64,000 bases of DNA from the NCBI RefSeq assembly GCF_900103975.1, contig NZ_FNIR01000009.1, positions 62,001-126,000 of the forward strand. Direction: 5' to 3'. Shown here in pieces: positions 1 through 64,000 of this stretch; the stretch's first letter is position 1; every line of letters starts with the position of its first letter. The notes under the pieces are model-generated. The model was not told the origin of the DNA. It did not search any database and saw only the letters and a program-made list of their open reading frames with translations. Both the position numbers and the translations under genes were made by a program. Source of the DNA: Klenkia soli (GTDB lineage: Bacteria; Actinomycetota; Actinomycetes; Mycobacteriales; Geodermatophilaceae).

Positions 1-82
1 TCGTGACCCAGGTCCCAGGTGCGGGTCCTAGGGTGTGCCCGGCTCACGAGACCGCTCGGGCCCGGAGAGGACGGTCACCACC

Positions 83-1048
83 ATGGGGATGCAGGCAGCG
101 GGCGCCCGGCGCACCTCCGACTGGCCGGCCGACGCAGCCGTCGAGGCGGCCGCCGCCTGGGCTAGCGCGGTCCACCGCGCCCCGGGCCCGTGGGCCGCCG
201 TCCGCACCGCCGTCGGCTCGGCGCAGGCACGCGCCGGGTTGCGGGCCACCCTCACGGTGCTGCGCGGCCTGCCGTCCTCGACGATCCCGGTCGGGCCGGG
301 ACCCGCCGGCACCGAGATCGCGCGCTGGTTCGGCGGGTCGGCCCGGATCTCGCCGTGGGCCCGGGCGCCGGTGGCCGTGCTCGACCTCCCGGCCACGACG
401 GCCGAGTACCTCTCCGGGCGACCCCGCCAGGCGATGCGCACCAACATCACCCGCGCCCGGGCGGCCGGGCTGACCTGCACCCCGGTCCTCGACGAGGCCG
501 GTCGCCGGGCCGTGGTGGGCGACGTCGCCCGGATGCGGGCCCAGGACCCGGCCGCGATGGTCCTCGAGCAGGGGATCGAGGAGGTCCGCTCCCACATGCT
601 GGTGGCCCGGACCGAGCAGGGCGAGGCGGTGGGCCTGGCCGAGGTCGTGGTCGACGGGCCGGTGGCCGGGTTGGCCACGCTCGTCACCGCCCCGGGCAAC
701 CCGGCGGGCGCGGCCCTGCGCTACCTGCTGCACCTGGCCGTCGTCGAGCACGTCCTGGAGCGCCAGGTGCGGGTGCTCGTGGTGTCCGGCTCGATGCTGC
801 TCACGCCGGCCGGCACCCGGTACTTCCAGCGGCGGACCGGCTTCGTGCCGGCCCGGGTCCGCCTCGTCCGCGGGACCCCGGGTCAGCCGACCAGGCCGAG
901 CAGCGTGGGCAGTGCGGCGGCCAGCCCCGGGTGCAGCTCGACCCCCGGGTCGGCCAGCGACACCCACGCCACCTCGGTGCTCTCGCGGTCGAGGACCAGG
1001 CGCGCCGGGTCGAGCTCGTCGACGGGCGTGGCCAGCACCGTCGAGTAG
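83..1048 (+). CDS. GNAT-like acetyltransferase, hypothetical
   Basis: A 321-residue protein. The ATG start is chosen because GGAGAGG lies at 64-70; a GTG at 35 in the same frame has no such site. The middle and C-terminal parts (about residues 90-285) have the helix/strand spacing of GNAT or FemAB-like acyltransferases, for example the stretch around RQAMRTNITRARAAGL and the late strand RVLVVSGSMLL followed by a GTRYFQRRTGF segment. I do not recognise a precise family. The last 50 or so residues are low complexity (Ser/Thr/Arg-rich) because the frame runs 166 bases into the convergent Nudix gene with no stop, so the native protein may effectively end near residue 270. Function is inferred from fold-like patterns only. 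Confidence 0.55.
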   Translation: MGMQAAGARRTSDWPADAAVEAAAAWASAVHRAPGPWAAVRTAVGSAQARAGLRATLTVLRGLPSSTIPVGPGPAGTEIARWFGGSARISPWARAPVAVLDLPATTAEYLSGRPRQAMRTNITRARAAGLTCTPVLDEAGRRAVVGDVARMRAQDPAAMVLEQGIEEVRSHMLVARTEQGEAVGLAEVVVDGPVAGLATLVTAPGNPAGAALRYLLHLAVVEHVLERQVRVLVVSGSMLLTPAGTRYFQRRTGFVPARVRLVRGTPGQPTRPSSVGSAAASPGCSSTPGSASDTHATSVLSRSRTRRAGSSSSTGVASTVE

Positions 1049-1350
1049 CTCCACCCGCCGTGGTCGTCGACCGACAGCTCGCCGAGGGTGAGCTGCCCGG
1101 GGAGCAGACCCAGTTCCTCGCCGGCCTCGCGCAGCGCACCCTCGGTCGCGCTCTCGCCCTCGTGCAGCGCACCGCCCGGGGTGCCCCAGGTGCCCCCGTG
1201 GTGGCTCCACTCCACCCGGTGCTGCAGCAACGCCTCCGGCCCCGCGGGGCCCGGGCGGTGCACCAGCAGCCCCGCTGCGCCGACCAACCCCCAGTGCCGG
1301 TGGCCGAGGTCGCAGGTGGTCCACCCGTCGGTGGGCGAGGTGTGCGGCAC
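883..1350 (-). CDS. Nudix hydrolase
   Basis: A 155-residue Nudix protein, a family that hydrolyses nucleoside diphosphates linked to another moiety (house-cleaning of oxidised or modified nucleotides). The full Nudix box G-x5-E-x7-REUxEExGU is visible at residues 60-82 (G60, E66, R74 E75, E78 E79, G81), so the metal-binding glutamates are intact. The GTG start at 1348-1350 is preceded on its strand by a GGGGGAGGA-type site. Length fits a single-domain Nudix enzyme. Its 3' part overlaps the convergent acetyltransferase-like gene tail to tail. Upstream lies a palindromic repeat shared with position 2.7 kb. The substrate cannot be read from sequence. Confidence 0.9.
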   Translation of the reverse strand: MPHTSPTDGWTTCDLGHRHWGLVGAAGLLVHRPGPAGPEALLQHRVEWSHHGGTWGTPGGALHEGESATEGALREAGEELGLLPGQLTLGELSVDDHGGWSYSTVLATPVDELDPARLVLDRESTEVAWVSLADPGVELHPGLAAALPTLLGLVG

Positions 1351-1386
1351 CGCCCCATCCTCCCCCGCCCCGCCCCCGAGGCCCCC

Positions 1387-1471
1387 GCAGAGGGGGTGGC
1401 CGCGGATTCCTGGGGGTGGTGACCCGTCGCGATCAGTCACCACCCCCGGAGAACCACCGCCACCCCCTGCG
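1387..1471. repeat. REP-like palindromic element, copy A
   Basis: Perfect 12-base arms GGGGGTGGTGAC (1412-1423) and GTCACCACCCCC (1436-1447) enclose a 12-base loop containing GCGAT. Outer arms CGCAG-GGGGGTGGC (1387-1401, one extra base) and GCCACCCCCTGCG (1459-1471) extend the fold. It lies between the divergent Nudix gene and the AbiEi-like gene. The core recurs at 2697-2728, which marks it as a repeat, not a site private to one gene. Confidence 0.7.
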
Positions 1472-1603
1472 GAGCCAGCCGGGAGCCGCGCGGCAGTAGC
1501 AGGTCGGCGCGATGCGGGTGGCTCGTCGTCCACACCGGGGGGCGCCGTCCACAGGTCTGCCCGGGGAGGACGTCGGGGGCGCGGCGGCGGGCACGGTGGC
1601 CCC

Positions 1604-2671
1604 ATGAGCCTCGTGCTGCCCCTCGTCACCCGGGAGACCGCCCGGCGTCGGCTGGGTCTGCTGACCCGGTCCGGGCTCCTGGCCTGCGGGGTCACCGACC
1701 AGGAGATCGCCGCGGCCGTGCGCCGGGGTGAACTGCGTCGGGTGCGCGCCGGTGCCTACGTCTCCGCGGCCGACTGGGCGGAGGTCGAGCGCACGCGTCG
1801 CCTCCCGGGACTACGGGCCCTGGCCGTGGGCGCGGCGGTCGCCCCGGCGGGGACGCCGTTCTCCTCGTCGACCGCGGCATGGATCTGGGGGCTGCCCCGC
1901 CCGGCCCTCCGACGCGGTGCGGCCGACCTCGTGCACCTGGCCGGGCCGACCGGCCGGGGCGCCCGCGGCCGCGACTGGGTGCTGCACCGCGCGGCCCTGT
2001 CGGCCGACGAGGTGACCCGCCGCGGCGCCTACCCGCTGACCAGCGCCGCCCGCACCCTGGTGGACGTCGCCCGCTCCTGGCGGGAGCAGGACGCCGTCGC
2101 GGCCGTCGACGCGGCACTGCTGCGCCGGCTGACCACCCGGGACGAGCTCCTGGAGACCCTCGAGCGGCACGCCACGGTGGCCGGCACCCCCGCCGTCCGC
2201 CGGGTGCTCGACCTGGCCGACGGCCGGGCCGAGAGCTGGCTGGAGACCTGCGGGCGGCTGACCTTCGCCGCCGGCGGTCTGCCTCCGTTCCTGCCCCAGG
2301 TCGAGATCTGGCTGGACGGCGAGCTGCTGAAGGTGGTCGACGGCTGGTACCCCGAAGCGGCCCTGGCCGTGGAGTTCGACGGGCTGGTGAAGTACCGAGG
2401 CCCCGCCGCAGCACGCGACCTCGTCGAGGAGAAGCGCGTGGAGGACCTGCTGCGCTCGTTCGGCATCCGGTTCATCCGCGTCACCTACGAGATGCTCACC
2501 CGGCAGTGGTCCACGGTGCGGGCACGCGTGCTGCGGGAGCTGGCCACGCCGGGCCCGGCCCTCCGGGTCTTCGGCGAGCACCCACGAGCGGTCGGGAAGC
2601 CGCGCACCGGTGCCCAGGTCGACGACGGGTGGCTCTGGCGCGCCCTGGACACGGTGGGCGGGCCCGGTTGA
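1604..2671 (+). CDS. AbiEi-like N-domain plus DUF559/Vsr-like nuclease-fold protein
   Basis: A 355-residue protein. The N-terminal 60 residues (GVTDQEIAAAVRRGELRRVRAGAYV) match the winged-helix-like domain of the AbiEi antitoxin family, found widely as solo genes in actinobacteria. The C-terminal third carries a PD-(D/E)xK-like arrangement: VVDGWYP, then AVEFDGLVKYRG near residues 247-265, then RVEDLLRSFGIRFIRVTYE, typical of DUF559/Vsr-type endonuclease folds. The ATG at 1604 is the first start after a divergent intergenic region. No AbiEii-type nucleotidyltransferase toxin is next to it, so a classical type IV toxin-antitoxin pair is not supported. DNA binding and possibly nuclease activity are inferred. 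Palindromic repeat copies flank the gene on both sides. Confidence 0.75.
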   Translation: MSLVLPLVTRETARRRLGLLTRSGLLACGVTDQEIAAAVRRGELRRVRAGAYVSAADWAEVERTRRLPGLRALAVGAAVAPAGTPFSSSTAAWIWGLPRPALRRGAADLVHLAGPTGRGARGRDWVLHRAALSADEVTRRGAYPLTSAARTLVDVARSWREQDAVAAVDAALLRRLTTRDELLETLERHATVAGTPAVRRVLDLADGRAESWLETCGRLTFAAGGLPPFLPQVEIWLDGELLKVVDGWYPEAALAVEFDGLVKYRGPAAARDLVEEKRVEDLLRSFGIRFIRVTYEMLTRQWSTVRARVLRELATPGPALRVFGEHPRAVGKPRTGAQVDDGWLWRALDTVGGPG

Positions 2672-2679
2672 GGACCGGG

Positions 2680-2750
2680 TGTCGGCGATCCCTGTGGGGT
2701 GGTGACCCGTTGCGATGGGTCACCACCCTGGAGGACCCGGCGCCACCCCA
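2680..2750. repeat. REP-like palindromic element, copy B
   Basis: Arms GGGTGGTGACCC (2697-2708) and GGGTCACCACCC (2717-2728) are perfect over 12 bases, with the 8-base loop GTTGCGAT. The core GGTGGTGACCCGT-GCGAT-GTCACCACC is shared with copy A at 1412-1447. It sits just after the AbiEi-like gene and before the end of the convergent CoA-binding gene, where it could also act as a bidirectional terminator. Confidence 0.7.
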
Positions 2751-2772
2751 CCGGACGGGCACCCCCCGGGGG

Positions 2773-3249
2773 TCAGGGGCGGAGGGGGCGGCGGCGGGAG
2801 GTGATGACGCCGGTGTCGAAGCCGGCCAGGTGCAGGCCCCCGTGGAAGCGGGCGTGCTCGATCTTCAGGCAGCGGTCCATCACCACGTCCAGGCCCGCCG
2901 CCTCCCCCCGCTCGGCCAGGGCGTCGTCCGAGAGGCCCAACTGCAGCCAGAACGTCTTCGCGCCCACCGCGATCGTCTCGTCCAGCACCCCGGGCAGGTC
3001 GGCCGGCTTGCGGAAGACGTCGACGAGGTCCGGCACCCCGGGCAGCTCGGCCAGCGACGGATACACCGGCCGGCCCAGGATCTCGCTCACCCGCGGGTTG
3101 ACGAACCAGACCTCGTAGGGCGTGGTCGAGAGCAGGTAGGTGGCCACGAAGTAGGAAGCCCGGGCCGGGTTGTCCGAGGCGCCCACGACGGCGACCGTGC
3201 GGGTGCGGTCCAGGATCGCCTGCCGCTCACCGGCGGTGGGGGCGCTCAC
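2773..3249 (-). CDS. CoA-binding domain protein
   Basis: A 158-residue Rossmann-fold CoA-binding protein (YccU/CoA_binding_2 type). The nucleotide-binding segment VAVVGASDNPARASY is at residues 19-33, and the later VFRKPADLPGVLDETIAVGAKTFWLQ region is typical of the family. The GTG start overlaps the stop of the upstream sulfhydrylase gene by 4 bases (GTGA), indicating translational coupling. These small proteins are thought to bind CoA or acyl-CoA, but their cellular role is unclear. Pairing with O-acetylhomoserine sulfhydrylase recurs in actinobacteria (from memory) and suggests a link to sulfur amino-acid metabolism. Confidence 0.88.
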   Translation of the reverse strand: MSAPTAGERQAILDRTRTVAVVGASDNPARASYFVATYLLSTTPYEVWFVNPRVSEILGRPVYPSLAELPGVPDLVDVFRKPADLPGVLDETIAVGAKTFWLQLGLSDDALAERGEAAGLDVVMDRCLKIEHARFHGGLHLAGFDTGVITSRRRPLRP

Positions 3250-4532
3250 TTCGTCGCCGCCGTCAGCGCCTGGTCGAGGTCCCACAGGATGTCCTCGACG
3301 TCCTCCAGGCCGACCGAGATGCGGATGAGGTCCGCCGACACGCCGCCGGTCTCGAGCTGCTCGGCCGAGAGCTGGCCGTGGGTGGTCGAACCCGGGTGGA
3401 TGACCAGCGTGCGGGCGTCGCCGATGTTGGCCAGGTGGCTGCACAGCTGCACCGCCTCGATGAACCGGCGGCCGGCGTCCCGACCGCCGACCACGCCGAA
3501 GCTGAAGACCGCCCCCGGCCCCTCCGGCAGGTACCGCCGGGCGCGGTCGTGGGACGGGTGCGAGGGGAGGCCCGAGTACTTCACCCAGGCCACCCGGTCG
3601 TCGGCCTCGAGCCACTCGGCCACCCGCCGGGCGTTGGCCACGTGCTCGCGCATGCGCTGCGGCAGCGTCTCCACGCCCTGCAGCAGGAGGAACGCGCTGT
3701 GCGGCGACAGCGAGGCGCCGATGTCGCGCAGCTGCTCGCTGCGCAGCTTGGTCAGGAAGCCGTACTCGGCGAAGTTGCCCCACCACGAGATGCCGCCGTA
3801 GGAGGCGGTCGGCTCGGTCATCTGCGGGAAGTTGCCGTTGGCCCACGGGAAGGTGCCGGCGTCGACGACCACGCCGCCGATCGTCGTCCCGTGGCCGCCG
3901 ATGAACTTGGTGGCCGAGTGGATCACGATGTCCGCGCCGTGCTCGATCGGCCGGCACAGCCACGGGGTGGCGGTGGTCGCGTCGACCACGAGCGGGATGC
4001 CGGCGGCGTGCGCGACGTCGGCCAGGCCGCGGATGTCGGCGACCTCGCTGCCCGGGTTCGCGACGACCTCGGCGAACAGCAGCTTGGTGCGGTCGGTGAT
4101 CGCGGCGGCGTAGTCGGCCGGGTCGGTGCCGCGCACGAACGTGGTGGACACCCCGAACCGGCGCAGGGTGACGTCGAGCTGGGTGATCGTGCCGCCGTAC
4201 AGGTTGGCCGAGGCGACGATCTCGTCGCCGGCCCCCGCCAGCGCGGCGAAGGTCAGGAACTCCGCCGACTGCCCGGACGACGTGGCCACCGCCCCCAGCC
4301 CGCCCTCCAGCGAGGCCATGCGCTCCTCGAACGCGGCCACCGTGGGGTTGCCGATCCGGCTGTAGACGTTGCCGTACTTCTGCAGCGCGAACAGGTTGGC
4401 GGCGTCGTCGGCGCTCTCGAAGACGTAGCTGGTGGTCTGGTAGATCGGCACCGCGCGGGCACCGGTCGTCGGGTCGGGTTGCCCGCCGGCGTGCAGCGCA
4501 CGCGTGCGGAACCCCCAGGTGCGGTCGGCCAT
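3246..4532 (-). CDS. O-acetylhomoserine sulfhydrylase (PLP-dependent)
   Basis: A 428-residue Cys/Met-metabolism PLP enzyme, the usual length for O-acetylhomoserine aminocarboxypropyltransferase. It is expected to convert O-acetyl-L-homoserine and sulfide into homocysteine in the cytoplasm. Visible signatures are YGNVYSRIGNPTVAAFEERM near the substrate site, the cofactor lysine in IHSATKFIGGHGTTIGG, and the C-terminal HPGSTTHGQL. The ATG at 4530-4532 starts MADRTWGFRT, the normal N-terminus. The gene is coupled to the CoA-binding protein downstream and divergent from the NIPSNAP gene 34 bases away. Cystathionine gamma-synthase is less likely because of the long insert around FPWANGNFPQMTEP. 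Confidence 0.92.
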   Translation of the reverse strand: MADRTWGFRTRALHAGGQPDPTTGARAVPIYQTTSYVFESADDAANLFALQKYGNVYSRIGNPTVAAFEERMASLEGGLGAVATSSGQSAEFLTFAALAGAGDEIVASANLYGGTITQLDVTLRRFGVSTTFVRGTDPADYAAAITDRTKLLFAEVVANPGSEVADIRGLADVAHAAGIPLVVDATTATPWLCRPIEHGADIVIHSATKFIGGHGTTIGGVVVDAGTFPWANGNFPQMTEPTASYGGISWWGNFAEYGFLTKLRSEQLRDIGASLSPHSAFLLLQGVETLPQRMREHVANARRVAEWLEADDRVAWVKYSGLPSHPSHDRARRYLPEGPGAVFSFGVVGGRDAGRRFIEAVQLCSHLANIGDARTLVIHPGSTTHGQLSAEQLETGGVSADLIRISVGLEDVEDILWDLDQALTAATK

Positions 4533-4566
4533 GCCACCAGTGAACCCGACGGGCACACTTCCCCGC

Positions 4567-4860
4567 ATGACAGTGCAGCTGCGCCGGTACACCGTCGAGC
4601 CCGGCCGCATGGCCGAGTTCGTCGCCTGGTTCCCGCGCATCGTCCCGGTCCGCGAGCAGTTCGGCTTCCGCGTGCTCGAGGCGTGGGTGGACGAGGCCAA
4701 CCACGCGTTCGTCTGGTCGGTCGAGCTGGACGGCGACGAGGCCCGGTTCACCGAGGTCGAGACGACCTACAACGCCTCCCCCGAGCGGGCAGCCGCCTTC
4801 GAGACGTTCCCGAAGGTGATCACCGCGCAGCTGAACGCGTTCGTGCGCCCCGCTCGCTGA
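4567..4860 (+). CDS. NIPSNAP-family protein
   Basis: A 97-residue protein of the NIPSNAP dimeric alpha/beta-barrel type. The pattern QLRRYTVEPGRMAEFVAWF and the closing FVWSVELDGDEARF are typical. The biochemical role of bacterial members is unknown. The start is ATG 4567; a longer frame reading upstream would overlap the divergent sulfhydrylase start and has no ribosome site. Its last 41 bases overlap the end of the convergent membrane-protein gene. Confidence 0.8.
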   Translation: MTVQLRRYTVEPGRMAEFVAWFPRIVPVREQFGFRVLEAWVDEANHAFVWSVELDGDEARFTEVETTYNASPERAAAFETFPKVITAQLNAFVRPAR

Positions 4861-5971
4861 GCCCGTCGGGCCCCTCGCCCAGCGCGTCGCGGCGGAACCG
4901 CCAGACCAGCCCGAGGACGACGAGCTGGGTCGCCGCGGCCCCCGAAGCGATCCACTGGTCGGTGTAGAAGAGCAGCACGTCGACCAGGGTGAGCGCCAGC
5001 AGCAGCCCGCCCTGGCCCAGCTCGACCCCGCGGCGGTCCCGCCCGCGCGCCAGCTGGACCGCTGCGACCAGCAGCAGCACGCCGACGACGACGTCCAGCC
5101 CCACCCGCAGCAGGAGCAGCGTCACGCCGAGGCCGTCCTGGATGCCGACCCGGGCGTAGTCGTTGGCGGCGTCGGCGAGGCTGGTCGTCGTCCCGTCGAG
5201 CAGGTCCAGTCCGATGAAGCCGACGACGGCGAGGTCCCCGACGGCCACGACGCCGAGCAGGCCCAGCGCACCGGTGGTCAGCCGGCGCAGCCGGGCGCCC
5301 GAGAGGTGGCGGTCGGCGAACCCGTCCAGCCGGTCGGCCAGCCGGCGCAACCGGCCCGGTTCCTCGACGCCGCCGTCCAGGGCGCCGCTGCGGGTCAGCT
5401 CCAGCAGGTCGTGCGCGAGCCGGGACAGCCGCTCGGCGTCCGCCCGGCCGGCCGACGCCAGCCGCTGCTCCAGCTCGCGGCGGTCGGCGGCGGACAGGTC
5501 GCGGTCGACGACGTCGCCCAGCAGCTCGAGCGCCGCGTGCAGCTCCGAGCGCGGTGAGGGGTCGCGGCGCCCGCGCACCCGCAGGTAGACCCACAGCGCC
5601 AGCACGAACACCGCGTACGCCACCGGCGCGGCCGCGGCGAAGAAGTAGTCGTTGTCGACGGTGATGAACTTCCCGATCTCGTCCACGAACAACCCGGCCC
5701 CGATCCCGGTGGCCAACCCGGCCACCGGCAGCGCCGACCGGTTGGCCAGCACCAGCGGGAGGACGCCGCCCACGACGAGCAGCAGCCCGCCCCACACGGC
5801 GTGCGCGATGTGCAGGGTGTCGCCGCCGACCGTGGGGTAGCCGGTGAGCTCCAGGTAGAGCCGGGTGACCACGATCGAGCCGCCGAACCCGAGCAGCAGC
5901 AGGAACAGGTAGCGGTCGGCGTCCAACCGGCGGACGAGGTGGTCGGTACGACGGCGGAGGGCGGAGAGCAC
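4820..5971 (-). CDS. Polytopic membrane protein, hypothetical
   Basis: A 383-residue protein with clear hydrophobic segments at about residues 20-40 (LFLLLLGFGGSIVV), 50-75, 80-95, 115-135, then a charged cytoplasmic-like stretch of about 100 residues (rich in Arg, Glu and Asp), followed by further membrane segments to the C-terminus. A distinctive DEIGKFITVDNDYFF motif sits between the third and fourth segments. I do not recognise an annotated function. The GTG at 5969-5971 is chosen because it gives a short N-tail before the first charged helix. It diverges from the TPR-GGDEF gene with only 50 bases between them, so promoters must overlap. Confidence 0.75.
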   Translation of the reverse strand: MLSALRRRTDHLVRRLDADRYLFLLLLGFGGSIVVTRLYLELTGYPTVGGDTLHIAHAVWGGLLLVVGGVLPLVLANRSALPVAGLATGIGAGLFVDEIGKFITVDNDYFFAAAAPVAYAVFVLALWVYLRVRGRRDPSPRSELHAALELLGDVVDRDLSAADRRELEQRLASAGRADAERLSRLAHDLLELTRSGALDGGVEEPGRLRRLADRLDGFADRHLSGARLRRLTTGALGLLGVVAVGDLAVVGFIGLDLLDGTTTSLADAANDYARVGIQDGLGVTLLLLRVGLDVVVGVLLLVAAVQLARGRDRRGVELGQGGLLLALTLVDVLLFYTDQWIASGAAATQLVVLGLVWRFRRDALGEGPDGLSERGARTRSAAR

Positions 5972-6021
5972 GGGTGAACCTGCCCTGCGGGGTACCGGTG
6001 CAACCGCTGGAGGAGCAAGGT

Positions 6022-7716
6022 GTGTGGGCCGACACCACCCCCGTCCGGGGGAGTGACGACACGCCGGGCTCAAGCGCGGCGTCGGGACGACGATGGGACG
6101 ACGTGGACCTCGCACCGGTGACCTCGACGGACGGGCCGTCCGCGGCCGCCGTCGGTGTGGCCGTGGACGAGCTCGAGGCCCTGTCGCGCTTCGAGCAGGA
6201 CCTCGCCCACGCCGGGGACGACGCCGCGCGGACCGCCGCCGAGGCCCGCCACCTGGGCCTCCCCGAGCTGGCCCTGCGCGCCGACCTGGTCGCCGCCGAC
6301 GTCCGTCGCCGGCAGGGGCACCTGGCCGAGGCCGGCGCGACCGCGCAGACGGTGCAGCGCTGGGCCACCGAGCACCACGCCCCGGCCGTGCGCGCCCGGG
6401 CCCACTACGTCCTGGCCGCGGTGTTCCAGGAGCTGGGCGACCTGGCCCAGGCCCTCGAGCACGCGGTGCACTCGGTCGACCTGCTCGACGACACCACCGC
6501 CGTCCCGGTGCGGATCGACCACCGCAAGCGGCTGGCCGACTGCCTGGGCCTGCAGGGCGACCTCACCGCCCAGGACCGGTACGCCGACGTCCTCGTCCTG
6601 GCCGAGCGCGCCGGCGACGTGACCCGGCTGATGCAGATCCTCAACAACAGCGCCTACACCGCGTCGTTGGCCGGCCAGCTGGCCACCGCCCAGGCCGGGG
6701 TCGAGCGGCTGCAGGAACTGGCCCGGGTGCACGACGTCCCGCTGGACCTGGCGACCCGGGACACCATCGGCCGGGTGCTCCTGAACCTCGGCGACCTCGA
6801 GGAGGCCGCGGCCGCGCTGCGGCCCGGCCTGGACCCCGCCGCGCTGGACTCCTCCCCCGAGGGCGACGCCGGTGCCGACATCCTGCTCACCCACGCCGAG
6901 GTGCAGCGGGCCCGTGGCCTGCACGACGAGGCCCGGGCCTCGCTGGAGGAGTGCATCCGACGCTGCGAGGCGCACGGGCTCACCGCGATCCGCACCCGGG
7001 CGCGCCGCGAGCGGGCCGAGCTGTTCGCCGCCGCGGGGGCCTTCCGCGACGCCTACGAGGAGCACGTCCGCTACACCCGCGAGGCACTGGCCCTGCAGTC
7101 CGAGCAGCGCGAGGCCCGGGCCCGCACGCTGCAGGCGATGTACGAGACCACCGAGGCCCGCCAGCAGAGCCGCCGGTACCGGGAGCTGTCGCTGCGCGAC
7201 GCCCTCACCGGGCTCTACAACCGGCGGCACCTGGACGACGAACTGCCGGTGCTGCTCGCGGCCGCCGACGGGAACCGCCCGCTGGCGGTGGGCCTGGTGG
7301 ACCTGGACCACTTCAAGCAGGTCAACGACACGTGCTCCCACGAGGTGGGCGACGAGGTGCTCCGCAGGGTGGCCCGGGTCATGGAGGCCGTCGCCCTCAG
7401 CGTGGCGAACGGCGCCTTCGCCGCCCGGTTGGGTGGCGAGGAGTTCCTGCTCGTGATGCCCGGCTGCGGCACCGCCGAGGCGATGTCGGTGCTCGAGCAG
7501 CTGCGGCACGGCATCGAGCACAAGCTGTGGACCGAGCTCACCCAGGGGCTGCCCGTGACGGTCAGCATCGGCATGGCGATCAGCCCCAACCCGCTGCCGC
7601 TGACCCCCGCCGACCTGCTGGGCCGGGCCGACGCCCGGCTGTACGAGGCCAAGCGCAGCGGCCGCAACCGCGTGGTCGGTCCCGCCGGCATCCCCGCTCC
7701 GCGGTCGGCGGGCTGA
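6022..7716 (+). CDS. TPR-GGDEF diguanylate cyclase
   Basis: A 564-residue cytoplasmic protein that should make c-di-GMP. Residues 30-365 are TPR-like helical repeats (for example RAHYVLAAVFQELGDLAQAL), followed by a short coiled linker and a C-terminal GGDEF domain (about 385-550) with RDALTGLYNRRHLDDEL, DLDHFKQVNDTCSHEVGD and the active signature ARLGGEEF. The RxxD product-inhibition site is not present at its usual place (VANG there instead). GTG 6022 is chosen because GGAGGAG lies at 6009-6015, six bases upstream; an upstream GTG at 5974 lacks this. There is no membrane segment, so it senses an intracellular or protein signal through the TPRs. Confidence 0.92.
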   Translation: MWADTTPVRGSDDTPGSSAASGRRWDDVDLAPVTSTDGPSAAAVGVAVDELEALSRFEQDLAHAGDDAARTAAEARHLGLPELALRADLVAADVRRRQGHLAEAGATAQTVQRWATEHHAPAVRARAHYVLAAVFQELGDLAQALEHAVHSVDLLDDTTAVPVRIDHRKRLADCLGLQGDLTAQDRYADVLVLAERAGDVTRLMQILNNSAYTASLAGQLATAQAGVERLQELARVHDVPLDLATRDTIGRVLLNLGDLEEAAAALRPGLDPAALDSSPEGDAGADILLTHAEVQRARGLHDEARASLEECIRRCEAHGLTAIRTRARRERAELFAAAGAFRDAYEEHVRYTREALALQSEQREARARTLQAMYETTEARQQSRRYRELSLRDALTGLYNRRHLDDELPVLLAAADGNRPLAVGLVDLDHFKQVNDTCSHEVGDEVLRRVARVMEAVALSVANGAFAARLGGEEFLLVMPGCGTAEAMSVLEQLRHGIEHKLWTELTQGLPVTVSIGMAISPNPLPLTPADLLGRADARLYEAKRSGRNRVVGPAGIPAPRSAG

Positions 7717-7722
7717 CCCCGG

Positions 7723-8454
7723 TCAGCGCGGCAGGGTCCGGCTGATCCCCCGGGCGGCGGCCATGACGCCGTTGACGTAGGGCCGGACGGCGGCCACCGA
7801 CCCACCGCGCACCACGATCGACAGCGCTGCCACCACGACCCCGGCCTGCCACACGGGCGCGGCCACCGACACCGCGTCGTCGGTGACCTGGCGGTCGCTG
7901 ACCGCGTGCCCGGCCCGGCGCACCTGCGCCAGCACCCGGCGCAGCTCGGCGGGGTCGACCACCGTCTGCCGGGTGTAGCGCTCCTGCGGACCGGCCAGCA
8001 CGGCGTCCTGCACCGCGGCCGGCGCGTGCGCCAGCAGCACCAGCCCGACGCCGGTCGGGGGCAGGGCGAACCGGCCGCCCACCTGGGTGAGCACGGTGAC
8101 CGCGCCCCGGGCGGCGAACCGCTCGACGAAGAGCACCTCGTGGCCGTCCCGCACCGCCAGCTGCACGTTCTCGTGGGTGACCTCGTACAGGTCCTCCATG
8201 AACGGCAGCGCGGCCTCGCGCAGCCCGAGCCCGCGGGGGGCCAGGGCGCCCAGCTCCCAGACGCGCAGGCCGATCCGGTAGCCGCCGTCCTCGTCGCGCT
8301 CGAGCCCGCCCCAGGCGGTGAGCTCGGCGACCAGCCGGTGGGTGGTCGACAACGGAGCACCGACCGCGCGGGCGATCTCGGACAGCGTCAGCCGGGGGCG
8401 GTCCCGGCCGAACGCGTCGAGGACGGCGAGCAGCTTGCCGTTCGCCGTCCTCAC
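7723..8454 (-). CDS. IclR-family transcriptional regulator
   Basis: A 243-residue regulator. The N-terminal winged helix (residues 8-65, LTLSEIARAVGAPLSTTHRLV) and the C-terminal effector-binding domain with FALPPTGVGLVLLAHAP are typical of IclR proteins, which often control aromatic catabolism. It starts with GTG ten bases after the reductase gene ends, so it is probably the last gene of the Rieske operon, not a divergently placed regulator. It converges on the TPR-GGDEF gene with six bases between stops. Control of the oxygenase operon or of the whole aromatic cluster is inferred from position. Confidence 0.92.
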   Translation of the reverse strand: MRTANGKLLAVLDAFGRDRPRLTLSEIARAVGAPLSTTHRLVAELTAWGGLERDEDGGYRIGLRVWELGALAPRGLGLREAALPFMEDLYEVTHENVQLAVRDGHEVLFVERFAARGAVTVLTQVGGRFALPPTGVGLVLLAHAPAAVQDAVLAGPQERYTRQTVVDPAELRRVLAQVRRAGHAVSDRQVTDDAVSVAAPVWQAGVVVAALSIVVRGGSVAAVRPYVNGVMAAARGISRTLPR

Positions 8455-8464
8455 CGGCGCAGTG

Positions 8465-9388
8465 TCACAGCTCCAGCACCAGCTTCGGGCAGGCCGCGCG
8501 CGAGACGCAGACGAACATCACGTCGTTGGCGGCCTGCTCGGCGGGGGTGAGCAGCGAGTCGCGGTGGTCGACCTCGCCCTCGAGCACCCCGGTCTCGCAG
8601 GTACCGCAGGTGCCCTCCTCGCACGAGCTGAGCACCTCGACGCCGTGCTCGCGCAGCACCGCCATGATGCTGAGCTCGGGCGGCACGGTGAGGGTCTTCC
8701 CGCTCAGCGACAGCTCGACCTCGAAGGCGTCCGAGCGGGCCGGCTCGCCGACCTCCTTGGGCGCGAACCGCTCCAGGTGCAGCACGCCCGGGGGGCAGCG
8801 CTGCTCGACGGCGGCCAGCAGCGGCTCGGGGCCGCAGCAGTAGACCAGCGTGCCGTCGGGCAGGTCGCCCAGCACCGCGTCCAGGTCGATCAGGCCGACC
8901 TCGTCCTGCGGGTGCAGGGTGCCCTCGAGCTCGGCGAGGAAGGCCATCGACCGCCGGCTGCGACCGCCGTAGTGCAGCTCGTAGGGCGTGCCCGCGGCCC
9001 GGGCGGCGGCGGCCATCGGCAGGATCGGGGTGATCCCGATGCCACCGGCGACGAACACGTACCGCGCGGCGTCCTGGAGCTCGAAGTGGTTGCGCGGGCC
9101 CCGGACCAGGACCTCCGCCCCCACGAGCAGCTGGTCGTGCACGTGCGCCGACCCACCCCGGCCGGCCTCCTCGCGCAGCACGCCGATCCGGTACGTGCCG
9201 CGGTCGGCCGGGTCGCCGCACAGCGAGTACTGCCGGGTCAGCTGGTCGGTGAGCACCAGGTCGACGTGCGCACCGGGGGTCCAGACGGGCAGGTCGGCCC
9301 CGGTCGGGTCGACCAGGGTCAGGACGACGACGCCCTCGGCCCCGTCGACCCGGTCACCGACGACCAGGCGCAGCTCCGGCTCGCTCAC
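8465..9388 (-). CDS. Phthalate/vanillate dioxygenase-type ferredoxin reductase
   Basis: A 307-residue electron-transfer protein of the VanB/PDR class, which moves electrons from NAD(P)H through FMN or FAD to a plant-type [2Fe-2S] centre and on to a Rieske oxygenase. The flavin region has TRQYSLCGDP; the nucleotide-binding part has VFVAGGIGITPILPM and VYCCGPEPLL; the C-terminal ferredoxin domain holds the cluster cysteines in SSCEEGTCGTCETG and MFVCVS. The GTG start overlaps the stop of the 101-residue gene by 4 bases. Pairing with the VanA-like oxygenase two genes upstream makes it the dedicated reductase. Confidence 0.93.
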   Translation of the reverse strand: MSEPELRLVVGDRVDGAEGVVVLTLVDPTGADLPVWTPGAHVDLVLTDQLTRQYSLCGDPADRGTYRIGVLREEAGRGGSAHVHDQLLVGAEVLVRGPRNHFELQDAARYVFVAGGIGITPILPMAAAARAAGTPYELHYGGRSRRSMAFLAELEGTLHPQDEVGLIDLDAVLGDLPDGTLVYCCGPEPLLAAVEQRCPPGVLHLERFAPKEVGEPARSDAFEVELSLSGKTLTVPPELSIMAVLREHGVEVLSSCEEGTCGTCETGVLEGEVDHRDSLLTPAEQAANDVMFVCVSRAACPKLVLEL

Positions 9389-9690
9389 CGCAGCGGCGTC
9401 CGGGGGCCGGCGGCCTGCTCCGGCCGGGCGACGCGGTGCGGCGGGGGCACGTGCACGGCGGCCACCCCGGCGTCGGGCTCGGCGACCTGCGCCGGGTGGT
9501 CGGGGTGGGCCAGCAGCCACTGCCACATGCCGATCGGGTCACCGCCCTCGGCGCGGGCGCCGCACGAGCACTCCCCCAGCAGCCGGTCGCTGCCGGGCAG
9601 CCAGGCCACCCGGGTGACGCGGTCGCCGTCCAGCACCCGGGTGGGGGTCGCGGTCGGACCGGCGGGGACGGTCCGCAACGGGCGAGTCAT
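9385..9690 (-). CDS. Small Cys-containing protein of the Rieske operon, unknown function
   Basis: A 101-residue protein translationally coupled on both sides: its ATG overlaps the Rieske stop (ATGA) and its stop overlaps the reductase start (GTGA). The central part LLGECSCGARAEGGDP followed by GMWQWLLAHPDHP looks like a small zinc- or fold-stabilised domain, but only two cysteines are present. The rest is Pro/Val-rich. I do not recognise the family. Strict coupling between oxygenase and reductase suggests an accessory role in that enzyme system. That is inference. Confidence 0.75.
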   Translation of the reverse strand: MTRPLRTVPAGPTATPTRVLDGDRVTRVAWLPGSDRLLGECSCGARAEGGDPIGMWQWLLAHPDHPAQVAEPDAGVAAVHVPPPHRVARPEQAAGPRTPLR

Positions 9691-10760
9691 CGCGCGAGGG
9701 CCGCGGGGCTCTCGGGGACCTGCTCGGCGCCTGCGGCGGCCATCGCCGCGATGATCCGGCGGGCGGCGAGGCCACCGGTGTCGATGTTGATCGACAGCTC
9801 CTGGTAGCCGTCGGGCTCGCCGGCCAGCACCCGCTCGAGGGCGTCCAGCGCGACGACGTCCTGCAGCACGACGGTGCGGTTGCTCTCGCGCAGGAAGTCG
9901 CTCACGCCCTCGTCCTCCAGCGCGAAGTCGCGGGCGACGGCCCAGAAGTCGTGCGTGGAGTGCTCGGTCTCCGGCGTGATGGCGTAGACGACCTCGACGT
10001 GGAAGCCACCGGGGTCGGTGCCGTCCTCCTCCGGCAGGACGCCGACCGGGGCCACCCGGCTGTGCAGCAGGTAGAGGCACGGCGGGTGGAACTCGATGTC
10101 CTGCCAGCGCACGATCCGGCCCTGGATGCCGGTGGACTTCGCGTAGAACGGCGGGCAGTCGGCGTCGTCCATGTGCCGGGAGACGTGGACGACCTGGGCG
10201 TCCTCGTCGACCTCGGTGGTGATCGGGGTGTTGGCCACCTCGGGCGTACCGATGTAGCCGCCGTGCAGGTAGGTCTCGTGGCTGAGGTCCATGAGGTTGT
10301 CGACCAGCAGGCTGGCCCGGGCCGCCAGGGGCTCCATGCCGGAGACGGTCGTGTAGCCGTCGGCGTCCAGCCACGGTGCCCGCGGGATCGGCACGGTGTC
10401 GCTGCGGTCGTCGTCCCCGATGAACACCCAGACGAAGCTGTCCTGCTCGACGACCGGGTAGCTCTTGAGCCGGGCGGTGCGGGGCACGCGGGTCTGGCCG
10501 GGGACGGCGACGCACTTCCCGTCCGCGTCGTAGGTGAAGCCGTGGTAGCCGCAGACCACCGTGTCGCCGACCAGGTGGGAGGGCTTCTCGCTCAGCGGGA
10601 ACCGGCGGTGCACGCAGCGGTCGCTCATCGCGGTGACCGAGCCGTCCTCGCGCCGCCAGAACAGGATCGACTCCCCGCAGATCGTGCGGCCGAACACCTC
10701 CCGCCCGATCTCCCGGCCGTAGGCGGCGACGTACCACTGGTTGCGGACGATCGAGGTCAT
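9687..10760 (-). CDS. Rieske aromatic oxygenase, vanillate O-demethylase oxygenase-like
   Basis: A 357-residue alpha subunit. The Rieske [2Fe-2S] ligands C49-x-H51 and C70-x2-H73 are complete (SDRCVHRRFP and VVCGYHGFTYD). The mononuclear iron region is visible as NLMDLSHETYLHGGYIG. The N-terminus FVRNQWY-like (IVRNQWYVAAYGREIG) resembles VanA-type single-component oxygenases that O-demethylate vanillate or hydroxylate related aromatics. ATG 10760 is used; an ATG three codons upstream is possible. It heads a four-gene chain (oxygenase, small protein, reductase, IclR). The substrate is inferred from the neighbouring hydroxycinnamate-type genes; other methoxy- or chloro-aromatics remain possible. 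Confidence 0.9.
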   Translation of the reverse strand: MTSIVRNQWYVAAYGREIGREVFGRTICGESILFWRREDGSVTAMSDRCVHRRFPLSEKPSHLVGDTVVCGYHGFTYDADGKCVAVPGQTRVPRTARLKSYPVVEQDSFVWVFIGDDDRSDTVPIPRAPWLDADGYTTVSGMEPLAARASLLVDNLMDLSHETYLHGGYIGTPEVANTPITTEVDEDAQVVHVSRHMDDADCPPFYAKSTGIQGRIVRWQDIEFHPPCLYLLHSRVAPVGVLPEEDGTDPGGFHVEVVYAITPETEHSTHDFWAVARDFALEDEGVSDFLRESNRTVVLQDVVALDALERVLAGEPDGYQELSINIDTGGLAARRIIAAMAAAGAEQVPESPAALAR

Positions 10761-10842
10761 GCCGCCCATCGTGACCGCGGTCACCGGAGCGGGGAACAGG
10801 GCTTCCACATCGCGGAAGCGGCCGACGGCGTCCTCCTGGTCC

Positions 10843-11340
10843 TCAGCGCTCCGGCTCTGCTCCCGTTCTGGGCGCAGAGCCGGAGCGACCCCGCGAACCC
10901 GGTGCGTCAGGGGCGCCACCGGTGGCCAGCAGCCGACCCAGCAGCTCGCGCAGCTGCGCCCGCTCGGCCTGGTCGAGCCCGGCCAGCGGCCCGCCGGCAC
11001 CGTCGGCCGCCGTGCGGGCCGCCGCCGAGCGCACCTCGCGCCCTCGTGGGGTGGCGGCCACCAGCTTCGTCCGCCGGTCGGTCGAGGACGGCCGCCGCTC
11101 CACCAGCCCGGAGGCGGCGAGCTCGTCGACCAGCAGGACGACCTGGGAGGGGTCCAGGCCCAGGACGTCGGCCAGCTCGCGCTGGGTGATGCCCTCGGCT
11201 GCGTCGGCGGCCAGCACCAGCACCGAGTACTGCCGCACCCGCAGCCCGTGCTCGACCAGGGCCGCGTTCGTGGCCCGGACGACGACGCCGCTGGCGCGGG
11301 AGAGCAGGAACCCCAGGTCGTCGGTCAGCGGCTGACCCAT
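10843..11340 (-). CDS. MarR-family transcriptional regulator
   Basis: A 165-residue winged-helix regulator. HTH and wing are visible as ITQRELADVLGLDPSQVVLLVDELAASGLVERR followed in frame by a DRRTK-type wing, the MarR hallmark. ATG 11340 has GGAGG five bases upstream. The C-terminal 35 residues are disordered. It diverges from the SDR-amidohydrolase-ligase operon and lies 82 bases upstream of the Rieske gene on the same strand, so it is placed to control both arms. Known phenylpropenoid clusters (CouR in Rhodococcus, PhdR in Corynebacterium) use MarR repressors that respond to the aromatic CoA ester, which makes the same role plausible here. Confidence 0.93.
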   Translation of the reverse strand: MGQPLTDDLGFLLSRASGVVVRATNAALVEHGLRVRQYSVLVLAADAAEGITQRELADVLGLDPSQVVLLVDELAASGLVERRPSSTDRRTKLVAATPRGREVRSAAARTAADGAGGPLAGLDQAERAQLRELLGRLLATGGAPDAPGSRGRSGSAPRTGAEPER

Positions 11341-11350
11341 GAGCACCTCC

Positions 11351-11384
11351 ATCGTTGACGACCTCCACGATACCGACCTACGGT
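11351..11384 (+). promoter_or_regulatory. Candidate promoter with overlapping operator for the SDR operon
   Basis: TTGACG (11355-11360), an 18-base spacer and TACGGT (11379-11384) fit an actinobacterial housekeeping promoter (TTGACN, TANNNT). An inverted repeat ATCGT-N11-ACGAT (11351-11371) covers the -35 box, a sensible place for MarR repression. The site lies between the divergent MarR and SDR genes. No experimental support; prediction only. Confidence 0.45.
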
Positions 11385-11416
11385 CCGGGCACCACCCCCT
11401 GCACCGAGGAGCACCC

Positions 11417-12322
11417 GTGGAGCTGACCGGCAAGGTCGCCGTCGTCACCGGATCCGGCCGAGGCCTGGGCCTGGCCTACGCCACCGAGCTCGCCCGCCGC
11501 GGCGCCGCCGTCGTGGTCAACGACGTGGACGCCGAGGTGGCGCAGTCCGCCGTCGAGTCGATCACCGCGGCCGGGGGCTCCGCCGTCGCCGAGGTGGTGC
11601 CGGTCGGCTCCAGCGAGGCCGCGCAGGCCCTGGTCGACCGGGCGGTGTCGGAGTTCGGCCGGCTCGACGTCCTGGTCAACAACGCCGGCATCCTGCGCGA
11701 CACCACGCTGTGGAAGATGACCGACGAGCAGTTCGACGCGGTCATCACCACGCACCTGCGCGGCACCTTCACCTGCACCCGGGCCGCCGCGATCAAGCTG
11801 CGCGAGCAGGGCGAGGGCGGCCGGATCATCTGCATCGGCTCCCCCACCGGCCAGGTCGGCAACTTCGGCCAGACCAACTACGCCGCCGCCAAGGCCGGCA
11901 TCGTCGGCATGGTGCGCACCTGGGCGATGGAGCTGGCCCGGGCCCAGATCACCGTGAACGCCGTGGTGCCGGTCGCGGCCACCGCGATGACCGAGACGGT
12001 GCCCTTCCTCGAGCCCTACGTCACCGCGCTGAAGAACGGCGACCCGCTGCCGGCCTACGCCCGCCAGCAGCTCGGGTTCGGCTCGGCGGAGGACGTCGCG
12101 GGGCTGATCGCCTTCCTCGCCTCCGACGAGGCCGCCGGCATCACCGGCCAGGCCATCGGCATCGGCGGCGACCGCCTGGCGCTGTGGACGCACCCGGTCG
12201 AGACCGTCGTGGAGTTCGCCGACGGCACCGGCTGGTCGGCCGAGGCCATCGCCGACGTCTGGCCCGGGACGTTCGAGGCCTCGAAGCAGACCGTGGGCCA
12301 GCAGTTCGAGCCGGAGTCCTGA
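11417..12322 (+). CDS. Short-chain dehydrogenase, beta-hydroxyacyl-CoA dehydrogenase-like
   Basis: A 301-residue SDR with the cofactor motif TGSGRGLG (residues 11-18), NNAG (88-91), catalytic S142, and Y155-x3-K159 (YAAAK). The GTG start is chosen because GAGGAG lies five bases upstream and it begins directly at the first strand. In a hydroxycinnamate pathway this enzyme would oxidise the beta-hydroxyacyl-CoA to the beta-ketoacyl-CoA using NAD (the CouN step). The C-terminal 45 residues (ALWTHPVETVVEFADGTGW) resemble the extra tail of multifunctional-protein-type SDRs. It is followed one base later by the amidohydrolase. Confidence 0.88.
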   Translation: MELTGKVAVVTGSGRGLGLAYATELARRGAAVVVNDVDAEVAQSAVESITAAGGSAVAEVVPVGSSEAAQALVDRAVSEFGRLDVLVNNAGILRDTTLWKMTDEQFDAVITTHLRGTFTCTRAAAIKLREQGEGGRIICIGSPTGQVGNFGQTNYAAAKAGIVGMVRTWAMELARAQITVNAVVPVAATAMTETVPFLEPYVTALKNGDPLPAYARQQLGFGSAEDVAGLIAFLASDEAAGITGQAIGIGGDRLALWTHPVETVVEFADGTGWSAEAIADVWPGTFEASKQTVGQQFEPES

Positions 12323-12323
12323 C

Positions 12324-13199
12324 GTGGCCCTGCAGCTGGACCTGGAGAACCTGGTCGCCATCGACGTGCACACCCACGTGCACGCCGACACCCACGGCCA
12401 CCTCGCCCTCGACGACGAGCTGAACGCCGCCACAGCGAAGTACTTCAAGGGCGACCCCTACGACCCCACCGTCCCCGACATCGCCGCGGACTACCGCAGC
12501 AAGAACATGGCCGCGGTCGTGTTCACCGTCGACATCGAGCACGCCACCGGCCACCCGGCGCTGAGCAACGAGGAGATCGCCGACCTCGCGGCGCAGCACC
12601 CCGACGTCCTCATCCCCTTCGGGTCCGTCGACCCGGCCCGGGGGGCTGCCGGGGTGCAGCTGGCCCGGAAGCTGGTCGAGCAGCACGACGTCCGGGGGTT
12701 CAAGTTCCACCCGTCGATCCAGGCCTTCGAGCCCAACGACCGGGCCGTCTACCCCCTCTACGAGGAGCTGCAGAGCCTCGGCGTCCCCGCACTGTTCCAC
12801 ACGGGGCAGACCGGCATCGGCGCGGGCCTGCCGGGCGGGCGCGGCATCAAGCTGCGCTACTCCGACCCGATGCTCCTGGACGACGTCGCCGCCGACTTCC
12901 CCGGCCTGACGATCATCATGGCGCACCCCTCGGTGCCCTGGCAGGACAGCGCGATCTCCAGCGCCACCCACAAGGCCAACGTGTACATCGACCTGTCGGG
13001 CTGGTCGCCGAAGTACTTCCCGCCGCAGCTGGTCAAGGCGGCGAACGGCCTGCTCAAGCGCAAGGTGCTGTTCGGCTCGGACTACCCGCTGCTGCGCCCC
13101 GAGCGCTGGATGGCCGACTTCGAGACCCTGGACATCAAGCCCGAGGTCAAGCCGCTGATCTTCAAGGAGAACGCGATCCGCGCCTTGGGGCTGCGGTGA
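12324..13199 (+). CDS. Amidohydrolase-2 family hydrolase, beta-ketoacyl-CoA cleaving (CouO-like)
   Basis: A 291-residue metal-dependent hydrolase of the ACMSD/amidohydrolase-2 family. Metal ligands are visible: H16-x-H18 in DVHTHVHAD, a His in FKFHPS, one in IIMAHPSVPW, and the Asp in LFGSDYPLL. Family members near CoA ligases and SDRs in Rhodococcus and Corynebacterium cleave 4-hydroxyphenyl-beta-ketoacyl-CoA to a benzoic acid, releasing acetyl-CoA. The GTG start follows the SDR stop by one base and the stop overlaps the ligase start by 4 bases, so the three are co-translated. A decarboxylase role is the main alternative. Confidence 0.85.
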   Translation: MALQLDLENLVAIDVHTHVHADTHGHLALDDELNAATAKYFKGDPYDPTVPDIAADYRSKNMAAVVFTVDIEHATGHPALSNEEIADLAAQHPDVLIPFGSVDPARGAAGVQLARKLVEQHDVRGFKFHPSIQAFEPNDRAVYPLYEELQSLGVPALFHTGQTGIGAGLPGGRGIKLRYSDPMLLDDVAADFPGLTIIMAHPSVPWQDSAISSATHKANVYIDLSGWSPKYFPPQLVKAANGLLKRKVLFGSDYPLLRPERWMADFETLDIKPEVKPLIFKENAIRALGLR

Positions 13200-14797
13200 G
13201 GAACCAGGGCCTCGGGTCCTGGCCCGAACGACGACTGCGCATGTCCCCGCAGAAGCCGGCGATCTGGTTCGAGGGGACGACCACGACCCACGGCGAGTTC
13301 GCCCTCGCCGTCCGCCGGGCCGCGACGGTCCTGCACGACCTGGGCGTCCAGCGCGGCGACCGCGTCGCCTGGCTGGGCGCCAACCACCCCGTCGGCCTCG
13401 AGCTGCTCTACGCCTGCGGCCAGCTCGGGGCGGTGTGGGTGCCGGTCAACGCCCGGCTCACCCCGCCCGAGGCGCAGTACGTGCTGCAGCACTCCGGGGC
13501 GAGCGTCGTCGTCCACGGCCGGGAGCACGTGGGGACGGCGGAGGTGCTGCGCCCGCAGCTGCCAGGGGTCACCCACTGGCTGTCCGCCGAACCCGCCCCG
13601 GATGTCGATCATCGTGACGTGCAGGCCGGGCACGCCGCCGACCGCGGGTCGCCGGCTGCGGATGCCGATGATCACCACCAGGAGGGCTCGCTCCCGTGGT
13701 GGGAGCTCACCGCTGCCGCCGATGCCGTCCTCAGGGACGAGGCGGTGACCCACGACGACGTCTGCCTGGTCATGTACACCTCGGGCACCACCGGCAAGCC
13801 CAAGGGCGCGGTGCTCACCCACGGCAACATGACCTGGGCGTGCCTGAACCAGGTGCTCAGCCTGGAGGGCGGTCCCGACGAGCGGACCCTGGGCCTGGCC
13901 CCGCTGTTCCACGTCGGCGGGCTGAACGGCACGGTGAACCCGACCCTGCTGCGCGGCGGCTGCGTCGTGCTGGTGCGCGGCTTCGACCCGGCCGGCACGC
14001 TGCAGGTGATCAGCGAGCAGCGGGTGACGTCGTTCTTCGCCGTCCCCACGATGATGGACGCCCTCGCCCGGCAGCCCGGCTTCGCCACCCTCGACCTCTC
14101 CGCGCTGCGCACGGTCGCCGCGGCCGGGGCGCCCCTGCCGCTGCCGCTGCTGCACACCTGGCTGGACCGCGGGATCACCGTGCAGCAGGCCTACGGCATG
14201 ACTGAGACCGCCCCCGCCGGCACGATGCTGGACAGCGCGGACGCCGTGGCGAAGGTGGGGTCGGCCGGGAAGTCGCAGTTCTTCGTCGACGTCCGCGTCG
14301 TGCGGCCCGACGGCACCGAGTGCGCGCCCGGCGAGATCGGCGAGGTCGTGCTGTCCGGGCCCAACGTCATGCAGGGGTACTGGGACGCCCCCGAGGCGAC
14401 CGCCGCCGTGCTGGTCGACGGCTGGTACCACTCCGGCGACGCCGGCTCGGTCGACGACGAGGGCTACCTGACCATCCGCGACCGCTACAAGGACATGATC
14501 ATCTCGGGCGGGGAGAACGTGTACCCGGCGGAGGTCGAGTCCACGATGCTGGAGCTGCCGGAGGTGCAGGAGGTCGCCGTCATCGGTGTCCCCGACGCGC
14601 ACTGGGGCGAGGTCGGCCTGGCCGTCGTCGTCCCCACCCCCGGGACCGTGCCGGACCCGGAGGCGTTGCGCGCGGCGCTGCGCGAGCGGCTTGCCGGGTT
14701 CAAGGTGCCCAAGCACGTGCGGTTCGTGACCGAGCTGCCCAAGACGGCGACCGGGAAGGTGCGCAAGCCCGACCTGCGCGCCGAGCTGGCCCCGTGA
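13196..14797 (+). CDS. AMP-forming acyl/aryl-CoA ligase with in-frame insertion
   Basis: A 533-residue adenylate-forming enzyme. The P-loop-like motif MYTSGTTGKPKGAVLTHGN, the YGMTETAPAG adenine motif, GDAGSVDDEGYLTIRDRYKD, and the C-terminal lysine region TGKVRKPDLR are intact, so it should activate a carboxylic acid to its CoA ester. Context (MarR, beta-ketoacyl-CoA hydrolase, hydratase) points to a hydroxycinnamate such as p-coumarate or ferulate (CouL role). GTG overlaps the amidohydrolase stop. Residues about 138-166 are an odd low-complexity stretch rich in Asp, His and Ala, absent from the usual fold and flanked at DNA level by GATCATCG-type inverted ends. Confidence 0.9.
   Translation: MRNQGLGSWPERRLRMSPQKPAIWFEGTTTTHGEFALAVRRAATVLHDLGVQRGDRVAWLGANHPVGLELLYACGQLGAVWVPVNARLTPPEAQYVLQHSGASVVVHGREHVGTAEVLRPQLPGVTHWLSAEPAPDVDHRDVQAGHAADRGSPAADADDHHQEGSLPWWELTAAADAVLRDEAVTHDDVCLVMYTSGTTGKPKGAVLTHGNMTWACLNQVLSLEGGPDERTLGLAPLFHVGGLNGTVNPTLLRGGCVVLVRGFDPAGTLQVISEQRVTSFFAVPTMMDALARQPGFATLDLSALRTVAAAGAPLPLPLLHTWLDRGITVQQAYGMTETAPAGTMLDSADAVAKVGSAGKSQFFVDVRVVRPDGTECAPGEIGEVVLSGPNVMQGYWDAPEATAAVLVDGWYHSGDAGSVDDEGYLTIRDRYKDMIISGGENVYPAEVESTMLELPEVQEVAVIGVPDAHWGEVGLAVVVPTPGTVPDPEALRAALRERLAGFKVPKHVRFVTELPKTATGKVRKPDLRAELAP
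13595..13690. repeat. In-frame palindrome-flanked insertion inside the CoA ligase
   Basis: Approximate limits. The segment has GATCATCG (13607-13614) near one end and CGATGATC (13670-13677) near the other as inverted arms, and a GC-rich centre. It encodes about 29 residues of unusual composition (many D, H, A, G) between a normal strand (HWLSAEP) and the normal helix (WWELTAAADAV). It looks like a small repeat captured in the reading frame without breaking it. Confidence 0.4.
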
Positions 14798-15252
14798 CCG
14801 CGCCGGCGCTGGAGCTGGTGGCCACCGTGCTTGCCGACGTCGGAGAGCCGGTCGAGGTCGGTGCGCTGGCCACCGGGGTGCGCCGGGTCGTGCCGATCAC
14901 CGGGGGCATGGTCAGCGGCCCCTTGCTCACCGGGCGCGTGCTGCCCGGCGGCGCCGACGTCCAGCTGCTGCGCAACGACACCGAGACCGAGCTGGAGGCC
15001 CGCTACCTGATCGAGTCCGAGGACGGCGAGCTGGTGGCCGTGCACAACTCGGCGCTCCGGGTGGCCTCGGCGGAGGACTCGGCGCGGCTGCGTGCCGGCG
15101 AACCCGTGGATCCCGACCGGGTCTACTTCCGGGGCGCCGTCCGGCTGGAGACCGCCGCCCCGCGGCTGGCCCGGCTCAACTCCCACCTCTACCTGGGGGT
15201 GGGCACCCGCTACCCGCGCGGGGTGCGCATCGAGCTGTTCGAGGTGCAGTGA
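14794..15252 (+). CDS. DUF3237 family protein
   Basis: A 152-residue beta-rich protein matching DUF3237: the pattern DTETELEARYLIESEDGEL, then YFRGAVRLETAAPRLARLN and the closing GVGTRYPRGVRIELFEV are characteristic. Function is unknown; members often sit in aromatic catabolic operons. GTG overlaps the ligase stop by 4 bases (GTGA), so it belongs to the same transcript. It may act as a binding or thioesterase-like accessory on an aromatic CoA intermediate, but no catalytic residues can be named. Confidence 0.85.
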   Translation: MTAPALELVATVLADVGEPVEVGALATGVRRVVPITGGMVSGPLLTGRVLPGGADVQLLRNDTETELEARYLIESEDGELVAVHNSALRVASAEDSARLRAGEPVDPDRVYFRGAVRLETAAPRLARLNSHLYLGVGTRYPRGVRIELFEVQ

Positions 15253-15304
15253 CCCCCGCACGGCAGGATCGACCCCGACCGGACATCTCACCGAGGAGTG
15301 CCGC

Positions 15305-15772
15305 ATGACCACGACCACCACCATCGCCGACCTGCCGACGCTGAAGGGCCAGGAGCTGGGCACCAGCGACTGGTACGACATCACCCAGGAGGCGGTCAAC
15401 ACCTTCGCCGACGCCACCGGTGACCACCAGTGGATCCACGTCGACGTCGAGCGCGCGAAGGCCGAGAGCCCCTTCGGCGGGCCGATCGCCCACGGTTTCA
15501 TGACGCTGTCGCTGGCCGTGCCTCTGGCCACCGCCACCTACACGATCACCGACGCGGTGATGGGCGTGAACTACGGGCTCAACAAGGTCCGGTTCCCCGC
15601 CCCGGTGCCGGTGGGCTCGCGGGTGCGGGCGACCACGACGCTGAAGGACACCGAGGAGGTGGCCGGCGGCGTGCAGAACACCATCGCCGTGGTCATCGAG
15701 CGCGAGGGCGGCGACAAGCCGGTCTGCATCGCCGAGTGGGTCACCCGCGCGTACGGCAAGCCCGCCTCCTGA
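15305..15772 (+). CDS. MaoC-like (R)-enoyl-CoA hydratase
   Basis: A 155-residue single hot-dog hydratase. The hydratase-2 motif is clear at residues 36-68 (DATGDHQWIHVDVERA, then GGPIAHGFMTLSL), with catalytic Asp and His present. It would add water across the double bond of an aryl-acrylyl-CoA, which is the second step of the route encoded just upstream (the CouM role). The ATG has a GAGGAG site a few bases upstream and follows the DUF3237 gene by 52 bases. Last gene of the catabolic operon; a striking inverted repeat follows. Confidence 0.9.
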   Translation: MTTTTTIADLPTLKGQELGTSDWYDITQEAVNTFADATGDHQWIHVDVERAKAESPFGGPIAHGFMTLSLAVPLATATYTITDAVMGVNYGLNKVRFPAPVPVGSRVRATTTLKDTEEVAGGVQNTIAVVIEREGGDKPVCIAEWVTRAYGKPAS

Positions 15773-15785
15773 CCCCGCTCCCGCT

Positions 15786-15879
15786 CCACGGTGATCAGGT
15801 GACCTGATCACCGGTGGGCCGACCTCACCAACGGTGGTGCAGTCGGACACCCTTCGATCAGGTCACCTGATCACCGTGG
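15786..15879. repeat. Pair of 24-base inverted repeats, each itself palindromic
   Basis: Positions 15786-15809 and 15856-15879 are exact reverse complements of each other over 24 bases. Each contains the smaller palindrome GATCAGGT-N-ACCTGATC. The left one extends to a 25-base palindrome (15789-15813). The 46-base middle is unrelated. The pair lies between the MaoC gene and the LOG-like gene, where it could fold as a terminator, bind a dimeric regulator at two sites, or be the remnant of a small mobile repeat. Confidence 0.75.
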
Positions 15880-15908
15880 GGCGGGGAGGGCCTGGCAGGG
15901 TGCCGACC

Positions 15909-16475
15909 ATGCGCATCGCCGTCTTCACCGGGTCGCAGGCCGGGCCGCCGTCCCACCAGCACGCCGCCGCCACGTTCGCCGAGTCCCTCGCCCGGGCCGG
16001 GGTCGGCATCGTCTACGGCGGCGGGCACGTCGGGCTGATGGGCACCGTCGCCGACGCCGCGCTGGCCGCCGGCGGCGAGGTCGTCGGCGTCATCCCGCAG
16101 CACCTGGTCGACGACGAGCTGGCCCACCCCGGCCTCACCGATCTCCGCGTCGTGCAGACCATGCACGAGCGCAAGGCCGCCATGGCCGACCTCGCCGACG
16201 CCTTCGTGGCGCTGCCCGGCGCGGCCGGCACGCTCGAGGAGCTCTTCGAGGCCTGGACCTGGGGCATGCTCGGCCTGCACGCCAAGCCCACCCTGCTGCT
16301 GGACGTCGACGACTTCTGGCAGCCGCTGCTCACCCAGCTGCACCGCATGGTCGACGACGGCTACCTCGACGGCCGCCGCCTGGACGCCCTGGGCGTGGTG
16401 CACACCGCGGACGGCCTGCTGGAGTTCGTGGCGCAGTACCAGCACCCCGAGCGCAAGTGGACGCGCACCACCTGA
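15909..16475 (+). CDS. LOG-family protein (TIGR00730-like)
   Basis: A 188-residue Rossmann-fold protein of the LOG/lysine-decarboxylase-like family, which hydrolyses nucleoside 5'-monophosphates to free base and ribose phosphate (cytokinin riboside monophosphates in plants). GIVYGGGHVGLMG at residues 33-45 is normal. The signature usually written PGGxGTxxE reads PGAAGTLEE here (103-111), with Ala replacing the second Gly. The catalytic Glu is kept. ATG 15909 begins the first strand; nothing in-frame upstream is better. It is followed after 48 bases by the hydrolase gene. Confidence 0.88.
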   Translation: MRIAVFTGSQAGPPSHQHAAATFAESLARAGVGIVYGGGHVGLMGTVADAALAAGGEVVGVIPQHLVDDELAHPGLTDLRVVQTMHERKAAMADLADAFVALPGAAGTLEELFEAWTWGMLGLHAKPTLLLDVDDFWQPLLTQLHRMVDDGYLDGRRLDALGVVHTADGLLEFVAQYQHPERKWTRTT

Positions 16476-16523
16476 AACACGGCGGGAACACCGGCCTGCT
16501 GCACTGGGTCGGGGGCGACCCGG

Positions 16524-17426
16524 TTGGCCCGCCAGGTGCGGGTGGTGCACGGGCACACGCGCGCCTTCGTCACCGCAGGCAGCGGCCCCGCCGTCCTGCT
16601 GCTGCACGGCATCGGCAACAGCGCGCAGACCTGGGCCGGGGTCGTCGACCGGCTCGCCGAGCACCACCTGGTGATCGCCCCGGACCTGCTCGGGCACGGC
16701 GACTCCGACAAGCCCCGGGGTGACTACTCGATCGCCGGCTACGCCAACGGCATGCGCGACCTGCTCAGCGTCCTCGACGTCGAACGCGCCACCGTGGTGG
16801 GCCACTCCCTGGGCGGCGGCATCGCGCAGCAGTTCGCCTACCAGTTCCCCGAGCGCTGCGAGCGCCTCGCCCTGGTGTCCAGCGGTGGGCTGGGTCCCGA
16901 GCTGTCGATCGGGCTGCGCCTGGCGACCGTCCCGGGCGCGGAGGTGGTGCTCGACGTCCTCACCGACCTGCCGACCCCGTGGCGGGCCTGCCTCGGGGTG
17001 CTGCGGCGAGCCGGCGCCACCGTGGGGTGGCGGCGGGCCGAGGACCTCGCCGAGGCCGGCGAGGCCCTGCTGGAGCTGCGCGACGCCGAGGCCAGGGCGG
17101 CGTTCCTGCGGACCCTGCGCAGCGTCGCCGACCTGCGCGGCCAGGCGGTGACCGCGCTCGACCGGCTGTACCTGGCCGCGACGCTGCCCCTGCTGGTCGT
17201 GTGGGGCACCGGGGACCGGATCATCCCCGTCGAGCACGCCCGCACCGTGGCCCGCGCCGTCCCCGGTGCGCGGGTCGAGCTGTTCGACGGCGCCGGGCAC
17301 TGGCCGCACCTGGCCGAGCCCGACCGGTTCGCCGCCGTGCTGCTGGACTTCCTGGCCACCACCGCACCGGCCGCCCACGACCGGGACACCTGGCGATCCG
17401 TGCTGGCCCAGCCCACCGGGGTCTGA
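16524..17426 (+). CDS. Alpha/beta-fold hydrolase
   Basis: A 300-residue alpha/beta hydrolase. The oxyanion HGIGNSAQTW, nucleophile elbow VGHSLGGG (Ser about residue 95), acid in VWGTGDRIIP and His in GAGHWPHLAEP form a complete triad. It resembles C-C bond hydrolases and haloperoxidase-like esterases; the substrate is not evident. The start is uncertain: TTG 16524 gives the length stated, while GTG 16536 would remove four residues. It sits between LOG and the geranylgeranyl-reductase-family gene on the same strand. Confidence 0.85.
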   Translation: MARQVRVVHGHTRAFVTAGSGPAVLLLHGIGNSAQTWAGVVDRLAEHHLVIAPDLLGHGDSDKPRGDYSIAGYANGMRDLLSVLDVERATVVGHSLGGGIAQQFAYQFPERCERLALVSSGGLGPELSIGLRLATVPGAEVVLDVLTDLPTPWRACLGVLRRAGATVGWRRAEDLAEAGEALLELRDAEARAAFLRTLRSVADLRGQAVTALDRLYLAATLPLLVVWGTGDRIIPVEHARTVARAVPGARVELFDGAGHWPHLAEPDRFAAVLLDFLATTAPAAHDRDTWRSVLAQPTGV

Positions 17427-17462
17427 CCGCCTACCGTCGACCCGGTGGAGGCGACCGACCCG

Positions 17463-18575
17463 ATGGAGGCCTGGGACGTCGTCGTGGTCGGCGGCGGGCC
17501 CGCGGGTGCCGCAGCCGCCCTGGCTGCCCGCCGGCACGGCGCCTCGGTGCTGGTGCTGGACCGGGCGGACTTCCCGCGGGACAAGGTGTGCGGCGACGGG
17601 ATCGCCCCCGAGGCGCTGGACGTGCTGGCCGCGCTCGGGGTGGACGTCGACGCGGTGACCCACGGGTACCCCGCCGTCCCGCGGCTGCGGCTGACCTCGC
17701 CGTCCGGCCGGACCGTCGAGCGGGCCATGCACCGGCCGGCCGTCGTCGTCCCCCGGGCGGTGCTGGACGGCCGCGTCCTGGAGGCCGCGCTCGCCGCTGG
17801 TGCGCAGTTCCGCCGGCACACCGTCCGGCAGATCACCCCGGGGCCCGACGGCGTGGACGTCGACGGCGTGCTCACCACCGGGGTGCTCGTCGGTGCGGAC
17901 GGCGCCGAGTCCGTCGTCCGGCGGGCGCTGGGGACGCCGGCGAACCGGCCCGACCGGCTGGCGATCGCGATCCGCGGCTACGCACCGACGTCGACCGAGG
18001 GCGTGCAGGTCATCACCACCACCGACCAGCGCTGGCCGGCCTACGCCTGGTCCTTCCCGATCGGCGACGGCCGGGCCAACGTCGGCTACGGCGAGCTGGT
18101 GGGCGCGGGCGCCACCCGGGCCGAGCTGCTCGCGGGCCTGCACCGGCTGCTGCCCGGCGTCGAGCCCGAGCAGCTGAGGGCGCACCGGCTGCCGCTCTCG
18201 ACCGGACGGCCGCGCCAGCCCGACGGCCGGGTGCTGCTGGCCGGCGACGCCGCCTCGTTGATCAACCCGATGACCGGCGAGGGCATCTTCTACGCGGTGC
18301 TGTCCGGGGCCTTCGCCGGTGCCGCCGCGGCACACGGCGCGCAGGCCGGCCGGGTGTTCCGCACGGCGCTGCGGCAGCGGCTGGGCACCCACCTGCGGCA
18401 CACCTCGGCGGCGTCCCGGCTGAGCAGCCGGCCGTGGCTGATGGACGCCGCGTTCGGCGCCGCGGCCGCCGACCAGCGGGTGTTCGACGACGTCGTGGCC
18501 CTCGGGCTTGCCGACGGCCGGTTGACCGCCCGCACGCTGGTGTCCGCGGTGGGCACGCTCAGCCGACGACGGTGA
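17463..18575 (+). CDS. Geranylgeranyl reductase-family FAD oxidoreductase
   Basis: A 370-residue flavoprotein. The FAD dinucleotide motif DVVVVGGGPAGAAAAL is at the N-terminus, followed by the family-specific PRDKVCGDGIAP and a later LLAGDAASLINPMTGEGI. These enzymes reduce isoprenoid double bonds (menaquinone side chains or geranylgeranyl groups) using NAD(P)H. ATG 17463 is preferred with GGTGGAGG upstream; GTG 17445 in frame is the alternative and adds six residues. Its end overlaps the convergent GGDEL gene by 17 bases. Confidence 0.88.
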   Translation: MEAWDVVVVGGGPAGAAAALAARRHGASVLVLDRADFPRDKVCGDGIAPEALDVLAALGVDVDAVTHGYPAVPRLRLTSPSGRTVERAMHRPAVVVPRAVLDGRVLEAALAAGAQFRRHTVRQITPGPDGVDVDGVLTTGVLVGADGAESVVRRALGTPANRPDRLAIAIRGYAPTSTEGVQVITTTDQRWPAYAWSFPIGDGRANVGYGELVGAGATRAELLAGLHRLLPGVEPEQLRAHRLPLSTGRPRQPDGRVLLAGDAASLINPMTGEGIFYAVLSGAFAGAAAAHGAQAGRVFRTALRQRLGTHLRHTSAASRLSSRPWLMDAAFGAAAADQRVFDDVVALGLADGRLTARTLVSAVGTLSRRR

Positions 18576-19599
18576 CCTCGGCGATGCTGAACCGGTCGCG
18601 GCCGGCCCGCTTGGCGGTGTAGAGCGCGGCGTCGGCGGCCCCGTACAGACCGGTGGCGTCGGCGGCGTGGGTGGGTGCGTGGGCGCCGCCGACGCTGATG
18701 GTCAGCGGGAGCAGTCGACCGTCGGCCAGCTGGAGCGGGGCCATCTGCACGGCCGCGACCAGGTCGGCGGCGCGGCCGGCCAGACCCTCGCGGGTGCAGT
18801 CGGGCAGCACCATGACCAGCTCGTCACCACCCCGCCGGCCGACGACGCAGTCGGTGTGCCGGACCTGCCCGCGCACCACGTCGGCCAGGTGCACCAACGC
18901 CTGGTCCCCGACCAGGTGGCCGTGCACGTCGTTGATCTGCTTGAAGCCGTCGACGTCCACCATGAGGACGGCGACCTGACCCCGGAGCAGGGCCTCCGCG
19001 AGCAGCGCGTCGACCGCCCCGCGGCGGAGCAGCCCGGTGAGCCCGTCGGCGGTGGCCTGCTCGTGCAGGACGTCGAAGGCGCGCTCGCGCCGGTCGCCCG
19101 ACCGCACGAGGACGAGGGTGACGGCGACCATCGCCGAACCGACGACGACGGCGTCGGTGAACCCCTGCGCCGACGGGTCGACCAGGATCGTGGCGGTGCC
19201 GGAGACGAGCACGCCCAGGCCGGTGGCCAGCAGGGCGCCGGGGCCGCGCAGCTGCGAGGCCCCCAGCAGCACCGGCACGACCAGGAACACCTGGGCGGCG
19301 GCCGAGGTGTCGCGGGTGACGTAGTTGGTGGCGCCCACGGCCAGGGCGCCCAGCACGGGGACCACCAGCAGCAGACCGGCACGGTCGAGGCGCTCCGGCG
19401 GGAGGCGCAGCAGCCCGAACGAGGAGGCCATGAGCAGCAGGGCGAAGACCACGCAGGCGACCAGCGGGCCCGGGTCGAGCCGGGGCGGCAGGAACAGCGC
19501 CCAGGGCAGCAGCACCAGCCCGCTGAAGCCGGTCAGCGTGGCCGCCGCCCGTGCCGCCGTCGCCGGTTCCCGTGTCCGCAGTCCTGCTGGTACCCCCAC
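18559..19599 (-). CDS. Membrane GGDEF-family protein with GGDEL signature (1)
   Basis: About 346 residues. Five to six hydrophobic helices occupy roughly residues 20-170, followed by a coiled linker and a GGDEF domain with DGLTGLLRRGAVDALL, DVDGFKQINDVHGHLVGD and RRGGDELVMVLPD. The signature ends in Leu where Phe is usual; the catalytic GGDE core is present. A VRHTD sequence upstream could serve as the RxxD inhibition site but is one residue further away than normal. The start is uncertain: GTG 19599 puts about 20 residues before the first helix; GTG 19677 is also open. A close paralogue of the next gene. Confidence 0.8.
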   Translation of the reverse strand: MGVPAGLRTREPATAARAAATLTGFSGLVLLPWALFLPPRLDPGPLVACVVFALLLMASSFGLLRLPPERLDRAGLLLVVPVLGALAVGATNYVTRDTSAAAQVFLVVPVLLGASQLRGPGALLATGLGVLVSGTATILVDPSAQGFTDAVVVGSAMVAVTLVLVRSGDRRERAFDVLHEQATADGLTGLLRRGAVDALLAEALLRGQVAVLMVDVDGFKQINDVHGHLVGDQALVHLADVVRGQVRHTDCVVGRRGGDELVMVLPDCTREGLAGRAADLVAAVQMAPLQLADGRLLPLTISVGGAHAPTHAADATGLYGAADAALYTAKRAGRDRFSIAEVTVVG

Positions 19600-19651
19600 A
19601 CCTGGTCCATCGGCCCGGGCCGGGCAGCGCCGCACCGCAGCGGCGGTGCGC

Positions 19652-20770
19652 TCACCCGGGAGGGGGACCGGCGGCACCGAGACGGGGGCGGGCCGGGGCC
19701 CCGGGGCGGGACTCGGGGGCGGGGGCCACCGCCCAGCCGTCCCGGCCGGCGCGCTTGGCGGCGTAGAGCGCCTCGTCGGCCGCGGCGTAGAGCGACCGCA
19801 GGTCCTCGGCGTGGGTGGGTGCGTGCGCGATGCCCACGCTGACCGTCAGGGGCAACGAACCGATGCCGGGGACGACCAGCGGGGTGCGGCGCACGGCCCC
19901 CACCAGGGCGCTCACCCGCGCGACCGCGGTGTCGGGGGTGCAGCCGCGCAGCAGGACCGCGAGCTCGTCGCCGCCGAGCCGCGCGACCACCGCGTCGCTG
20001 CGCCGGACCGAGGCCGTCAGCAGGCCGGCCACGAGCTGGAGGGCGCGGTCCCCGACCGGGTGCCCGTGGGTGTCGTTGACGGACTTGAAGTGGTCGAGGT
20101 CCAGCAGCACCAGCGACGTCCCGCCCGGTGTCGTGGTGGCCGCCAGCGCCAGCACCGCGGCGTCGTCCAGCACCCGACGGGTGACCAGGCCCGTGAGCAC
20201 GTCCACCCCGGCGATCCGCTCGAGGGACTCGGCCAGCCGCTCCTGGTCGTCGGCGGTGTGCTGGGTGAACGCCGCGAGCAGGAGCAGGCAGCCCACGACC
20301 AGCAGGACGTCGACGACCATCCGCCCGCCGTCCTGCGCGAAGTCCACCGCCAGCCAGGCGGCGGCGGCGCAGGAGAACGCGGTGACGACCCGTCCGGCGC
20401 GGCGTTGCAGCTGGCTGCTGGCGTGGACCACGGGCAGCCCGAGCAGTGCGGGCCAGCCCTGGACCAGCCCGCCGAACAGGTGGGCCGACACCGCCACCGC
20501 GGCGACGGCGAGCAGCGAGCCGGTCACCACGGCGATCCCCGCCGCACGGCTGCCCGCCGGCGCCAGCCGGCACCAGACCGCGGTGGCGAGCATCGCCGCG
20601 GCCAGCACCCAGGGCGCGACAGCCGCGTCGACGGGGAAGACCACGAGGACGACGGCGAGCAGGACGGCGCCGCTGACCAGCAGCGCGGCCGTCACCCGGG
20701 GGGCGAAGTGCGGGCGGCGGAGGGTCCACCAGCGCCGGCGCGCGTCCAGCGCGCGACCGAGGGGGTTCAC
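19652..20770 (-). CDS. Membrane GGDEF-family protein with GGDEL signature (2)
   Basis: A 372-residue protein with six hydrophobic segments (about residues 30-185) and a C-terminal GGDEF domain: DVLTGLVTRRVLDDA, DLDHFKSVNDTHGHPVGD, ARLGGDELAVLL. It shares with the downstream gene the Leu in GGDEL, the same extra residue between RxxD and the signature, and the end pattern SVGIAHAPTHAEDLRSLY. The two are best read as a tandem duplication. GTG 20770 is used (GGGGA about ten bases upstream); GTG 20779 is possible. Probably a membrane-bound diguanylate cyclase. Confidence 0.82.
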   Translation of the reverse strand: MNPLGRALDARRRWWTLRRPHFAPRVTAALLVSGAVLLAVVLVVFPVDAAVAPWVLAAAMLATAVWCRLAPAGSRAAGIAVVTGSLLAVAAVAVSAHLFGGLVQGWPALLGLPVVHASSQLQRRAGRVVTAFSCAAAAWLAVDFAQDGGRMVVDVLLVVGCLLLLAAFTQHTADDQERLAESLERIAGVDVLTGLVTRRVLDDAAVLALAATTTPGGTSLVLLDLDHFKSVNDTHGHPVGDRALQLVAGLLTASVRRSDAVVARLGGDELAVLLRGCTPDTAVARVSALVGAVRRTPLVVPGIGSLPLTVSVGIAHAPTHAEDLRSLYAAADEALYAAKRAGRDGWAVAPAPESRPGAPARPRLGAAGPPPG

Positions 20771-20806
20771 CGCGTCCACGTCCCCACTGTCGGCAGCCTC
20801 GTCGTC

Positions 20807-20822
20807 CGGTGGTGCACCACCG
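20807..20822. promoter_or_regulatory. 16-base perfect palindrome between divergent genes
   Basis: CGGTGGTGCACCACCG is a perfect palindrome in the 218-base region separating the GGDEL gene and the Suv3-like helicase gene. It has the size of a dimeric repressor site. It partly resembles the core of the REP-like element near 1.4 and 2.7 kb (GGTGGTG-CACCACC), so it may be a degenerate copy of that. I see no other feature in this intergenic region apart from a short C-run before the helicase start. Confidence 0.35.
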
Positions 20823-20988
20823 ATCCCGGGGTCATCCCGACGAGGGAGGTCGTGCTGCGCGCGTGCGGCCGGTCCCGGCGGCCCGTGTGGGACCGTGGGG
20901 TGGGCACAGATCGGCTCCGGTCGCTGTTGCAACCCCGTGAGGTCCTGAGCGCACCACTGCGCCGACCCCCCCCCATCCGAAGGACGTC

Positions 20989-22938
20989 GTGACCACCTCC
21001 CCCACCTCCCGCCGCCGGGTCCGCACCCCGGCGCAGCGGACCGCCAGCGAGACCACCCGCGGCCGTGACGAGCGCCGGGCCCAGCAGACCTGGGTCGACG
21101 GCGCCGAGCCCGCACTCCCGGTGCGCACCACCCGCCCCGAGCACGTGGTCTTCCACCTGGGCCCCACCAACTCCGGCAAGACCTACGAGTCGCTGCAGGC
21201 CCTCGCCGCCGCCGGTTCCGGGGTCTACGCGGCCCCGCTGCGCCAGCTGGCGCACGAGGCCTACGCCAAGCTCTCGGCCCAGCTGCCCGCCGGCACCGTG
21301 GGCCTCTCGACCGGCGAGGAGGAGATCGACCCGTACGCGCCGATCGTCTGCTGCACCGTCGAGAAGGCCCCGCCGCGCGGCGAGCTGCTGGTGCTCGACG
21401 AGTCACACTGGGTCGCCGACCCCGACCGCGGCCACCACTGGGCCCGGCTGCTGCTCACCGGCGAGTACCGCGAGATGCACCTCATCTCGGCCGCCGAGGC
21501 GTTGCTGCTGCTCAAGCCGTTGGTCGCCGACGCCGAGCAGGTCGTCGTCGTCAACCACAAGCGGCTGTCCCGGCTGGACGTGCTGCACGCGCCGGTCAAG
21601 CCGTCGCAGGTGCGGGAGCAGACCCTGGTCGTCGCGTTCTCCCGCAAGACCGTCTACGCCGTCGCCGCGCAGCTGGACCCGCACCGGCGCGGCAAGGTCG
21701 GCGTCCTCTACGGCGCACTGCCCCCGGCCACCCGCCGCGACGTCATCGCCCGGTTCACCCGCGGCGAGCTCGAGGTGCTGGTGACCACCGACGTCATCGG
21801 GCACGGCATCAACGTGCCCGCGACGACGGTGCTGTTCGCCGAGACGCAGAAGTTCGACGGCACCGAGATGCGCCCGCTGCGCACCTGGGAGGCCGCGCAG
21901 ATCGCCGGCCGCGCCGGGCGCTACGGGCTGACCGGGCACGGCCAGGTCGGCGTGCTGGGCGGGGTGGCCGGGCTCAAGCCGCTGGCCTCGCTGGTCGCCG
22001 CCGGTGCCGCGGTCGCCCGCGGCGACGTGATGAGCGACCTGCCCAACCGCAAGCCGCGCCTGCGACCCGAGCTGGACGACCTCGGCGCCTTCGAGGCCGT
22101 CGACCTGCCCGAGGCGCTCACCCGCTGGTCGATGTGGGCGCGCGCGGCCACCAAGGCCGACGGCCCCGAGTCCGCCGTCATGACCCCGGACGACGTCAGC
22201 GGGCTGGTGCTGCGGGTCCACGCGCTGCTGCCGATGCTCCGCGGCCCGCTGGCCACCGACCTGTGGACGGTCTGGCGGCTGATCAACCTGGCGATCGACC
22301 ACGACCCGCCGCGCAAGGTGCGCTGGCTGGCCCTGGCCCGCGCCGCGCTGCAGCACGAGGCCGGGCTGGCGGTGTCCCGCGAGCTGGTGCTGCCCGCCGT
22401 CCCGCGCGGGTCGACGGTGCAGGACTACGAGCAGGCCGCGGCGCAGGCCCGCGAGGCGCAGACCCTGCTGCGGTCGTTCCCCGGCGTCGCCGGGCTGACC
22501 TCGGCCGACGCCGCCGCGGTCGAGGAGCAGTGCGCCAACCGGATCACCGAGCTGCTGCCCGAGGCGATCAGCCTGTCGACCGCGGCCCGGTGCACCGGCT
22601 GCGGCACGGGCATCGCACCCTGGTTCACCACCTGCCGCGACTGCGGCACCCGGCCGGCCGGACGGGCGGCTGCCGACCGGCGTCCCCCGCGCTCGTCGGG
22701 TGGCCGGTCCGGCGGCGGGAAGGCCGCGGCGTCGTCCGGAGGCTCGTCAGGACGCGGGGCGGGCGGGCGCAAGCCCCGCAAGTCCGACGTCGGTGCCGGT
22801 GGGCGCACCGACCCCAACGCCTTCGACCGCAGCGCACGCGGCCGGGGCTCGGACGCCGGGCCACCCCCGGGCGATGCGTCCCGCCCCAAGCACCGCCGCC
22901 GCGGCCGGTCGGCGGGCGGGCCCACCGGGGCACGCTGA
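20989..22938 (+). CDS. Suv3-like DExH RNA helicase with zinc motif and basic tail
   Basis: A 649-residue helicase. Walker A GPTNSGKT is near residue 60, motif II is LVLDESHWV (DESH), and motif VI QIAGRAGRYG is present, a set matching mitochondrial Suv3/bacterial homologues acting on RNA. After the helicase core (to about 510) comes a CTGCG and CRDCG pair (a four-Cys zinc knuckle near 530-550), then a Gly/Arg/Ser/Lys-rich disordered tail of about 100 residues that should bind RNA. The GTG start has an AAGGA site. It probably unwinds structured RNA for decay. No nuclease gene is adjacent. Confidence 0.88.
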   Translation: MTTSPTSRRRVRTPAQRTASETTRGRDERRAQQTWVDGAEPALPVRTTRPEHVVFHLGPTNSGKTYESLQALAAAGSGVYAAPLRQLAHEAYAKLSAQLPAGTVGLSTGEEEIDPYAPIVCCTVEKAPPRGELLVLDESHWVADPDRGHHWARLLLTGEYREMHLISAAEALLLLKPLVADAEQVVVVNHKRLSRLDVLHAPVKPSQVREQTLVVAFSRKTVYAVAAQLDPHRRGKVGVLYGALPPATRRDVIARFTRGELEVLVTTDVIGHGINVPATTVLFAETQKFDGTEMRPLRTWEAAQIAGRAGRYGLTGHGQVGVLGGVAGLKPLASLVAAGAAVARGDVMSDLPNRKPRLRPELDDLGAFEAVDLPEALTRWSMWARAATKADGPESAVMTPDDVSGLVLRVHALLPMLRGPLATDLWTVWRLINLAIDHDPPRKVRWLALARAALQHEAGLAVSRELVLPAVPRGSTVQDYEQAAAQAREAQTLLRSFPGVAGLTSADAAAVEEQCANRITELLPEAISLSTAARCTGCGTGIAPWFTTCRDCGTRPAGRAAADRRPPRSSGGRSGGGKAAASSGGSSGRGAGGRKPRKSDVGAGGRTDPNAFDRSARGRGSDAGPPPGDASRPKHRRRGRSAGGPTGAR

Positions 22939-22951
22939 CCCCGACCGCCGC

Positions 22952-22998
22952 GTGTACGTCGTAAACAATTGTGAGGTCCGTCCGTTTACCGCGTACAC
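22952..22998. promoter_or_regulatory. Inverted repeat in an AT-richer upstream region of the DUF2382 gene
   Basis: GTGTACGTCGTAAAC (22952-22966) and GTTTACCGCGTACAC (22984-22998) are inverted copies with 13 of 15 bases matching, around a 17-base spacer containing AACAATTGTG. The patch is clearly less GC-rich than its surroundings. GTTTAC followed 13 bases later by GGGCAC (23003-23008) loosely resembles alternative-sigma (SigB/SigH-like) promoters. A control region for the stress module at 23134 is the simplest reading. Confidence 0.45.
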
Positions 22999-23133
22999 CA
23001 GCGGGCACCTGGTGAGTTGCCGGCTCAGTTGAGATCCCAGCTCCGGTTCCTCCAGCGCTCTCGTCGCTGACCCCCCACGCCCGCACACGACCCACCCGGT
23101 CGTGCCTGCGGGCTGCCCTCACCAGGAGCACCC

Positions 23134-24012
23134 GTGATCACCGAGCAGGACATCACCAGCGTCATCGGTTCCACCGCCGTCGACTCCGACGGCGACAAGA
23201 TCGGCAACGTCTCCGAGGTCTACCTCGACGACCAGTCCGGCCGCCCCGAGTGGGCCACCGTGAAGACCGGCATGTTCGGCACCAGGGAGACCTTCATCCC
23301 GCTGGCCCAGGCCGAGCTGTCCGGGGAGTCCCTGCGGTTCCCCTACGACAAGGCCATGGTCAAGGACGCCCCGAAGATCGAGGCCGAGGGCCACCTCTCC
23401 CCCGCCGAGGAGCGCGAGCTGTACCGCTACTACGGCATCGCCGAGGGCACCGCGGACAACCGCGACACCCAGACCACCGACACCCGCACCACCGACACCC
23501 GCACCACCGACGGCGGCATCACCGCGCCCCGTCCGGACCGGAGCGCCGGCCTGACCGGTGACCAGCGCGAGGACCGTCGCGACGCCGCCGGCACCGTCGG
23601 CCACGACACCTCCGGGCCGACCACCGACGACGCGATGACCCGCTCGGAGGAGCGGCTCACCGTCGGCACCGAGGCCACCGAGGTCGGCCGGGCCCGGCTG
23701 CGCAAGCACGTCGTCACCGAGAACGTGACCCGCACCGTGCCCGTCTCCCACGAGGAGGTCCGGGTCGAGCGCGAGCCGATCACCGACGCCAACCGCGACG
23801 ACGCGATGGCCGGCGGCGCGCTCACCGAGGAGGAGCACGAGGTCACGCTGCACGCCGAGCGCCCCGTCGTCGCCAAGGAGACCGTCCCGGTCGAGCGGGT
23901 GCGGCTGGCCACCGAGACCGTCACCGAGCAGCAGACGGTGGACGCCGAGGTCGCGCACGAGGAGATCGAGCAGGTCGAGGGCGACGCCCGCCCGACCGAC
24001 CGCGACCGCTGA
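23134..24012 (+). CDS. PRC-barrel and DUF2382 stress-type protein
   Basis: A 292-residue acidic protein. Residues 1-95 form a PRC-barrel (VIGSTAVDSDGDKIGNVSEV, then PEWATVKTGMFG), a domain found in ribosome-maturation and photosynthetic proteins. Residues 105-165 are a linker with short DTRTTD repeats. Residues 165-280 are DUF2382 (LRKHVVTENVTRTVPVSHEE, VPVERVRLATETVTE). Proteins with this pairing are abundant in stress-tolerant actinobacteria; their activity is unknown. The GTG start follows AGGAGCACCC. It leads a run with the MscS-like protein and a second DUF2382-like gene. Confidence 0.88.
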   Translation: MITEQDITSVIGSTAVDSDGDKIGNVSEVYLDDQSGRPEWATVKTGMFGTRETFIPLAQAELSGESLRFPYDKAMVKDAPKIEAEGHLSPAEERELYRYYGIAEGTADNRDTQTTDTRTTDTRTTDGGITAPRPDRSAGLTGDQREDRRDAAGTVGHDTSGPTTDDAMTRSEERLTVGTEATEVGRARLRKHVVTENVTRTVPVSHEEVRVEREPITDANRDDAMAGGALTEEEHEVTLHAERPVVAKETVPVERVRLATETVTEQQTVDAEVAHEEIEQVEGDARPTDRDR

Positions 24013-24018
24013 TCCCCC

Positions 24019-24046
24019 GAGGGGGGCGTGGCCCCGCGCCCCCCTC
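24019..24046 (+). terminator. Hairpin after the PRC/DUF2382 gene
   Basis: GAGGGGGGCG (24019-24028) pairs perfectly with CGCCCCCCTC (24037-24046) around an 8-base loop, starting seven bases after the stop. There is no clear T-run, common in high-GC actinobacteria. Confidence 0.65.
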
Positions 24047-24080
24047 TGCGCCACCCCCACCCCACAGCTCTGGAGAGCCC

Positions 24081-24815
24081 ATGTCCTCGCTCAAGAACTC
24101 CTTCACCACCCTGCTCGACACCGTCGTGCAGTTCCTGCCCAAGCTGGTCGGGTTCCTGCTGATCCTGGTGATCGGCTACTTCATCGCGAAGGCGCTGCAG
24201 AAGATCATCAGCAAGGTCCTGGAGAAGGTCGGCTTCGACCACGCCGTCGAGCGCGGCGGCGTCAAGAAGGCCCTCGCCACCTCCCAGTACGACGCCTCCG
24301 ACATCCTCGCGAAGATCGTCTTCTACGCCGTGATGCTCTTCGTGCTCTCGACCGCGTTCGGGGTCTTCGGCCAGAACCCGATCAGCACCTACCTCGCCGC
24401 GATCATCGGCTACCTGCCCAAGGTCTTCGTCGCGATCCTCATCCTGGTCATCGCCTCCGCGGTCGCCGCCGGGGTCAAGCTGCTGGTCCAGAACACCCTC
24501 GGCGGCCTGTCCTACGGCAAGGTCCTCGCGAACGTGGCCTCCACCGTCATCCTGGCGCTGGGCGTCATCGCCGCGCTGAACCAGCTGCAGATCGCCCAGA
24601 ACGTCGTCAACGCCGTCCTCTACGCCTCGCTGGCCGCGGTCGTCGGCATCGCCGTCGTCGCGGTCGGCGGCGGTGGCATCGCCCCGATGCGCCAGCGCTG
24701 GGAGACCACGCTGGCCAAGGTCGAGGCCGAGGCGCCCAACGCCAAGCGCGAGGCGCAGCACAGCGGTTCGCCCGCGGACGCCGTCCGCGACGAGGCGCAG
24801 CGCTACACGAGCTGA
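24081..24815 (+). CDS. Membrane protein with MscS-like TM-helix repeats
   Basis: A 244-residue protein with four or five hydrophobic helices (about 20-40, 75-97, 105-135, 155-200). The first part FLPKLVGFLLILVIGYFIAKAL and its second occurrence YLPKVFVAILILVIASAVAAG are the paired TM-helix repeat annotated as conserved TM helix of mechanosensitive-channel-like proteins. There is no MscS beta-domain, so a gating channel is not assured. The hydrophilic C-tail (about 45 residues) is cytoplasmic. It lies between two DUF2382-type genes, suggesting an envelope or osmotic-stress role. Confidence 0.8.
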   Translation: MSSLKNSFTTLLDTVVQFLPKLVGFLLILVIGYFIAKALQKIISKVLEKVGFDHAVERGGVKKALATSQYDASDILAKIVFYAVMLFVLSTAFGVFGQNPISTYLAAIIGYLPKVFVAILILVIASAVAAGVKLLVQNTLGGLSYGKVLANVASTVILALGVIAALNQLQIAQNVVNAVLYASLAAVVGIAVVAVGGGGIAPMRQRWETTLAKVEAEAPNAKREAQHSGSPADAVRDEAQRYTS

Positions 24816-24826
24816 CCCACGGCGGC

Positions 24827-24856
24827 GGGGCGTGCCGGCACCGTCCGGCACGCCCC
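24827..24856 (+). terminator. Perfect 12-bp hairpin terminator
   Basis: GGGGCGTGCCGG (24827-24838) and CCGGCACGCCCC (24845-24856) form a perfect stem with a CACCGT loop twelve bases after the MscS-like gene stop. Confidence 0.75.
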
Positions 24857-24887
24857 ACCGGCCCTCCCCCACCCGACCGGAGTCCCC

Positions 24888-25307
24888 ATGACCAGCGCAC
24901 CCCGCACCCCCGAGCCCGGCACGCTGGTCCTCACCGCCCAGCAGCTGTCGACCACCACCGAGGCGGTGCCGGTGCGCCGGGCCGTGCTGCGCGTGGAGAC
25001 CACGACCGAGCAGGTCATGGTGCCGGTGACCCTGACCCGCCAGCGGGCCCGCCTGCACTACGTCGACGTCGACCCGGCCGCCGCCGTCCCGGTCCCGGCC
25101 GAGCAGCTGCTGGACGGGGCGACCGGCGGATGGCTGGTGCTCACCGCCGACGAACCGGTCGTCACCACCCGGGCCGTACCCGTCGAACGGGTCCGCCTGG
25201 TCACCTCCTGGGTCACCGGCAGCCAGGACGTCGAGGCCGCCCTCGCCCACGACGAGCTCGCCGAGGTCATCACGTCCAGCACCCTCGCGGCGGGACCGAC
25301 CGCCTGA
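24888..25307 (+). CDS. Short DUF2382-like protein
   Basis: A 139-residue protein without a PRC-barrel. It consists of two related blocks, TEAVPVRRAVLRVETTTEQV (about 25-45) and VTTRAVPVERVRLVTSWVTG (about 90-110). The second block with AALAHDELAEV closely matches the C-terminus of the protein at 23134 (VPVERVRLATETVTE and AEVAHEEIEQV). It therefore looks like a duplicated, shortened DUF2382 unit. ATG 24888 begins 31 bases after a strong hairpin, so it probably has its own promoter or depends on read-through. Function unknown. Confidence 0.78.
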   Translation: MTSAPRTPEPGTLVLTAQQLSTTTEAVPVRRAVLRVETTTEQVMVPVTLTRQRARLHYVDVDPAAAVPVPAEQLLDGATGGWLVLTADEPVVTTRAVPVERVRLVTSWVTGSQDVEAALAHDELAEVITSSTLAAGPTA

Positions 25308-25418
25308 CCCGACGGTTGGTCCGACCGGTGGCGGGGAATCCCTGCCGTCGCCCGGGCGTCACACGTGTGGATGCCGGCACGACGGTGGCGGCGACGGGGA
25401 CCGGGAGCAGGTGCACAG

Positions 25419-26327
25419 GTGACGGACACGGACGACGGACGCACGGGGCCGGTCGAGCAGGGACCGGCCGGACCGGCGCCGGAGGGACGGGCGCAGCCGG
25501 ACTCCGCGATGGGCGCACGGGACGTCGGCGCCACCGTGAGCGGCGGGATCACCGCCCCCGACCACCCCGACGACCCGGACCTCCCCGAGAACCGGGACCG
25601 GCGCCCGGCGCAGGACCCGCCGGGCGTGCAGCCCCTGGGGCCGCGTGAGCCGCTCAGCCGGGACCGCATCGTCTCCGCCGCCGTCGACTACGTGGACACC
25701 CACGGGCTGCCCGCGCTGACCATGCGCCGGCTGGGTGCCCGCCTCGGCGTCGAGGCCATGGCCCTGTACCGGTACGTCCCCAGCCGGGACGACCTCCTGG
25801 ACGCCGTCGTCGGCCGGGTCGTCGACGAGCTGTTCGACGACGCCGAGGTCCACCTGAGCCCCGTCCACGGGTGGCAGGACTACCTGCAGCGCCTGGCCCA
25901 CGGCGTGCGCCGCAGCGCCCTGGCCCACCCCGCCCTGTTCCCCCTGGTGGCCACCCGCCCGCCGGCAGCGCCCTGGGTGCGGCCGCCGCTGCGCAGCCTG
26001 CGGTGGATCGACTCGTTCCTGACCGCGCTGCGCAGCCACGGGTTCACCGACGAGCAGACCGTCGTCGCCTACCGGGCCTACACCAGCTTCCTGCTGGGCC
26101 ACCTGCTCCTCGAGGTGGCCCAGCGCGGGGTGGCCATCAACGCCCTCGACGACCCGGACGGCGCGCCGGACGCCGACCCGGACGCCCTGGTCGCCGAGCA
26201 CCGGTCCATCGCCGACCTCCAGCACCTGCTGGCCCTGGACGAGACCGTCACGGAGTTCGAGGAGTCCCTCGAGAGCCTGATCGAGCGGCTGGGCGCCATG
26301 GTCGAGGACGACGCCACCCACCTGTGA
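25419..26327 (+). CDS. TetR-family regulator with long disordered N-terminus
   Basis: A 302-residue TetR protein. The first 80 residues are acidic and Pro/Gly/Asp-rich; the HTH domain then follows (SRDRIVSAAVDYVDTHGLPAL, RRLGARLGVEAMALYRYVPS) and a TetR_C_1-type ligand domain to residue 295. That C-domain type occurs in tetracycline- and drug-responsive repressors. The start is uncertain because the N-terminus is disordered; GTG 25419 is used. Nothing adjacent is an obvious transporter target. It precedes another TetR gene on the same strand by about 90 bases. Confidence 0.82.
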   Translation: MTDTDDGRTGPVEQGPAGPAPEGRAQPDSAMGARDVGATVSGGITAPDHPDDPDLPENRDRRPAQDPPGVQPLGPREPLSRDRIVSAAVDYVDTHGLPALTMRRLGARLGVEAMALYRYVPSRDDLLDAVVGRVVDELFDDAEVHLSPVHGWQDYLQRLAHGVRRSALAHPALFPLVATRPPAAPWVRPPLRSLRWIDSFLTALRSHGFTDEQTVVAYRAYTSFLLGHLLLEVAQRGVAINALDDPDGAPDADPDALVAEHRSIADLQHLLALDETVTEFEESLESLIERLGAMVEDDATHL

Positions 26328-26416
26328 GCTGACCCACCCGGCAATCGCTCCCGTCCTCACTCAATCGTTAAAGTGGGATCGGGTCGCACCGGGCGACCGC
26401 CGAGGAGGTCGATCCA

Positions 26417-27079
26417 GTGCCCGGTGATGGTGCCCCCTCCGCGGACGGCAGCCCGGTCCTCGCCCCGGCCGCCGGCCGCCGTGACCTGCACGCCCGCGCC
26501 CACCGCGGTCGGGGCGGCCGGCCCCGCGACCACGGAGCCACCGCACGGGTCATCGCGGCGACCCAGGACCTCCTGGCCGACCGCCGGGCAGCCATCACCG
26601 TCGACGCCATCGCGACGCGGGCCGGGGTCGGCAAGGCCACCATCTACCGGCGCTGGTCCACGGCGTCCGACCTGATCGCGGACGCCGTGCTGGCCGTCGA
26701 CCCCCTGCCCGACCCGCCGAGCCCCACCGACGACGGCCGCACCCAGCTGACGTCCCTGCTGCAGCGGCTGACCGAGCCGCTCCACCTCGCCGAGCTGACC
26801 GCCGCGGCGGCCCTGGCCCACTCCGCCCGCGACCCGCAGCTGCGGGAGGCCGCGGAGCGGACCGTGCTGGTCCCGCTGCGCGAGCGGGTCCGGGCCGCCT
26901 GCCGGGCCGGGGACACCGCCGACGAGTCGGCCGTCGGCACCGTCGTCTCCCTGGTCGAGGGCCTGTGGGTCCGCCGGTTCCTGCTCTGCGCACCGCCGCT
27001 GGCGAGCGACGAGGTGCGCGCCGTCGTCGACGACGTCCTGCTCGCGGTCGCGCCCCGGTGCGCGGTGCACCGGCGCTGA
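26417..27079 (+). CDS. TetR/AcrR-family regulator
   Basis: A 220-residue regulator. The HTH is at residues 40-90 (ITVDAIATRAGVGKATIYRRW), the textbook TetR form, followed by an all-helical ligand domain. GTG 26417 has GAGGAGG nine bases upstream. The upstream region (26370-26400) has CACT-N10-AGTG and an AT-rich TCGTTAAAGTG patch that could be promoter plus operator. Residues 1-35 are an Arg/Gly-rich tail. The target genes are not apparent; autoregulation is likely for the family. Confidence 0.88.
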   Translation: MPGDGAPSADGSPVLAPAAGRRDLHARAHRGRGGRPRDHGATARVIAATQDLLADRRAAITVDAIATRAGVGKATIYRRWSTASDLIADAVLAVDPLPDPPSPTDDGRTQLTSLLQRLTEPLHLAELTAAAALAHSARDPQLREAAERTVLVPLRERVRAACRAGDTADESAVGTVVSLVEGLWVRRFLLCAPPLASDEVRAVVDDVLLAVAPRCAVHRR

Positions 27080-27150
27080 GACCTCCGCCGCGTCCACACC
27101 GCTGACCCGGTGTTCCGCACGGCGGCGGCCACGCCGCAGAACCTGGTCGG

Positions 27151-28170
27151 TCAGGTGCTCCCCCGGGCGACGACCCGCGCCGTGTCCACCGCGATGCGGT
27201 CGGGCAGCGGCGATCCCGCGTCGGCGACCGCCTCGTGGATGATCGCGGCGAACCGGCCGATGAGGTCCCCGAGGTCGGCCCGGACGGTGGACAGCGCCGG
27301 CCGGACGAGGGTGCAGACCGGGAAGTCGTAGGCCCCCACCACCGCGAGCCGGTCGGGGACGGCGACGCCGAGCCGGTCGGCGGAGGAGACCACGAGAGCG
27401 GCGACGTCGTCGTCCATGGTGGCCACGGCGGTCACGGCGGGTTCGTCCCGCAACCAGACGCCCAACGCCTGCTCGGCCGCGCCGGGGTCCGCCGGGAGGT
27501 CCAGGACCGGGATGTGCGTCTGGCCCGCCACCGCCATCACCTCGAGCAGCGCCGCGGCGCGGCCCTGATCGGTGGCGGAGGGGAAGTCGCGCGCCCACCG
27601 GACCAGCCCGATGCGCTCGTGGCCGCGGGAGCGGAGGTGCTGCGCCTGCGCGGCCCCGAACTCCCCGGCCCCGAACCTGATCTCCCAGGCGCGCGGAGCA
27701 CCGGCCCCGGCCGTGCCCACCACGACTCGGACCCCCGCCGCCTGCAGCGCGGTGACCGTGTCGTCGTCCAGGCCGGTGAGGGCGACCACCCCCACCGGGT
27801 CGATGGTGCGGAGCAGCTCCCGCAGGCGGACCGGGTCCAGGGGCGCCGGGTGCAGCACCAGGGACAGCCCCAGCTCGGAGAGCGACCGCGACAGCTTGAG
27901 CATCAGGTCGCTGAACGTCGCGCTGTAGCCGGTGTCCGGCACGAGGCCCACGACGACGTCCGACCGGCCGACGCGCAGGGACCGCGCGGCGGCGTTGGGC
28001 TGGTACCCCAGCCGGGCCGCCGCCTCCCGGACCCGCGTCCGGGTGCTCTCCGGGATGGACTGGCCGGGCGTGTCGTTGAGCACGTAGCTGACCGTGGCCG
28101 GGGAGACACCGGCCGCCGCGGCCACCTCGGAGCCGGTCACCCGGGAGCGACGCCGAGGTGGTGGGGTCAC
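27151..28170 (-). CDS. LacI-family transcriptional regulator
   Basis: A 339-residue LacI protein. The N-terminal HTH and hinge helix are clear (VTGSEVAAAAGVSPATVSYVLN, split here as VTGSEVAAAAGVSPATV then SYVLN, and a hinge NAAARSLRVGRS). The periplasmic-binding-protein-like domain spans about 60-335 (VVVGLVPDTGYSATFSD at its start). No sugar transporter or catabolic gene lies next to it, so the effector is unknown. GTG 28170 is chosen to place the HTH near the N-terminus; a longer frame would run toward the tRNA. Confidence 0.9.
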   Translation of the reverse strand: MTPPPRRRSRVTGSEVAAAAGVSPATVSYVLNDTPGQSIPESTRTRVREAAARLGYQPNAAARSLRVGRSDVVVGLVPDTGYSATFSDLMLKLSRSLSELGLSLVLHPAPLDPVRLRELLRTIDPVGVVALTGLDDDTVTALQAAGVRVVVGTAGAGAPRAWEIRFGAGEFGAAQAQHLRSRGHERIGLVRWARDFPSATDQGRAAALLEVMAVAGQTHIPVLDLPADPGAAEQALGVWLRDEPAVTAVATMDDDVAALVVSSADRLGVAVPDRLAVVGAYDFPVCTLVRPALSTVRADLGDLIGRFAAIIHEAVADAGSPLPDRIAVDTARVVARGST

Positions 28171-28232
28171 GCACGCACTCTGGCACAAGCGGGGGCCCCG
28201 GGCCGGGCTCCCGCGGCGACCGACGGTGGTCG

Positions 28233-28250
28233 CCGGGCAGGCATGCCCGG
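28233..28250 (-). terminator. Hairpin downstream of tRNA-Ser
   Basis: CCGGGCA (28233-28239) and TGCCCGG (28244-28250) pair around GGCA, 18 bases beyond the tRNA 3' end on the same strand. A second arm pair GCGACC/GGTCGC (28216-28233) follows. These probably stop tRNA transcription before the LacI gene; an operator for LacI is the alternative. Confidence 0.5.
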
Positions 28251-28268
28251 CGGACACCCTCGTCCGAG

Positions 28269-28355
28269 CGGAGGGCGAGGGATTCGAACCCTCGAGGAGC
28301 GTGAACCCCTAGCGGTTTTCAAGACCGCCGCCATCGGCCACTAGGCGAGCCCTCC
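28269..28355 (-). tRNA. tRNA-Ser (anticodon TGA)
   Basis: Read on the minus strand, an 87-base cloverleaf folds: acceptor GGAGGGC with GCCCTCC, discriminator G, anticodon stem GCGGT/ACCGC with loop CTTGAAA (anticodon TGA at 28319-28321), the long variable arm expected of serine tRNAs, and the T-arm GAGGG-TTCGAAT-CCCTC. CCA is not encoded. It reads UCA and other UCN codons. Confidence 0.97.
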
Positions 28356-28393
28356 TGGCCGACCGAGGGTAGCCCGCGCGCCCGCGGCCCCCG

Positions 28394-28450
28394 GTGATCA
28401 CGGACCTGCGCCGGCGACACACCGTCCCCGGGTGTCCTGGGGCCCGTGAT
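28394..28450. repeat. Hairpin element with GTGATC ends
   Basis: GTGATCACGG at the left and CCGTGATC at the right (28443-28450) bracket a region containing GACACACC and GGGTGTCC, which pair imperfectly. A similar layout, a GACA/TGTC hairpin near an ATGATCA-CGG box, occurs at 29697-29757 and 48945-48998. It lies between the tRNA and the glycosyltransferase gene. Confidence 0.4.
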
Positions 28451-28511
28451 CGTCGACGGGTGTGCGCCGGCTGGACAGATCGGCGACACCCGGGTGGGTT
28501 GTGCTGGGCGC

Positions 28512-29642
28512 ATGCGCGTCGCCCTCGTGTCCGAGACGTTCACCCCGGCGGTCAACGGCGTCGTCACCTCCGTGCTGCGGGCCGCCGACCACCTCGCCCT
28601 GCGCGGCCACGAACCGGTGGTCGTCGCCCCGTCCGGCGCGGACTACGAGACGCGGTGCGGCGCCGTCGTCCCCGTGCACGCCGTGCGGTCGGTCCGGCTG
28701 CCCCGCTACCGGGAGCTCCCGCTGGCCGCGCCCACCGGCGAGGTGGGCGAGCTGCTGGACCGCCTGCGCCCGGACGTCGTCCACCTGGCCTCGCCCGCGA
28801 TGCTGGGCGGGACGGCGGCCCGGGCCGCCCAGCAGCGCGGCATCCCGGCGGTCGCCGTGTTCCAGACCGATCTCGCCGCCTACGCCGGCCGGTACCGGGT
28901 GCCCGGTGGCTCGGCGACGACGTGGCGGTGGTTGCGCACGCTGCACGACCGGACGGCGCTGACCCTGGTGCCCTCGACGTCGACGATGGCCCAGCTGCGG
29001 CGGCACGGGATCGGTCCGCTCGCGCTGTGGGCCCGCGGGGTGGACCTCGAGCAGTTCCACCCGGGCCGGTCCTCGGCGGCGGTGCGGGCCCGGTTGAGCC
29101 CGGGCGGCGAGCTGATCGTCGGCACCGTGGCCCGGCTGGCGGTGGAGAAGCGGCTGCACCTGCTGGGCCCGCTGTCCGAGCTGCCGGGCGTGCGGCTGGT
29201 GGTGGTCGGCGACGGTCCGCAGCGGAAGGCCCTGCAGCGGGCCCTGCCCCGGGCGGTGTTCACCGGACGGGTGGTGGGCGAGGAGCTCGGCGACCTGGTC
29301 TCGTCGCTGGACCTGCTGGTGCACCCGGGCGCCGACGAGACGTTCTGCCAGGCGGTGCAGGAATCTCTGGCGGCCGGCGTACCGGCGCTGGTCGCGGCGT
29401 CGGGCGGGCCGCTGGACCTGGTGCGGCACGGGGAGAACGGCTGGCTGTGGGCCGGCGACGACCCCCACGTGCTCGCGGCGCAGGTGGAGGGCCTGCGCGA
29501 CGACCGGCTGGCACTGCGGGCGGCAGCCGCACGCGCCCGGGCGTCCGTGGCGCACCGCACCTGGGGCCGGCTGGGCGACGAGCTGGTCGGCCACTACGAC
29601 CGGGTCCTGGGCCGCAGCGCCGTCCACCCCCTGGCCGCCTGA
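28512..29642 (+). CDS. GT-B glycosyltransferase, MgtA/PimB-like alpha-mannosyltransferase
   Basis: A 376-residue family-4 type glycosyltransferase. The N-terminal acceptor domain starts MRVALVSETFTPAVNGVV, as in GDP-mannose-dependent mannosyltransferases of actinobacterial glycolipid and phosphatidylinositol mannoside synthesis. The donor domain has GTVARLAVEKRLHLL, VVVGDGPQRKAL, and the sugar-nucleotide motif HPGADETFCQAVQESLAAGVPA. ATG 28512 follows a divergent element and begins at the first strand. Donor and acceptor are inferred from resemblance. A perfect hairpin lies after it before a convergent gene. Confidence 0.87.
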   Translation: MRVALVSETFTPAVNGVVTSVLRAADHLALRGHEPVVVAPSGADYETRCGAVVPVHAVRSVRLPRYRELPLAAPTGEVGELLDRLRPDVVHLASPAMLGGTAARAAQQRGIPAVAVFQTDLAAYAGRYRVPGGSATTWRWLRTLHDRTALTLVPSTSTMAQLRRHGIGPLALWARGVDLEQFHPGRSSAAVRARLSPGGELIVGTVARLAVEKRLHLLGPLSELPGVRLVVVGDGPQRKALQRALPRAVFTGRVVGEELGDLVSSLDLLVHPGADETFCQAVQESLAAGVPALVAASGGPLDLVRHGENGWLWAGDDPHVLAAQVEGLRDDRLALRAAAARARASVAHRTWGRLGDELVGHYDRVLGRSAVHPLAA

Positions 29643-29696
29643 CCGCCGTCCCCCGCACCGGGGATCCACGCTCGCGCCGTCGAGAGTGCAGATGCA

Positions 29697-29733
29697 GCAC
29701 GCCGACACGCCGGGTCAGGGCGTGTCGGCGTGC
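29697..29733. terminator. Perfect 15-bp bidirectional terminator hairpin
   Basis: GCACGCCGACACGCC (29697-29711) and GGCGTGTCGGCGTGC (29719-29733) pair exactly with a 7-base loop, between the convergent mannosyltransferase-like and MaoC genes. CCATGATCAACACGG follows at about 29741, resembling boxes seen near other hairpins here. Confidence 0.8.
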
Positions 29734-29764
29734 CGCTTCCCCATGATCAACACGGCGAGCGTGG

Positions 29765-30616
29765 TCAGAGCGGGCGGATGACCCCCAGGACGTGGTCCTG
29801 GCCGCTCTTCTGGTTCCTGACCGCGAGGTCCCACCCGCTGTCCCGGGCCCCCGTCGACAGGGTCGCCGTCGAGGGCAGGAACAGCGGCTTCCTGAAGGCG
29901 ACGTCGACCCGGTACGCCGCGGGCAGTCGGCCGCTGAGCGCCGCCAGGGCCCGGGCCTTCACCCACATGCCGTGCGCGATGGCCCGCTTGAACCCGAACG
30001 CCTTGGCGGTCAGGCCCGACAGGTGGATCGGGTTCACGTCGCCGCTGACCTTCGCGTACCGCCGACCGGCGTCGTCGGGCACCCGCCACACCGCCGCCTG
30101 CGCGACGTCCCCGATCTCCAGCTCCAGGTCGGTCGGCTCGCCCTCGGGCGCCTTCGCCCCCCGGGCCAGGTAGGTCGACCGCCCGCGCCACACCTCGTCA
30201 CCTCGCGAGCGCATCGACGCGACCAGGTCGACCGTGGCACCGGACCGGTGCGGTCTCAGGTCCGCGGCCCAGACCTCGAGGTCGAGCTTCTCGGAGATCC
30301 CGATCGGCCGGACGACGTCCACCCGGTTGCGCACGTGCACCAGCCCGGGCAGGGCCAGCGGGAACGCGCGGTCAGCCATCAGGGCGACCTGCAGCGGGAA
30401 GGTCAGCACGTGCGGGAACGTCGGCGGCAGGGTGTCGCCGAACCGGAACCGGCAGACCTCGGCGTAGTCGGCCACCTGCGCCGGGTCGACCTGGACGGCG
30501 ACCCGGGCCAGGTGCGTGTCGGGCAGCGACCCGCGCCGGCCGCGCGCGGTGAGCGCGGCCTTGGCGAACAGCTGCGCCATCGACGGCGGCGACGACAGGA
30601 CGACGGGCGTGCCCAT
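29765..30616 (-). CDS. MaoC-family dehydratase (HtdX-like)
   Basis: A 283-residue double hot-dog protein. The C-terminal half carries the hydratase motif YAKVSGDVNPIHLSGLTAKA followed by AIAHGMWVKARAL. The N-terminal half lacks it, as usual in the two-domain MaoC/HtdX type. It should hydrate or dehydrate (R)-3-hydroxyacyl thioesters. The ATG shares one base with the stop of the FabG4-like gene (TGATG), so they are coupled. In Mycobacterium tuberculosis htdX, fabG4 and fadA2 are neighbours in the same way, supporting a fatty-acyl-CoA role. Confidence 0.9.
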   Translation of the reverse strand: MGTPVVLSSPPSMAQLFAKAALTARGRRGSLPDTHLARVAVQVDPAQVADYAEVCRFRFGDTLPPTFPHVLTFPLQVALMADRAFPLALPGLVHVRNRVDVVRPIGISEKLDLEVWAADLRPHRSGATVDLVASMRSRGDEVWRGRSTYLARGAKAPEGEPTDLELEIGDVAQAAVWRVPDDAGRRYAKVSGDVNPIHLSGLTAKAFGFKRAIAHGMWVKARALAALSGRLPAAYRVDVAFRKPLFLPSTATLSTGARDSGWDLAVRNQKSGQDHVLGVIRPL

Positions 30617-31968
30617 CAGGCGCCCAGCAGGTTCTGGCCGCACACGCGCAGCACCTGGCCGTTGACCCCGGCGCTGGCCGGCTGGGCCAGCCACGCGATG
30701 GCCTCGGCGACGTCCACGGGCAGGCCGCCCTGCTGCAGCGAGTTCAGCCGGGCGCCCACCTCGCGGGTGCCGAAGGGCATCTTCGCGGTCATCTCGGTGA
30801 CGATGAAGCCGGGCGCCACCGCGTTGATCGTCGCCCCGCGCGAGGCGAACTCCGGCGCCCACGCGCGCACCATGCCGATCACGCCGGCCTTGGACGCCGA
30901 GTAGTTGGTCTGCCCGCGGTTGCCGGCGATCCCGGACTGCGAGCTGACCGCCACCACCCGGGCGCCGGGCTCGAGCGCGCCGTCGGCCTCGAGGAGCGCC
31001 TGGGTGATGTCCAGCTGGGCCTGCAGGTTCACCGCGAGCACCGAGTTCCAGCGCGCGGCGTCCATGTTGACCAGCAGCTTGTCGCGGGTGATGCCGGCGT
31101 TGTGCACGACCACATCGGCGCCGCCGTGCCGCTCGCGCAGGTGCTCGACCAGCCTCTGCGCGGCGTCGGGGGCGGTGATGTCCAGCTGCAGCGCCGTCCC
31201 GCCGACCCGGTTGGCGACCTGGGCCAGCGACTGGCCGGCGGCCGGGATGTCGACGGCGACCACGTGGGCGCCGTCCCGGCCGAGCACCTCGGCGATCGAG
31301 GCACCGATGCCGCGGGCCGCACCGGTGACGACGGCGACCGTGCCGGCCAGCGGAGTGGTCCCGCCGTCCCCGCTGGGCACGTCGGCGGCGGAGAGCGTGA
31401 CCGTCTGGCCGTCGACGTAGGCCGACCGGCCGGACAGGAAGAACCGCAGCGGACCGGGCACCGACGCCTCGGCGCCGGTCGGCACGTAGACCAGGTTCGC
31501 GGTCGCGCCGGCCCGCAGCTCCTTGGCCAGCGAGCGGACCAGGCCGTCGAGGGCCTGCCGGGCCGCGGCCAGCGCCGGGGACGGCGCGTCGCCGGGTACC
31601 TCGCCCAGGACGACGACCCGCCCGTTGGTGCCCAGCCGCTTCACCGCGGGGGCCAGGAAGTCGTGCGCGGAGGCCAGGTCGGCCGGGGTGGTCAGGCCGG
31701 TGGCGTCGAGGACGACGGCCGCCACCTTCGGGCCCTTGCCCCCGTCGGCGGTGACCGGCGACAGCACGGTGACGCCGTCCTCCTCGAGCACCGACTCGAT
31801 CTCGGCGCGCAGTCGGCCGTCGCCGGCCGACCCGACGAGCGCCGGGCCGTCCAGCAGCGGTTGGCCGGGGCTGTAGCGGCGCAGCACGGCCGGCCGGGGC
31901 AGGCCGAACTGCTTGACCAGGGTGGTGCCGACGCCGGAGTTGGCGAAGTCGCGGTACCAGTCGCTCAT
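30616..31968 (-). CDS. FabG4-type 3-oxoacyl reductase (long form)
   Basis: A 450-residue high-molecular-weight FabG. The N-terminal flavodoxin-like domain (1-205) carries no cofactor motif. The C-terminal SDR domain (about 210-450) has VTGAARGIGASIAEV, HNAG, SSQSG with the catalytic Ser, and YSASK. These NADH-dependent enzymes reduce 3-oxoacyl-CoA or ACP. ATG 31968 has GGAGA just upstream. Coupled to the MaoC gene and preceded by the thiolase 56 bases away, it forms a thiolase-reductase-dehydratase set able to run acyl-CoA elongation or its reverse. Confidence 0.93.
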   Translation of the reverse strand: MSDWYRDFANSGVGTTLVKQFGLPRPAVLRRYSPGQPLLDGPALVGSAGDGRLRAEIESVLEEDGVTVLSPVTADGGKGPKVAAVVLDATGLTTPADLASAHDFLAPAVKRLGTNGRVVVLGEVPGDAPSPALAAARQALDGLVRSLAKELRAGATANLVYVPTGAEASVPGPLRFFLSGRSAYVDGQTVTLSAADVPSGDGGTTPLAGTVAVVTGAARGIGASIAEVLGRDGAHVVAVDIPAAGQSLAQVANRVGGTALQLDITAPDAAQRLVEHLRERHGGADVVVHNAGITRDKLLVNMDAARWNSVLAVNLQAQLDITQALLEADGALEPGARVVAVSSQSGIAGNRGQTNYSASKAGVIGMVRAWAPEFASRGATINAVAPGFIVTEMTAKMPFGTREVGARLNSLQQGGLPVDVAEAIAWLAQPASAGVNGQVLRVCGQNLLGA

Positions 31969-32024
31969 GGTGTCTCCGTTCGGGGGGATCCCAGAAACCG
32001 CGGTTCCTGGGGAAGGGGAGGGGG

Positions 32025-33299
32025 TCAGGACTCGAGGATCGCGACGACGCCCTGGCCGCCGGCGGCGCAGATGGAGATCAGCCCGCGCTTGCCGGGGCCG
32101 AGGTCGTGCAGCTGCTTGGCCAGCGAGGCGACGATCCGGCCGCCGGTGGCGGCGAAGGGGTGCCCGGCGGCCAGCGACGAGCCGTTGACATTGAGCTTCG
32201 CGCGGTCGATCGAGCCCAAGGGGGCGTCCAGGCCCAGCTTCTCCTTGCAGAACGCCGGGTCCTCCCAGGCCTTCATGGTCGACAGCACGGTGGAGGCGAA
32301 GGCCTCGTGGATCTCGTACAGGTCGAAGTCCTGCAGGGTCAGGTCGTTGCGGGCCAGCATCACGGGCATCGCGTAGGCCGGGGCCATGAGCAGGCCCTCG
32401 CCGCCGTGCACGTAGTCCACCGCCGCGGTCTGCGCGTCGACCAGGTGCGCCAGCACCGGCAGGCTGTGCTGCGCGGCCCACTCGTCGCTGGCCAGCAGGA
32501 CGGCGGAGGCGCCGTCGGTGAGCGGGGTGGAGTTCGCCGCCGTCATGGTGGCGCCCTCACCCTTGCCGAACACCGGCTTGAGCGTCGCGAGCTTCTCCAC
32601 CGAGGAGTCGGCGCGCAGGTTGTCGTCGCGGGTCAGGCCCAGGAACGGGGTTACCAGGTCGTCGAAGAAGCCGCGGTCGTAGGCGGCGGCCAGGTTGTGG
32701 TGACTGGCGACGGCGAGCTCGTCCTGCGACTCACGGCTGACCTCCCACACCTTCGCGGTCTGCGCGGCGTGCTCGCCCATCGACAGCCCGGTGCGCGGCT
32801 CGACGTTGCGCGGCTGGTCGGGCACCAGCTGGCCGGGGCGGATCTTGCCGAGCAGCTTGAGCCGGTCGGGCAGGGTCTTGGCGTTGTTCAGCGCGATGAG
32901 CACGTGCCGCAGGTCGTCGTTGACCGCGAGCGGGGCGTCGGACGTGGTGTCGGTGCCGCCGGCGATGCCGGACTCGATCTGGCCCAGCGCGATCTTGTTC
33001 GCCACCAGGACGGCGGCCTCCAGCCCGGTGCCGCAGGCCTGCTGCACGTCGTAGGCCGGCGTGGTCGGCGAGAGCTGGGAGCCCAGCACCGCCTCGCGGG
33101 TCAGGTTGAAGTCGCGGGCGTGCTTGAGGACGGCGCCGGCCACCACCTCGCCGACCTGCTCGCCGGCCAGGCCGTAGCGGGCCACGAGGCCGTCGATGGT
33201 CGCGGTGAGCATGTCCTGGTTGCTGGCCCGGGCGTACTTCTTGTTCGAGCGGGCGAACGGGATGCGGTTCCCGCCGACGATCGCTGCCTTGCGGGTCAT
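32025..33299 (-). CDS. Acetyl-CoA C-acetyltransferase (FadA2/FadI-like thiolase)
   Basis: A 424-residue thiolase. Catalytic Cys89 is in QQACGTGLEAAV, the His in YEIHEAFASTV, and Cys411 in ICAAGGQG, with the CoA-loop GHPFAATGGRI; all are intact. It cleaves 3-ketoacyl-CoA or condenses acetyl-CoA units. ATG 33299 starts MTRKAAIVGGNRIPFAR, the normal N-terminus, with GAGGAG upstream. It is the first gene of the minus-strand operon with FabG4 and MaoC, divergent from the TetR gene, with only 64 bases between. Confidence 0.94.
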   Translation of the reverse strand: MTRKAAIVGGNRIPFARSNKKYARASNQDMLTATIDGLVARYGLAGEQVGEVVAGAVLKHARDFNLTREAVLGSQLSPTTPAYDVQQACGTGLEAAVLVANKIALGQIESGIAGGTDTTSDAPLAVNDDLRHVLIALNNAKTLPDRLKLLGKIRPGQLVPDQPRNVEPRTGLSMGEHAAQTAKVWEVSRESQDELAVASHHNLAAAYDRGFFDDLVTPFLGLTRDDNLRADSSVEKLATLKPVFGKGEGATMTAANSTPLTDGASAVLLASDEWAAQHSLPVLAHLVDAQTAAVDYVHGGEGLLMAPAYAMPVMLARNDLTLQDFDLYEIHEAFASTVLSTMKAWEDPAFCKEKLGLDAPLGSIDRAKLNVNGSSLAAGHPFAATGGRIVASLAKQLHDLGPGKRGLISICAAGGQGVVAILES

Positions 33300-33327
33300 G
33301 GGGCCCTCCGAGGAGATCTGGGTGCCG

Positions 33328-33358
33328 TTGTCGGTACCGACGGTATCAGGTACCGTCG
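33328..33358 (+). promoter_or_regulatory. Promoter with embedded operator for the TetR/ACOX operon
   Basis: TTGTCG (33328-33333), a 17-base spacer and TACCGT (33351-33356) make a plausible promoter. CGACGGTA-N5-TACCGTCG (33338-33358) is a perfect 8-base-arm inverted repeat lying across spacer and -10. A start about seven bases beyond the -10 would fall at 33363-33364, exactly on the TetR ATG, so the transcript may be leaderless. Confidence 0.5.
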
Positions 33359-33363
33359 TTCAC

Positions 33364-34056
33364 ATGAAGTTGACGGCGGTGACATCCCCCATGACCCCGC
33401 CCACTCGTGCGGGCACCGTGCCCCAACGCCGTGACCGGCGCGACTCGAGGTGGGACGAGCACCGCCGCGCCCGCCGCGAGCAGCTGGTCGCGGCCACCGT
33501 CGCCGCGGTCGGCGAGCACGGCCCCGGCGTCGGCATGGAGGAGATCGCCGCGGCGGCGGGCACGAGCAAGACCGTCGTCTACCGGCACTTCGCCGACCGC
33601 GGCGAGCTGCACCTGGCCGTCTGCACCCAGGTCGCCGGGCAGCTGCTCGAGGCCCTGCGCACGGCGATGACCAGCACCGAGAAGCCGCGGCAGATGGTCG
33701 CCGCGGCCATCGACACCTACCTGGCCTTCATCGAGGCCGACCCCGAGCTGTACCGGTTCGTCGTCCACGCACCGGCCGGCGACCCCGGCGCCGACCCGAT
33801 CGCCGGGCTGTCCGAGCTGGTCGGCGCGCAGGCCACGGCCCTGGTCGCCCTGGCCCTGGAGGGCGCCGGGCGCCCCACCGCCGCGGCCGAGCCGTGGGGG
33901 CACGGGCTCGTCGGCCTGGTCCGCTCGGCCGCCGACCGGTGGCTCAGCTCGCCGGAACCGATGCCGCGCGGTGAACTCACCGCCCACCTCACCGATCTCG
34001 CCTGGGCCGGACTGTCCGGCGTCGTCACCCGCACCACCAACGAGGAGACCCGATGA
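33364..34056 (+). CDS. TetR-family regulator of fatty-acid locus
   Basis: A 230-residue TetR protein. HTH at residues 55-90 (GMEEIAAAAGTSKTVVYRHFA); the ligand domain follows with YLAFIEADPELYRFVVHAP. ATG 33364 is favoured because the predicted transcription start coincides with it; ATG 33391 is an alternative without a strong ribosome site. Its stop overlaps the acyl-CoA oxidase-type gene (ATGA), so repressor and enzyme are co-expressed. Position between the thiolase operon and the oxidase suggests it controls both through the inverted repeat upstream, with an acyl-CoA as ligand (inference). Confidence 0.88.
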   Translation: MKLTAVTSPMTPPTRAGTVPQRRDRRDSRWDEHRRARREQLVAATVAAVGEHGPGVGMEEIAAAAGTSKTVVYRHFADRGELHLAVCTQVAGQLLEALRTAMTSTEKPRQMVAAAIDTYLAFIEADPELYRFVVHAPAGDPGADPIAGLSELVGAQATALVALALEGAGRPTAAAEPWGHGLVGLVRSAADRWLSSPEPMPRGELTAHLTDLAWAGLSGVVTRTTNEETR

Positions 34057-36104
34057 CCAGCAACCAGCCACTGACCACCGTCGACCCGGCCCGCCTCACC
34101 GAGGTGCTCGACGGCCGCTGGGCCCAGGTCCGGCGCGATGCCCGCGAGCAGCTGGGCGAGGTGAAGTACGCCCCGGTGTACGGCGAGACCGGCGCCGAGG
34201 CCCGCGAGCGGATCACCGGCCTGCTCAAGGACCTCGCCGCCACCGGGCGCACCCGCCTGGGCTTCCCGAAGGCCTACGGCGGCGAGGAGGACTCCGGCGG
34301 CTCGGTCACCTCGATCGAGATGCTGGCCTTCGGCGACCTCTCGCTCATGGTCAAGGCCGGCGTGCAGTGGGGCCTGTTCGGCGGCGCCGTGCAGCTGCTG
34401 GGCAGCGAGCGGCACCACGCCGCCTACCTGGCCGACATCATCAGCGCCGACCTGCTCGGCTGCTTCGCGATGACCGAGACCGGCCACGGCTCCGACGTCC
34501 AGCAGCTGCGCACCACCTGCACCTACGACCCGGCCACGCAGACCTTCGACCTGCACACCCCGCACGAGTCCGCCCGCAAGGACTACATCGGCAACGCCGC
34601 GAAGGACGGCCGCATGGCCGTCGTGTTCGCCCAGCTGGTGACGAAGGGCGAGCGGCACGGCGTGCACGCCTGGCTGGTGCCGATCCGCGACGAGGCCGGG
34701 AACGTGCTGCCCGGCGTCACGGTCGGGGACGACGGCCCCAAGGCCGGTCTCAACGGCGTGGACAACGGCCGGCTGAGCTTCGACCACGTCAGCGTGCCGC
34801 GCGACATGCTGCTGGACCGCTACGGCCAGGTCGCCGAGGACGGCACCTACACGTCCTCCATCGAGAACGAGACCCGGCGCTTCTTCACCATGCTCGGCAC
34901 CCTGGTGCGCGGGCGGGTCAGCGTGGGCGGCTCGGCCGGCTCGGCGACCAAGCTCGCCCTGCAGATCGCCACCCGCTACGGCGAGCAGCGCCGCCAGTTC
35001 GCCGCCCCCGGCGAGGACCGCGAGATCGTGATCAACGACTACCTGGTGCACCAGCGCAAGCTGCTGCCGGCGCTGGCCAAGAGCTACGCGCTGCACTTCG
35101 CCCAGGAGGAGCTCACCTCGACCATGCACGACGTGCAGGGCGCGGCGGACGTCGACGAGGCCGCGCAGCGCGAGCTCGAGTCGCGGGCCGCGGGGCTCAA
35201 GGCGGCCAACACCTGGCACGCCACCGCCACCATCCAGGTGGCCCGCGAGGCCTGCGGCGGTGCCGGCTACCTGGCCGAGAACCGGCTGCCGGCGCTCAAG
35301 GCCGACACCGACGTGTTCACCACCTTCGAGGGCGACAACACCGTCCTCCTGCAGCTGGTCGCCAAGGGCCTGCTCACCGGCTACCAGGACTCCTTCGGCT
35401 CGCTGGACAGCTGGGGCAAGGCGCAGTTCGTCGCCGACCTGGTCAAGGAGACGGTGCTCGAGCGCACGGCGGCCCGCGGCCTGATCGCCCGGCTCGTGGA
35501 CGCCGTCCCCGGTCGGGACGAGGAGGTCTCGCTCCTGGACCGCGGCTGGCAGCTGAAGATGTTCGAGGACCGCGAGAAGCACACCCTCGAGGGGGCGGCC
35601 AACCGCCTCCGCAAGGGCGCCTCGAACAAGGAGAACCGCCTGTTCGACGTGTTCAACGACGTCCAGGACCACGTGCTGCGGACGGCGACCACGCACATCG
35701 ACCGGGTCGTGCTGGAGGCCTTCGTCGCCGCCGTCGACCGCACCACCGACCCCGCCGCCAAGGCGCTGCTGGCCAAGCTGTGCGACCTGTACGCGCTGAC
35801 CACCATCGAGGCCGACCGCGGCTGGTTCCTCGAGCACGGCCGGCTCACCCCGACCCGCTCGAAGGCGGTGACCAGCACGGTCAACTCGCTGCTCAAGGAG
35901 CTGCGGCCGCACCTGACCACGCTGGTCGACGGGTTCGCCATCCCCGACGCCTGGGTGCAGTCCCGCATCGTGTCGGAGGAGGGCCCCCGCCAGGAGGCCA
36001 TGGCCGCCGAGGACGCCCGGGTGAAGGCCGCCCACGGCTCGGGCACCGCCGTCGACACCCCCGACGCCACGGCGGTCGACCTGGAGATGGCCCCCGCCCA
36101 GTAG
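34053..36104 (+). CDS. Acyl-CoA dehydrogenase/oxidase (ACOX-type)
   Basis: A 683-residue flavoprotein, longer than ordinary acyl-CoA dehydrogenases and with an extra C-terminal helical domain as in acyl-CoA oxidases. Visible features are CFAMTETGHGSDVQQLRTT (FAD/substrate), the middle domain KAGLNGVDNGRLSFDHV, the arginine-rich YGEQRRQF, and the catalytic Glu in TTFEGDNTVLLQ. It introduces the 2,3-double bond in acyl-CoA, with O2 or a flavoprotein as acceptor. ATG overlaps the TetR stop. With the MaoC, FabG4 and thiolase genes next door the locus encodes a complete beta-oxidation spiral. Confidence 0.9.
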   Translation: MTSNQPLTTVDPARLTEVLDGRWAQVRRDAREQLGEVKYAPVYGETGAEARERITGLLKDLAATGRTRLGFPKAYGGEEDSGGSVTSIEMLAFGDLSLMVKAGVQWGLFGGAVQLLGSERHHAAYLADIISADLLGCFAMTETGHGSDVQQLRTTCTYDPATQTFDLHTPHESARKDYIGNAAKDGRMAVVFAQLVTKGERHGVHAWLVPIRDEAGNVLPGVTVGDDGPKAGLNGVDNGRLSFDHVSVPRDMLLDRYGQVAEDGTYTSSIENETRRFFTMLGTLVRGRVSVGGSAGSATKLALQIATRYGEQRRQFAAPGEDREIVINDYLVHQRKLLPALAKSYALHFAQEELTSTMHDVQGAADVDEAAQRELESRAAGLKAANTWHATATIQVAREACGGAGYLAENRLPALKADTDVFTTFEGDNTVLLQLVAKGLLTGYQDSFGSLDSWGKAQFVADLVKETVLERTAARGLIARLVDAVPGRDEEVSLLDRGWQLKMFEDREKHTLEGAANRLRKGASNKENRLFDVFNDVQDHVLRTATTHIDRVVLEAFVAAVDRTTDPAAKALLAKLCDLYALTTIEADRGWFLEHGRLTPTRSKAVTSTVNSLLKELRPHLTTLVDGFAIPDAWVQSRIVSEEGPRQEAMAAEDARVKAAHGSGTAVDTPDATAVDLEMAPAQ

Positions 36105-36107
36105 AGG

Positions 36108-36785
36108 ATGGGCGGCGTGGACACGCTGCACATCCCGGCCGTGGTGGACCTCGCGGCGATCGTGATCGGAGCCCTCACGGGCGGCCTGCTGGCCGCCCGT
36201 GAGGGCTTCGCCGTGTCGGGCGTGCTGCTGCTGGCGGTCTCCGGCGGGCTGGGCGGCGGGCTGATCCGCGACGTCCTCATGGGTGTGCCCGTGGTCGCCC
36301 TGACGAACCCGGCCTACCTGCCCACGGTGGCGATCACCGCCATGGTCACGTTCTTCTTCTCCGGCTGGCTGTCCCGCACCACCGCGCTGCTGGTCGGGCT
36401 GGATGCGCTCACCCTGGGCTTCTTCACCGTCATCGGGGCGCAGAAGGCGCAGCTGGCCGGGCTGCCGTCGGCCAGCGTCGTGTTCATCGGGGTGGCGACG
36501 GCGGTGGGCGGCGCGGTCATCCGCGACGTCCTGCTGGCCCAGCGGGCCGACATCATCCAGCCCGGGCCCTACAACGCGGTGGCCGCGCTGATCGGCGCCT
36601 CGCTGCTGGCCGTCCTGGCCGGGCCGCTGGACCTGCCGCTGCTCCCGGTGGCCGCGGCGACCATCGTGCTGGTGGCCGGCCTGCGGCTGCTGTCGGTGCT
36701 GCGCGGCTGGTCGGCGCCGGTCGCGATCGACCTGCCGCTGCGGGCCCGGGCCCGGTGGTCGGGCAGCCGTCGCCGACGGCGGTGA
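36108..36785 (+). CDS. TRIC/YicG-type (UPF0126) membrane channel
   Basis: A 225-residue, seven-helix membrane protein made of two repeats, each ending in a Gly-rich loop with Arg-Asp: GGLGGGLIRDVLMG (first) and GGAVIRDVLLAQ (second). This is the glycine-transporter-domain/TRIC fold, forming homotrimeric cation channels in bacteria. ATG 36108 is three bases after the oxidase stop, so it may be co-transcribed, but a metabolic link is not evident. The last 15 residues are Arg-rich and cytoplasmic. Confidence 0.9.
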   Translation: MGGVDTLHIPAVVDLAAIVIGALTGGLLAAREGFAVSGVLLLAVSGGLGGGLIRDVLMGVPVVALTNPAYLPTVAITAMVTFFFSGWLSRTTALLVGLDALTLGFFTVIGAQKAQLAGLPSASVVFIGVATAVGGAVIRDVLLAQRADIIQPGPYNAVAALIGASLLAVLAGPLDLPLLPVAAATIVLVAGLRLLSVLRGWSAPVAIDLPLRARARWSGSRRRRR

Positions 36786-36891
36786 CCCGCCCCACCCGCG
36801 GACTCACCCGGGAGAGGCATGCAGGCAGGCCCGCGACCGGCCGATGATGTGGCCACGGACCACCTGGGTCCGTCTCACAGGAGGGCTCCTC

Positions 36892-39204
36892 ATGCCGCGG
36901 GGACCACGTCGCCGGCCTCATGCGCCGCCCGTCGGTGCGGTCGTCGCCGTCCTGGTCGTCCTGGTCGGCTGCCAGGTGGCCTCGGTGTCCACCCAGGCCG
37001 AGTTCTTCGACCGCTACGTCTCCAACGTCGTGCAGCTGGTCGCCGGACTCGCCGCGGCCGCCACCACCGCCGCGCGCGCCCGGTCCGCCACGGGCCGGCC
37101 CCGGTGGTCCTGGGGCTGCCTCTCCGCAGGCACGGCGGCCTGGTCGGCCGGCCAGGCCTGGTGGTGCTGGGTCCAGATCGTGCAGGGCGGGGAGGCCCCG
37201 TTCCCCTCCTTCGCCGACGTCGGGTTCGTCGCGTTCCCGCTGCTGGCCGGCGCCTCGCTGATGCTGCAGCCGACCTCCGACGGCTCGACCGCCCGCACCC
37301 GGCGCGCCCTCGACGCGGCCATGACCTCCGCCGCCGTGGGCCTGGTGAGCTGGGTGACCACCCTGGGCGCGGTCGTCGCCGCCAACACCGGCAACGACCC
37401 GCTGGTCGGGGCGCTGCTGGTCGGCTACCCGATGCTGGACGTGCTGGTCATCGTGCTCGGCACGCTCACCATCGCCCGCGCCACCACCGACCGGTTGCCG
37501 CAGGCGCTGGTCACCGTCGGCCTGATCGCGTTCAGCGTCTCGGACAGCGCCTTCGCCTACGTCGCGGCCGAGGGCGACTACGACGGCAACCTGCTCGACC
37601 TCGGGTGGATCGCCGGCTTCCTGCTCATCGCGCTCGCCGCCCTGTGCCCGGCCTCGGTCGCCGCTCCCGTGCAGGTCAGCGGTCAGCGCGCGGGTGAGGA
37701 CACGAACCGGTCGGACCACCTGCTGTACGTGCCCGTCGCCGTCGCCTTCGCCGTCACGACCGTCCTGGCCTTCCGTGGCCGGCAGCTCGACGGGTGGGAG
37801 CTGCTCACCGCCGGGGTCGTCGTCGCCCTGCTGCTGGCCCGCCAGTACCTGGCGCTGCGGGACAACAGCCAGCTCGCGACCGAGCTGGCGACCCGCGAGT
37901 CCGAGCTGCGGCACCAGGCCTTCCACGACGGCCTCACCGGGCTGGCCAACCGCGCCCTGTTCCTCGACCGGCTGGACCACGCGCTGGCCCTGCACGCCCG
38001 GGACCTGCGCCCGGTGGCCGTGGTCTTCCTCGACCTCGACGACTTCAAGGTCGTGAACGACACCCTGGGCCACGCCGTCGGCGACGAGCTGCTCGTGCGG
38101 GTCGCCGAGCGGCTCACCGGTGCGGTGCGCACCGGGGACACCGTCGCCCGCCTCGGCGGCGACGAGTTCGCCGTCCTCCTCGAGGACGGCGGTGACCCCA
38201 TGCCGATCGCGGCGAAGGTCTCGGCCGCCCTCGTGCCCCCGTTCACGCTGCGCGGGGACGTCGTCGAGGTGCACGCCAGCGTCGGCATCTGCGAGCTGGA
38301 CGCCGACGACGCGCCGCTGGCCGCCGACGAGCTGCTGGCCCGCTCGGACACCGCCATGTACAGCGCCAAGCGCTCGGGCAAGGACCGGATCGTGGCCTAC
38401 AGCCCCGGCATGAGCCTGGCCGAGCTGCAGGACGCCGCCCTCCGGGACGCCCTGCGCACCGCCATCGACGACCGTGTCGTCCGGTTGCACTACCAACCCA
38501 TCGTCGAGCTCGAGACCGGCCGCGTCGCCGGCCTGGAGGCGCTGGCCCGCTGGCGGCACGAGGGCGTCGACGTCCCGCCGGACGTCTTCATCCCGCTCGC
38601 CGAGCGCAGCGGCCTGATGAAGGAGCTCACCGCCGACCTGCTCGCCGCGGCCTGCGCGCGCCTGGCGAGCTGGACCCGCGGGCGCCCCGACCCGCTGTCC
38701 GTGCACGTCAACGTGGCCCCCAGCCAGCTGATCGCCCCCGGCTTCGTGGACACCGTCGCCGGGCTGGTGGCCTCCCACCGGCTGCCCGCCGGGAGCCTGG
38801 TCCTGGAGATCACCGAGTCCGGCATCTTCGCCGACCTGGACGCCGCCCGGCGCACCGTGACCGAGCTGCGCGGGTTGGGCGTCGGGGTCTCCCTCGACGA
38901 CTTCGGGGTGGGCTACTCCTCGCTGGCCCAGCTCAACGCCATGCCGCTGGACTCGGTGAAGATCGACCGGTCGTTCCTGGCCGGGGTGGACACCGACCGG
39001 CGGCAGGCCACCTTCCTGCACGCCGTGCTGCGGCTGGCCGAGGAGATCGGGCTGCCGGTCGTCGCCGAGGGCGTCGAGCGGCCCGCGCAGCTCACCCTGC
39101 TGCGCGCGCTGGGTTGCCGGCACGCGCAGGGCTACCTGCTGGGGCGTCCGGTGGACGCCGCCGAGATCCCCGCCCTGCTGGGCGGCATCGCCGTCCCCGC
39201 CTGA
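36892..39204 (+). CDS. Membrane GGDEF-EAL c-di-GMP enzyme
   Basis: A 770-residue protein. About eight N-terminal membrane helices (residues 10-315) are followed by GGDEF (about 345-500: DGLTGLANRALFLDRL, RLGGDEFAVLLEDGG, with RTGD at canonical I-site spacing) and EAL (about 520-765: LHYQPIVELETG, LEALARWRHEG, DDFGVGYSSLAQL, VAEGVERPAQL). Both signatures look intact, so it could make and break c-di-GMP, with one activity dominating. ATG 36892 has GGAGG seven bases upstream; an earlier ATG at 36844 has none. A 7-bp hairpin (36855-36873) lies just before the ribosome site. Confidence 0.93.
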   Translation: MPRGPRRRPHAPPVGAVVAVLVVLVGCQVASVSTQAEFFDRYVSNVVQLVAGLAAAATTAARARSATGRPRWSWGCLSAGTAAWSAGQAWWCWVQIVQGGEAPFPSFADVGFVAFPLLAGASLMLQPTSDGSTARTRRALDAAMTSAAVGLVSWVTTLGAVVAANTGNDPLVGALLVGYPMLDVLVIVLGTLTIARATTDRLPQALVTVGLIAFSVSDSAFAYVAAEGDYDGNLLDLGWIAGFLLIALAALCPASVAAPVQVSGQRAGEDTNRSDHLLYVPVAVAFAVTTVLAFRGRQLDGWELLTAGVVVALLLARQYLALRDNSQLATELATRESELRHQAFHDGLTGLANRALFLDRLDHALALHARDLRPVAVVFLDLDDFKVVNDTLGHAVGDELLVRVAERLTGAVRTGDTVARLGGDEFAVLLEDGGDPMPIAAKVSAALVPPFTLRGDVVEVHASVGICELDADDAPLAADELLARSDTAMYSAKRSGKDRIVAYSPGMSLAELQDAALRDALRTAIDDRVVRLHYQPIVELETGRVAGLEALARWRHEGVDVPPDVFIPLAERSGLMKELTADLLAAACARLASWTRGRPDPLSVHVNVAPSQLIAPGFVDTVAGLVASHRLPAGSLVLEITESGIFADLDAARRTVTELRGLGVGVSLDDFGVGYSSLAQLNAMPLDSVKIDRSFLAGVDTDRRQATFLHAVLRLAEEIGLPVVAEGVERPAQLTLLRALGCRHAQGYLLGRPVDAAEIPALLGGIAVPA

Positions 39205-39264
39205 GCCACCCGTCCGGGGGACGCCGGCCTCAAGCCGGGGCGCCGCACTGACGATCCCACCCGT

Positions 39265-40332
39265 GTGACCGACCTGTTCGAGCCCACCCGCCGCGCCGAC
39301 TGCCGCCCGCTGCTGGCCGACCCCGACGACCTCACCGTCGTGCACTCCCCGGTGGTCGACCTGGCGTCCGGCGAGGTGACCGGCTGGACGGCCGCCGCCC
39401 GCTTCCCCGGCACCGCCGCCCCCGACGTCTGGTTCGCCGCCGCGCACGACGCCGGCCTCGCCGGTCCCGTGCAGGCACTGCTGCTGCAGACCGCGCTGGC
39501 CCGCCGCCCCGACTCCGGTCAGCTGCACGTACCGGTCGACCCGTGGCTGCTCGGCGCACCCGTCGTGCACACCGCGCTGGACGTCCCGCTGGCCGGCGTC
39601 GTCCTGGAGCTGACCGACGCCAAGGTCGACGACGACGCCGCGCTGCTGCGCCGGTGCGCCGTCCTCCGCGAGCGGGGCGCGCTGCTCGCCGTCCCCGCGC
39701 CGCTGGTGCACCGCCTGCCGCAGCTGCCCGCCGACGTCGTCGTCCTGCCCGCCGCCCTGGTGGCCGGGCTGGCCGGCGACGCGCGGCGGACCGCCGTGGC
39801 CGCCGGGGTGCTGGCCTACGCCGACCGCGCCGGGGCGACCGTGCTGGCCGACGGCGTCGAGACCGACGCCGAGCTGACCGGCCTGCTCGAGCTCGGGGTG
39901 CACGCCGCCCGCGGCTGGCTGCTCGGCCCCACCGCCGAGGGCTTCGGACCGGCCGCACCCCGGGTGCTGCGCGCGCTGCGCACCCGGGCCGCCCGCGACG
40001 CGCGGGACGACACGGTCGCCGGCCTGCTGCGCCCGGTGCGCACCTGGTCGCCGGGCAGGGACGACCGGCAGCTCACCCCACCGGTCGTGGTCCTCGACGA
40101 CGCCGGCCGCCCGGGCACGCTGTCCCTCGTGGACGCCCGCAGCGGCGCCTGGTTCGAGGCCCCGGCCTCGCTGGTGCTGCCCGTCGACACCCCCGTCGCC
40201 GAGGCCCTGCGCCGGGCGCTGGCCCGTCGCCCCGCGGTGCGCTTCGACCCGGTGCCGTGCACCGGCCCCGGGGGCGCCGTCGTCGGCCTCGTGCGCGTCG
40301 AGGACCTCGCCGGCGCGCTCGGCGCGAGCTGA
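39265..40332 (+). CDS. Degenerate EAL-domain protein, probably non-catalytic
   Basis: A 355-residue protein. Residues 20-235 align in pattern with EAL domains: VHSPVVDLASGEVTGW at the position of the QPIV strand, and VLADGVETDAELTGLLELG with ARGWLLGP at the end. However, the EAL signature itself is replaced (WTAAARFPG) and the DDFG motif is missing, so phosphodiesterase activity is unlikely. The C-terminal 110 residues (VVVLDDAGRPGTLSLVDA, then AVVGLVRVEDLAGAL) resemble a CBS-pair-like sensor half. The GTG start comes 60 bases after the GGDEF-EAL gene, suggesting a partner or effector role. Confidence 0.7.
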   Translation: MTDLFEPTRRADCRPLLADPDDLTVVHSPVVDLASGEVTGWTAAARFPGTAAPDVWFAAAHDAGLAGPVQALLLQTALARRPDSGQLHVPVDPWLLGAPVVHTALDVPLAGVVLELTDAKVDDDAALLRRCAVLRERGALLAVPAPLVHRLPQLPADVVVLPAALVAGLAGDARRTAVAAGVLAYADRAGATVLADGVETDAELTGLLELGVHAARGWLLGPTAEGFGPAAPRVLRALRTRAARDARDDTVAGLLRPVRTWSPGRDDRQLTPPVVVLDDAGRPGTLSLVDARSGAWFEAPASLVLPVDTPVAEALRRALARRPAVRFDPVPCTGPGGAVVGLVRVEDLAGALGAS

Positions 40333-40356
40333 CCCGAGGGCGGCGACCGCACCCGG

Positions 40357-41475
40357 TCACAGCACGCCGGTCCGGGCCAGCTCCTCCGCGAGGTCGACCA
40401 CCCGCACGTTCCGCTCCTGCGAGGTGCGCGACAGCAGGGCGAACGCCTGGGGGGCGGTCAGGCCGTAGCGGGCCATCAGGATGCCCTTGCCCTGTCCGAT
40501 GACGTCCCGGCTGCGGAGCGCCTGCTCCAGGCCGACCCGGACGGCGGCCGCCCCGAGCGCGGTGGCCGCCCGCGCGGCGAGCGCGCCGGCCAGCTCCCGG
40601 GCGGCCGGGTCGAAGGCGTCGGGGCGGTCGCTGTGCAGGGTGAGCACCCCGACCAGCTGCCCCTCGTGGACCAGCGGGATCGTCAGCACGCTGCGGGCCG
40701 CCTGCCGGGAGGCCTGCCGGGCGAGGCGCGGCCAGCGCTCGTCGCGGTGCAGGTCCGCCACGTGCACGGTCGCCCGCAGCCGCCGGGCGTCGTCCGCAGG
40801 ACCCTCGCGCGCGCTGACCTGGAGGGCCGTCAGGGCAGCTGCGTCGACGCTGCTGCACGTCGCGTCGGCGGGCGTCCGGCGGCCGGATGCGCCGCACACG
40901 GCCACGTGGTCGGCCGCGGGGACGTCGGCCGCGAGGCGGGCGACGACCACCTCACGGGTGGCCGCGAGATCCGCCCCGGTCACGGACAGCGCGAGGTCGA
41001 GCTCGACCAGCGCGGTGCACCTCGCCTCCGCGCCGTGGGCCCCCGGCGGAGCCGCCGACCGCTCGCCGGCGGCGTCGACCAGCTCGAGGGCCGGGGGCAC
41101 GCGCGGGACCAGGGTCAGCACGGGCACGTCCGGTGCGGCCGGCCGGTCCGCCAACCCCACGAGGGTGACCATCCGGGAGACCAGACCCGGGGCGCAGAGC
41201 AGGACCAGGGGCACCCCGCGCCGGCGCGCCGTCCGGCTGGCACCGAGCAGGCAGGCCAGCCCGCGGGCGTTGATGAACTCCAGCTGCCGCAGGTCTAGGG
41301 TCAGCCCACCGGGCCGGGCCGCCCACGTCCGGGCCAGGACGCGCGCCAGGGGGCCGGCACCCAGGTGGTCCAGCTCGCCGACCAGGGTGAGCGTCACCGT
41401 TCTCGCCGCCCCGACGTCCGCGTGCACGTGCAACAGGTCGTCCATCCGGACCACCGTCCGTCGGCTCCCGCTCAT
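40357..41475 (-). CDS. STAS-GAF-ANTAR protein
   Basis: A 372-residue signalling protein of three domains: STAS (about 15-115, LRQLEFINARGLACLLGASR, like anti-sigma antagonists), GAF (about 165-305, with SVLTIPLVHEGQLVGVLTLH), and ANTAR (about 315-370, LRSRDVIGQGKGILMARYG). ANTAR domains bind paired RNA hairpins and prevent termination. Joining STAS to ANTAR suggests input from a partner-switching cascade to RNA-level control. ATG 41475 has a G-rich ribosome site; ATG at 41445 is possible. Convergent with the degenerate EAL gene. Confidence 0.88.
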   Translation of the reverse strand: MSGSRRTVVRMDDLLHVHADVGAARTVTLTLVGELDHLGAGPLARVLARTWAARPGGLTLDLRQLEFINARGLACLLGASRTARRRGVPLVLLCAPGLVSRMVTLVGLADRPAAPDVPVLTLVPRVPPALELVDAAGERSAAPPGAHGAEARCTALVELDLALSVTGADLAATREVVVARLAADVPAADHVAVCGASGRRTPADATCSSVDAAALTALQVSAREGPADDARRLRATVHVADLHRDERWPRLARQASRQAARSVLTIPLVHEGQLVGVLTLHSDRPDAFDPAARELAGALAARAATALGAAAVRVGLEQALRSRDVIGQGKGILMARYGLTAPQAFALLSRTSQERNVRVVDLAEELARTGVL

Positions 41476-41573
41476 GCCCCACCCCTCGGATCCAGGGGTT
41501 GCCGGGTCCGGGGCCACCAGCGCCAGGACGGCGCACCGCAGAGGTTAACGGCCCCGGGAACCCGCCGCCACCG

Positions 41574-42287
41574 TCAGGTCGGGAGGACGCCCCGACCGGC
41601 GACGACGGCCGCGGCGACCTCGCGCAGCCCGTGCCCGCTGCGCCGCGCGTGGCCCCGCATCAGCGTGAACGCCTCGTCGACGCCCACCCCGGCGCGCTGG
41701 GCCAGCATGCCCTTGGCCTGCTCGAGCAGCACCCGGCTGTTGAGCGCCTGCTGCAGCTGGTCGGCGAGCACCTGCCGGGCCGCCATGGTGCGGTCGGCGA
41801 TCAGGGCCACCGTGGCGACGTCGGCCAGCGCCCGGGCCAGCTTCAGGTCACCGCCGACCAGCGCGCCCTCGCCCTTCCGGAAGATGTTGAGGGCGCCGAT
41901 GACCTCGCTGCGCAGCCGCATCGGCACGGCCTGCGCGGACGAGAAGCCCGCCGCCTCCACGGCGGGGGCGAAGGTGGGCCACCAGGCCCGCACGGTGGCC
42001 AGGTCCGCCGGCGTCACGGGCTCACCGGTGCGGAAGCAGTCCACGCACGGGCCGGCGTCCGCCTGCAGCTCGAAGAGCTCCAGGGCCTCGACGGCGTGGC
42101 TGTTGGAGGCCACCACCTGCAGCGTGCCCGTGGCGTCGGCCAGCATGATGCCGGCCGCGTCGGCGTCCAGCAGCCGCAGCGCGTGGTCGATCAGCCGGTG
42201 CAGCAGATCCGTGACCTCGAAGTCGTCGACCAGGCAGTCCGCCAGCTCCACGAACGCGTCGGCGATCAGGTCCTCACGGGTGCTCAT
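41574..42287 (-). CDS. GAF-ANTAR response protein (1)
   Basis: A 237-residue protein with GAF (about 20-165; AVPMRLRSEVIGALNIFR, and a DAGPCVDCFRTGEPV stretch with two Cys) and C-terminal ANTAR (about 175-235; LNSRVLLEQAKGMLAQRAG). It should bind a small ligand or redox signal and act as an RNA-binding antiterminator. ATG 42287 has GAGAGGAA upstream and lies inside the last 14 bases of the upstream ANTAR gene, so the two are coupled. Confidence 0.9.
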   Translation of the reverse strand: MSTREDLIADAFVELADCLVDDFEVTDLLHRLIDHALRLLDADAAGIMLADATGTLQVVASNSHAVEALELFELQADAGPCVDCFRTGEPVTPADLATVRAWWPTFAPAVEAAGFSSAQAVPMRLRSEVIGALNIFRKGEGALVGGDLKLARALADVATVALIADRTMAARQVLADQLQQALNSRVLLEQAKGMLAQRAGVGVDEAFTLMRGHARRSGHGLREVAAAVVAGRGVLPT

Positions 42288-43083
42288 CTGGGTTCCTCTC
42301 GGGGTCAGCTGAGGGAGTGTCGCCGGTGGGTCGGCCGTGCGGGGGGACGTCGAACCTCGTGCGGCGGGCCACGACGTCGGTGGCCAGGTCGCGCAGCGAC
42401 CGCCCGGCGCCGAACGCGCGTGCCCGCAGCTCCAGCAGCGCCTCGCCCAGGTCCATGCCCAGCTGCACGGCGACCATGCCGGCGGCCTGGTGCACGACGG
42501 GGCGGATGTCGGCCAGGTCGGCCAGGACGTCGGCGTTCCCGCCGGCGCCCCCGACCTCGTCGACGTCGGCGAGCAGCAGCAGCACGGCGGTCGCCGCCTG
42601 GCCGTAGACGACGAGGTCGCGGGCGGACTCGACCGCGAGGGGGCCCGGGGTGCCGCAGTAGACGTCCAGCACCCCGACCAGCACGGCACCGACCTGCAAC
42701 GGGACGCTCGTGGCCGCGGCGATCCCGGCCTCGGCGGCGCTGCGGCCGAACTGCACCCAGCGGTCGTCGCGGGCGAGGTCGGGGGCGTGCACGGTGCGCC
42801 GGTCCCGGGCGGCCAGGCGGCACGGACCCTCGCCGAGGGCGAACTGGAGGTCCTCACCGACCTGCCCGGCACCGCGGGAGGCGGCCAGGACGCCCACGGG
42901 CCCGCTGTCGTCGGCGACGGCCAGCCCGACACCGGCCGCGCCCAGGTGCCGCTGGCAGTCGACCACCAGGGCGTCCGCCCAGATCGAACGATCACCCTGC
43001 GACACGACCGAGGCGAGGACGTCGGCCACCACGAGCCGGCCCCCGGGGCGGTCGTCGGTCACCCGGCGCCGAGCAGGCAGCAC
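42274..43083 (-). CDS. GAF-ANTAR response protein (2)
   Basis: A 269-residue protein. GAF (about 25-175) has FALGEGPCRLAARDRRTVHA and SVPLQVGAVLVGVLDVY; ANTAR (about 190-250) has VVHQAAGMVAVQLGMDLGEALL. The C-tail is Pro/Asp-rich. The start is uncertain between GTG 43083 and GTG 43062. It is the first gene of a two-gene operon with the next GAF-ANTAR gene, both close to the STAS-GAF-ANTAR gene, giving three related regulators in 2.7 kb. Confidence 0.87.
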   Translation of the reverse strand: MLPARRRVTDDRPGGRLVVADVLASVVSQGDRSIWADALVVDCQRHLGAAGVGLAVADDSGPVGVLAASRGAGQVGEDLQFALGEGPCRLAARDRRTVHAPDLARDDRWVQFGRSAAEAGIAAATSVPLQVGAVLVGVLDVYCGTPGPLAVESARDLVVYGQAATAVLLLLADVDEVGGAGGNADVLADLADIRPVVHQAAGMVAVQLGMDLGEALLELRARAFGAGRSLRDLATDVVARRTRFDVPPHGRPTGDTPSADPERNPDEHP

Positions 43084-43171
43084 ACGTTCACGGGGACTCC
43101 TCAGGACTCCGGTGGGTCACCACCAGGTCCAGGGCAGCGCAGCGAACGATAACCCCCGCGCGCCCGCCCCG

Positions 43172-44095
43172 TCAGCTCGAGGCGTCGTCCAGCGCCGCCC
43201 GCTCGTCGTCGGCCAGGCGCAGGTCCAGCATCGGCAGCAGGTCGGCCAGCTGCTCGACCGAGCGCCCGCTGGCGATCGGGGCCACCACGGTGGGCCGGTC
43301 GGCCAACCAGCGCAGCGCGACGGCCGACCCGGTCGTGCCGTGCGCGTCGGCCACCTGCTGCAGGGCCGCGAGCACCCGGTCGCCCTGCTCTCCCACGTAG
43401 GCCGCGGCGCCCTTCGCCCGCGGGGAGTCGACCGTCTCCCCGGCCCGGTACTTGCCGGTCAGGAAGCCCTTGGCCAGCGAGAAGTACGGCAGGGTGCCCA
43501 GCCCGCGCTCGGCGACGACGTCGCGCAGCTGGTCCTCGTAGGCCGGGCGCTCCATGAGGTTGTAGTGCGGCTGGAGCGCGACGTAGGGGCTCAGGCCGAG
43601 GTCCCGCTGCAGGTCCAGGGCCTGCCCGAGCCGGTCGGCGGAGTAGTTCGAGGCCGCCACGTGGCGCACCTTGCCCGCCTGCACCAGCTCGTCGAAGGCC
43701 CGCAGGGTCTCCTCCAGCGGCGTGGTCTCGTCGTCGTAGTGGGCGTAGTACAGGTCGATGGTGTCGACCTGCAGGTTGCGCAGCGAGCGCTCGGCCGCGG
43801 CGCGGATCTCGGGCGCCGACAGCGGGTGCTCCTTCTCCCCCGGCGAGGCCTTGGTCGCCACGACGACGCGGTCGCGCGCCCCGCGCTCGGCCATCCACCG
43901 GCCCAGGATCTGCTCGGACAGCCCGTTGCCGTACATCTCGGCCGAGTCGACGAACGGGGACTCCGTGGAGGGCACCGCGTCGGCGAAGCGGTCCAGCAGG
44001 GCGAACGAGGTGGCCTCGTCCGCCGTCCAGCCGAACACGTTCCCCCCGAAGCAGAGGTCGCTGACGATCAGGTCGGTCCCGGGGAGCTGCGGCAT
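43172..44095 (-). CDS. Aldo/keto reductase
   Basis: A 307-residue AKR barrel enzyme. The catalytic tetrad is visible: Asp and Tyr in VDSAEMYGNG, Lys in VVVATKAS, His in LYYAHYDDE. The C-terminal NADPH-binding part is IASGRSVEQLADLL. Such enzymes reduce aldehydes and ketones with NADPH; this subtype (YajO/YhdN-like) is broad. ATG 44095 starts MPQLPGTDLIVSDLCFGG, the usual first strand. Monocistronic, divergent from the HU gene. Substrate unknown. Confidence 0.92.
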   Translation of the reverse strand: MPQLPGTDLIVSDLCFGGNVFGWTADEATSFALLDRFADAVPSTESPFVDSAEMYGNGLSEQILGRWMAERGARDRVVVATKASPGEKEHPLSAPEIRAAAERSLRNLQVDTIDLYYAHYDDETTPLEETLRAFDELVQAGKVRHVAASNYSADRLGQALDLQRDLGLSPYVALQPHYNLMERPAYEDQLRDVVAERGLGTLPYFSLAKGFLTGKYRAGETVDSPRAKGAAAYVGEQGDRVLAALQQVADAHGTTGSAVALRWLADRPTVVAPIASGRSVEQLADLLPMLDLRLADDERAALDDASS

Positions 44096-44210
44096 GCCCC
44101 GAACGTACGACGCGGGTGCCTGGTGGGTCGGATGAGGTGGGAAAACCCCGGGAATCCGGGCCTCTGACTGGCCACGGGGCGCCACGGCATGGCAACGTGC
44201 CCGTCGTCCC

Positions 44211-44232
44211 TGGTCGACGACGTGGTCGACCA
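44211..44232. promoter_or_regulatory. 22-base palindrome upstream of HU
   Basis: TGGTCGAC-GACGTG-GTCGACCA is perfectly palindromic in its 8-base arms, about 95 bases before the HU start in the 232-base divergent region. It has the size of a dimeric regulator site. I see no convincing -35/-10 pair nearby; the rest of the intergenic region holds nothing I can identify. Confidence 0.4.
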
Positions 44233-44327
44233 GACCGCCCACGGCGGGGTACGCGCCCGCTGTGGATGCCCCTGCCGGGGAGGTCCACCGCCGTGGTGGG
44301 CCGCACAGACCACCGAGAGGAACCACC

Positions 44328-44615
44328 GTGAACAAGGCCGAACTCGTCTCCGCCATCTCCAAGCGCGCCGACGTGCCCGCCGCCACCGTCGACTCCGTCA
44401 TCGCCGCCCTCGGCGAGGAGTTCGTGGACGCCCTCACCCGCGGCGAGAAGATCGCCGTCGCCGGGCTGCTGACCCTCGAGCGCAGCTCCCGCTCGGCCCG
44501 CACCGGCCGCAACCCGCAGACCGGCGAGTCGATCGAGATCGCCGCCTCGAACACCGCGAAGCTGACCGCCGGCTCGAACCTGAAGAAGGCCGCCGCCGCC
44601 GTCCCCGTCTCCTGA
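44328..44615 (+). CDS. HU-family nucleoid protein
   Basis: A 95-residue histone-like DNA-binding protein. The N-terminus MNKAELVSAISKRADVPAATV, helix pair, and the beta-arm motif GRNPQTGESIEI are standard HU, with a short Ala-rich tail and without the long Lys/Ala tail of mycobacterial HupB. It bends and compacts DNA. GTG 44328 is preceded by GAGAGGAA. A strong hairpin follows the stop. Because it lacks the lysine tail it may be a second, accessory HU. Confidence 0.95.
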   Translation: MNKAELVSAISKRADVPAATVDSVIAALGEEFVDALTRGEKIAVAGLLTLERSSRSARTGRNPQTGESIEIAASNTAKLTAGSNLKKAAAAVPVS

Positions 44616-44624
44616 GCTCGTCGG

Positions 44625-44656
44625 CAGCGCCCGTCCCCACCCGGGGACGGGCGCTG
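44625..44656 (+). terminator. Perfect 14-bp terminator after HU
   Basis: CAGCGCCCGTCCCC (44625-44638) and GGGGACGGGCGCTG (44643-44656) pair exactly around ACCC, ten bases after the HU stop. Confidence 0.85.
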
Positions 44657-44682
44657 TCGTACGTCGGGGGCAGGATGCGGAC

Positions 44683-45900
44683 GTGCTCACCGTGGAGACC
44701 GACCCCGCAGCCGTAGGACTCGACGCCGGCCGGCTGGCCCGCCTGGACGCCCGGCTGGCCCGCTGGGTCGACGACGGGCAGCTGCCCGGGTTCCTGGTCA
44801 CCGTCGCCCGGCACGGGGAGCTGGCGCACGTCGGCACCTACGGGCACCGCGACGTCGAGGCGCAGCTGCCGGTCACCGCCGACACCATCTGGCGGATCTT
44901 CTCGATGACCAAGCCGGTCACCTCGGTGGCGGCGATGTCGCTGTACGAGGAGGGCGCCTTCGAGCTCACCGACCCGATCAGCCGCTGGCTGCCCGAGTTC
45001 GCCGAGCCCCGGGTGTACGTCGCCGGCAGCTCCGCCAAGCCGGTCACCGAACCGGCCACCGAGCCGATCCGGGTGTGGCACCTGCTCACCCACACCTCCG
45101 GCCTGACCTACGGCTTCCACCACACCCACCCGGTCGACGCGATGTACCGCGCCGCCGGGCACGAGTGGGGCACCCCGCCGGGCGCCGACTCGGCCGAGGT
45201 CAGCCGGCAGTGGGCCGCGCTGCCGCTGGTGTTCCAGCCCGGCAGCGAGTGGAACTACGGCGTCTCCACCGACGTGCTCGGCCGGTTCGTCGAGGTGGTC
45301 GCGGGCAAGCCGCTGGACGAGGTGTTCGCCGAGCGCGTGCTCGGCCCCCTCGGCATGACCGAGACCTCGTTCGGCCTGCGCCCGGACGACGACCCCGCGC
45401 TGCTGGCCCGCCTCTACGCCCCGGGCCTGACCCCGCTGGCCGCCTTCGAGCCGGCCGCGAAGCAGCGCCCGGCGTTCCTGTCCGGCGGCGGCGGGCTGGT
45501 CTCGACGGCCGGCGACTACCTGAAGTTCGTCGAGATGCTGCGGGCCGGCGGCGCCACGCCGTCCGGCGACCGGGTCCTGGGCTCGCGCACGCTGGCGCAC
45601 ATGGTCCGCAACCACATCCCGGGCAACGCCGACCTCGAGACCTACGGCCGGCCGCTGTTCGCCGAGACGCCGCTGCGCGGGGTGGGCTTCGGCCTGGGCT
45701 TCTCGATGGTGCTCGACCCGGCCCGGTACGGCGTCGTCAGCTCGGTGGGTGACTACTCGTGGGGCGGCGCGGCCTCGACGGCGTTCTACGTCGACCCGGT
45801 CGAGGACCTCACCGTCACCTTCTACACCCAGCTGCTGCCCTCGAGCACCCTGCCGATCCGCTCCCACCTGCGCCAGCTGGTCAACCAGGCCCTGCGGTAG
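44683..45900 (+). CDS. Serine hydrolase, beta-lactamase class C family
   Basis: A 405-residue protein of the beta-lactamase/EstB family. The nucleophile motif S-x-x-K is IFSMTKPVTS near residue 74, the Tyr motif is in WNYGVSTDVLG, and the third conserved strand is YSWGGAASTAFYVDP. No signal peptide is visible, so a cytoplasmic esterase or peptidase is more likely than a beta-lactamase. The GTG start falls 26 bases after the HU terminator. Its stop overlaps the start of the acetamidase-like gene by one base, so they are co-translated. Confidence 0.9.
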   Translation: MLTVETDPAAVGLDAGRLARLDARLARWVDDGQLPGFLVTVARHGELAHVGTYGHRDVEAQLPVTADTIWRIFSMTKPVTSVAAMSLYEEGAFELTDPISRWLPEFAEPRVYVAGSSAKPVTEPATEPIRVWHLLTHTSGLTYGFHHTHPVDAMYRAAGHEWGTPPGADSAEVSRQWAALPLVFQPGSEWNYGVSTDVLGRFVEVVAGKPLDEVFAERVLGPLGMTETSFGLRPDDDPALLARLYAPGLTPLAAFEPAAKQRPAFLSGGGGLVSTAGDYLKFVEMLRAGGATPSGDRVLGSRTLAHMVRNHIPGNADLETYGRPLFAETPLRGVGFGLGFSMVLDPARYGVVSSVGDYSWGGAASTAFYVDPVEDLTVTFYTQLLPSSTLPIRSHLRQLVNQALR

Positions 45901-46823
45901 TGCTCGCGCCGAGCCGGGAGACGCTGCACGGCTGGTTCGATCCCGACCTGCCCCCGGCGCTGACCGTCGACCCCGGGGCCACGGTCACGATCGGCTGCCT
46001 GGACTCGGGGTGGTCCACCGGTCCCCACGACGGCGGCGACCTGGCGGCCCGCGAGCGGCACCCCGCGTGGGAGCCGGGTACCGGGCACGCCCTCACCGGG
46101 CCGGTCGCCGTCCGCGGGGCGCGGCCGGGCCAGGTGCTGTCCGTCCGGGTGGACGACGTCGTCCCCGGCGCCTTCGGGACGACGTACTGCGGCCTGCGCG
46201 ACACCCCGCTCAACCGCAGGCTGGGGGTGCTCGACGACCCGGTCGTGCTGCGCTGGACCATCGCCGACGGCGTGGCGACCACCCAGCACGGCCACCGGGT
46301 CGCCGTCGCGCCCTTCCTCGGGGTGGTGGGGGTGCCGCCGGCCGAGCCGGGTCGGCACTCGACGGTGCCGCCGCGGTGGCACGGCGGCAACCTGGACTGC
46401 CGAGAACTGGTGGCCGGGTCGACGCTCTACCTGCCGGTCACCGTCCCCGACGCGCTCCTGTCGGTCGGCGACGGGCACGCCGCGCAGGGCGACGGCGAGG
46501 TCAGCGGCACGGCGATCGAGTGCCCGGTCGACGCGACGCTCACCCTCGACGTGCTGGACGACCTGCACGGGCTCGAGCTGCGCACGCCGGTCGCGCACAC
46601 CCCGGCCGGCTGGGTGGCCATGGGCGTGGCCGACGACCTGGACACCGCCACCGGTCACGCCCTGGACGCCGTGCTCGACCTGATGGGCGCCCTGCACGGG
46701 GTCGGCCGGTCCGAGGCGCTGGCCCTGGCCTCGGTGCTGGTCGACCTGCGGGTGACCCAGGTGGTCAACCAGGTGGTCGGCGTGCACGCCCTGCTGCCGC
46801 CGGGCCGCCTGCTGCCGCGCTAG
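45900..46823 (+). CDS. Acetamidase/formamidase-family protein
   Basis: A 307-residue protein of the acetamidase/formamidase fold, which hydrolyses short amides to ammonia and the acid. Family patterns include GPVAVRGARPGQVLSV, PPRWHGGNLDCRELVAG and LLSVGDGHAAQGDGEVSG, including the Asp/His residues thought to bind metal. GTG 45900 shares one base with the TAG stop of the hydrolase. Followed after nine bases by the thioesterase gene. The real substrate is not known; formamide or other short amides are family expectations. Confidence 0.88.
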   Translation: MLAPSRETLHGWFDPDLPPALTVDPGATVTIGCLDSGWSTGPHDGGDLAARERHPAWEPGTGHALTGPVAVRGARPGQVLSVRVDDVVPGAFGTTYCGLRDTPLNRRLGVLDDPVVLRWTIADGVATTQHGHRVAVAPFLGVVGVPPAEPGRHSTVPPRWHGGNLDCRELVAGSTLYLPVTVPDALLSVGDGHAAQGDGEVSGTAIECPVDATLTLDVLDDLHGLELRTPVAHTPAGWVAMGVADDLDTATGHALDAVLDLMGALHGVGRSEALALASVLVDLRVTQVVNQVVGVHALLPPGRLLPR

Positions 46824-46832
46824 GTTCCCGGG

Positions 46833-47258
46833 ATGGCCGCCACCGGGTTCCACACCGCCGACGAGCTCAACGCGCTGCTGCCGGGCACCCTGCCGGGGCT
46901 GGTCGGCGTCGTCGTCGACACGCACGAGACCGGCCGGCTGACAAGCCACCTCGACGTCCGGCCCGAGGTGCTGGCACCCAACGGCTACCTGCACGCGGCC
47001 ACGGTCGTCGCGCTCGCCGACACCTCCTGCGGGCTGGCCACCCGCGCCCTGCTGCCCGACGACGCCACCGGGTTCACCACGATCGAGCTCAAGAGCAACT
47101 TCCTGGGCACCGCCCGCGAGGGCCGCATCGACTGCGTGGCCACCGCCGTGCACGCCGGGGGCACGACCCAGGTGTGGGACGCCGTGGTCAGCAACCCGGC
47201 CACCGGGAAGACCGTGGCGCTGTTCCGCTGCACGCAGCAGGTGCTCCGGCCCCGCTGA
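46833..47258 (+). CDS. PaaI/hot-dog fold thioesterase
   Basis: A 141-residue hot-dog thioesterase. The motif PNGYLHAATVVALADTSCG matches the PaaI family, where the Asn/His and Asp residues help hydrolyse acyl- or aryl-CoA. The closing region GTTQVWDAVVSN is typical. ATG 46833 follows the acetamidase gene by nine bases and precedes the 4CL-type ligase by 54 bases. Pairing of a CoA ligase and a thioesterase is consistent with CoA recycling or proofreading of an aromatic acid. Confidence 0.88.
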   Translation: MAATGFHTADELNALLPGTLPGLVGVVVDTHETGRLTSHLDVRPEVLAPNGYLHAATVVALADTSCGLATRALLPDDATGFTTIELKSNFLGTAREGRIDCVATAVHAGGTTQVWDAVVSNPATGKTVALFRCTQQVLRPR

Positions 47259-47312
47259 CACCGGTCACCGGCCGGGTGTGAGACTGGCGCCACGCTCACC
47301 CCTGGAGGACGT

Positions 47313-48917
47313 GTGACCCTGGCCAGCCGTTTCCCCGACGTCGAGATCCCCGATCTGCCCGTGCCCGCCTACGTGCTGGCCCGGTCGCCGGAGCTGGGCG
47401 ACGCCCCGGCCCTGGTCGACGGGCTGAGCGGGGAGACGATCACGCACGGTCAGCTCGTCGCGTACGTCGACCGGTTCGCCGCCGCGCTGCACGCCCGGGG
47501 GCTGGGCAAGGGCGACGTCGTCGCGGTGTTCTCGCCCAACACCATCTGGTTCCCGGTGGTCTTCCACGGCATCGCGGCCGCCGGCTGCGTGATGAGCCCG
47601 ATCAACTCGCTCTACACGCCCGACGAGATCGCCTTCCAGCTGAAGGACGCCGGCGCGAAGCTGCTGGTCACGGTCTCGCCGTTCCTCGACCGGGCCCGCC
47701 CGGCGATGGAGTCGGCGGGCGTCACCGACCTGGTGGTGCTCGAAGGCGCCGAGGGCGCGGACTCCCTGCGCGACCTGCTCACCAGCGGGGCGCCCTCGGT
47801 CAGCCCCGACATCGACCCGGCCACCGACCTGGTCACGCTGCCCTACTCCAGCGGCACCACGGGGCTCCCCAAGGGCGTGATGCTCACCCACCGCAACCTG
47901 GTGGCCAACGTGGCGCAGACCCGCCCGCTGATCGACCTGGCACCCGACGGCGAGCGGATCATCGCCGTCCTGCCGTTCTTCCACATCTACGGGCTGACCG
48001 TGCTGATGAACCAGGGCCTGCAGTGGGGCGGCGCGATCATCACCCTGCCGCGCTTCGACCTCGAGCAGTTCCTCCGCGCGATCCAGGACCACAAGGTGAC
48101 CCGGGCATTCGTGGCGCCGCCGATCCTGCTGGCGCTGGCCAAGCACCCGCTGGTCGACCAGTTCGACCTGTCCAGCCTCCGGTCGGTCACCTCGGGCGCC
48201 GCCCCGCTGGACGAGTCGCTGGCCTTCGCCGCGCAGGACCGGTTGCGCAGGCTCGCCGGCACCGGCGAGGACGGCGTCACCGTGGCGCAGGGCTACGGCA
48301 TGACCGAGCTGTCGCCGGTCAGCCACACCACCCCCGACGCCGGTCTGCAGCCCGAGGGTGCCGGCGACACCCCCAAGGGCACGGTCGGCTACGCGATCCC
48401 CAACACCGAGTGCCGGCTGGTCGACCCGGCCACCGGCGAGGACGCCGCCGCGGGCGAGCGCGGCGAGCTGTGGGTGCGCGGGCCGCAGGTCATGGCCGGC
48501 TACCTGAACAACGACCAGGCCACCCGCGACACCCTGGACGGCGAGGGCTGGCTGCGCACCGGCGACGTCGCGGTGGTGGACGACGCCGGCCGGTACACCG
48601 TGGTCGACCGGGTCAAGGAGCTGATCAAGTACAAGGGCTACCAGGTGGCCCCGGCCGAGCTCGAGGCCGTGCTGATCGCCCACCCGCAGATCGCCGACGC
48701 CGCCGTCATCGGGGTCGAGGACGCCGAGTCCGGCGAGGAGCTGCCCAAGGCGTTCCTGGTGCGGGCACCGGGCGTCGAGATCACCGAGGACGAGGTCAAG
48801 GCCTACATGGCCGAGAAGGTGGCCCCGCACAAGAAGATCCGCCTGGTCGAGTTCATCGAGACGGTGCCGAAGTCCGCCGCGGGCAAGATCCTCCGCAAGG
48901 AGCTCCGCAGCCGCTGA
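47313..48917 (+). CDS. 4-coumarate-CoA ligase-type AMP ligase
   Basis: A 534-residue adenylate-forming ligase. YSSGTTGLPKGVMLTHRN is the AMP-binding motif, YGMTELSPVSH the adenine site, GWLRTGDVAVVDD and KELIKYKGYQVAPAELE the hinge, and AAGKILRKELR the C-terminal catalytic lysine. The glycine-rich motif and closing ends are closest to 4CL/firefly luciferase-like enzymes that activate hydroxycinnamates or medium fatty acids. GTG 47313 has a GGAGGACGT site. It is a second CoA ligase in the window besides the one at 13196. A hairpin terminator follows. Confidence 0.9.
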   Translation: MTLASRFPDVEIPDLPVPAYVLARSPELGDAPALVDGLSGETITHGQLVAYVDRFAAALHARGLGKGDVVAVFSPNTIWFPVVFHGIAAAGCVMSPINSLYTPDEIAFQLKDAGAKLLVTVSPFLDRARPAMESAGVTDLVVLEGAEGADSLRDLLTSGAPSVSPDIDPATDLVTLPYSSGTTGLPKGVMLTHRNLVANVAQTRPLIDLAPDGERIIAVLPFFHIYGLTVLMNQGLQWGGAIITLPRFDLEQFLRAIQDHKVTRAFVAPPILLALAKHPLVDQFDLSSLRSVTSGAAPLDESLAFAAQDRLRRLAGTGEDGVTVAQGYGMTELSPVSHTTPDAGLQPEGAGDTPKGTVGYAIPNTECRLVDPATGEDAAAGERGELWVRGPQVMAGYLNNDQATRDTLDGEGWLRTGDVAVVDDAGRYTVVDRVKELIKYKGYQVAPAELEAVLIAHPQIADAAVIGVEDAESGEELPKAFLVRAPGVEITEDEVKAYMAEKVAPHKKIRLVEFIETVPKSAAGKILRKELRSR

Positions 48918-48944
48918 CCCGCCCACCGAGACCGCAGGACGACG

Positions 48945-48977
48945 ACGGCGACATCCCGCACACCGGGGTGTCGCCGT
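48945..48977. terminator. Bidirectional hairpin between convergent genes
   Basis: ACGGCGACATCCC (48945-48957) pairs with GGGGTGTCGCCGT (48965-48977), with one G-T wobble, around a 7-base loop. GCATGATCACGGCC follows at 48988, the same box as near 28394 and 29741. Confidence 0.75.
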
Positions 48978-48992
48978 TGCGGTTCTGCATGA

Positions 48993-50213
48993 TCACGGCC
49001 GGGGCAGGCCCTTCCGCCAGGCGCTGAAGCTGCTCACCGGGCCCGCGTGCGGACGGCGCAACCACGGCCACGGGTGCACCTCCACCGGCGCGACCACCCG
49101 CGCCCGCTCGCGGAAGCCGGGCACCGGCGCGTGCGTCACCGCCACCGGCCGGCCGGCCAGCACCTCGGTCGGCGATCCCAGGTGCAGCTCCACCTCCCGG
49201 TCCTCCGCGAGCTCGGCGAGGGTCTCGGCGAGGAAGACCAGCCGCTTCGAGGCCAGCTGCAGCCGGGCCAGCAGCGGCTCGTCGAACACGAACACCACCG
49301 GCAGGTCGGGGTGGGCGGCCAGCGCGGGGTCCGTCGTCCCCAGCGACTCGGCGGTCAGCCAGACCGCCTCAGGCGTGCCGCCGGACTCCACCGACGAGGG
49401 CCCCGCGGTCACCCCGGGCGAGGGGTCGGCGGCCATCAGCGGCTCGCGCTCCAGCCAGCGGGTCGGCTGGTCCTCGGGCCAGGCCTCGATCGGGCAGTCG
49501 GCGGCCAGCGGGCAGCGTTCGCACAGACCCGGCGCCCGCTTGCGCACCTGCCAGCGCGAGAAGCCGTGGGCCTTGCCGTTGCCGGCGCCGACCGTCCACT
49601 GCCAGCCGACCCGGTTGGCCGCCCGCGACCCGTCGATCAACCGGGCGAACAGCTCGTCGTCGCCGGCCGCCCAGTCGTGCCCGGCCCGCACGGTCCACTG
49701 CGAGGACACCCACATCCGGGTCTGGTTGACCAGCCACCCGTCGTCGTCCAGCTCGCCCAGCACGGTGTCCAGGCAGAGCATGTCGCGGGGCCACGGCTCC
49801 TGCCAGCGCGCCCGGCCGCGGGCCGGCTCGGCCCGCAGCGCCGAGCGGGTGCGGGTGCCCAGCCGGGCGTAGAGGTGCCGCGAGTACTCCTGCCAGAGCA
49901 GCTCGTCGCGGTACTTCGAGCGGTCGCGGGTCGGGGCGTCGGCCACGGCGTCCCACACCTCGGGGAGCTGGAGGAGCCCGTGCCGGATCCACGGGCTCAT
50001 GGCCGAGGCACCGCGGCGGCTCTCGGGCAGCACCTCGTTGCGGCGCGAGGCGTACCCGGTGATGTCCAGGGTGGCCAGCGCGGCGTCGGCCGCGGCCTGC
50101 CCGCCGCGGAACCGGCCCGAGGGGCGGACCTCGTCGTCCCGGTGCAGGTGGCCCAGGTGCTCGCCCACCCAGGCGGGGACGGCGTCGACGGCGGGGACGG
50201 GCAGCTGGCTCAC
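48993..50213 (-). CDS. Photolyase/cryptochrome-like protein with swapped domain order and Fe-S-type cysteines
   Basis: A 406-residue protein. Residues 30-240 are the photolyase FAD-binding domain: LDITGYASRRNEVLPESRRG, MSPWIRHGLLQLPEVWDAV and RAANRVGWQWTVGAGNGKA. Four cysteines (C147, C231, C234, C240) follow the C-x83-C-x2-C-x5-C pattern, close to the [4Fe-4S]-binding set of FeS-BCP photolyases. Residues 284-406 (VWLTAESLGTTDPALAA, VVFVFDEPLLARLQLASKR, ending FSAWRKGLPRP) look like the alpha/beta antenna domain that normally comes first. Here it is C-terminal, so the domains appear permuted. GTG 50213 has GGTGGAG upstream. Probably light-driven DNA repair or blue-light sensing. Confidence 0.82.
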   Translation of the reverse strand: MSQLPVPAVDAVPAWVGEHLGHLHRDDEVRPSGRFRGGQAAADAALATLDITGYASRRNEVLPESRRGASAMSPWIRHGLLQLPEVWDAVADAPTRDRSKYRDELLWQEYSRHLYARLGTRTRSALRAEPARGRARWQEPWPRDMLCLDTVLGELDDDGWLVNQTRMWVSSQWTVRAGHDWAAGDDELFARLIDGSRAANRVGWQWTVGAGNGKAHGFSRWQVRKRAPGLCERCPLAADCPIEAWPEDQPTRWLEREPLMAADPSPGVTAGPSSVESGGTPEAVWLTAESLGTTDPALAAHPDLPVVFVFDEPLLARLQLASKRLVFLAETLAELAEDREVELHLGSPTEVLAGRPVAVTHAPVPGFRERARVVAPVEVHPWPWLRRPHAGPVSSFSAWRKGLPRP

Positions 50214-50274
50214 CGCTCCACCCTGCGGGTTCCCGGCCGGGCGCGCCGGACGGGCGCGGCCTACGGTCGGGCCC

Positions 50275-51255
50275 ATGCGCGCGATCACCATCGACTCCCC
50301 CGGCGGCCCCGAGAAGCTCGTCTGGGGCGAGCTGCCCGACCCCACCGCCGGGCCCGGGGAGGTCGTGCTGGACGTCGTGGCCAGCGCGGTCAACCGGGCC
50401 GACCTGCTGCAGCGCGAGGGCAACTACCCGGTGCCCGCCGGCGCCAGCGAAGTGCTGGGCCTGGAGTGCAGCGGCATCGTCGCCGAGGTCGGCCCGGGGG
50501 TCGAGGGGTGGCAGGTCGGCGACGAGGTGTGCGCGCTGCTGGCCGGCGGGGGCTATGCCGAGAAGGTCGCCGTCCCGGCGGCGCAGCTGCTCCCCCGCCC
50601 CGCCGGCGTCGAGCTGGCCTCGGCCGCCGCGCTGCCCGAGGTGGCGTGCACGGTGTGGTCCAACGTCTTCCTGCGGGCCGGGTTGACCCGCGGCGAGCTG
50701 CTGCTCGTGCACGGCGGCGGCAGCGGCATCGGCACCATGGCGATCCAGCTGGCCAAGCGCGCCGGGGCGAGGGTGGCCACCACGGCCGGCAGTGCCGAGA
50801 AGCTGGCGTTCTGCCGCGAGCTGGGCGCCGACATCACGATCAACTACCGGGACGAGGACTTCGTCGAGGTGGTCAAGGCCGCCGGCGGGGCCGACGTCGT
50901 CCTGGACAACATGGGCGCGGCCTACCTGGCCCGCAACGTCGACGCGCTGGCCCCCGACGGCCGGATCACCATCATCGGCATGCAGGGCGGGGTGAAGGGC
51001 GAGCTGAACATCGGGGCGCTGCTGGCCAAGCGCGGCAGCGTGCACGCGATGGGCCTGCGCGGCCGGCCGGTCGAGGGGCCCAACGGCAAGGCGGCGATCG
51101 TGGCCGCCGTCCGCGCGCACGTGTGGCCCGACGTCGAGGCCGGCCGGGTGCGCCCGGTGGTGCACACCCGTCTGCCGATGGCACGGGCCGGCGACGGCCA
51201 CCGGATCCTCGAGGAGAGCTCCCACACCGGCAAGGTGCTGCTCGTCAACGACTGA
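50275..51255 (+). CDS. NAD(P)H:quinone oxidoreductase (zeta-crystallin-like MDR)
   Basis: A 326-residue medium-chain reductase without zinc motifs. The N-terminal domain has AVNRADLLQREGNYPVP and GLECSGIVAEVGPGV; the cofactor loop is LLVHGGGSGIGTMAIQLAK; GADITINYRDEDFVEVVK follows. PIG3/TP53I3-like quinone oxidoreductases have the same pattern and reduce quinones by one electron with NADPH. ATG 50275 begins MRAITIDSPGGPEKL. Divergent from the photolyase-like gene (61 bases apart), an arrangement consistent with a shared stress promoter. Ends five bases from the convergent aminotransferase-like gene. Confidence 0.92.
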   Translation: MRAITIDSPGGPEKLVWGELPDPTAGPGEVVLDVVASAVNRADLLQREGNYPVPAGASEVLGLECSGIVAEVGPGVEGWQVGDEVCALLAGGGYAEKVAVPAAQLLPRPAGVELASAAALPEVACTVWSNVFLRAGLTRGELLLVHGGGSGIGTMAIQLAKRAGARVATTAGSAEKLAFCRELGADITINYRDEDFVEVVKAAGGADVVLDNMGAAYLARNVDALAPDGRITIIGMQGGVKGELNIGALLAKRGSVHAMGLRGRPVEGPNGKAAIVAAVRAHVWPDVEAGRVRPVVHTRLPMARAGDGHRILEESSHTGKVLLVND

Positions 51256-51260
51256 TGGAG

Positions 51261-52478
51261 TCAGGCGAGGGCGGCGATGGACTCGACCATGTGGTCGACC
51301 TCCTCGACCGTGTTGTAGTGCAGGATGCCCAGCCGCACGGCGCCGCCCTGCTCGTTGACCCCGAGGGCGTCGAAGAGCTCGCGGGCGTAGTAGTCGCCGT
51401 CCCAGGCGCAGATCGTGCGGCGGGACAGCTCGCGGGCGACGGCCCGCGGCGTCATCCGGGACACCGTGAACGACAGCGTGGGCGTGCGGTACAGCGGCGA
51501 CCCCAGCACCTGCACGTGGCGCATCGAGCGCAGCGCGCGGTCCAGCCGGTCGAACAACGCGCTCTCGTACCGGACGACGGCGGCCATCGAGGTCTGCAGC
51601 CGCTCACGGCGGGTGCCCGCGGCGTCGGGGGCGAGCGCGGCGAGGTGGTCGACCGCGGCGGCCACCCCGGCGTAGAGCTCGAAGGTGGCGGTGCCGGTCT
51701 CGAAGCGGTCGGGGACCCGGTCGGAGGCCGGCACCAGCTTGTCCGGCGTCAACGTCTCGAGCAGGGCGGGGTCGGCGACGACGGCCCCCACGTGCGGCCC
51801 GCACCACTTGTAGGCCGACAGCGCCAGGAAGTCCGCCCCGGTGGCGGTGAAGTCGATCAGCCCGTGCGGGGCGGCGTGCACGCCGTCCACGTAGACCAGC
51901 GCACCCACGGCGTGCGCGCGGTCGGCGATCGCCCGGACGTCGGGGCGGGTGCCGATCGCGTTGCTGGCCATCGTGACGGCGACCAGGCGGGTGCGGTCGG
52001 TGAGCAGCTCGTCGTACTGCCACTCGGGCAGCTCGCCGGACTCGATGTCCACCTCGGCCCACTTGACCAGCAGGCCCGCCTCCTCGGCCAGCTGCACCCA
52101 CGGGCGGATGTTGGCGTCGTGGTCGAGCCGGCTGACCACGATCTCGTCGCCGGGCCGCCAGGTCTTGGCCAGCGTGCGGGCCATCGAGTAGGTCAGCGTG
52201 GTCATGTTCGGCCCGAGGACGACGCCCTTCGGGGTCCCGCCCACCAGGTCCGCCACCGCCGAGCGGGCACCGGCGACCAGCTGCTCGGCCCGCGCGGAGG
52301 ACGGGAAGACCCCACCGCGGTTGGCGATCGGCACCCGCATGGCCTGGGACACCGCACGCAGGACGCTCTCGGGGACCAGGGAGCCGGCCGGGCCGTCGGC
52401 GTGCACGAAACCGTCGGAGAGCCCGGGGAACAGGCCGCGGACGCGGGCGACGTCCAGCTGCGCGGCCCCCGGTTGCAT
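51261..52478 (-). CDS. Cysteine desulfurase-like class V aminotransferase
   Basis: A 405-residue PLP protein. The cofactor lysine is in LSAYKWCGPHVG near residue 225, with DHDANIRPW and VYVDGVHAAPHGLID typical of the SufS/CsdA-like subclass often annotated cysteine desulfurase-like. The conserved catalytic Cys of true desulfurases (in an RxGxxCA-type loop) is not visible near the C-terminus, so the reaction could differ. ATG 52478; it diverges from bpa with 99 bases between them. Confidence 0.88.
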   Translation of the reverse strand: MQPGAAQLDVARVRGLFPGLSDGFVHADGPAGSLVPESVLRAVSQAMRVPIANRGGVFPSSARAEQLVAGARSAVADLVGGTPKGVVLGPNMTTLTYSMARTLAKTWRPGDEIVVSRLDHDANIRPWVQLAEEAGLLVKWAEVDIESGELPEWQYDELLTDRTRLVAVTMASNAIGTRPDVRAIADRAHAVGALVYVDGVHAAPHGLIDFTATGADFLALSAYKWCGPHVGAVVADPALLETLTPDKLVPASDRVPDRFETGTATFELYAGVAAAVDHLAALAPDAAGTRRERLQTSMAAVVRYESALFDRLDRALRSMRHVQVLGSPLYRTPTLSFTVSRMTPRAVARELSRRTICAWDGDYYARELFDALGVNEQGGAVRLGILHYNTVEEVDHMVESIAALA

Positions 52479-52577
52479 ACCTCAGACCCTAAACCGAGGC
52501 CGGTCACCGTGAGGGGCCGCTCCGTCACAGGGAGGGCCGAGGAGCTGCGCGGGCCGGCCGCGGGCAGGATGGTGGGC

Positions 52578-53105
52578 ATGACGACACCCGGAGCGAACGA
52601 CGAGCAGACCCGCGGCCGCCAGGTCGTCGTCGTCGGACCCGACGGTCAGCCGGTGGGCACCGTCCCGATGCCGGACGGCGACGGCGAGAACATCGGCGAG
52701 CTGGTCGAGCAGCCGGCCAAGGTGATGCGGATCGGCACGATGATCAAGCAGCTGCTGGAGGAGGTCCGGGCGGCCCCCCTGGACGAGGCCAGCCGCAACC
52801 GGCTGCGCGACATCCACGCGGCCTCCATCCGCGAGCTCGAGGACGGCCTGTCGGTCGAGCTGCGCGAGGAGCTGGAGCGGATCACGCTGCCCTTCACCGC
52901 CGACGAGACCCCCAGCGACGCCGAGCTGCGCATCGCCCAGGCCCAGCTGGTCGGCTGGCTCGAGGGCGTGTTCCACGGCATCCAGACCGCGTTGTTCGCC
53001 CAGCAGATGGCCGCCCGCGCGCAGCTGGACGAGATGCGGCGCAAGGCCCTGCCCGGTGGCCAGCCGGGCGCGGGCCAGCAGGCCGGGGGCGGCCAGTACC
53101 TCTGA
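52578..53105 (+). CDS. bpa: Bacterial proteasome activator Bpa (PafE)
   Basis: A 175-residue homologue of the ATP-independent proteasome ring activator of mycobacteria. Core helices (RNRLRDIHAASIRELEDGLS, LRIAQAQLVGWLEGVFHGI) match DUF2587/Bpa, and the C-terminus ends GGQYL, whose final GQYL docks into the 20S proteasome alpha ring and opens the gate. The N-terminal 45 residues are disordered. This implies the organism has a 20S proteasome. ATG 52578 is preceded by AGGATGGTGGG. A very strong hairpin follows 26 bases after the stop. Confidence 0.95.
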   Translation: MTTPGANDEQTRGRQVVVVGPDGQPVGTVPMPDGDGENIGELVEQPAKVMRIGTMIKQLLEEVRAAPLDEASRNRLRDIHAASIRELEDGLSVELREELERITLPFTADETPSDAELRIAQAQLVGWLEGVFHGIQTALFAQQMAARAQLDEMRRKALPGGQPGAGQQAGGGQYL

Positions 53106-53131
53106 GGCGCCCTCCCCCACCCGGTGGGCAA

Positions 53132-53181
53132 AGGAACCTCTGCACCCCCATTCAAGTGCGAAAGGGGGTGCAGAGGTTCCT
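53132..53181. terminator. Perfect 18-bp hairpin between bpa and ilvD
   Basis: Positions 53132-53149 (AGGAACCTCTGCACCCCC) pair exactly with 53164-53181 around the 14-base loop ATTCAAGTGCGAAA. The genes converge here, so it can terminate both. The long stem, AT-containing loop and lower GC differ from the other hairpins in the window and suggest a dispersed element. Confidence 0.85.
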
Positions 53182-53205
53182 CTGCCGGGGCGCCGGCAGG
53201 ACGGA

Positions 53206-55047
53206 TCAGGGCAGCCTGCGCACGGCTCCGGTGTCGGCGCCCGAGGTCAGCGCGGCGTAGGCGCGCAGCGCGCGGGACACCGGGCGGTCGCGCTCGGCCG
53301 GCTGCCAGGGCCGCTCGGCGGCGTCCATCTTGGCCCGGCGGTCGGCCAGCTCGGCGTCGTCGACGGCGACCTCGAGCAGCCGGCGGTGCACGTCGATGGT
53401 GATGACGTCGCCGTCGCGCACGAGCCCGATCGCGCCGCCGGCGGCCGCCTCGGGCGCCATGTGGCCGACCGAGATGCCGCTGGAGCCGCCGGAGAACCGG
53501 CCGTCGGTGATCAGCGCGCACTTCTTGCCCATGCCGGTGCCCTTGAGGAAGGCGGTGGGGTGCAGCATCTCCTGCATGCCGGGCCCACCGGCCGGACCCT
53601 CGTAGCGCACGACGAGCACCTCGCCGGCCTGGATGGTCTTCGAGAGGATCACCTCGACCGCGGCCTCCTGGCTCTCGACCACCCGGGCCGGGCCGGTGAA
53701 GACCCACAGCTCCTCGGGGATGCCGGCGGTCTTGATCACCGAGCCCTGCGGGGCCAGGTTGCCGCTGAGCACGGCCAGTCCGCCGTCGACGGTGTGCGCG
53801 TGCGCGACGTCGTGGATGCAGCCCTCGGCGGCGTCGGTGTCCAGCGAGCTCCACCGGTTCGCGGTGGAGAACGCCTGGGTGGTGCGCACGCCGCCGGGGG
53901 CGGCGTGGAACAGCTCGACGGCCTCCTCGGACGCCGAGCCGCCACGGATGTCCCACCGGTCCAGCCACTCGGCCAGCGACCCGGCGTGGACGGCGTGCAC
54001 GCCCTCGTCGAGCAGGCCCCCGCGGCGGAGCTCACCCAGGATGGCCGGGATGCCGCCGGCGCGGTGGACGTCCTCCATGTGGAAGTCCGAGTTCGGCGAC
54101 ACCTTGGCCAGGCACGGCACCCGGCGGGAGATGGCGTCGATGTCGGCCAGGGTGAAGTCGACCTCGCCCTCGGCTGCTGCGGCCAGCACGTGCAGCACGG
54201 TGTTGGTCGACCCGCCCATGGCGACGTCGAGGGCCATGGCGTTCTCGAACGCGGCCTTCGTGGCGATGCCGCGGGGCAGCGCGCTCGCGTCGTCCTCGAA
54301 GTACCAGCGCTTCGCGAGGTCCATGACGGTGTGCCCGGCCTGGACGAACAGCTGGCGGCGGGCCTCGTGGGTGGCCAGCGTGGAGCCGTTGCCCGGCAGC
54401 GAGAGGCCCAGGGCCTCGGTCAGGCAGTTCATCGAGTTGGCGGTGAACATGCCCGAGCACGAGCCGCAGGTCGGGCAGGCCGACCGCTCGACCTCGCTGA
54501 GGCCGGCCTCGTCGACCGCCTCGGACGCCGACGCCGAGATCGCGGTGATGAGGTCGGTGGGGGCCTGGGCGACCCCGTTGACCACGACCGCCTTGCCGGC
54601 CTCCATCGGCCCGCCGGAGACGAACACCGTGGGGATGTTCAGCCGCATGGCGGCGTTCAGCATGCCCGGGGTGATCTTGTCGCAGTTGGAGATGCAGACC
54701 AGGGCGTCGGCTGCGTGCCCGTTGACCATGTACTCGACGGCGTCGGAGATGACCTCGCGGCTGGGCAGGGAGTAGAGCATCCCGCCGTGGCCCATCGCGA
54801 TGCCGTCGTCCACGGCGATGGTGTGGAACTCCTTCGGCACGCCGCCGGCCGCGCGCACGGCGTCGGCGACGATGTCGCCCATGTTCTTGAGGTGCACGTG
54901 GCCGGGCACGAACTGCGTGTAGGAGTTCGCGATCGCGACGATCGGCTTGCCGAAGTCGTCCTCGCCGGTGCCGGTGGCCCGCCACAGCGCGCGGGCGCCG
55001 GCGGCGTTGCGACCCTGGGTGGTGACGTCGGAACGCAGGTGGGGCAT
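53206..55047 (-). CDS. ilvD: Dihydroxy-acid dehydratase
   Basis: A 613-residue IlvD that converts 2,3-dihydroxyisovalerate and 2,3-dihydroxymethylvalerate to the 2-keto acids of valine and isoleucine synthesis. Iron-sulfur ligands are in [15 protein letters not shown] and [19 protein letters not shown], and the substrate Ser is in [18 protein letters not shown] 55047 has GGAGA upstream and begins [21 protein letters not shown], the normal N-terminus. It follows the HAD gene by ten bases on the same strand, so it may be read with the serS-HAD-HAD operon. Confidence 0.97.
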
Positions 55048-55057
55048 CGCGGTTCTC

Positions 55058-55864
55058 CTATCGCAGCGCGGCCAGGAACCTGGCCACGCCGTCCTCGTCG
55101 TTGGTGGTGGTGACGTCGGTGGCCACGGCCAGGACGTCGGGGTGGGCGTTGCCCATCGCCACGGCCCGGCCGCCGCCCTCGCGGACCCAGCGGAAGGCCT
55201 CGACGTCGTTGGGCATGTCGCCGAAGAACACGACGTCGGCCGGGCCGAGGCCCAGGTCGGTGCAGACGTCGGCCAGCCCGGTGGCCTTGCTGATGCCCTT
55301 CGCGGAGATCTCGGCCATCGCGTCGGAGGAGGAGTTGGTGACCGTCGCCAGGTCGCCGACGGTCTCGGCGACCAGATCCAGGAATTCCGCGCGCGGGAGG
55401 TCCTCGTGCCGGGCCAGCAGCTTGGCCACCGGTGCCTGCGTCATCTCCTCCAGCGTCGCCTGCGCGACCCCGGGGGCGTCGACGTCCCAGCGCGGCTGGT
55501 AGACCGGCTCGTGGCGGAACTCCAGGCCGTACTCGACGGCGAACCAGGTGCCCGGCTGCGCCCGGCGCAGCCCGGCGGTGACGTGCTGCAGCACCTCGAC
55601 CGGCATGGGGTGCTCGTGCAGCACCTCGAACGCGCCGAGGTCGAGCTGGACGGCGCCGTTGCAGCAGACGGCGCGACCCTCGCCGAGCACCTCGCGGATG
55701 GCCAGCATCCAGCGCGGCGGCCGGCCGGTGGCCAGCACGAACGGAACGCCGTCCTCACCCCAGGCCCGGATCTGCTCCAGGGTGGCCGGCGCGACGGACT
55801 CGTCGCTGCGCAGCAGCGTGCCGTCCATGTCGCTGGCGATCAGCTTCGGGGTCCAGCCGGTCAC
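55058..55864 (-). CDS. HAD-superfamily Cof-type phosphatase (1)
   Basis: A 268-residue HAD hydrolase. Motif I DMDGTLL (with the nucleophile and general-acid Asp) is near residue 10, motif II Thr in FVLATGRPP, motif [16 protein letters not shown] then [12 protein letters not shown]. The inserted C2-type cap is typical of Cof/YidA phosphatases that act on sugar phosphates and cofactor precursors. GTG overlaps the upstream HAD stop (GTGA). Substrate unknown. It is one of two adjacent related HAD genes. Confidence 0.9.
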
Positions 55865-56775
55865 GCGAGGGCCTCCAGGTAGCGGGCGACGCCGTCGGCG
55901 TCGTGCCCACCGGTGCGGCCGGTGGCCGCGGCCAGGACCGCGGGGTGGGCGTTGGCGACGGCGACCGAGCGGCCGCCGGCGTCGTTCACGGCGTGGATCA
56001 TCGGCAGGTCGTTGGGCATGTCGCCGAACACCAGGACGTCGGACATCGGCACCCCGAACCGCTCGAGCGCCACGGCCAGCCCGGAGCCCTTGGTGATGCC
56101 CGGCGGCAGCACCTCGATGAAGCCCAGTCCGGCGTGGGTGACCTCGGCGGCCGACGGGTCGGTGACCGAGCGGGCCAGCCGCAGCAGGTCGTCCTGGCCG
56201 AGGGTCTCGGAGCGCAGGAACACCTTGAGCACGGGGCCGGCGGGCAGCACCTGGTCGCGCGGCAGCAGGTCGGCCGGCTCGGGGTAGGGCCACTCGAACC
56301 CGTGCTGCACCCGCAGCGGCGAGAGGGCCTCGCTCTGGGTGGCGGCGTCCTCGACGGCCAGCACCAGCTCGCCGGTGACGCCCTCGATGGCCTCGATGAC
56401 CGCCTGCGCCTCGTCGCGCGGGAGCCCGACGGTGCGCAGCACCTCGTCGCGGTCGAGGTCCACCACGAACCCGCCCTGGGCCAGGACGGCGACGCCGCGC
56501 CCGCCCAGCGTCGTCCGCACGCTGTCCAGCAGCCGCGGGCCGCGGCCGGTGACGCCCACGACCGGCACGCCCGCGGCCCAGCTGGCGTCCATCGCGGCCC
56601 GGGTGCGCTCGCTGACCGTGCCCTGGCTGGTCAGCAGCGTGCCGTCGAGGTCGGTGGCCACCAGCCGGGGCCGCCAGGGCCCCAGATCACCCAGCTCCAG
56701 GACGACGTCGCTGCCCGCGCCGCCGCTGTGCTGCGGCAGGGTGTTGGCGACCCGCGCGGGGATGTGCCCCGTCAC
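55861..56775 (-). CDS. HAD-superfamily Cof-type phosphatase (2)
   Basis: A 304-residue HAD hydrolase with an extra N-terminal 35 residues. Motifs are [41 protein letters not shown] and [12 protein letters not shown], the same order and spacing as its downstream neighbour, to which it is clearly paralogous (both end in a [24 protein letters not shown] pattern). GTG overlaps the serS stop by 4 bases. A role in dephosphorylating a metabolite is expected; no specific substrate can be assigned. Confidence 0.9.
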
Positions 56776-58058
56776 GCGGACGGTGCGAGCGACATGCCCG
56801 GCGTGAGGACGGCGTGCCCGCCCAGCCACGGGCGCAGCGCCACCGGCACGTGCACCGAGCCGTCGGCGCGCTGGTGGAACTCCAGCAGGCAGGCGATGGT
56901 GCGGGCGATCGCGCAGGCGGTGCCGTTCAGCGTGGCGACGGTCTGCGGCTTGCCGTCGGCGTCGCGGGAGCGGATGCCCAGCCGGCGGGCCTGGAACGTG
57001 GTGCAGTCCGAGGTCGAGGTGAGCTCGCGGTAGGTGCCCTGGGTGGGGAACCACGCCTCGAGGTCGTACTTGCGCGAGGCGCTCGTGCCCAGGTCGCCCG
57101 CGGCGATGTCGACCACCCGGTAGGGCAGCTCGAGGGCCTGCAGGAACTCCTCCTCGAACTGCAGCAGACGCAGGTGCTCGGCCGCGGCGTCCTCGGGGGC
57201 GCAGAAGCTGAACAGCTCGACCTTGTCGAACCAGTGCACGCGGATGATGCCCTTGGTGTCCTTGCCGTAGGAGCCGGCCTCGCGGCGGAAGCAGGCGCTC
57301 CACCCGGCATATCGCTTGGGGCCGGCGGACAGGTCGAGCACCTCGTCGCCGTGCATCGCGGCGATCGGCACCTCGGAGGTGCCGACCAGGTAGAGGTCGT
57401 CGCGCTCGACCCGGTAGACCTCCTCGTCGTGCTCGGTGAGGAACCCGGTGGCGGCCATGGCCTCGGGGCGCACCAGGGCGGGGGCCACCACGGGGGTGAA
57501 CCCGGCGGCGACGGCCCGGGTGATGGCCAGCTGGGCCAGCGCGAACTCCAGCAGCGCGCCCGGGCCCGTGAGGAAGTAGAACCGCGAGCCCGAGACCTTG
57601 GCGCCGCGCTCCATGTCGATGGCGCCCAGCGCCGTGCCGATCTCGAGGTGGTCGCGCACCGGGAAGTCGTAGGTGGGCACCTCGCCGACGGTGCGCAGGG
57701 TGACCGAGTCGTCCTCGCCGCCGGGGGGCACCTCGGGGGCGACGACGTTGGCGATGGACATGTGCGCCGCGCGCAGCGCCTCGTCGGCGACCCGCGCTTC
57801 CTCCTCGGCGACCTTCACCTCGGCGGCCAGCGCCTTGGCCCGCTCGAGCACGGCGGGGCGCTCCTCGGGGGTGGCCTTCTTCACCGACTGGGAGGCGGCC
57901 TTCTGCGCGGCCCGGAGGTCGTCGGCCCGGTGCACGGCAGCGCGACGCTCGGTGTCGGCGGCCAGCAGGCGGTCGACCGCCGACTCGTCGTCGCCCCGGG
58001 CACGCTGGCTGGCGCGGACGAGGTCGGGGTCATCGCGGAGGAGGCGCAGGTCGATCAC
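56772..58058 (-). CDS. serS: Seryl-tRNA synthetase
   Basis: A 428-residue class II synthetase that charges tRNA-Ser. The N-terminal coiled-coil arm for the long variable loop of tRNA-Ser (residues 30-100) is seen in [19 protein letters not shown]. Class II motif 2 is [19 protein letters not shown] and motif 3 is [16 protein letters not shown]. The GTG start begins [12 protein letters not shown], the usual first strand. It leads a coupled chain with two HAD genes and probably ilvD. Its substrate tRNA-Ser(TGA) is encoded in this window at 28.3 kb. Confidence 0.97.
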
Positions 58059-58165
58059 CCGTCGATGGTAGGTGTCCGACCCGCCGCGGTTGGTTTCCAC
58101 CCGGTGGCGCCCGGGCAGACTCCGGGCCTCGGCACGTCGTGCCGTCGACCAGGAGGTCCACCCGC

Positions 58166-58195
58166 ATGTCGCCCCGCCCGCCGCACCGTGGCTGA
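58166..58195 (+). other. Possible nine-codon leader ORF overlapping the HATPase start
   Basis: ATG 58166 has a near-ideal AGGAGG (58151-58156) and encodes MSPRPPHRG before a TGA at 58193. The HATPase gene GTG (58188) lies inside its last codons in a different frame and lacks its own good ribosome site. The short ORF may therefore load ribosomes for the main gene by termination-reinitiation. Confidence 0.35.
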
Positions 58196-58616
58196 GTCCT
58201 CGCCCGTCTGGCAGGAACGGCGCCCGCCGGCGGCCCAGCAGCTGTGGCACTGGGTGCCCGCCGACCTCACCGACCTGCCCCGCATCCGCCGCGAGCTGCG
58301 CGGCAAGCTGGCCGAGCAGGGCACCGAGCAGGCACCGGCCGTCGCCGACCCCGACATGTTCGTGCTCGCCGTCGACGAGCTGATGTCCAACGCCCTGCGG
58401 CACGGGCGCACGCCCGTGGTCGTCGACATCGGCCGCACCGACGACGCGTGGCTGCTGACGGTCTGCGACCAGGCGGTCGACGCACCACCGCGCCCGGCGT
58501 TCGACCGCGACCCCGCCCAGGGCGGGATGGGGCTGGGCCTCGTGGCGCACGACGCGCTGCAGGAGGGCTGGTACGCCTCCGACGCCGGCAAGCACGTCTG
58601 GGTCGTCCTGCCCTAG
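58188..58616 (+). CDS. HATPase_c anti-sigma/SpoIIAB-like kinase
   Basis: A 142-residue GHKL-ATPase-domain protein. The N-box is [12 protein letters not shown], the G2 lid motif is [12 protein letters not shown], and the D/N box follows at VCDQAVDAP. Stand-alone proteins of this size in actinobacteria are mostly RsbW/SpoIIAB-like serine kinases that bind sigma factors and phosphorylate anti-sigma antagonists. No antagonist gene is adjacent, but a STAS-containing protein lies at 40.4 kb. The GTG start is chosen because no earlier start exists in frame after the leader ORF. Confidence 0.85.
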
Positions 58617-58628
58617 GCACGCAGAAGC

Positions 58629-62122
<3,494 letters not shown>

Positions 62123-62124
62123 CC

Positions 62125-62448
62125 ATGGAGAACGACGGACGTCTGCCGATCAAGATGCTGCACGACCGGCTGCTGGTGTCGCAGCGCAAGGACGCCGGCG
62201 ACCGGCGCAGCACCGGCGGCATCCTCATCCCGGCCACGGCGCAGATCGCCAAGCGGTTGGTCTGGGGCGAGGCGCGCGGGGTGGGGAGCAACGTCCGGCA
62301 GGTCAAGGTCGGGGACCAGGTGCTGTTCTCCCCCGACGACCAGCACGAGGTCGAGGTGCACGGCGAGGACCTGCTGATCCTGCGCGAGCGCGACATCCAC
62401 GCCGTCGCGGCCGAGCGGATCGAGGAGGCCGGCGGCCTCTACCTGTGA
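62125..62448 (+). CDS. GroES-family co-chaperonin, divergent
   Basis: A 107-residue Cpn10-type protein. The start LPIKMLHDRLLVSQRKD, the GGILIPATAQ strand, and the later VKVGDQVLFSPDDQHEV match the GroES fold, but the mobile loop and roof differ from a housekeeping GroES. No groEL neighbours it. The ATG follows the metallopeptidase by two bases, so guaB1, peptidase and GroES-like form one operon. It may be a specialised co-chaperonin or adaptor. A hairpin follows directly. Confidence 0.9.
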   Translation: MENDGRLPIKMLHDRLLVSQRKDAGDRRSTGGILIPATAQIAKRLVWGEARGVGSNVRQVKVGDQVLFSPDDQHEVEVHGEDLLILRERDIHAVAAERIEEAGGLYL

Positions 62449-62452
62449 CCGC

Positions 62453-62473
62453 ATGACCACACGATGTGGTCAT
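62453..62473. terminator. Perfect 9-base inverted repeat after the GroES-like gene
   Basis: ATGACCACA (62453-62461) and TGTGGTCAT (62465-62473) pair around CGA, four bases after the stop. The 3-base loop and low GC also suit a protein-binding site. It is the only such feature in the 93 bases before the convergent pheA end. Confidence 0.6.
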
Positions 62474-62541
62474 CGGGGTTGCATCCGCCCCGGGCAGCAG
62501 CAGACTGGGGAGCCGTGGGAGCTGCCGGGCGGTGCGGGCGG

Positions 62542-63486
62542 TCAGCCCGCCGTGCCCCGGCGCAGCCCGTCCAGCCAGGTGGCCGCGTCGCGGAAGGCGG
62601 CGTCGTGCACGCGGTGGGGCACCGGGGCGGTCGACCGGCCGTCGGCCCGCGGGTACGACCCCTGGAACCGCACCTCGTCGCACAGCCGGTGCAGCGCGAG
62701 CAGCGCGTCGCCGACCCGGGCGTCGGCCACGTGGCCCTCGACGTCCACCGAGAACGAGTAGACGCCCAGCCGTTCGCGGGTGGGCCGGGAGTCCAGCCGG
62801 GTCAGGCTGATGCCGCGCGAGGCGAACTCGGTGAGCAGGTCCAGCAGCGCACCGGTGCGGTCGGCCACCAGGCAGGTCACGGTGGTGCGGTCGGCGCCCG
62901 TGGGCGCGGGGAGCTGCCCGGGCCGCTCGACCTGGACGAAGCGGGTGACCGCGCCGGGGGTGTCGGCCAGCCGCGTGGCGGCGACCTCGAGGCCGTAGCG
63001 GTGGGCGGCCAGCTCGGGGCAGATCGCGCCGTCGAGCTCACCTGCGGCGACCAGCCGCGCGGCGTCCGCGGTGGAGGCCGCCGGCACCACCTCGGCGTCG
63101 GGCAGGTGGGCCGCGACCCAGCCGCGGGTCTGGGCCAGCGCGTGCGGGTGGCTCGCGACCCGGCGCACGGCCCCGGTGCCCGGCCGCACCCCCAGCACGA
63201 AGTCGACCTCCAGGAACGCCTCGCGGGTGATCACCAGCGGGGCGCCGGCGGCCAGGCCGTCGACCGTCGGCGACACCGAGCCCTCGACCGAGTTCTCCAG
63301 CGGGACGAATGCGGCGTCGACCTCGCCGGAACGGGCCATGGCCAGGGCCGCGGGCACGCTGGCCGCCGGCACCGAGCCCCCCTCGGAGGGGGTGCCGAGG
63401 CTGTGGAGCGCCGCCTCGGTGAAGGTACCCTCGGGCCCCAGGAAGGCGATCCTCGTCGGGGTGGGCCCGGTGGGCTGAGCAGGCAT
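62542..63486 (-). CDS. pheA: Prephenate dehydratase
   Basis: A 314-residue PheA that converts prephenate to phenylpyruvate in phenylalanine synthesis. The start RIAFLGPEGTFTEAAL, the substrate motif FVPLENSVEGSV, and the catalytic TRF in AVTRFVQVERP are clear. A regulatory ACT domain (about 205-285) has SRGISLTRLDSRPTRE, the usual Phe-binding feature. ATG 63486 is preceded by a poor ribosome site. There is no chorismate mutase domain, as is normal in actinobacteria. Confidence 0.95.
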   Translation of the reverse strand: MPAQPTGPTPTRIAFLGPEGTFTEAALHSLGTPSEGGSVPAASVPAALAMARSGEVDAAFVPLENSVEGSVSPTVDGLAAGAPLVITREAFLEVDFVLGVRPGTGAVRRVASHPHALAQTRGWVAAHLPDAEVVPAASTADAARLVAAGELDGAICPELAAHRYGLEVAATRLADTPGAVTRFVQVERPGQLPAPTGADRTTVTCLVADRTGALLDLLTEFASRGISLTRLDSRPTRERLGVYSFSVDVEGHVADARVGDALLALHRLCDEVRFQGSYPRADGRSTAPVPHRVHDAAFRDAATWLDGLRRGTAG

Positions 63487-63555
63487 CCGTCGAGGGTAGT
63501 GCGGCCGGGGTGGACGTCGTGTCCGCACCGGGGGGAGACGCATCGCCACGAACCG

Positions 63556-63574
63556 GACGGCGGTCACCGCCGTC
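63556..63574. promoter_or_regulatory. 19-base perfect palindrome upstream of the last gene
   Basis: GACGGCGGT-C-ACCGCCGTC lies 22 bases before the GTG of the truncated gene and 70 bases upstream of the divergent pheA start. Possible operator. Confidence 0.35.
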
Positions 63575-63596
63575 CCCCAGGCGAGCGGAGGACGGC

Positions 63597-64000
63597 GTGA
63601 CCACCGGCAGCCCCGCCCTCCTCGACGAGGCTGCGCTCTCCCGGGTGCGCTGGGAGCTCCTCGAGGCCGGCGACCGGGACGACCCCCGGGCCTTCGCCGA
63701 GCTGCTGACCTCCGTCGAGGACCAGCTGTCGGGTGCTCGCGACCCCCGCTGGCAGGCCTGGTCGTGCGCCTTCGCCGCCCGCCGGGCGCTCGCCGAGCAC
63801 GACGGCGAGGCCGCCGGGGACCAGGTGCTCGCGGCCCGGTCCGCCGCCGACGACTGCCCGGCCGACGCCGAGCGGGCGCTGCTGCTGGCCTACCTGGCCC
63901 ACCTCGAGGTCAGCGGCAACCGGTTCGAGGCCGCCCTGCACCTGGCCGTCGACGCCAGCCTGCTCACCGACCAGGTCCCGGCCGACGCCCCCAGCCGCGC
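63597..64000 (+). CDS. TPR-like protein, N-terminal part (runs off the window)
   Basis: At least 134 residues, open to the right edge. GTG 63597 has GGAGGA just upstream. The visible part (LARRLALAEHDGEAA-type helices; ALLLAYLAHLEVSGNRFEAAL) has the helical repeat pattern of TPRs and resembles residues 45-160 of the TPR-GGDEF protein at 6022, including the order of an acidic helix pair followed by EALHLAVDASLLTD-like sequence. It may be another TPR-GGDEF cyclase, but its C-terminus is outside the window. Confidence 0.6.
   Translation, partial: MTTGSPALLDEAALSRVRWELLEAGDRDDPRAFAELLTSVEDQLSGARDPRWQAWSCAFAARRALAEHDGEAAGDQVLAARSAADDCPADAERALLLAYLAHLEVSGNRFEAALHLAVDASLLTDQVPADAPSR

Follow-up and report, generated by a model that had tools for sequence, protein, structure and literature searches.

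We have found that a gene at positions 48993..50213 (minus strand; complete, with a GTG start and 406 codons plus a stop) of the window, i.e., of the whole 64,000-nucleotide stretch of Klenkia soli DNA that was analyzed, quite likely codes for a light-driven DNA repair enzyme belonging to the short photolyase-like (SPL) group, in which the FAD domain with its [4Fe-4S] cluster comes first, an antenna-type domain comes last, and the activity is likely repair of cyclobutane pyrimidine dimers (CPDs). The domain order, the homology of the FAD domain, the conserved cysteines and the lesion-pocket residues are established at the level of sequence comparison and a predicted structure; the cluster, the substrate and the role of the C-terminal domain are predictions that build on them.

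Domain order and the C-terminal domain

The initial annotation had placed FAD-domain motifs in the N-terminal part of the protein and an alpha/beta domain behind them, and this order is borne out by both profile comparison and the structure model. The N-terminal FAD-binding catalytic domain (residues 1-257, positions 49443..50213, minus strand) contains a Pfam match to FAD_binding_7 (PF03441; residues 104-218, positions 49560..49904, minus strand; 30.5 bits vs. a cut-off of 27), a family also matched, at E up to 0.1, by all 77 members of our alignment A2 (the window protein and 76 relatives). The model is confident (pLDDT 95.4) and consistent with a FAD domain, the fold comparison spanning residues 1-258. 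A linker (residues 258-281, positions 49371..49442, minus strand) separates this domain from the C-terminal alpha/beta domain (residues 282-406, positions 48996..49370, minus strand), for which five strands alternating with helices are predicted. Apart from FAD_binding_7, the Pfam scan of the window protein yielded only a sub-threshold endonuclease III Fe-S motif at residues 230-240; PF04244 and PF00875 were absent, and no Pfam family was matched by the last 130 residues.

A wrong start that conceals a normal N-terminal antenna domain, a possibility raised by the initial annotation itself, was rejected. Residues 1-257 are the FAD domain, and a search with an antenna profile gave no match upstream of the gene or elsewhere in the 80 analyzed loci (the best 80 of 345 relatives from a scan of species genomes), apart from the homologues' own C-terminal parts. 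The completeness of the gene is supported by homologues of full length in 14 further genomes of the order.

As profile comparison shows, the C-terminal domain is related to the ordinary N-terminal antenna domain but shortened, in support of the trimmed antenna domain that the initial annotation had proposed for this end of the protein. Thus, a profile of residues 278-406 matched a profile of 16 ordinary N-terminal antenna domains with a probability of 95.7% (E 9.4e-9) over residues 282-353, as compared to 0.2 and 0.5 for the crossed controls, 0.2 and 0.6 for reversed profiles, at most 1.5% for 100 column shuffles and at most 5.8 for the 136 other open frames of the window. Among 6,969 open frames (80 loci plus a control), the antenna profile matched the control and only 13 homologues (E 3e-5 to 0.03), with the best match located C-terminally. 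Deinococcus plasmid proteins of the same domain order provide a bridge, with E 1.1e-12 to the antenna and 5.1e-19 to the window-type C-terminal domain, and two of the three scanned Deinococcus C-terminal regions match PF00875 itself (E 7e-4 and 2e-4, neither reaching the curated cut-off). For residues 354-406, the link to the antenna domain comes solely from this bridge, which extends to about residue 377, and from the model. The excess of the profile match over shuffles, reversals and other open frames, together with the Deinococcus bridge and its PF00875 matches, makes it very improbable that we are dealing with an unrelated small alpha/beta domain merely resembling an antenna, a reading which could draw on the fact that alpha/beta folds are common, on the failure of the Pfam antenna model to match any of the 77 family members at E up to 0.1, and on the probability of only 48.9 obtained with a single antenna sequence in place of the antenna profile. 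The domain is probably a cap over the FAD site, and its chromophore may have been lost.

Iron-sulfur-type cysteines, lesion pocket and likely substrate

The window protein has four cysteines in all, Cys147 (positions 49773..49775, minus strand), the first proposed Fe-S ligand, and Cys231, Cys234 and Cys240 of a CxxCx5C motif (positions 49494..49523, minus strand). All four occur in every one of the 77 aligned rows, invariably with gaps of 83, 2 and 5, so chance cysteines were rejected; since the search patterns for relatives contained no cysteine, this conservation is not built in. The four would bind the predicted [4Fe-4S] cluster. The Fe-S-type cysteines, whose spacing the initial annotation described as close to that of FeS-BCP photolyases, are supported. 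An hhalign comparison with 11 FeS-BCP proteins (labelled by the presence of PF04244) matched each of the four cysteines to its counterpart there (prob 91.9), CxxCx5C falling on CxxCx12C, and a MAFFT alignment paired only Cys147 with FeS-BCPs, the columns of the CxxC motif staying unaligned. The Cys147 column of the latter is Cys in 11/11 FeS-BCPs, 4/4 Deinococcus proteins and 1/5 NewPHL-type rows. With FeS-BCP gaps given as 86-89, 2 and 12-15 in the accessible text of PMC3204975, and as 87, 2 and 12 in the host genome's own FeS-BCP (L155), the last loop is shorter in the window protein; the corresponding gaps are 84, 2 and 6 in three fused Deinococcus proteins and 84, 2 and 3 in the half from Deinococcus sp. 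QL22. The cluster probably has a structural role, pinning down the end of the FAD domain in a region that ordinary enzymes fill with additional helices.

The lesion pocket is of another kind than that of FeS-BCPs. Glu104 (positions 49902..49904, minus strand; E. coli Glu274), Trp107, Asn163 and Met167 of the motif NQTRM (residues 163-167, positions 49713..49727, minus strand; E. coli Asn341 and Met345) and Trp206 of the motif GWQW (residues 203-206, positions 49596..49607, minus strand; E. coli Trp384) are kept in 77/77 rows, as is Trp204 of GWQW, and these five residues align with E. coli positions 274, 277, 341, 345 and 384, which we take to be those touching the lesion. All five are shared by 15 of 17 ordinary photolyases (Gln and Leu are found in the other two, L029 and L032), a single Deinococcus row carries Gln in place of the pocket Glu, and the FeS-BCP pocket reads Gln, Trp, His, Leu, Trp in 11/11 rows. 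Judged by this alignment, the active-site residues of the window protein are of the CPD photolyase type; its Glu/Asn/Met pocket vs. the Gln/His/Leu of FeS-BCPs favors CPD repair over (6-4) activity, and CPDs are most likely the substrate. A (6-4) photolyase is what the available passages of PMC9426592 suggest, because of their cysteines, for the cyanobacterial reversed-order proteins Phr4/5 and Phr6, and the Fe-S site of the window protein does align with that of FeS-BCP enzymes; nevertheless, the consistent difference in pocket residues (11/11 vs. 77/77) and the presence of a separate PF04244 FeS-BCP in the host genome render this assignment unlikely.

For a CPD photolyase, the mechanism would be as follows: blue or UV-A light would excite reduced FAD, which would then donate an electron to a dimer that has been flipped into the pocket of Glu104, Trp107, Asn163, Met167 and Trp206. 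Solely by analogy with NewPHL, for which this has been reported, single-stranded DNA may be considered as the preferred form of the substrate. Trp204 (of GWQW) and Trp181 would be the counterparts of two of the three flavin-reducing tryptophans of E. coli photolyase, as they align with Trp382 and Trp359 of its electron chain, and the third, Trp306, is matched by a leucine of the window protein (chain naming as in the accessible part of PMC3204975).

Distribution, genome setting and phylogeny

Full-length relatives were found in 15 of 150 genomes of the host's order (the window's own included) and partial or two-piece ones in two more, the remaining matches reaching residue 235 at most, as ordinary photolyases would. 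In one genome of the order (L018), the relative shows up on a single contig as two matches that overlap (query 4-202 and 124-401), a copy that is probably interrupted or split. At the phylum level, matches at E up to 1e-60 occur in 26 of 396 genomes; for the phylum to which one Myxococcota-titled locus belongs, a full-length match was obtained in 2 of 140 genomes (one being the locus's own), and a match to the FAD region only in a third. The best 80 of 345 relatives are nearly all actinobacterial by title, the closest named ones among them (88-89%) being five Klenkia and one titled Modestobacter; the Rhodococcus and Rhodococcoides rows in A2 show about 60% identity. A viral scan for phage-borne copies gave 21 pattern matches and no relatives.

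Among seven neighbor genes from the window, four recur in 6, two in 2 and one in none of these best 80 of 345 loci (with flanks of at most 5 kb, many of them shorter), and the 6 loci that share neighbors are five Klenkia by title and one titled Modestobacter. An all-against-all comparison of open frames of at least 150 residues revealed no other family in 8 or more of the 80 loci, and a conserved operon was rejected, as neighbors recur in at most 6/80. A divergent zinc-binding-dehydrogenase-type gene (quinone oxidoreductase-like; 50275-51255, plus strand) lies 61 bases from the photolyase start and is nearby in 6/80 loci.

The host genome contains three photolyase-family genes, an ordinary one (L001), an FeS-BCP with PF04244 (L155) and the inverted window gene, and with the former two already there, a specialised or signaling role of the latter is possible. 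These two other family members, the lack of a pathway indicated by so sparsely recurring neighbors, and the absence of the third chain tryptophan from its usual place could be taken to point to a cryptochrome-like light or redox sensor that has lost repair activity. Cryptochromes, however, tend to lose some lesion-pocket residues, and the five checked here are all kept in 77/77 rows, so we regard a pure sensor as improbable and retain the repair enzyme as the preferred interpretation.

Other FAD-first proteins were encountered on plasmids. In Deinococcus sp. QL22 (L113:1845-3136), the FAD and antenna-like domains sit on two adjacent genes with a 4-base overlap, an arrangement that resembles cyanobacterial Phr4/Phr5; genes next to them bear the annotations ParB family and AAA ATPase. 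The fused version, with the four cysteines, occurs on three other plasmids of Deinococcus. Persicobacter plasmids (L150:2357-3571 and L151:2234-3577) encode FAD-first proteins without the CxxC motif, whose C-terminal part scored a profile probability of 0.2 against the antenna and 0.2 against the window-type domain, each gene being followed by a second frame that, by eye, resembles another photolyase.

An IQ-TREE analysis of 53 FAD domains (200 columns, the Fe-S loop left out) left the order of groups unresolved. Rooted with FeS-BCPs, the tree sets the actinobacterial SPLs apart from ordinary photolyases together with the Deinococcus, NewPHL-type and Persicobacter proteins (support 82/42), a weak order that does not favor a single inversion. 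AU tests led to no rejection of a single clade of all inverted-order rows (p 0.303), of the four-Cys SPL rows (p 0.357), or of the four-Cys SPL rows plus FeS-BCPs (p 0.446).

The window protein bears on the question of which photolyase came first, given the repeated proposal that SPLs are ancestral photolyases (accessible text of PMC9649867 and PMC9498864); a moved antenna in Fe-S SPLs speaks against their being antenna-less ancestors. What the [4Fe-4S] cluster does in photolyases is, according to the available part of PMC12082625, not yet settled, and a compact enzyme that seems to unite this cluster, a CPD-type pocket and a relocated antenna may allow its role to be addressed without (6-4) chemistry. 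The profile evidence for a relocated antenna domain in Fe-S SPLs may be a new point: in the accessible portions of the literature, Xu et al. 2021 and Emmerich et al. 2020 aside, we found no clear earlier claim of an antenna-relative C-terminus in actinobacterial SPLs. As a tentative generalization, for which we would put the chances at slightly short of even, Fe-S SPLs could be complete two-domain photolyases whose antenna moved behind the FAD domain (or was joined from a separate gene) and then shrank, in which case the rooting with a short photolyase as ancestor would need revision and the Fe-S cluster would pair with CPD as well as (6-4) repair.

Comparison with known photolyases

Fe-S cysteines are present in some SPL members, and a tested member of this class reportedly came from Rhodococcus fascians. 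The premise of the initial annotation, that the antenna precedes the FAD domain in known photolyases, is out of date, as NewPHL, Phr4/5, Phr6 and SPL are all in print (PMC9426592, PMC13274461 and PMC9649867, in their accessible parts). Its suggestion of a distinct new architecture has to be given up as well, since FAD-first proteins with four cysteines, the reversed-order Phr4 and Phr6, have already been reported (PMC9426592, same extent).

Class I CPD photolyases differ from the window protein by their N-terminal PF00875 antenna domain. FeS-BCPs, the prokaryotic (6-4) photolyases that include PhrB, share with it the FAD-domain positions of all four cysteines (by profile alignment), but have the normal order with an N-terminal PF04244, a longer last cysteine gap and a pocket His, in place of which (11/11 FeS-BCPs) the window protein has Asn163. 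The likeness to NewPHL/Phr7 (Emmerich et al. 2020, as cited in PMC9426592) lies in the inverted order and in a related FAD domain, with an hhalign prob of 99.7 against five NewPHL-type rows (so named by architecture and host rather than by a database label), whereas these five rows are without the CxxC motif and the window family has four invariant cysteines. NewPHL in the strict sense has a C-terminal Z-domain; the C-terminal domain of the five rows matched the window-type domain with an hhalign prob of 0.1, a missing profile match that does not equate to a different fold, and the Deinococcus domain weakly (prob 21.7).

Further parallels are picocyanobacterial Phr4/Phr5 and Phr6, known to us by description (available text of PMC9426592), with the FAD domain first, the photolyase domain last and four Fe-S cysteines, which Phr7 is without; the two domains of Phr4/Phr5 may sit on two genes. 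These proteins differ by their cyanobacterial origin and the suggested (6-4) substrate. The SPL class of Xu et al. is described, in the accessible part of PMC9649867, as missing the alpha/beta domain, resembling CPD photolyases and having a named Fe-S cluster; further accessible passages place NewPHL and SPL together in a single group of inverted topology (PMC13274461) and name an SPL gene in S. elongatus (PMC9178010). The window protein likewise has no N-terminal alpha/beta antenna domain, a class I/III CPD-like pocket and four Fe-S-type cysteines, and it differs from that description in the antenna relative at its C-terminus. Overall, it is best filed as an actinobacterial SPL, by these sequence features rather than by a clade with published SPL sequences.
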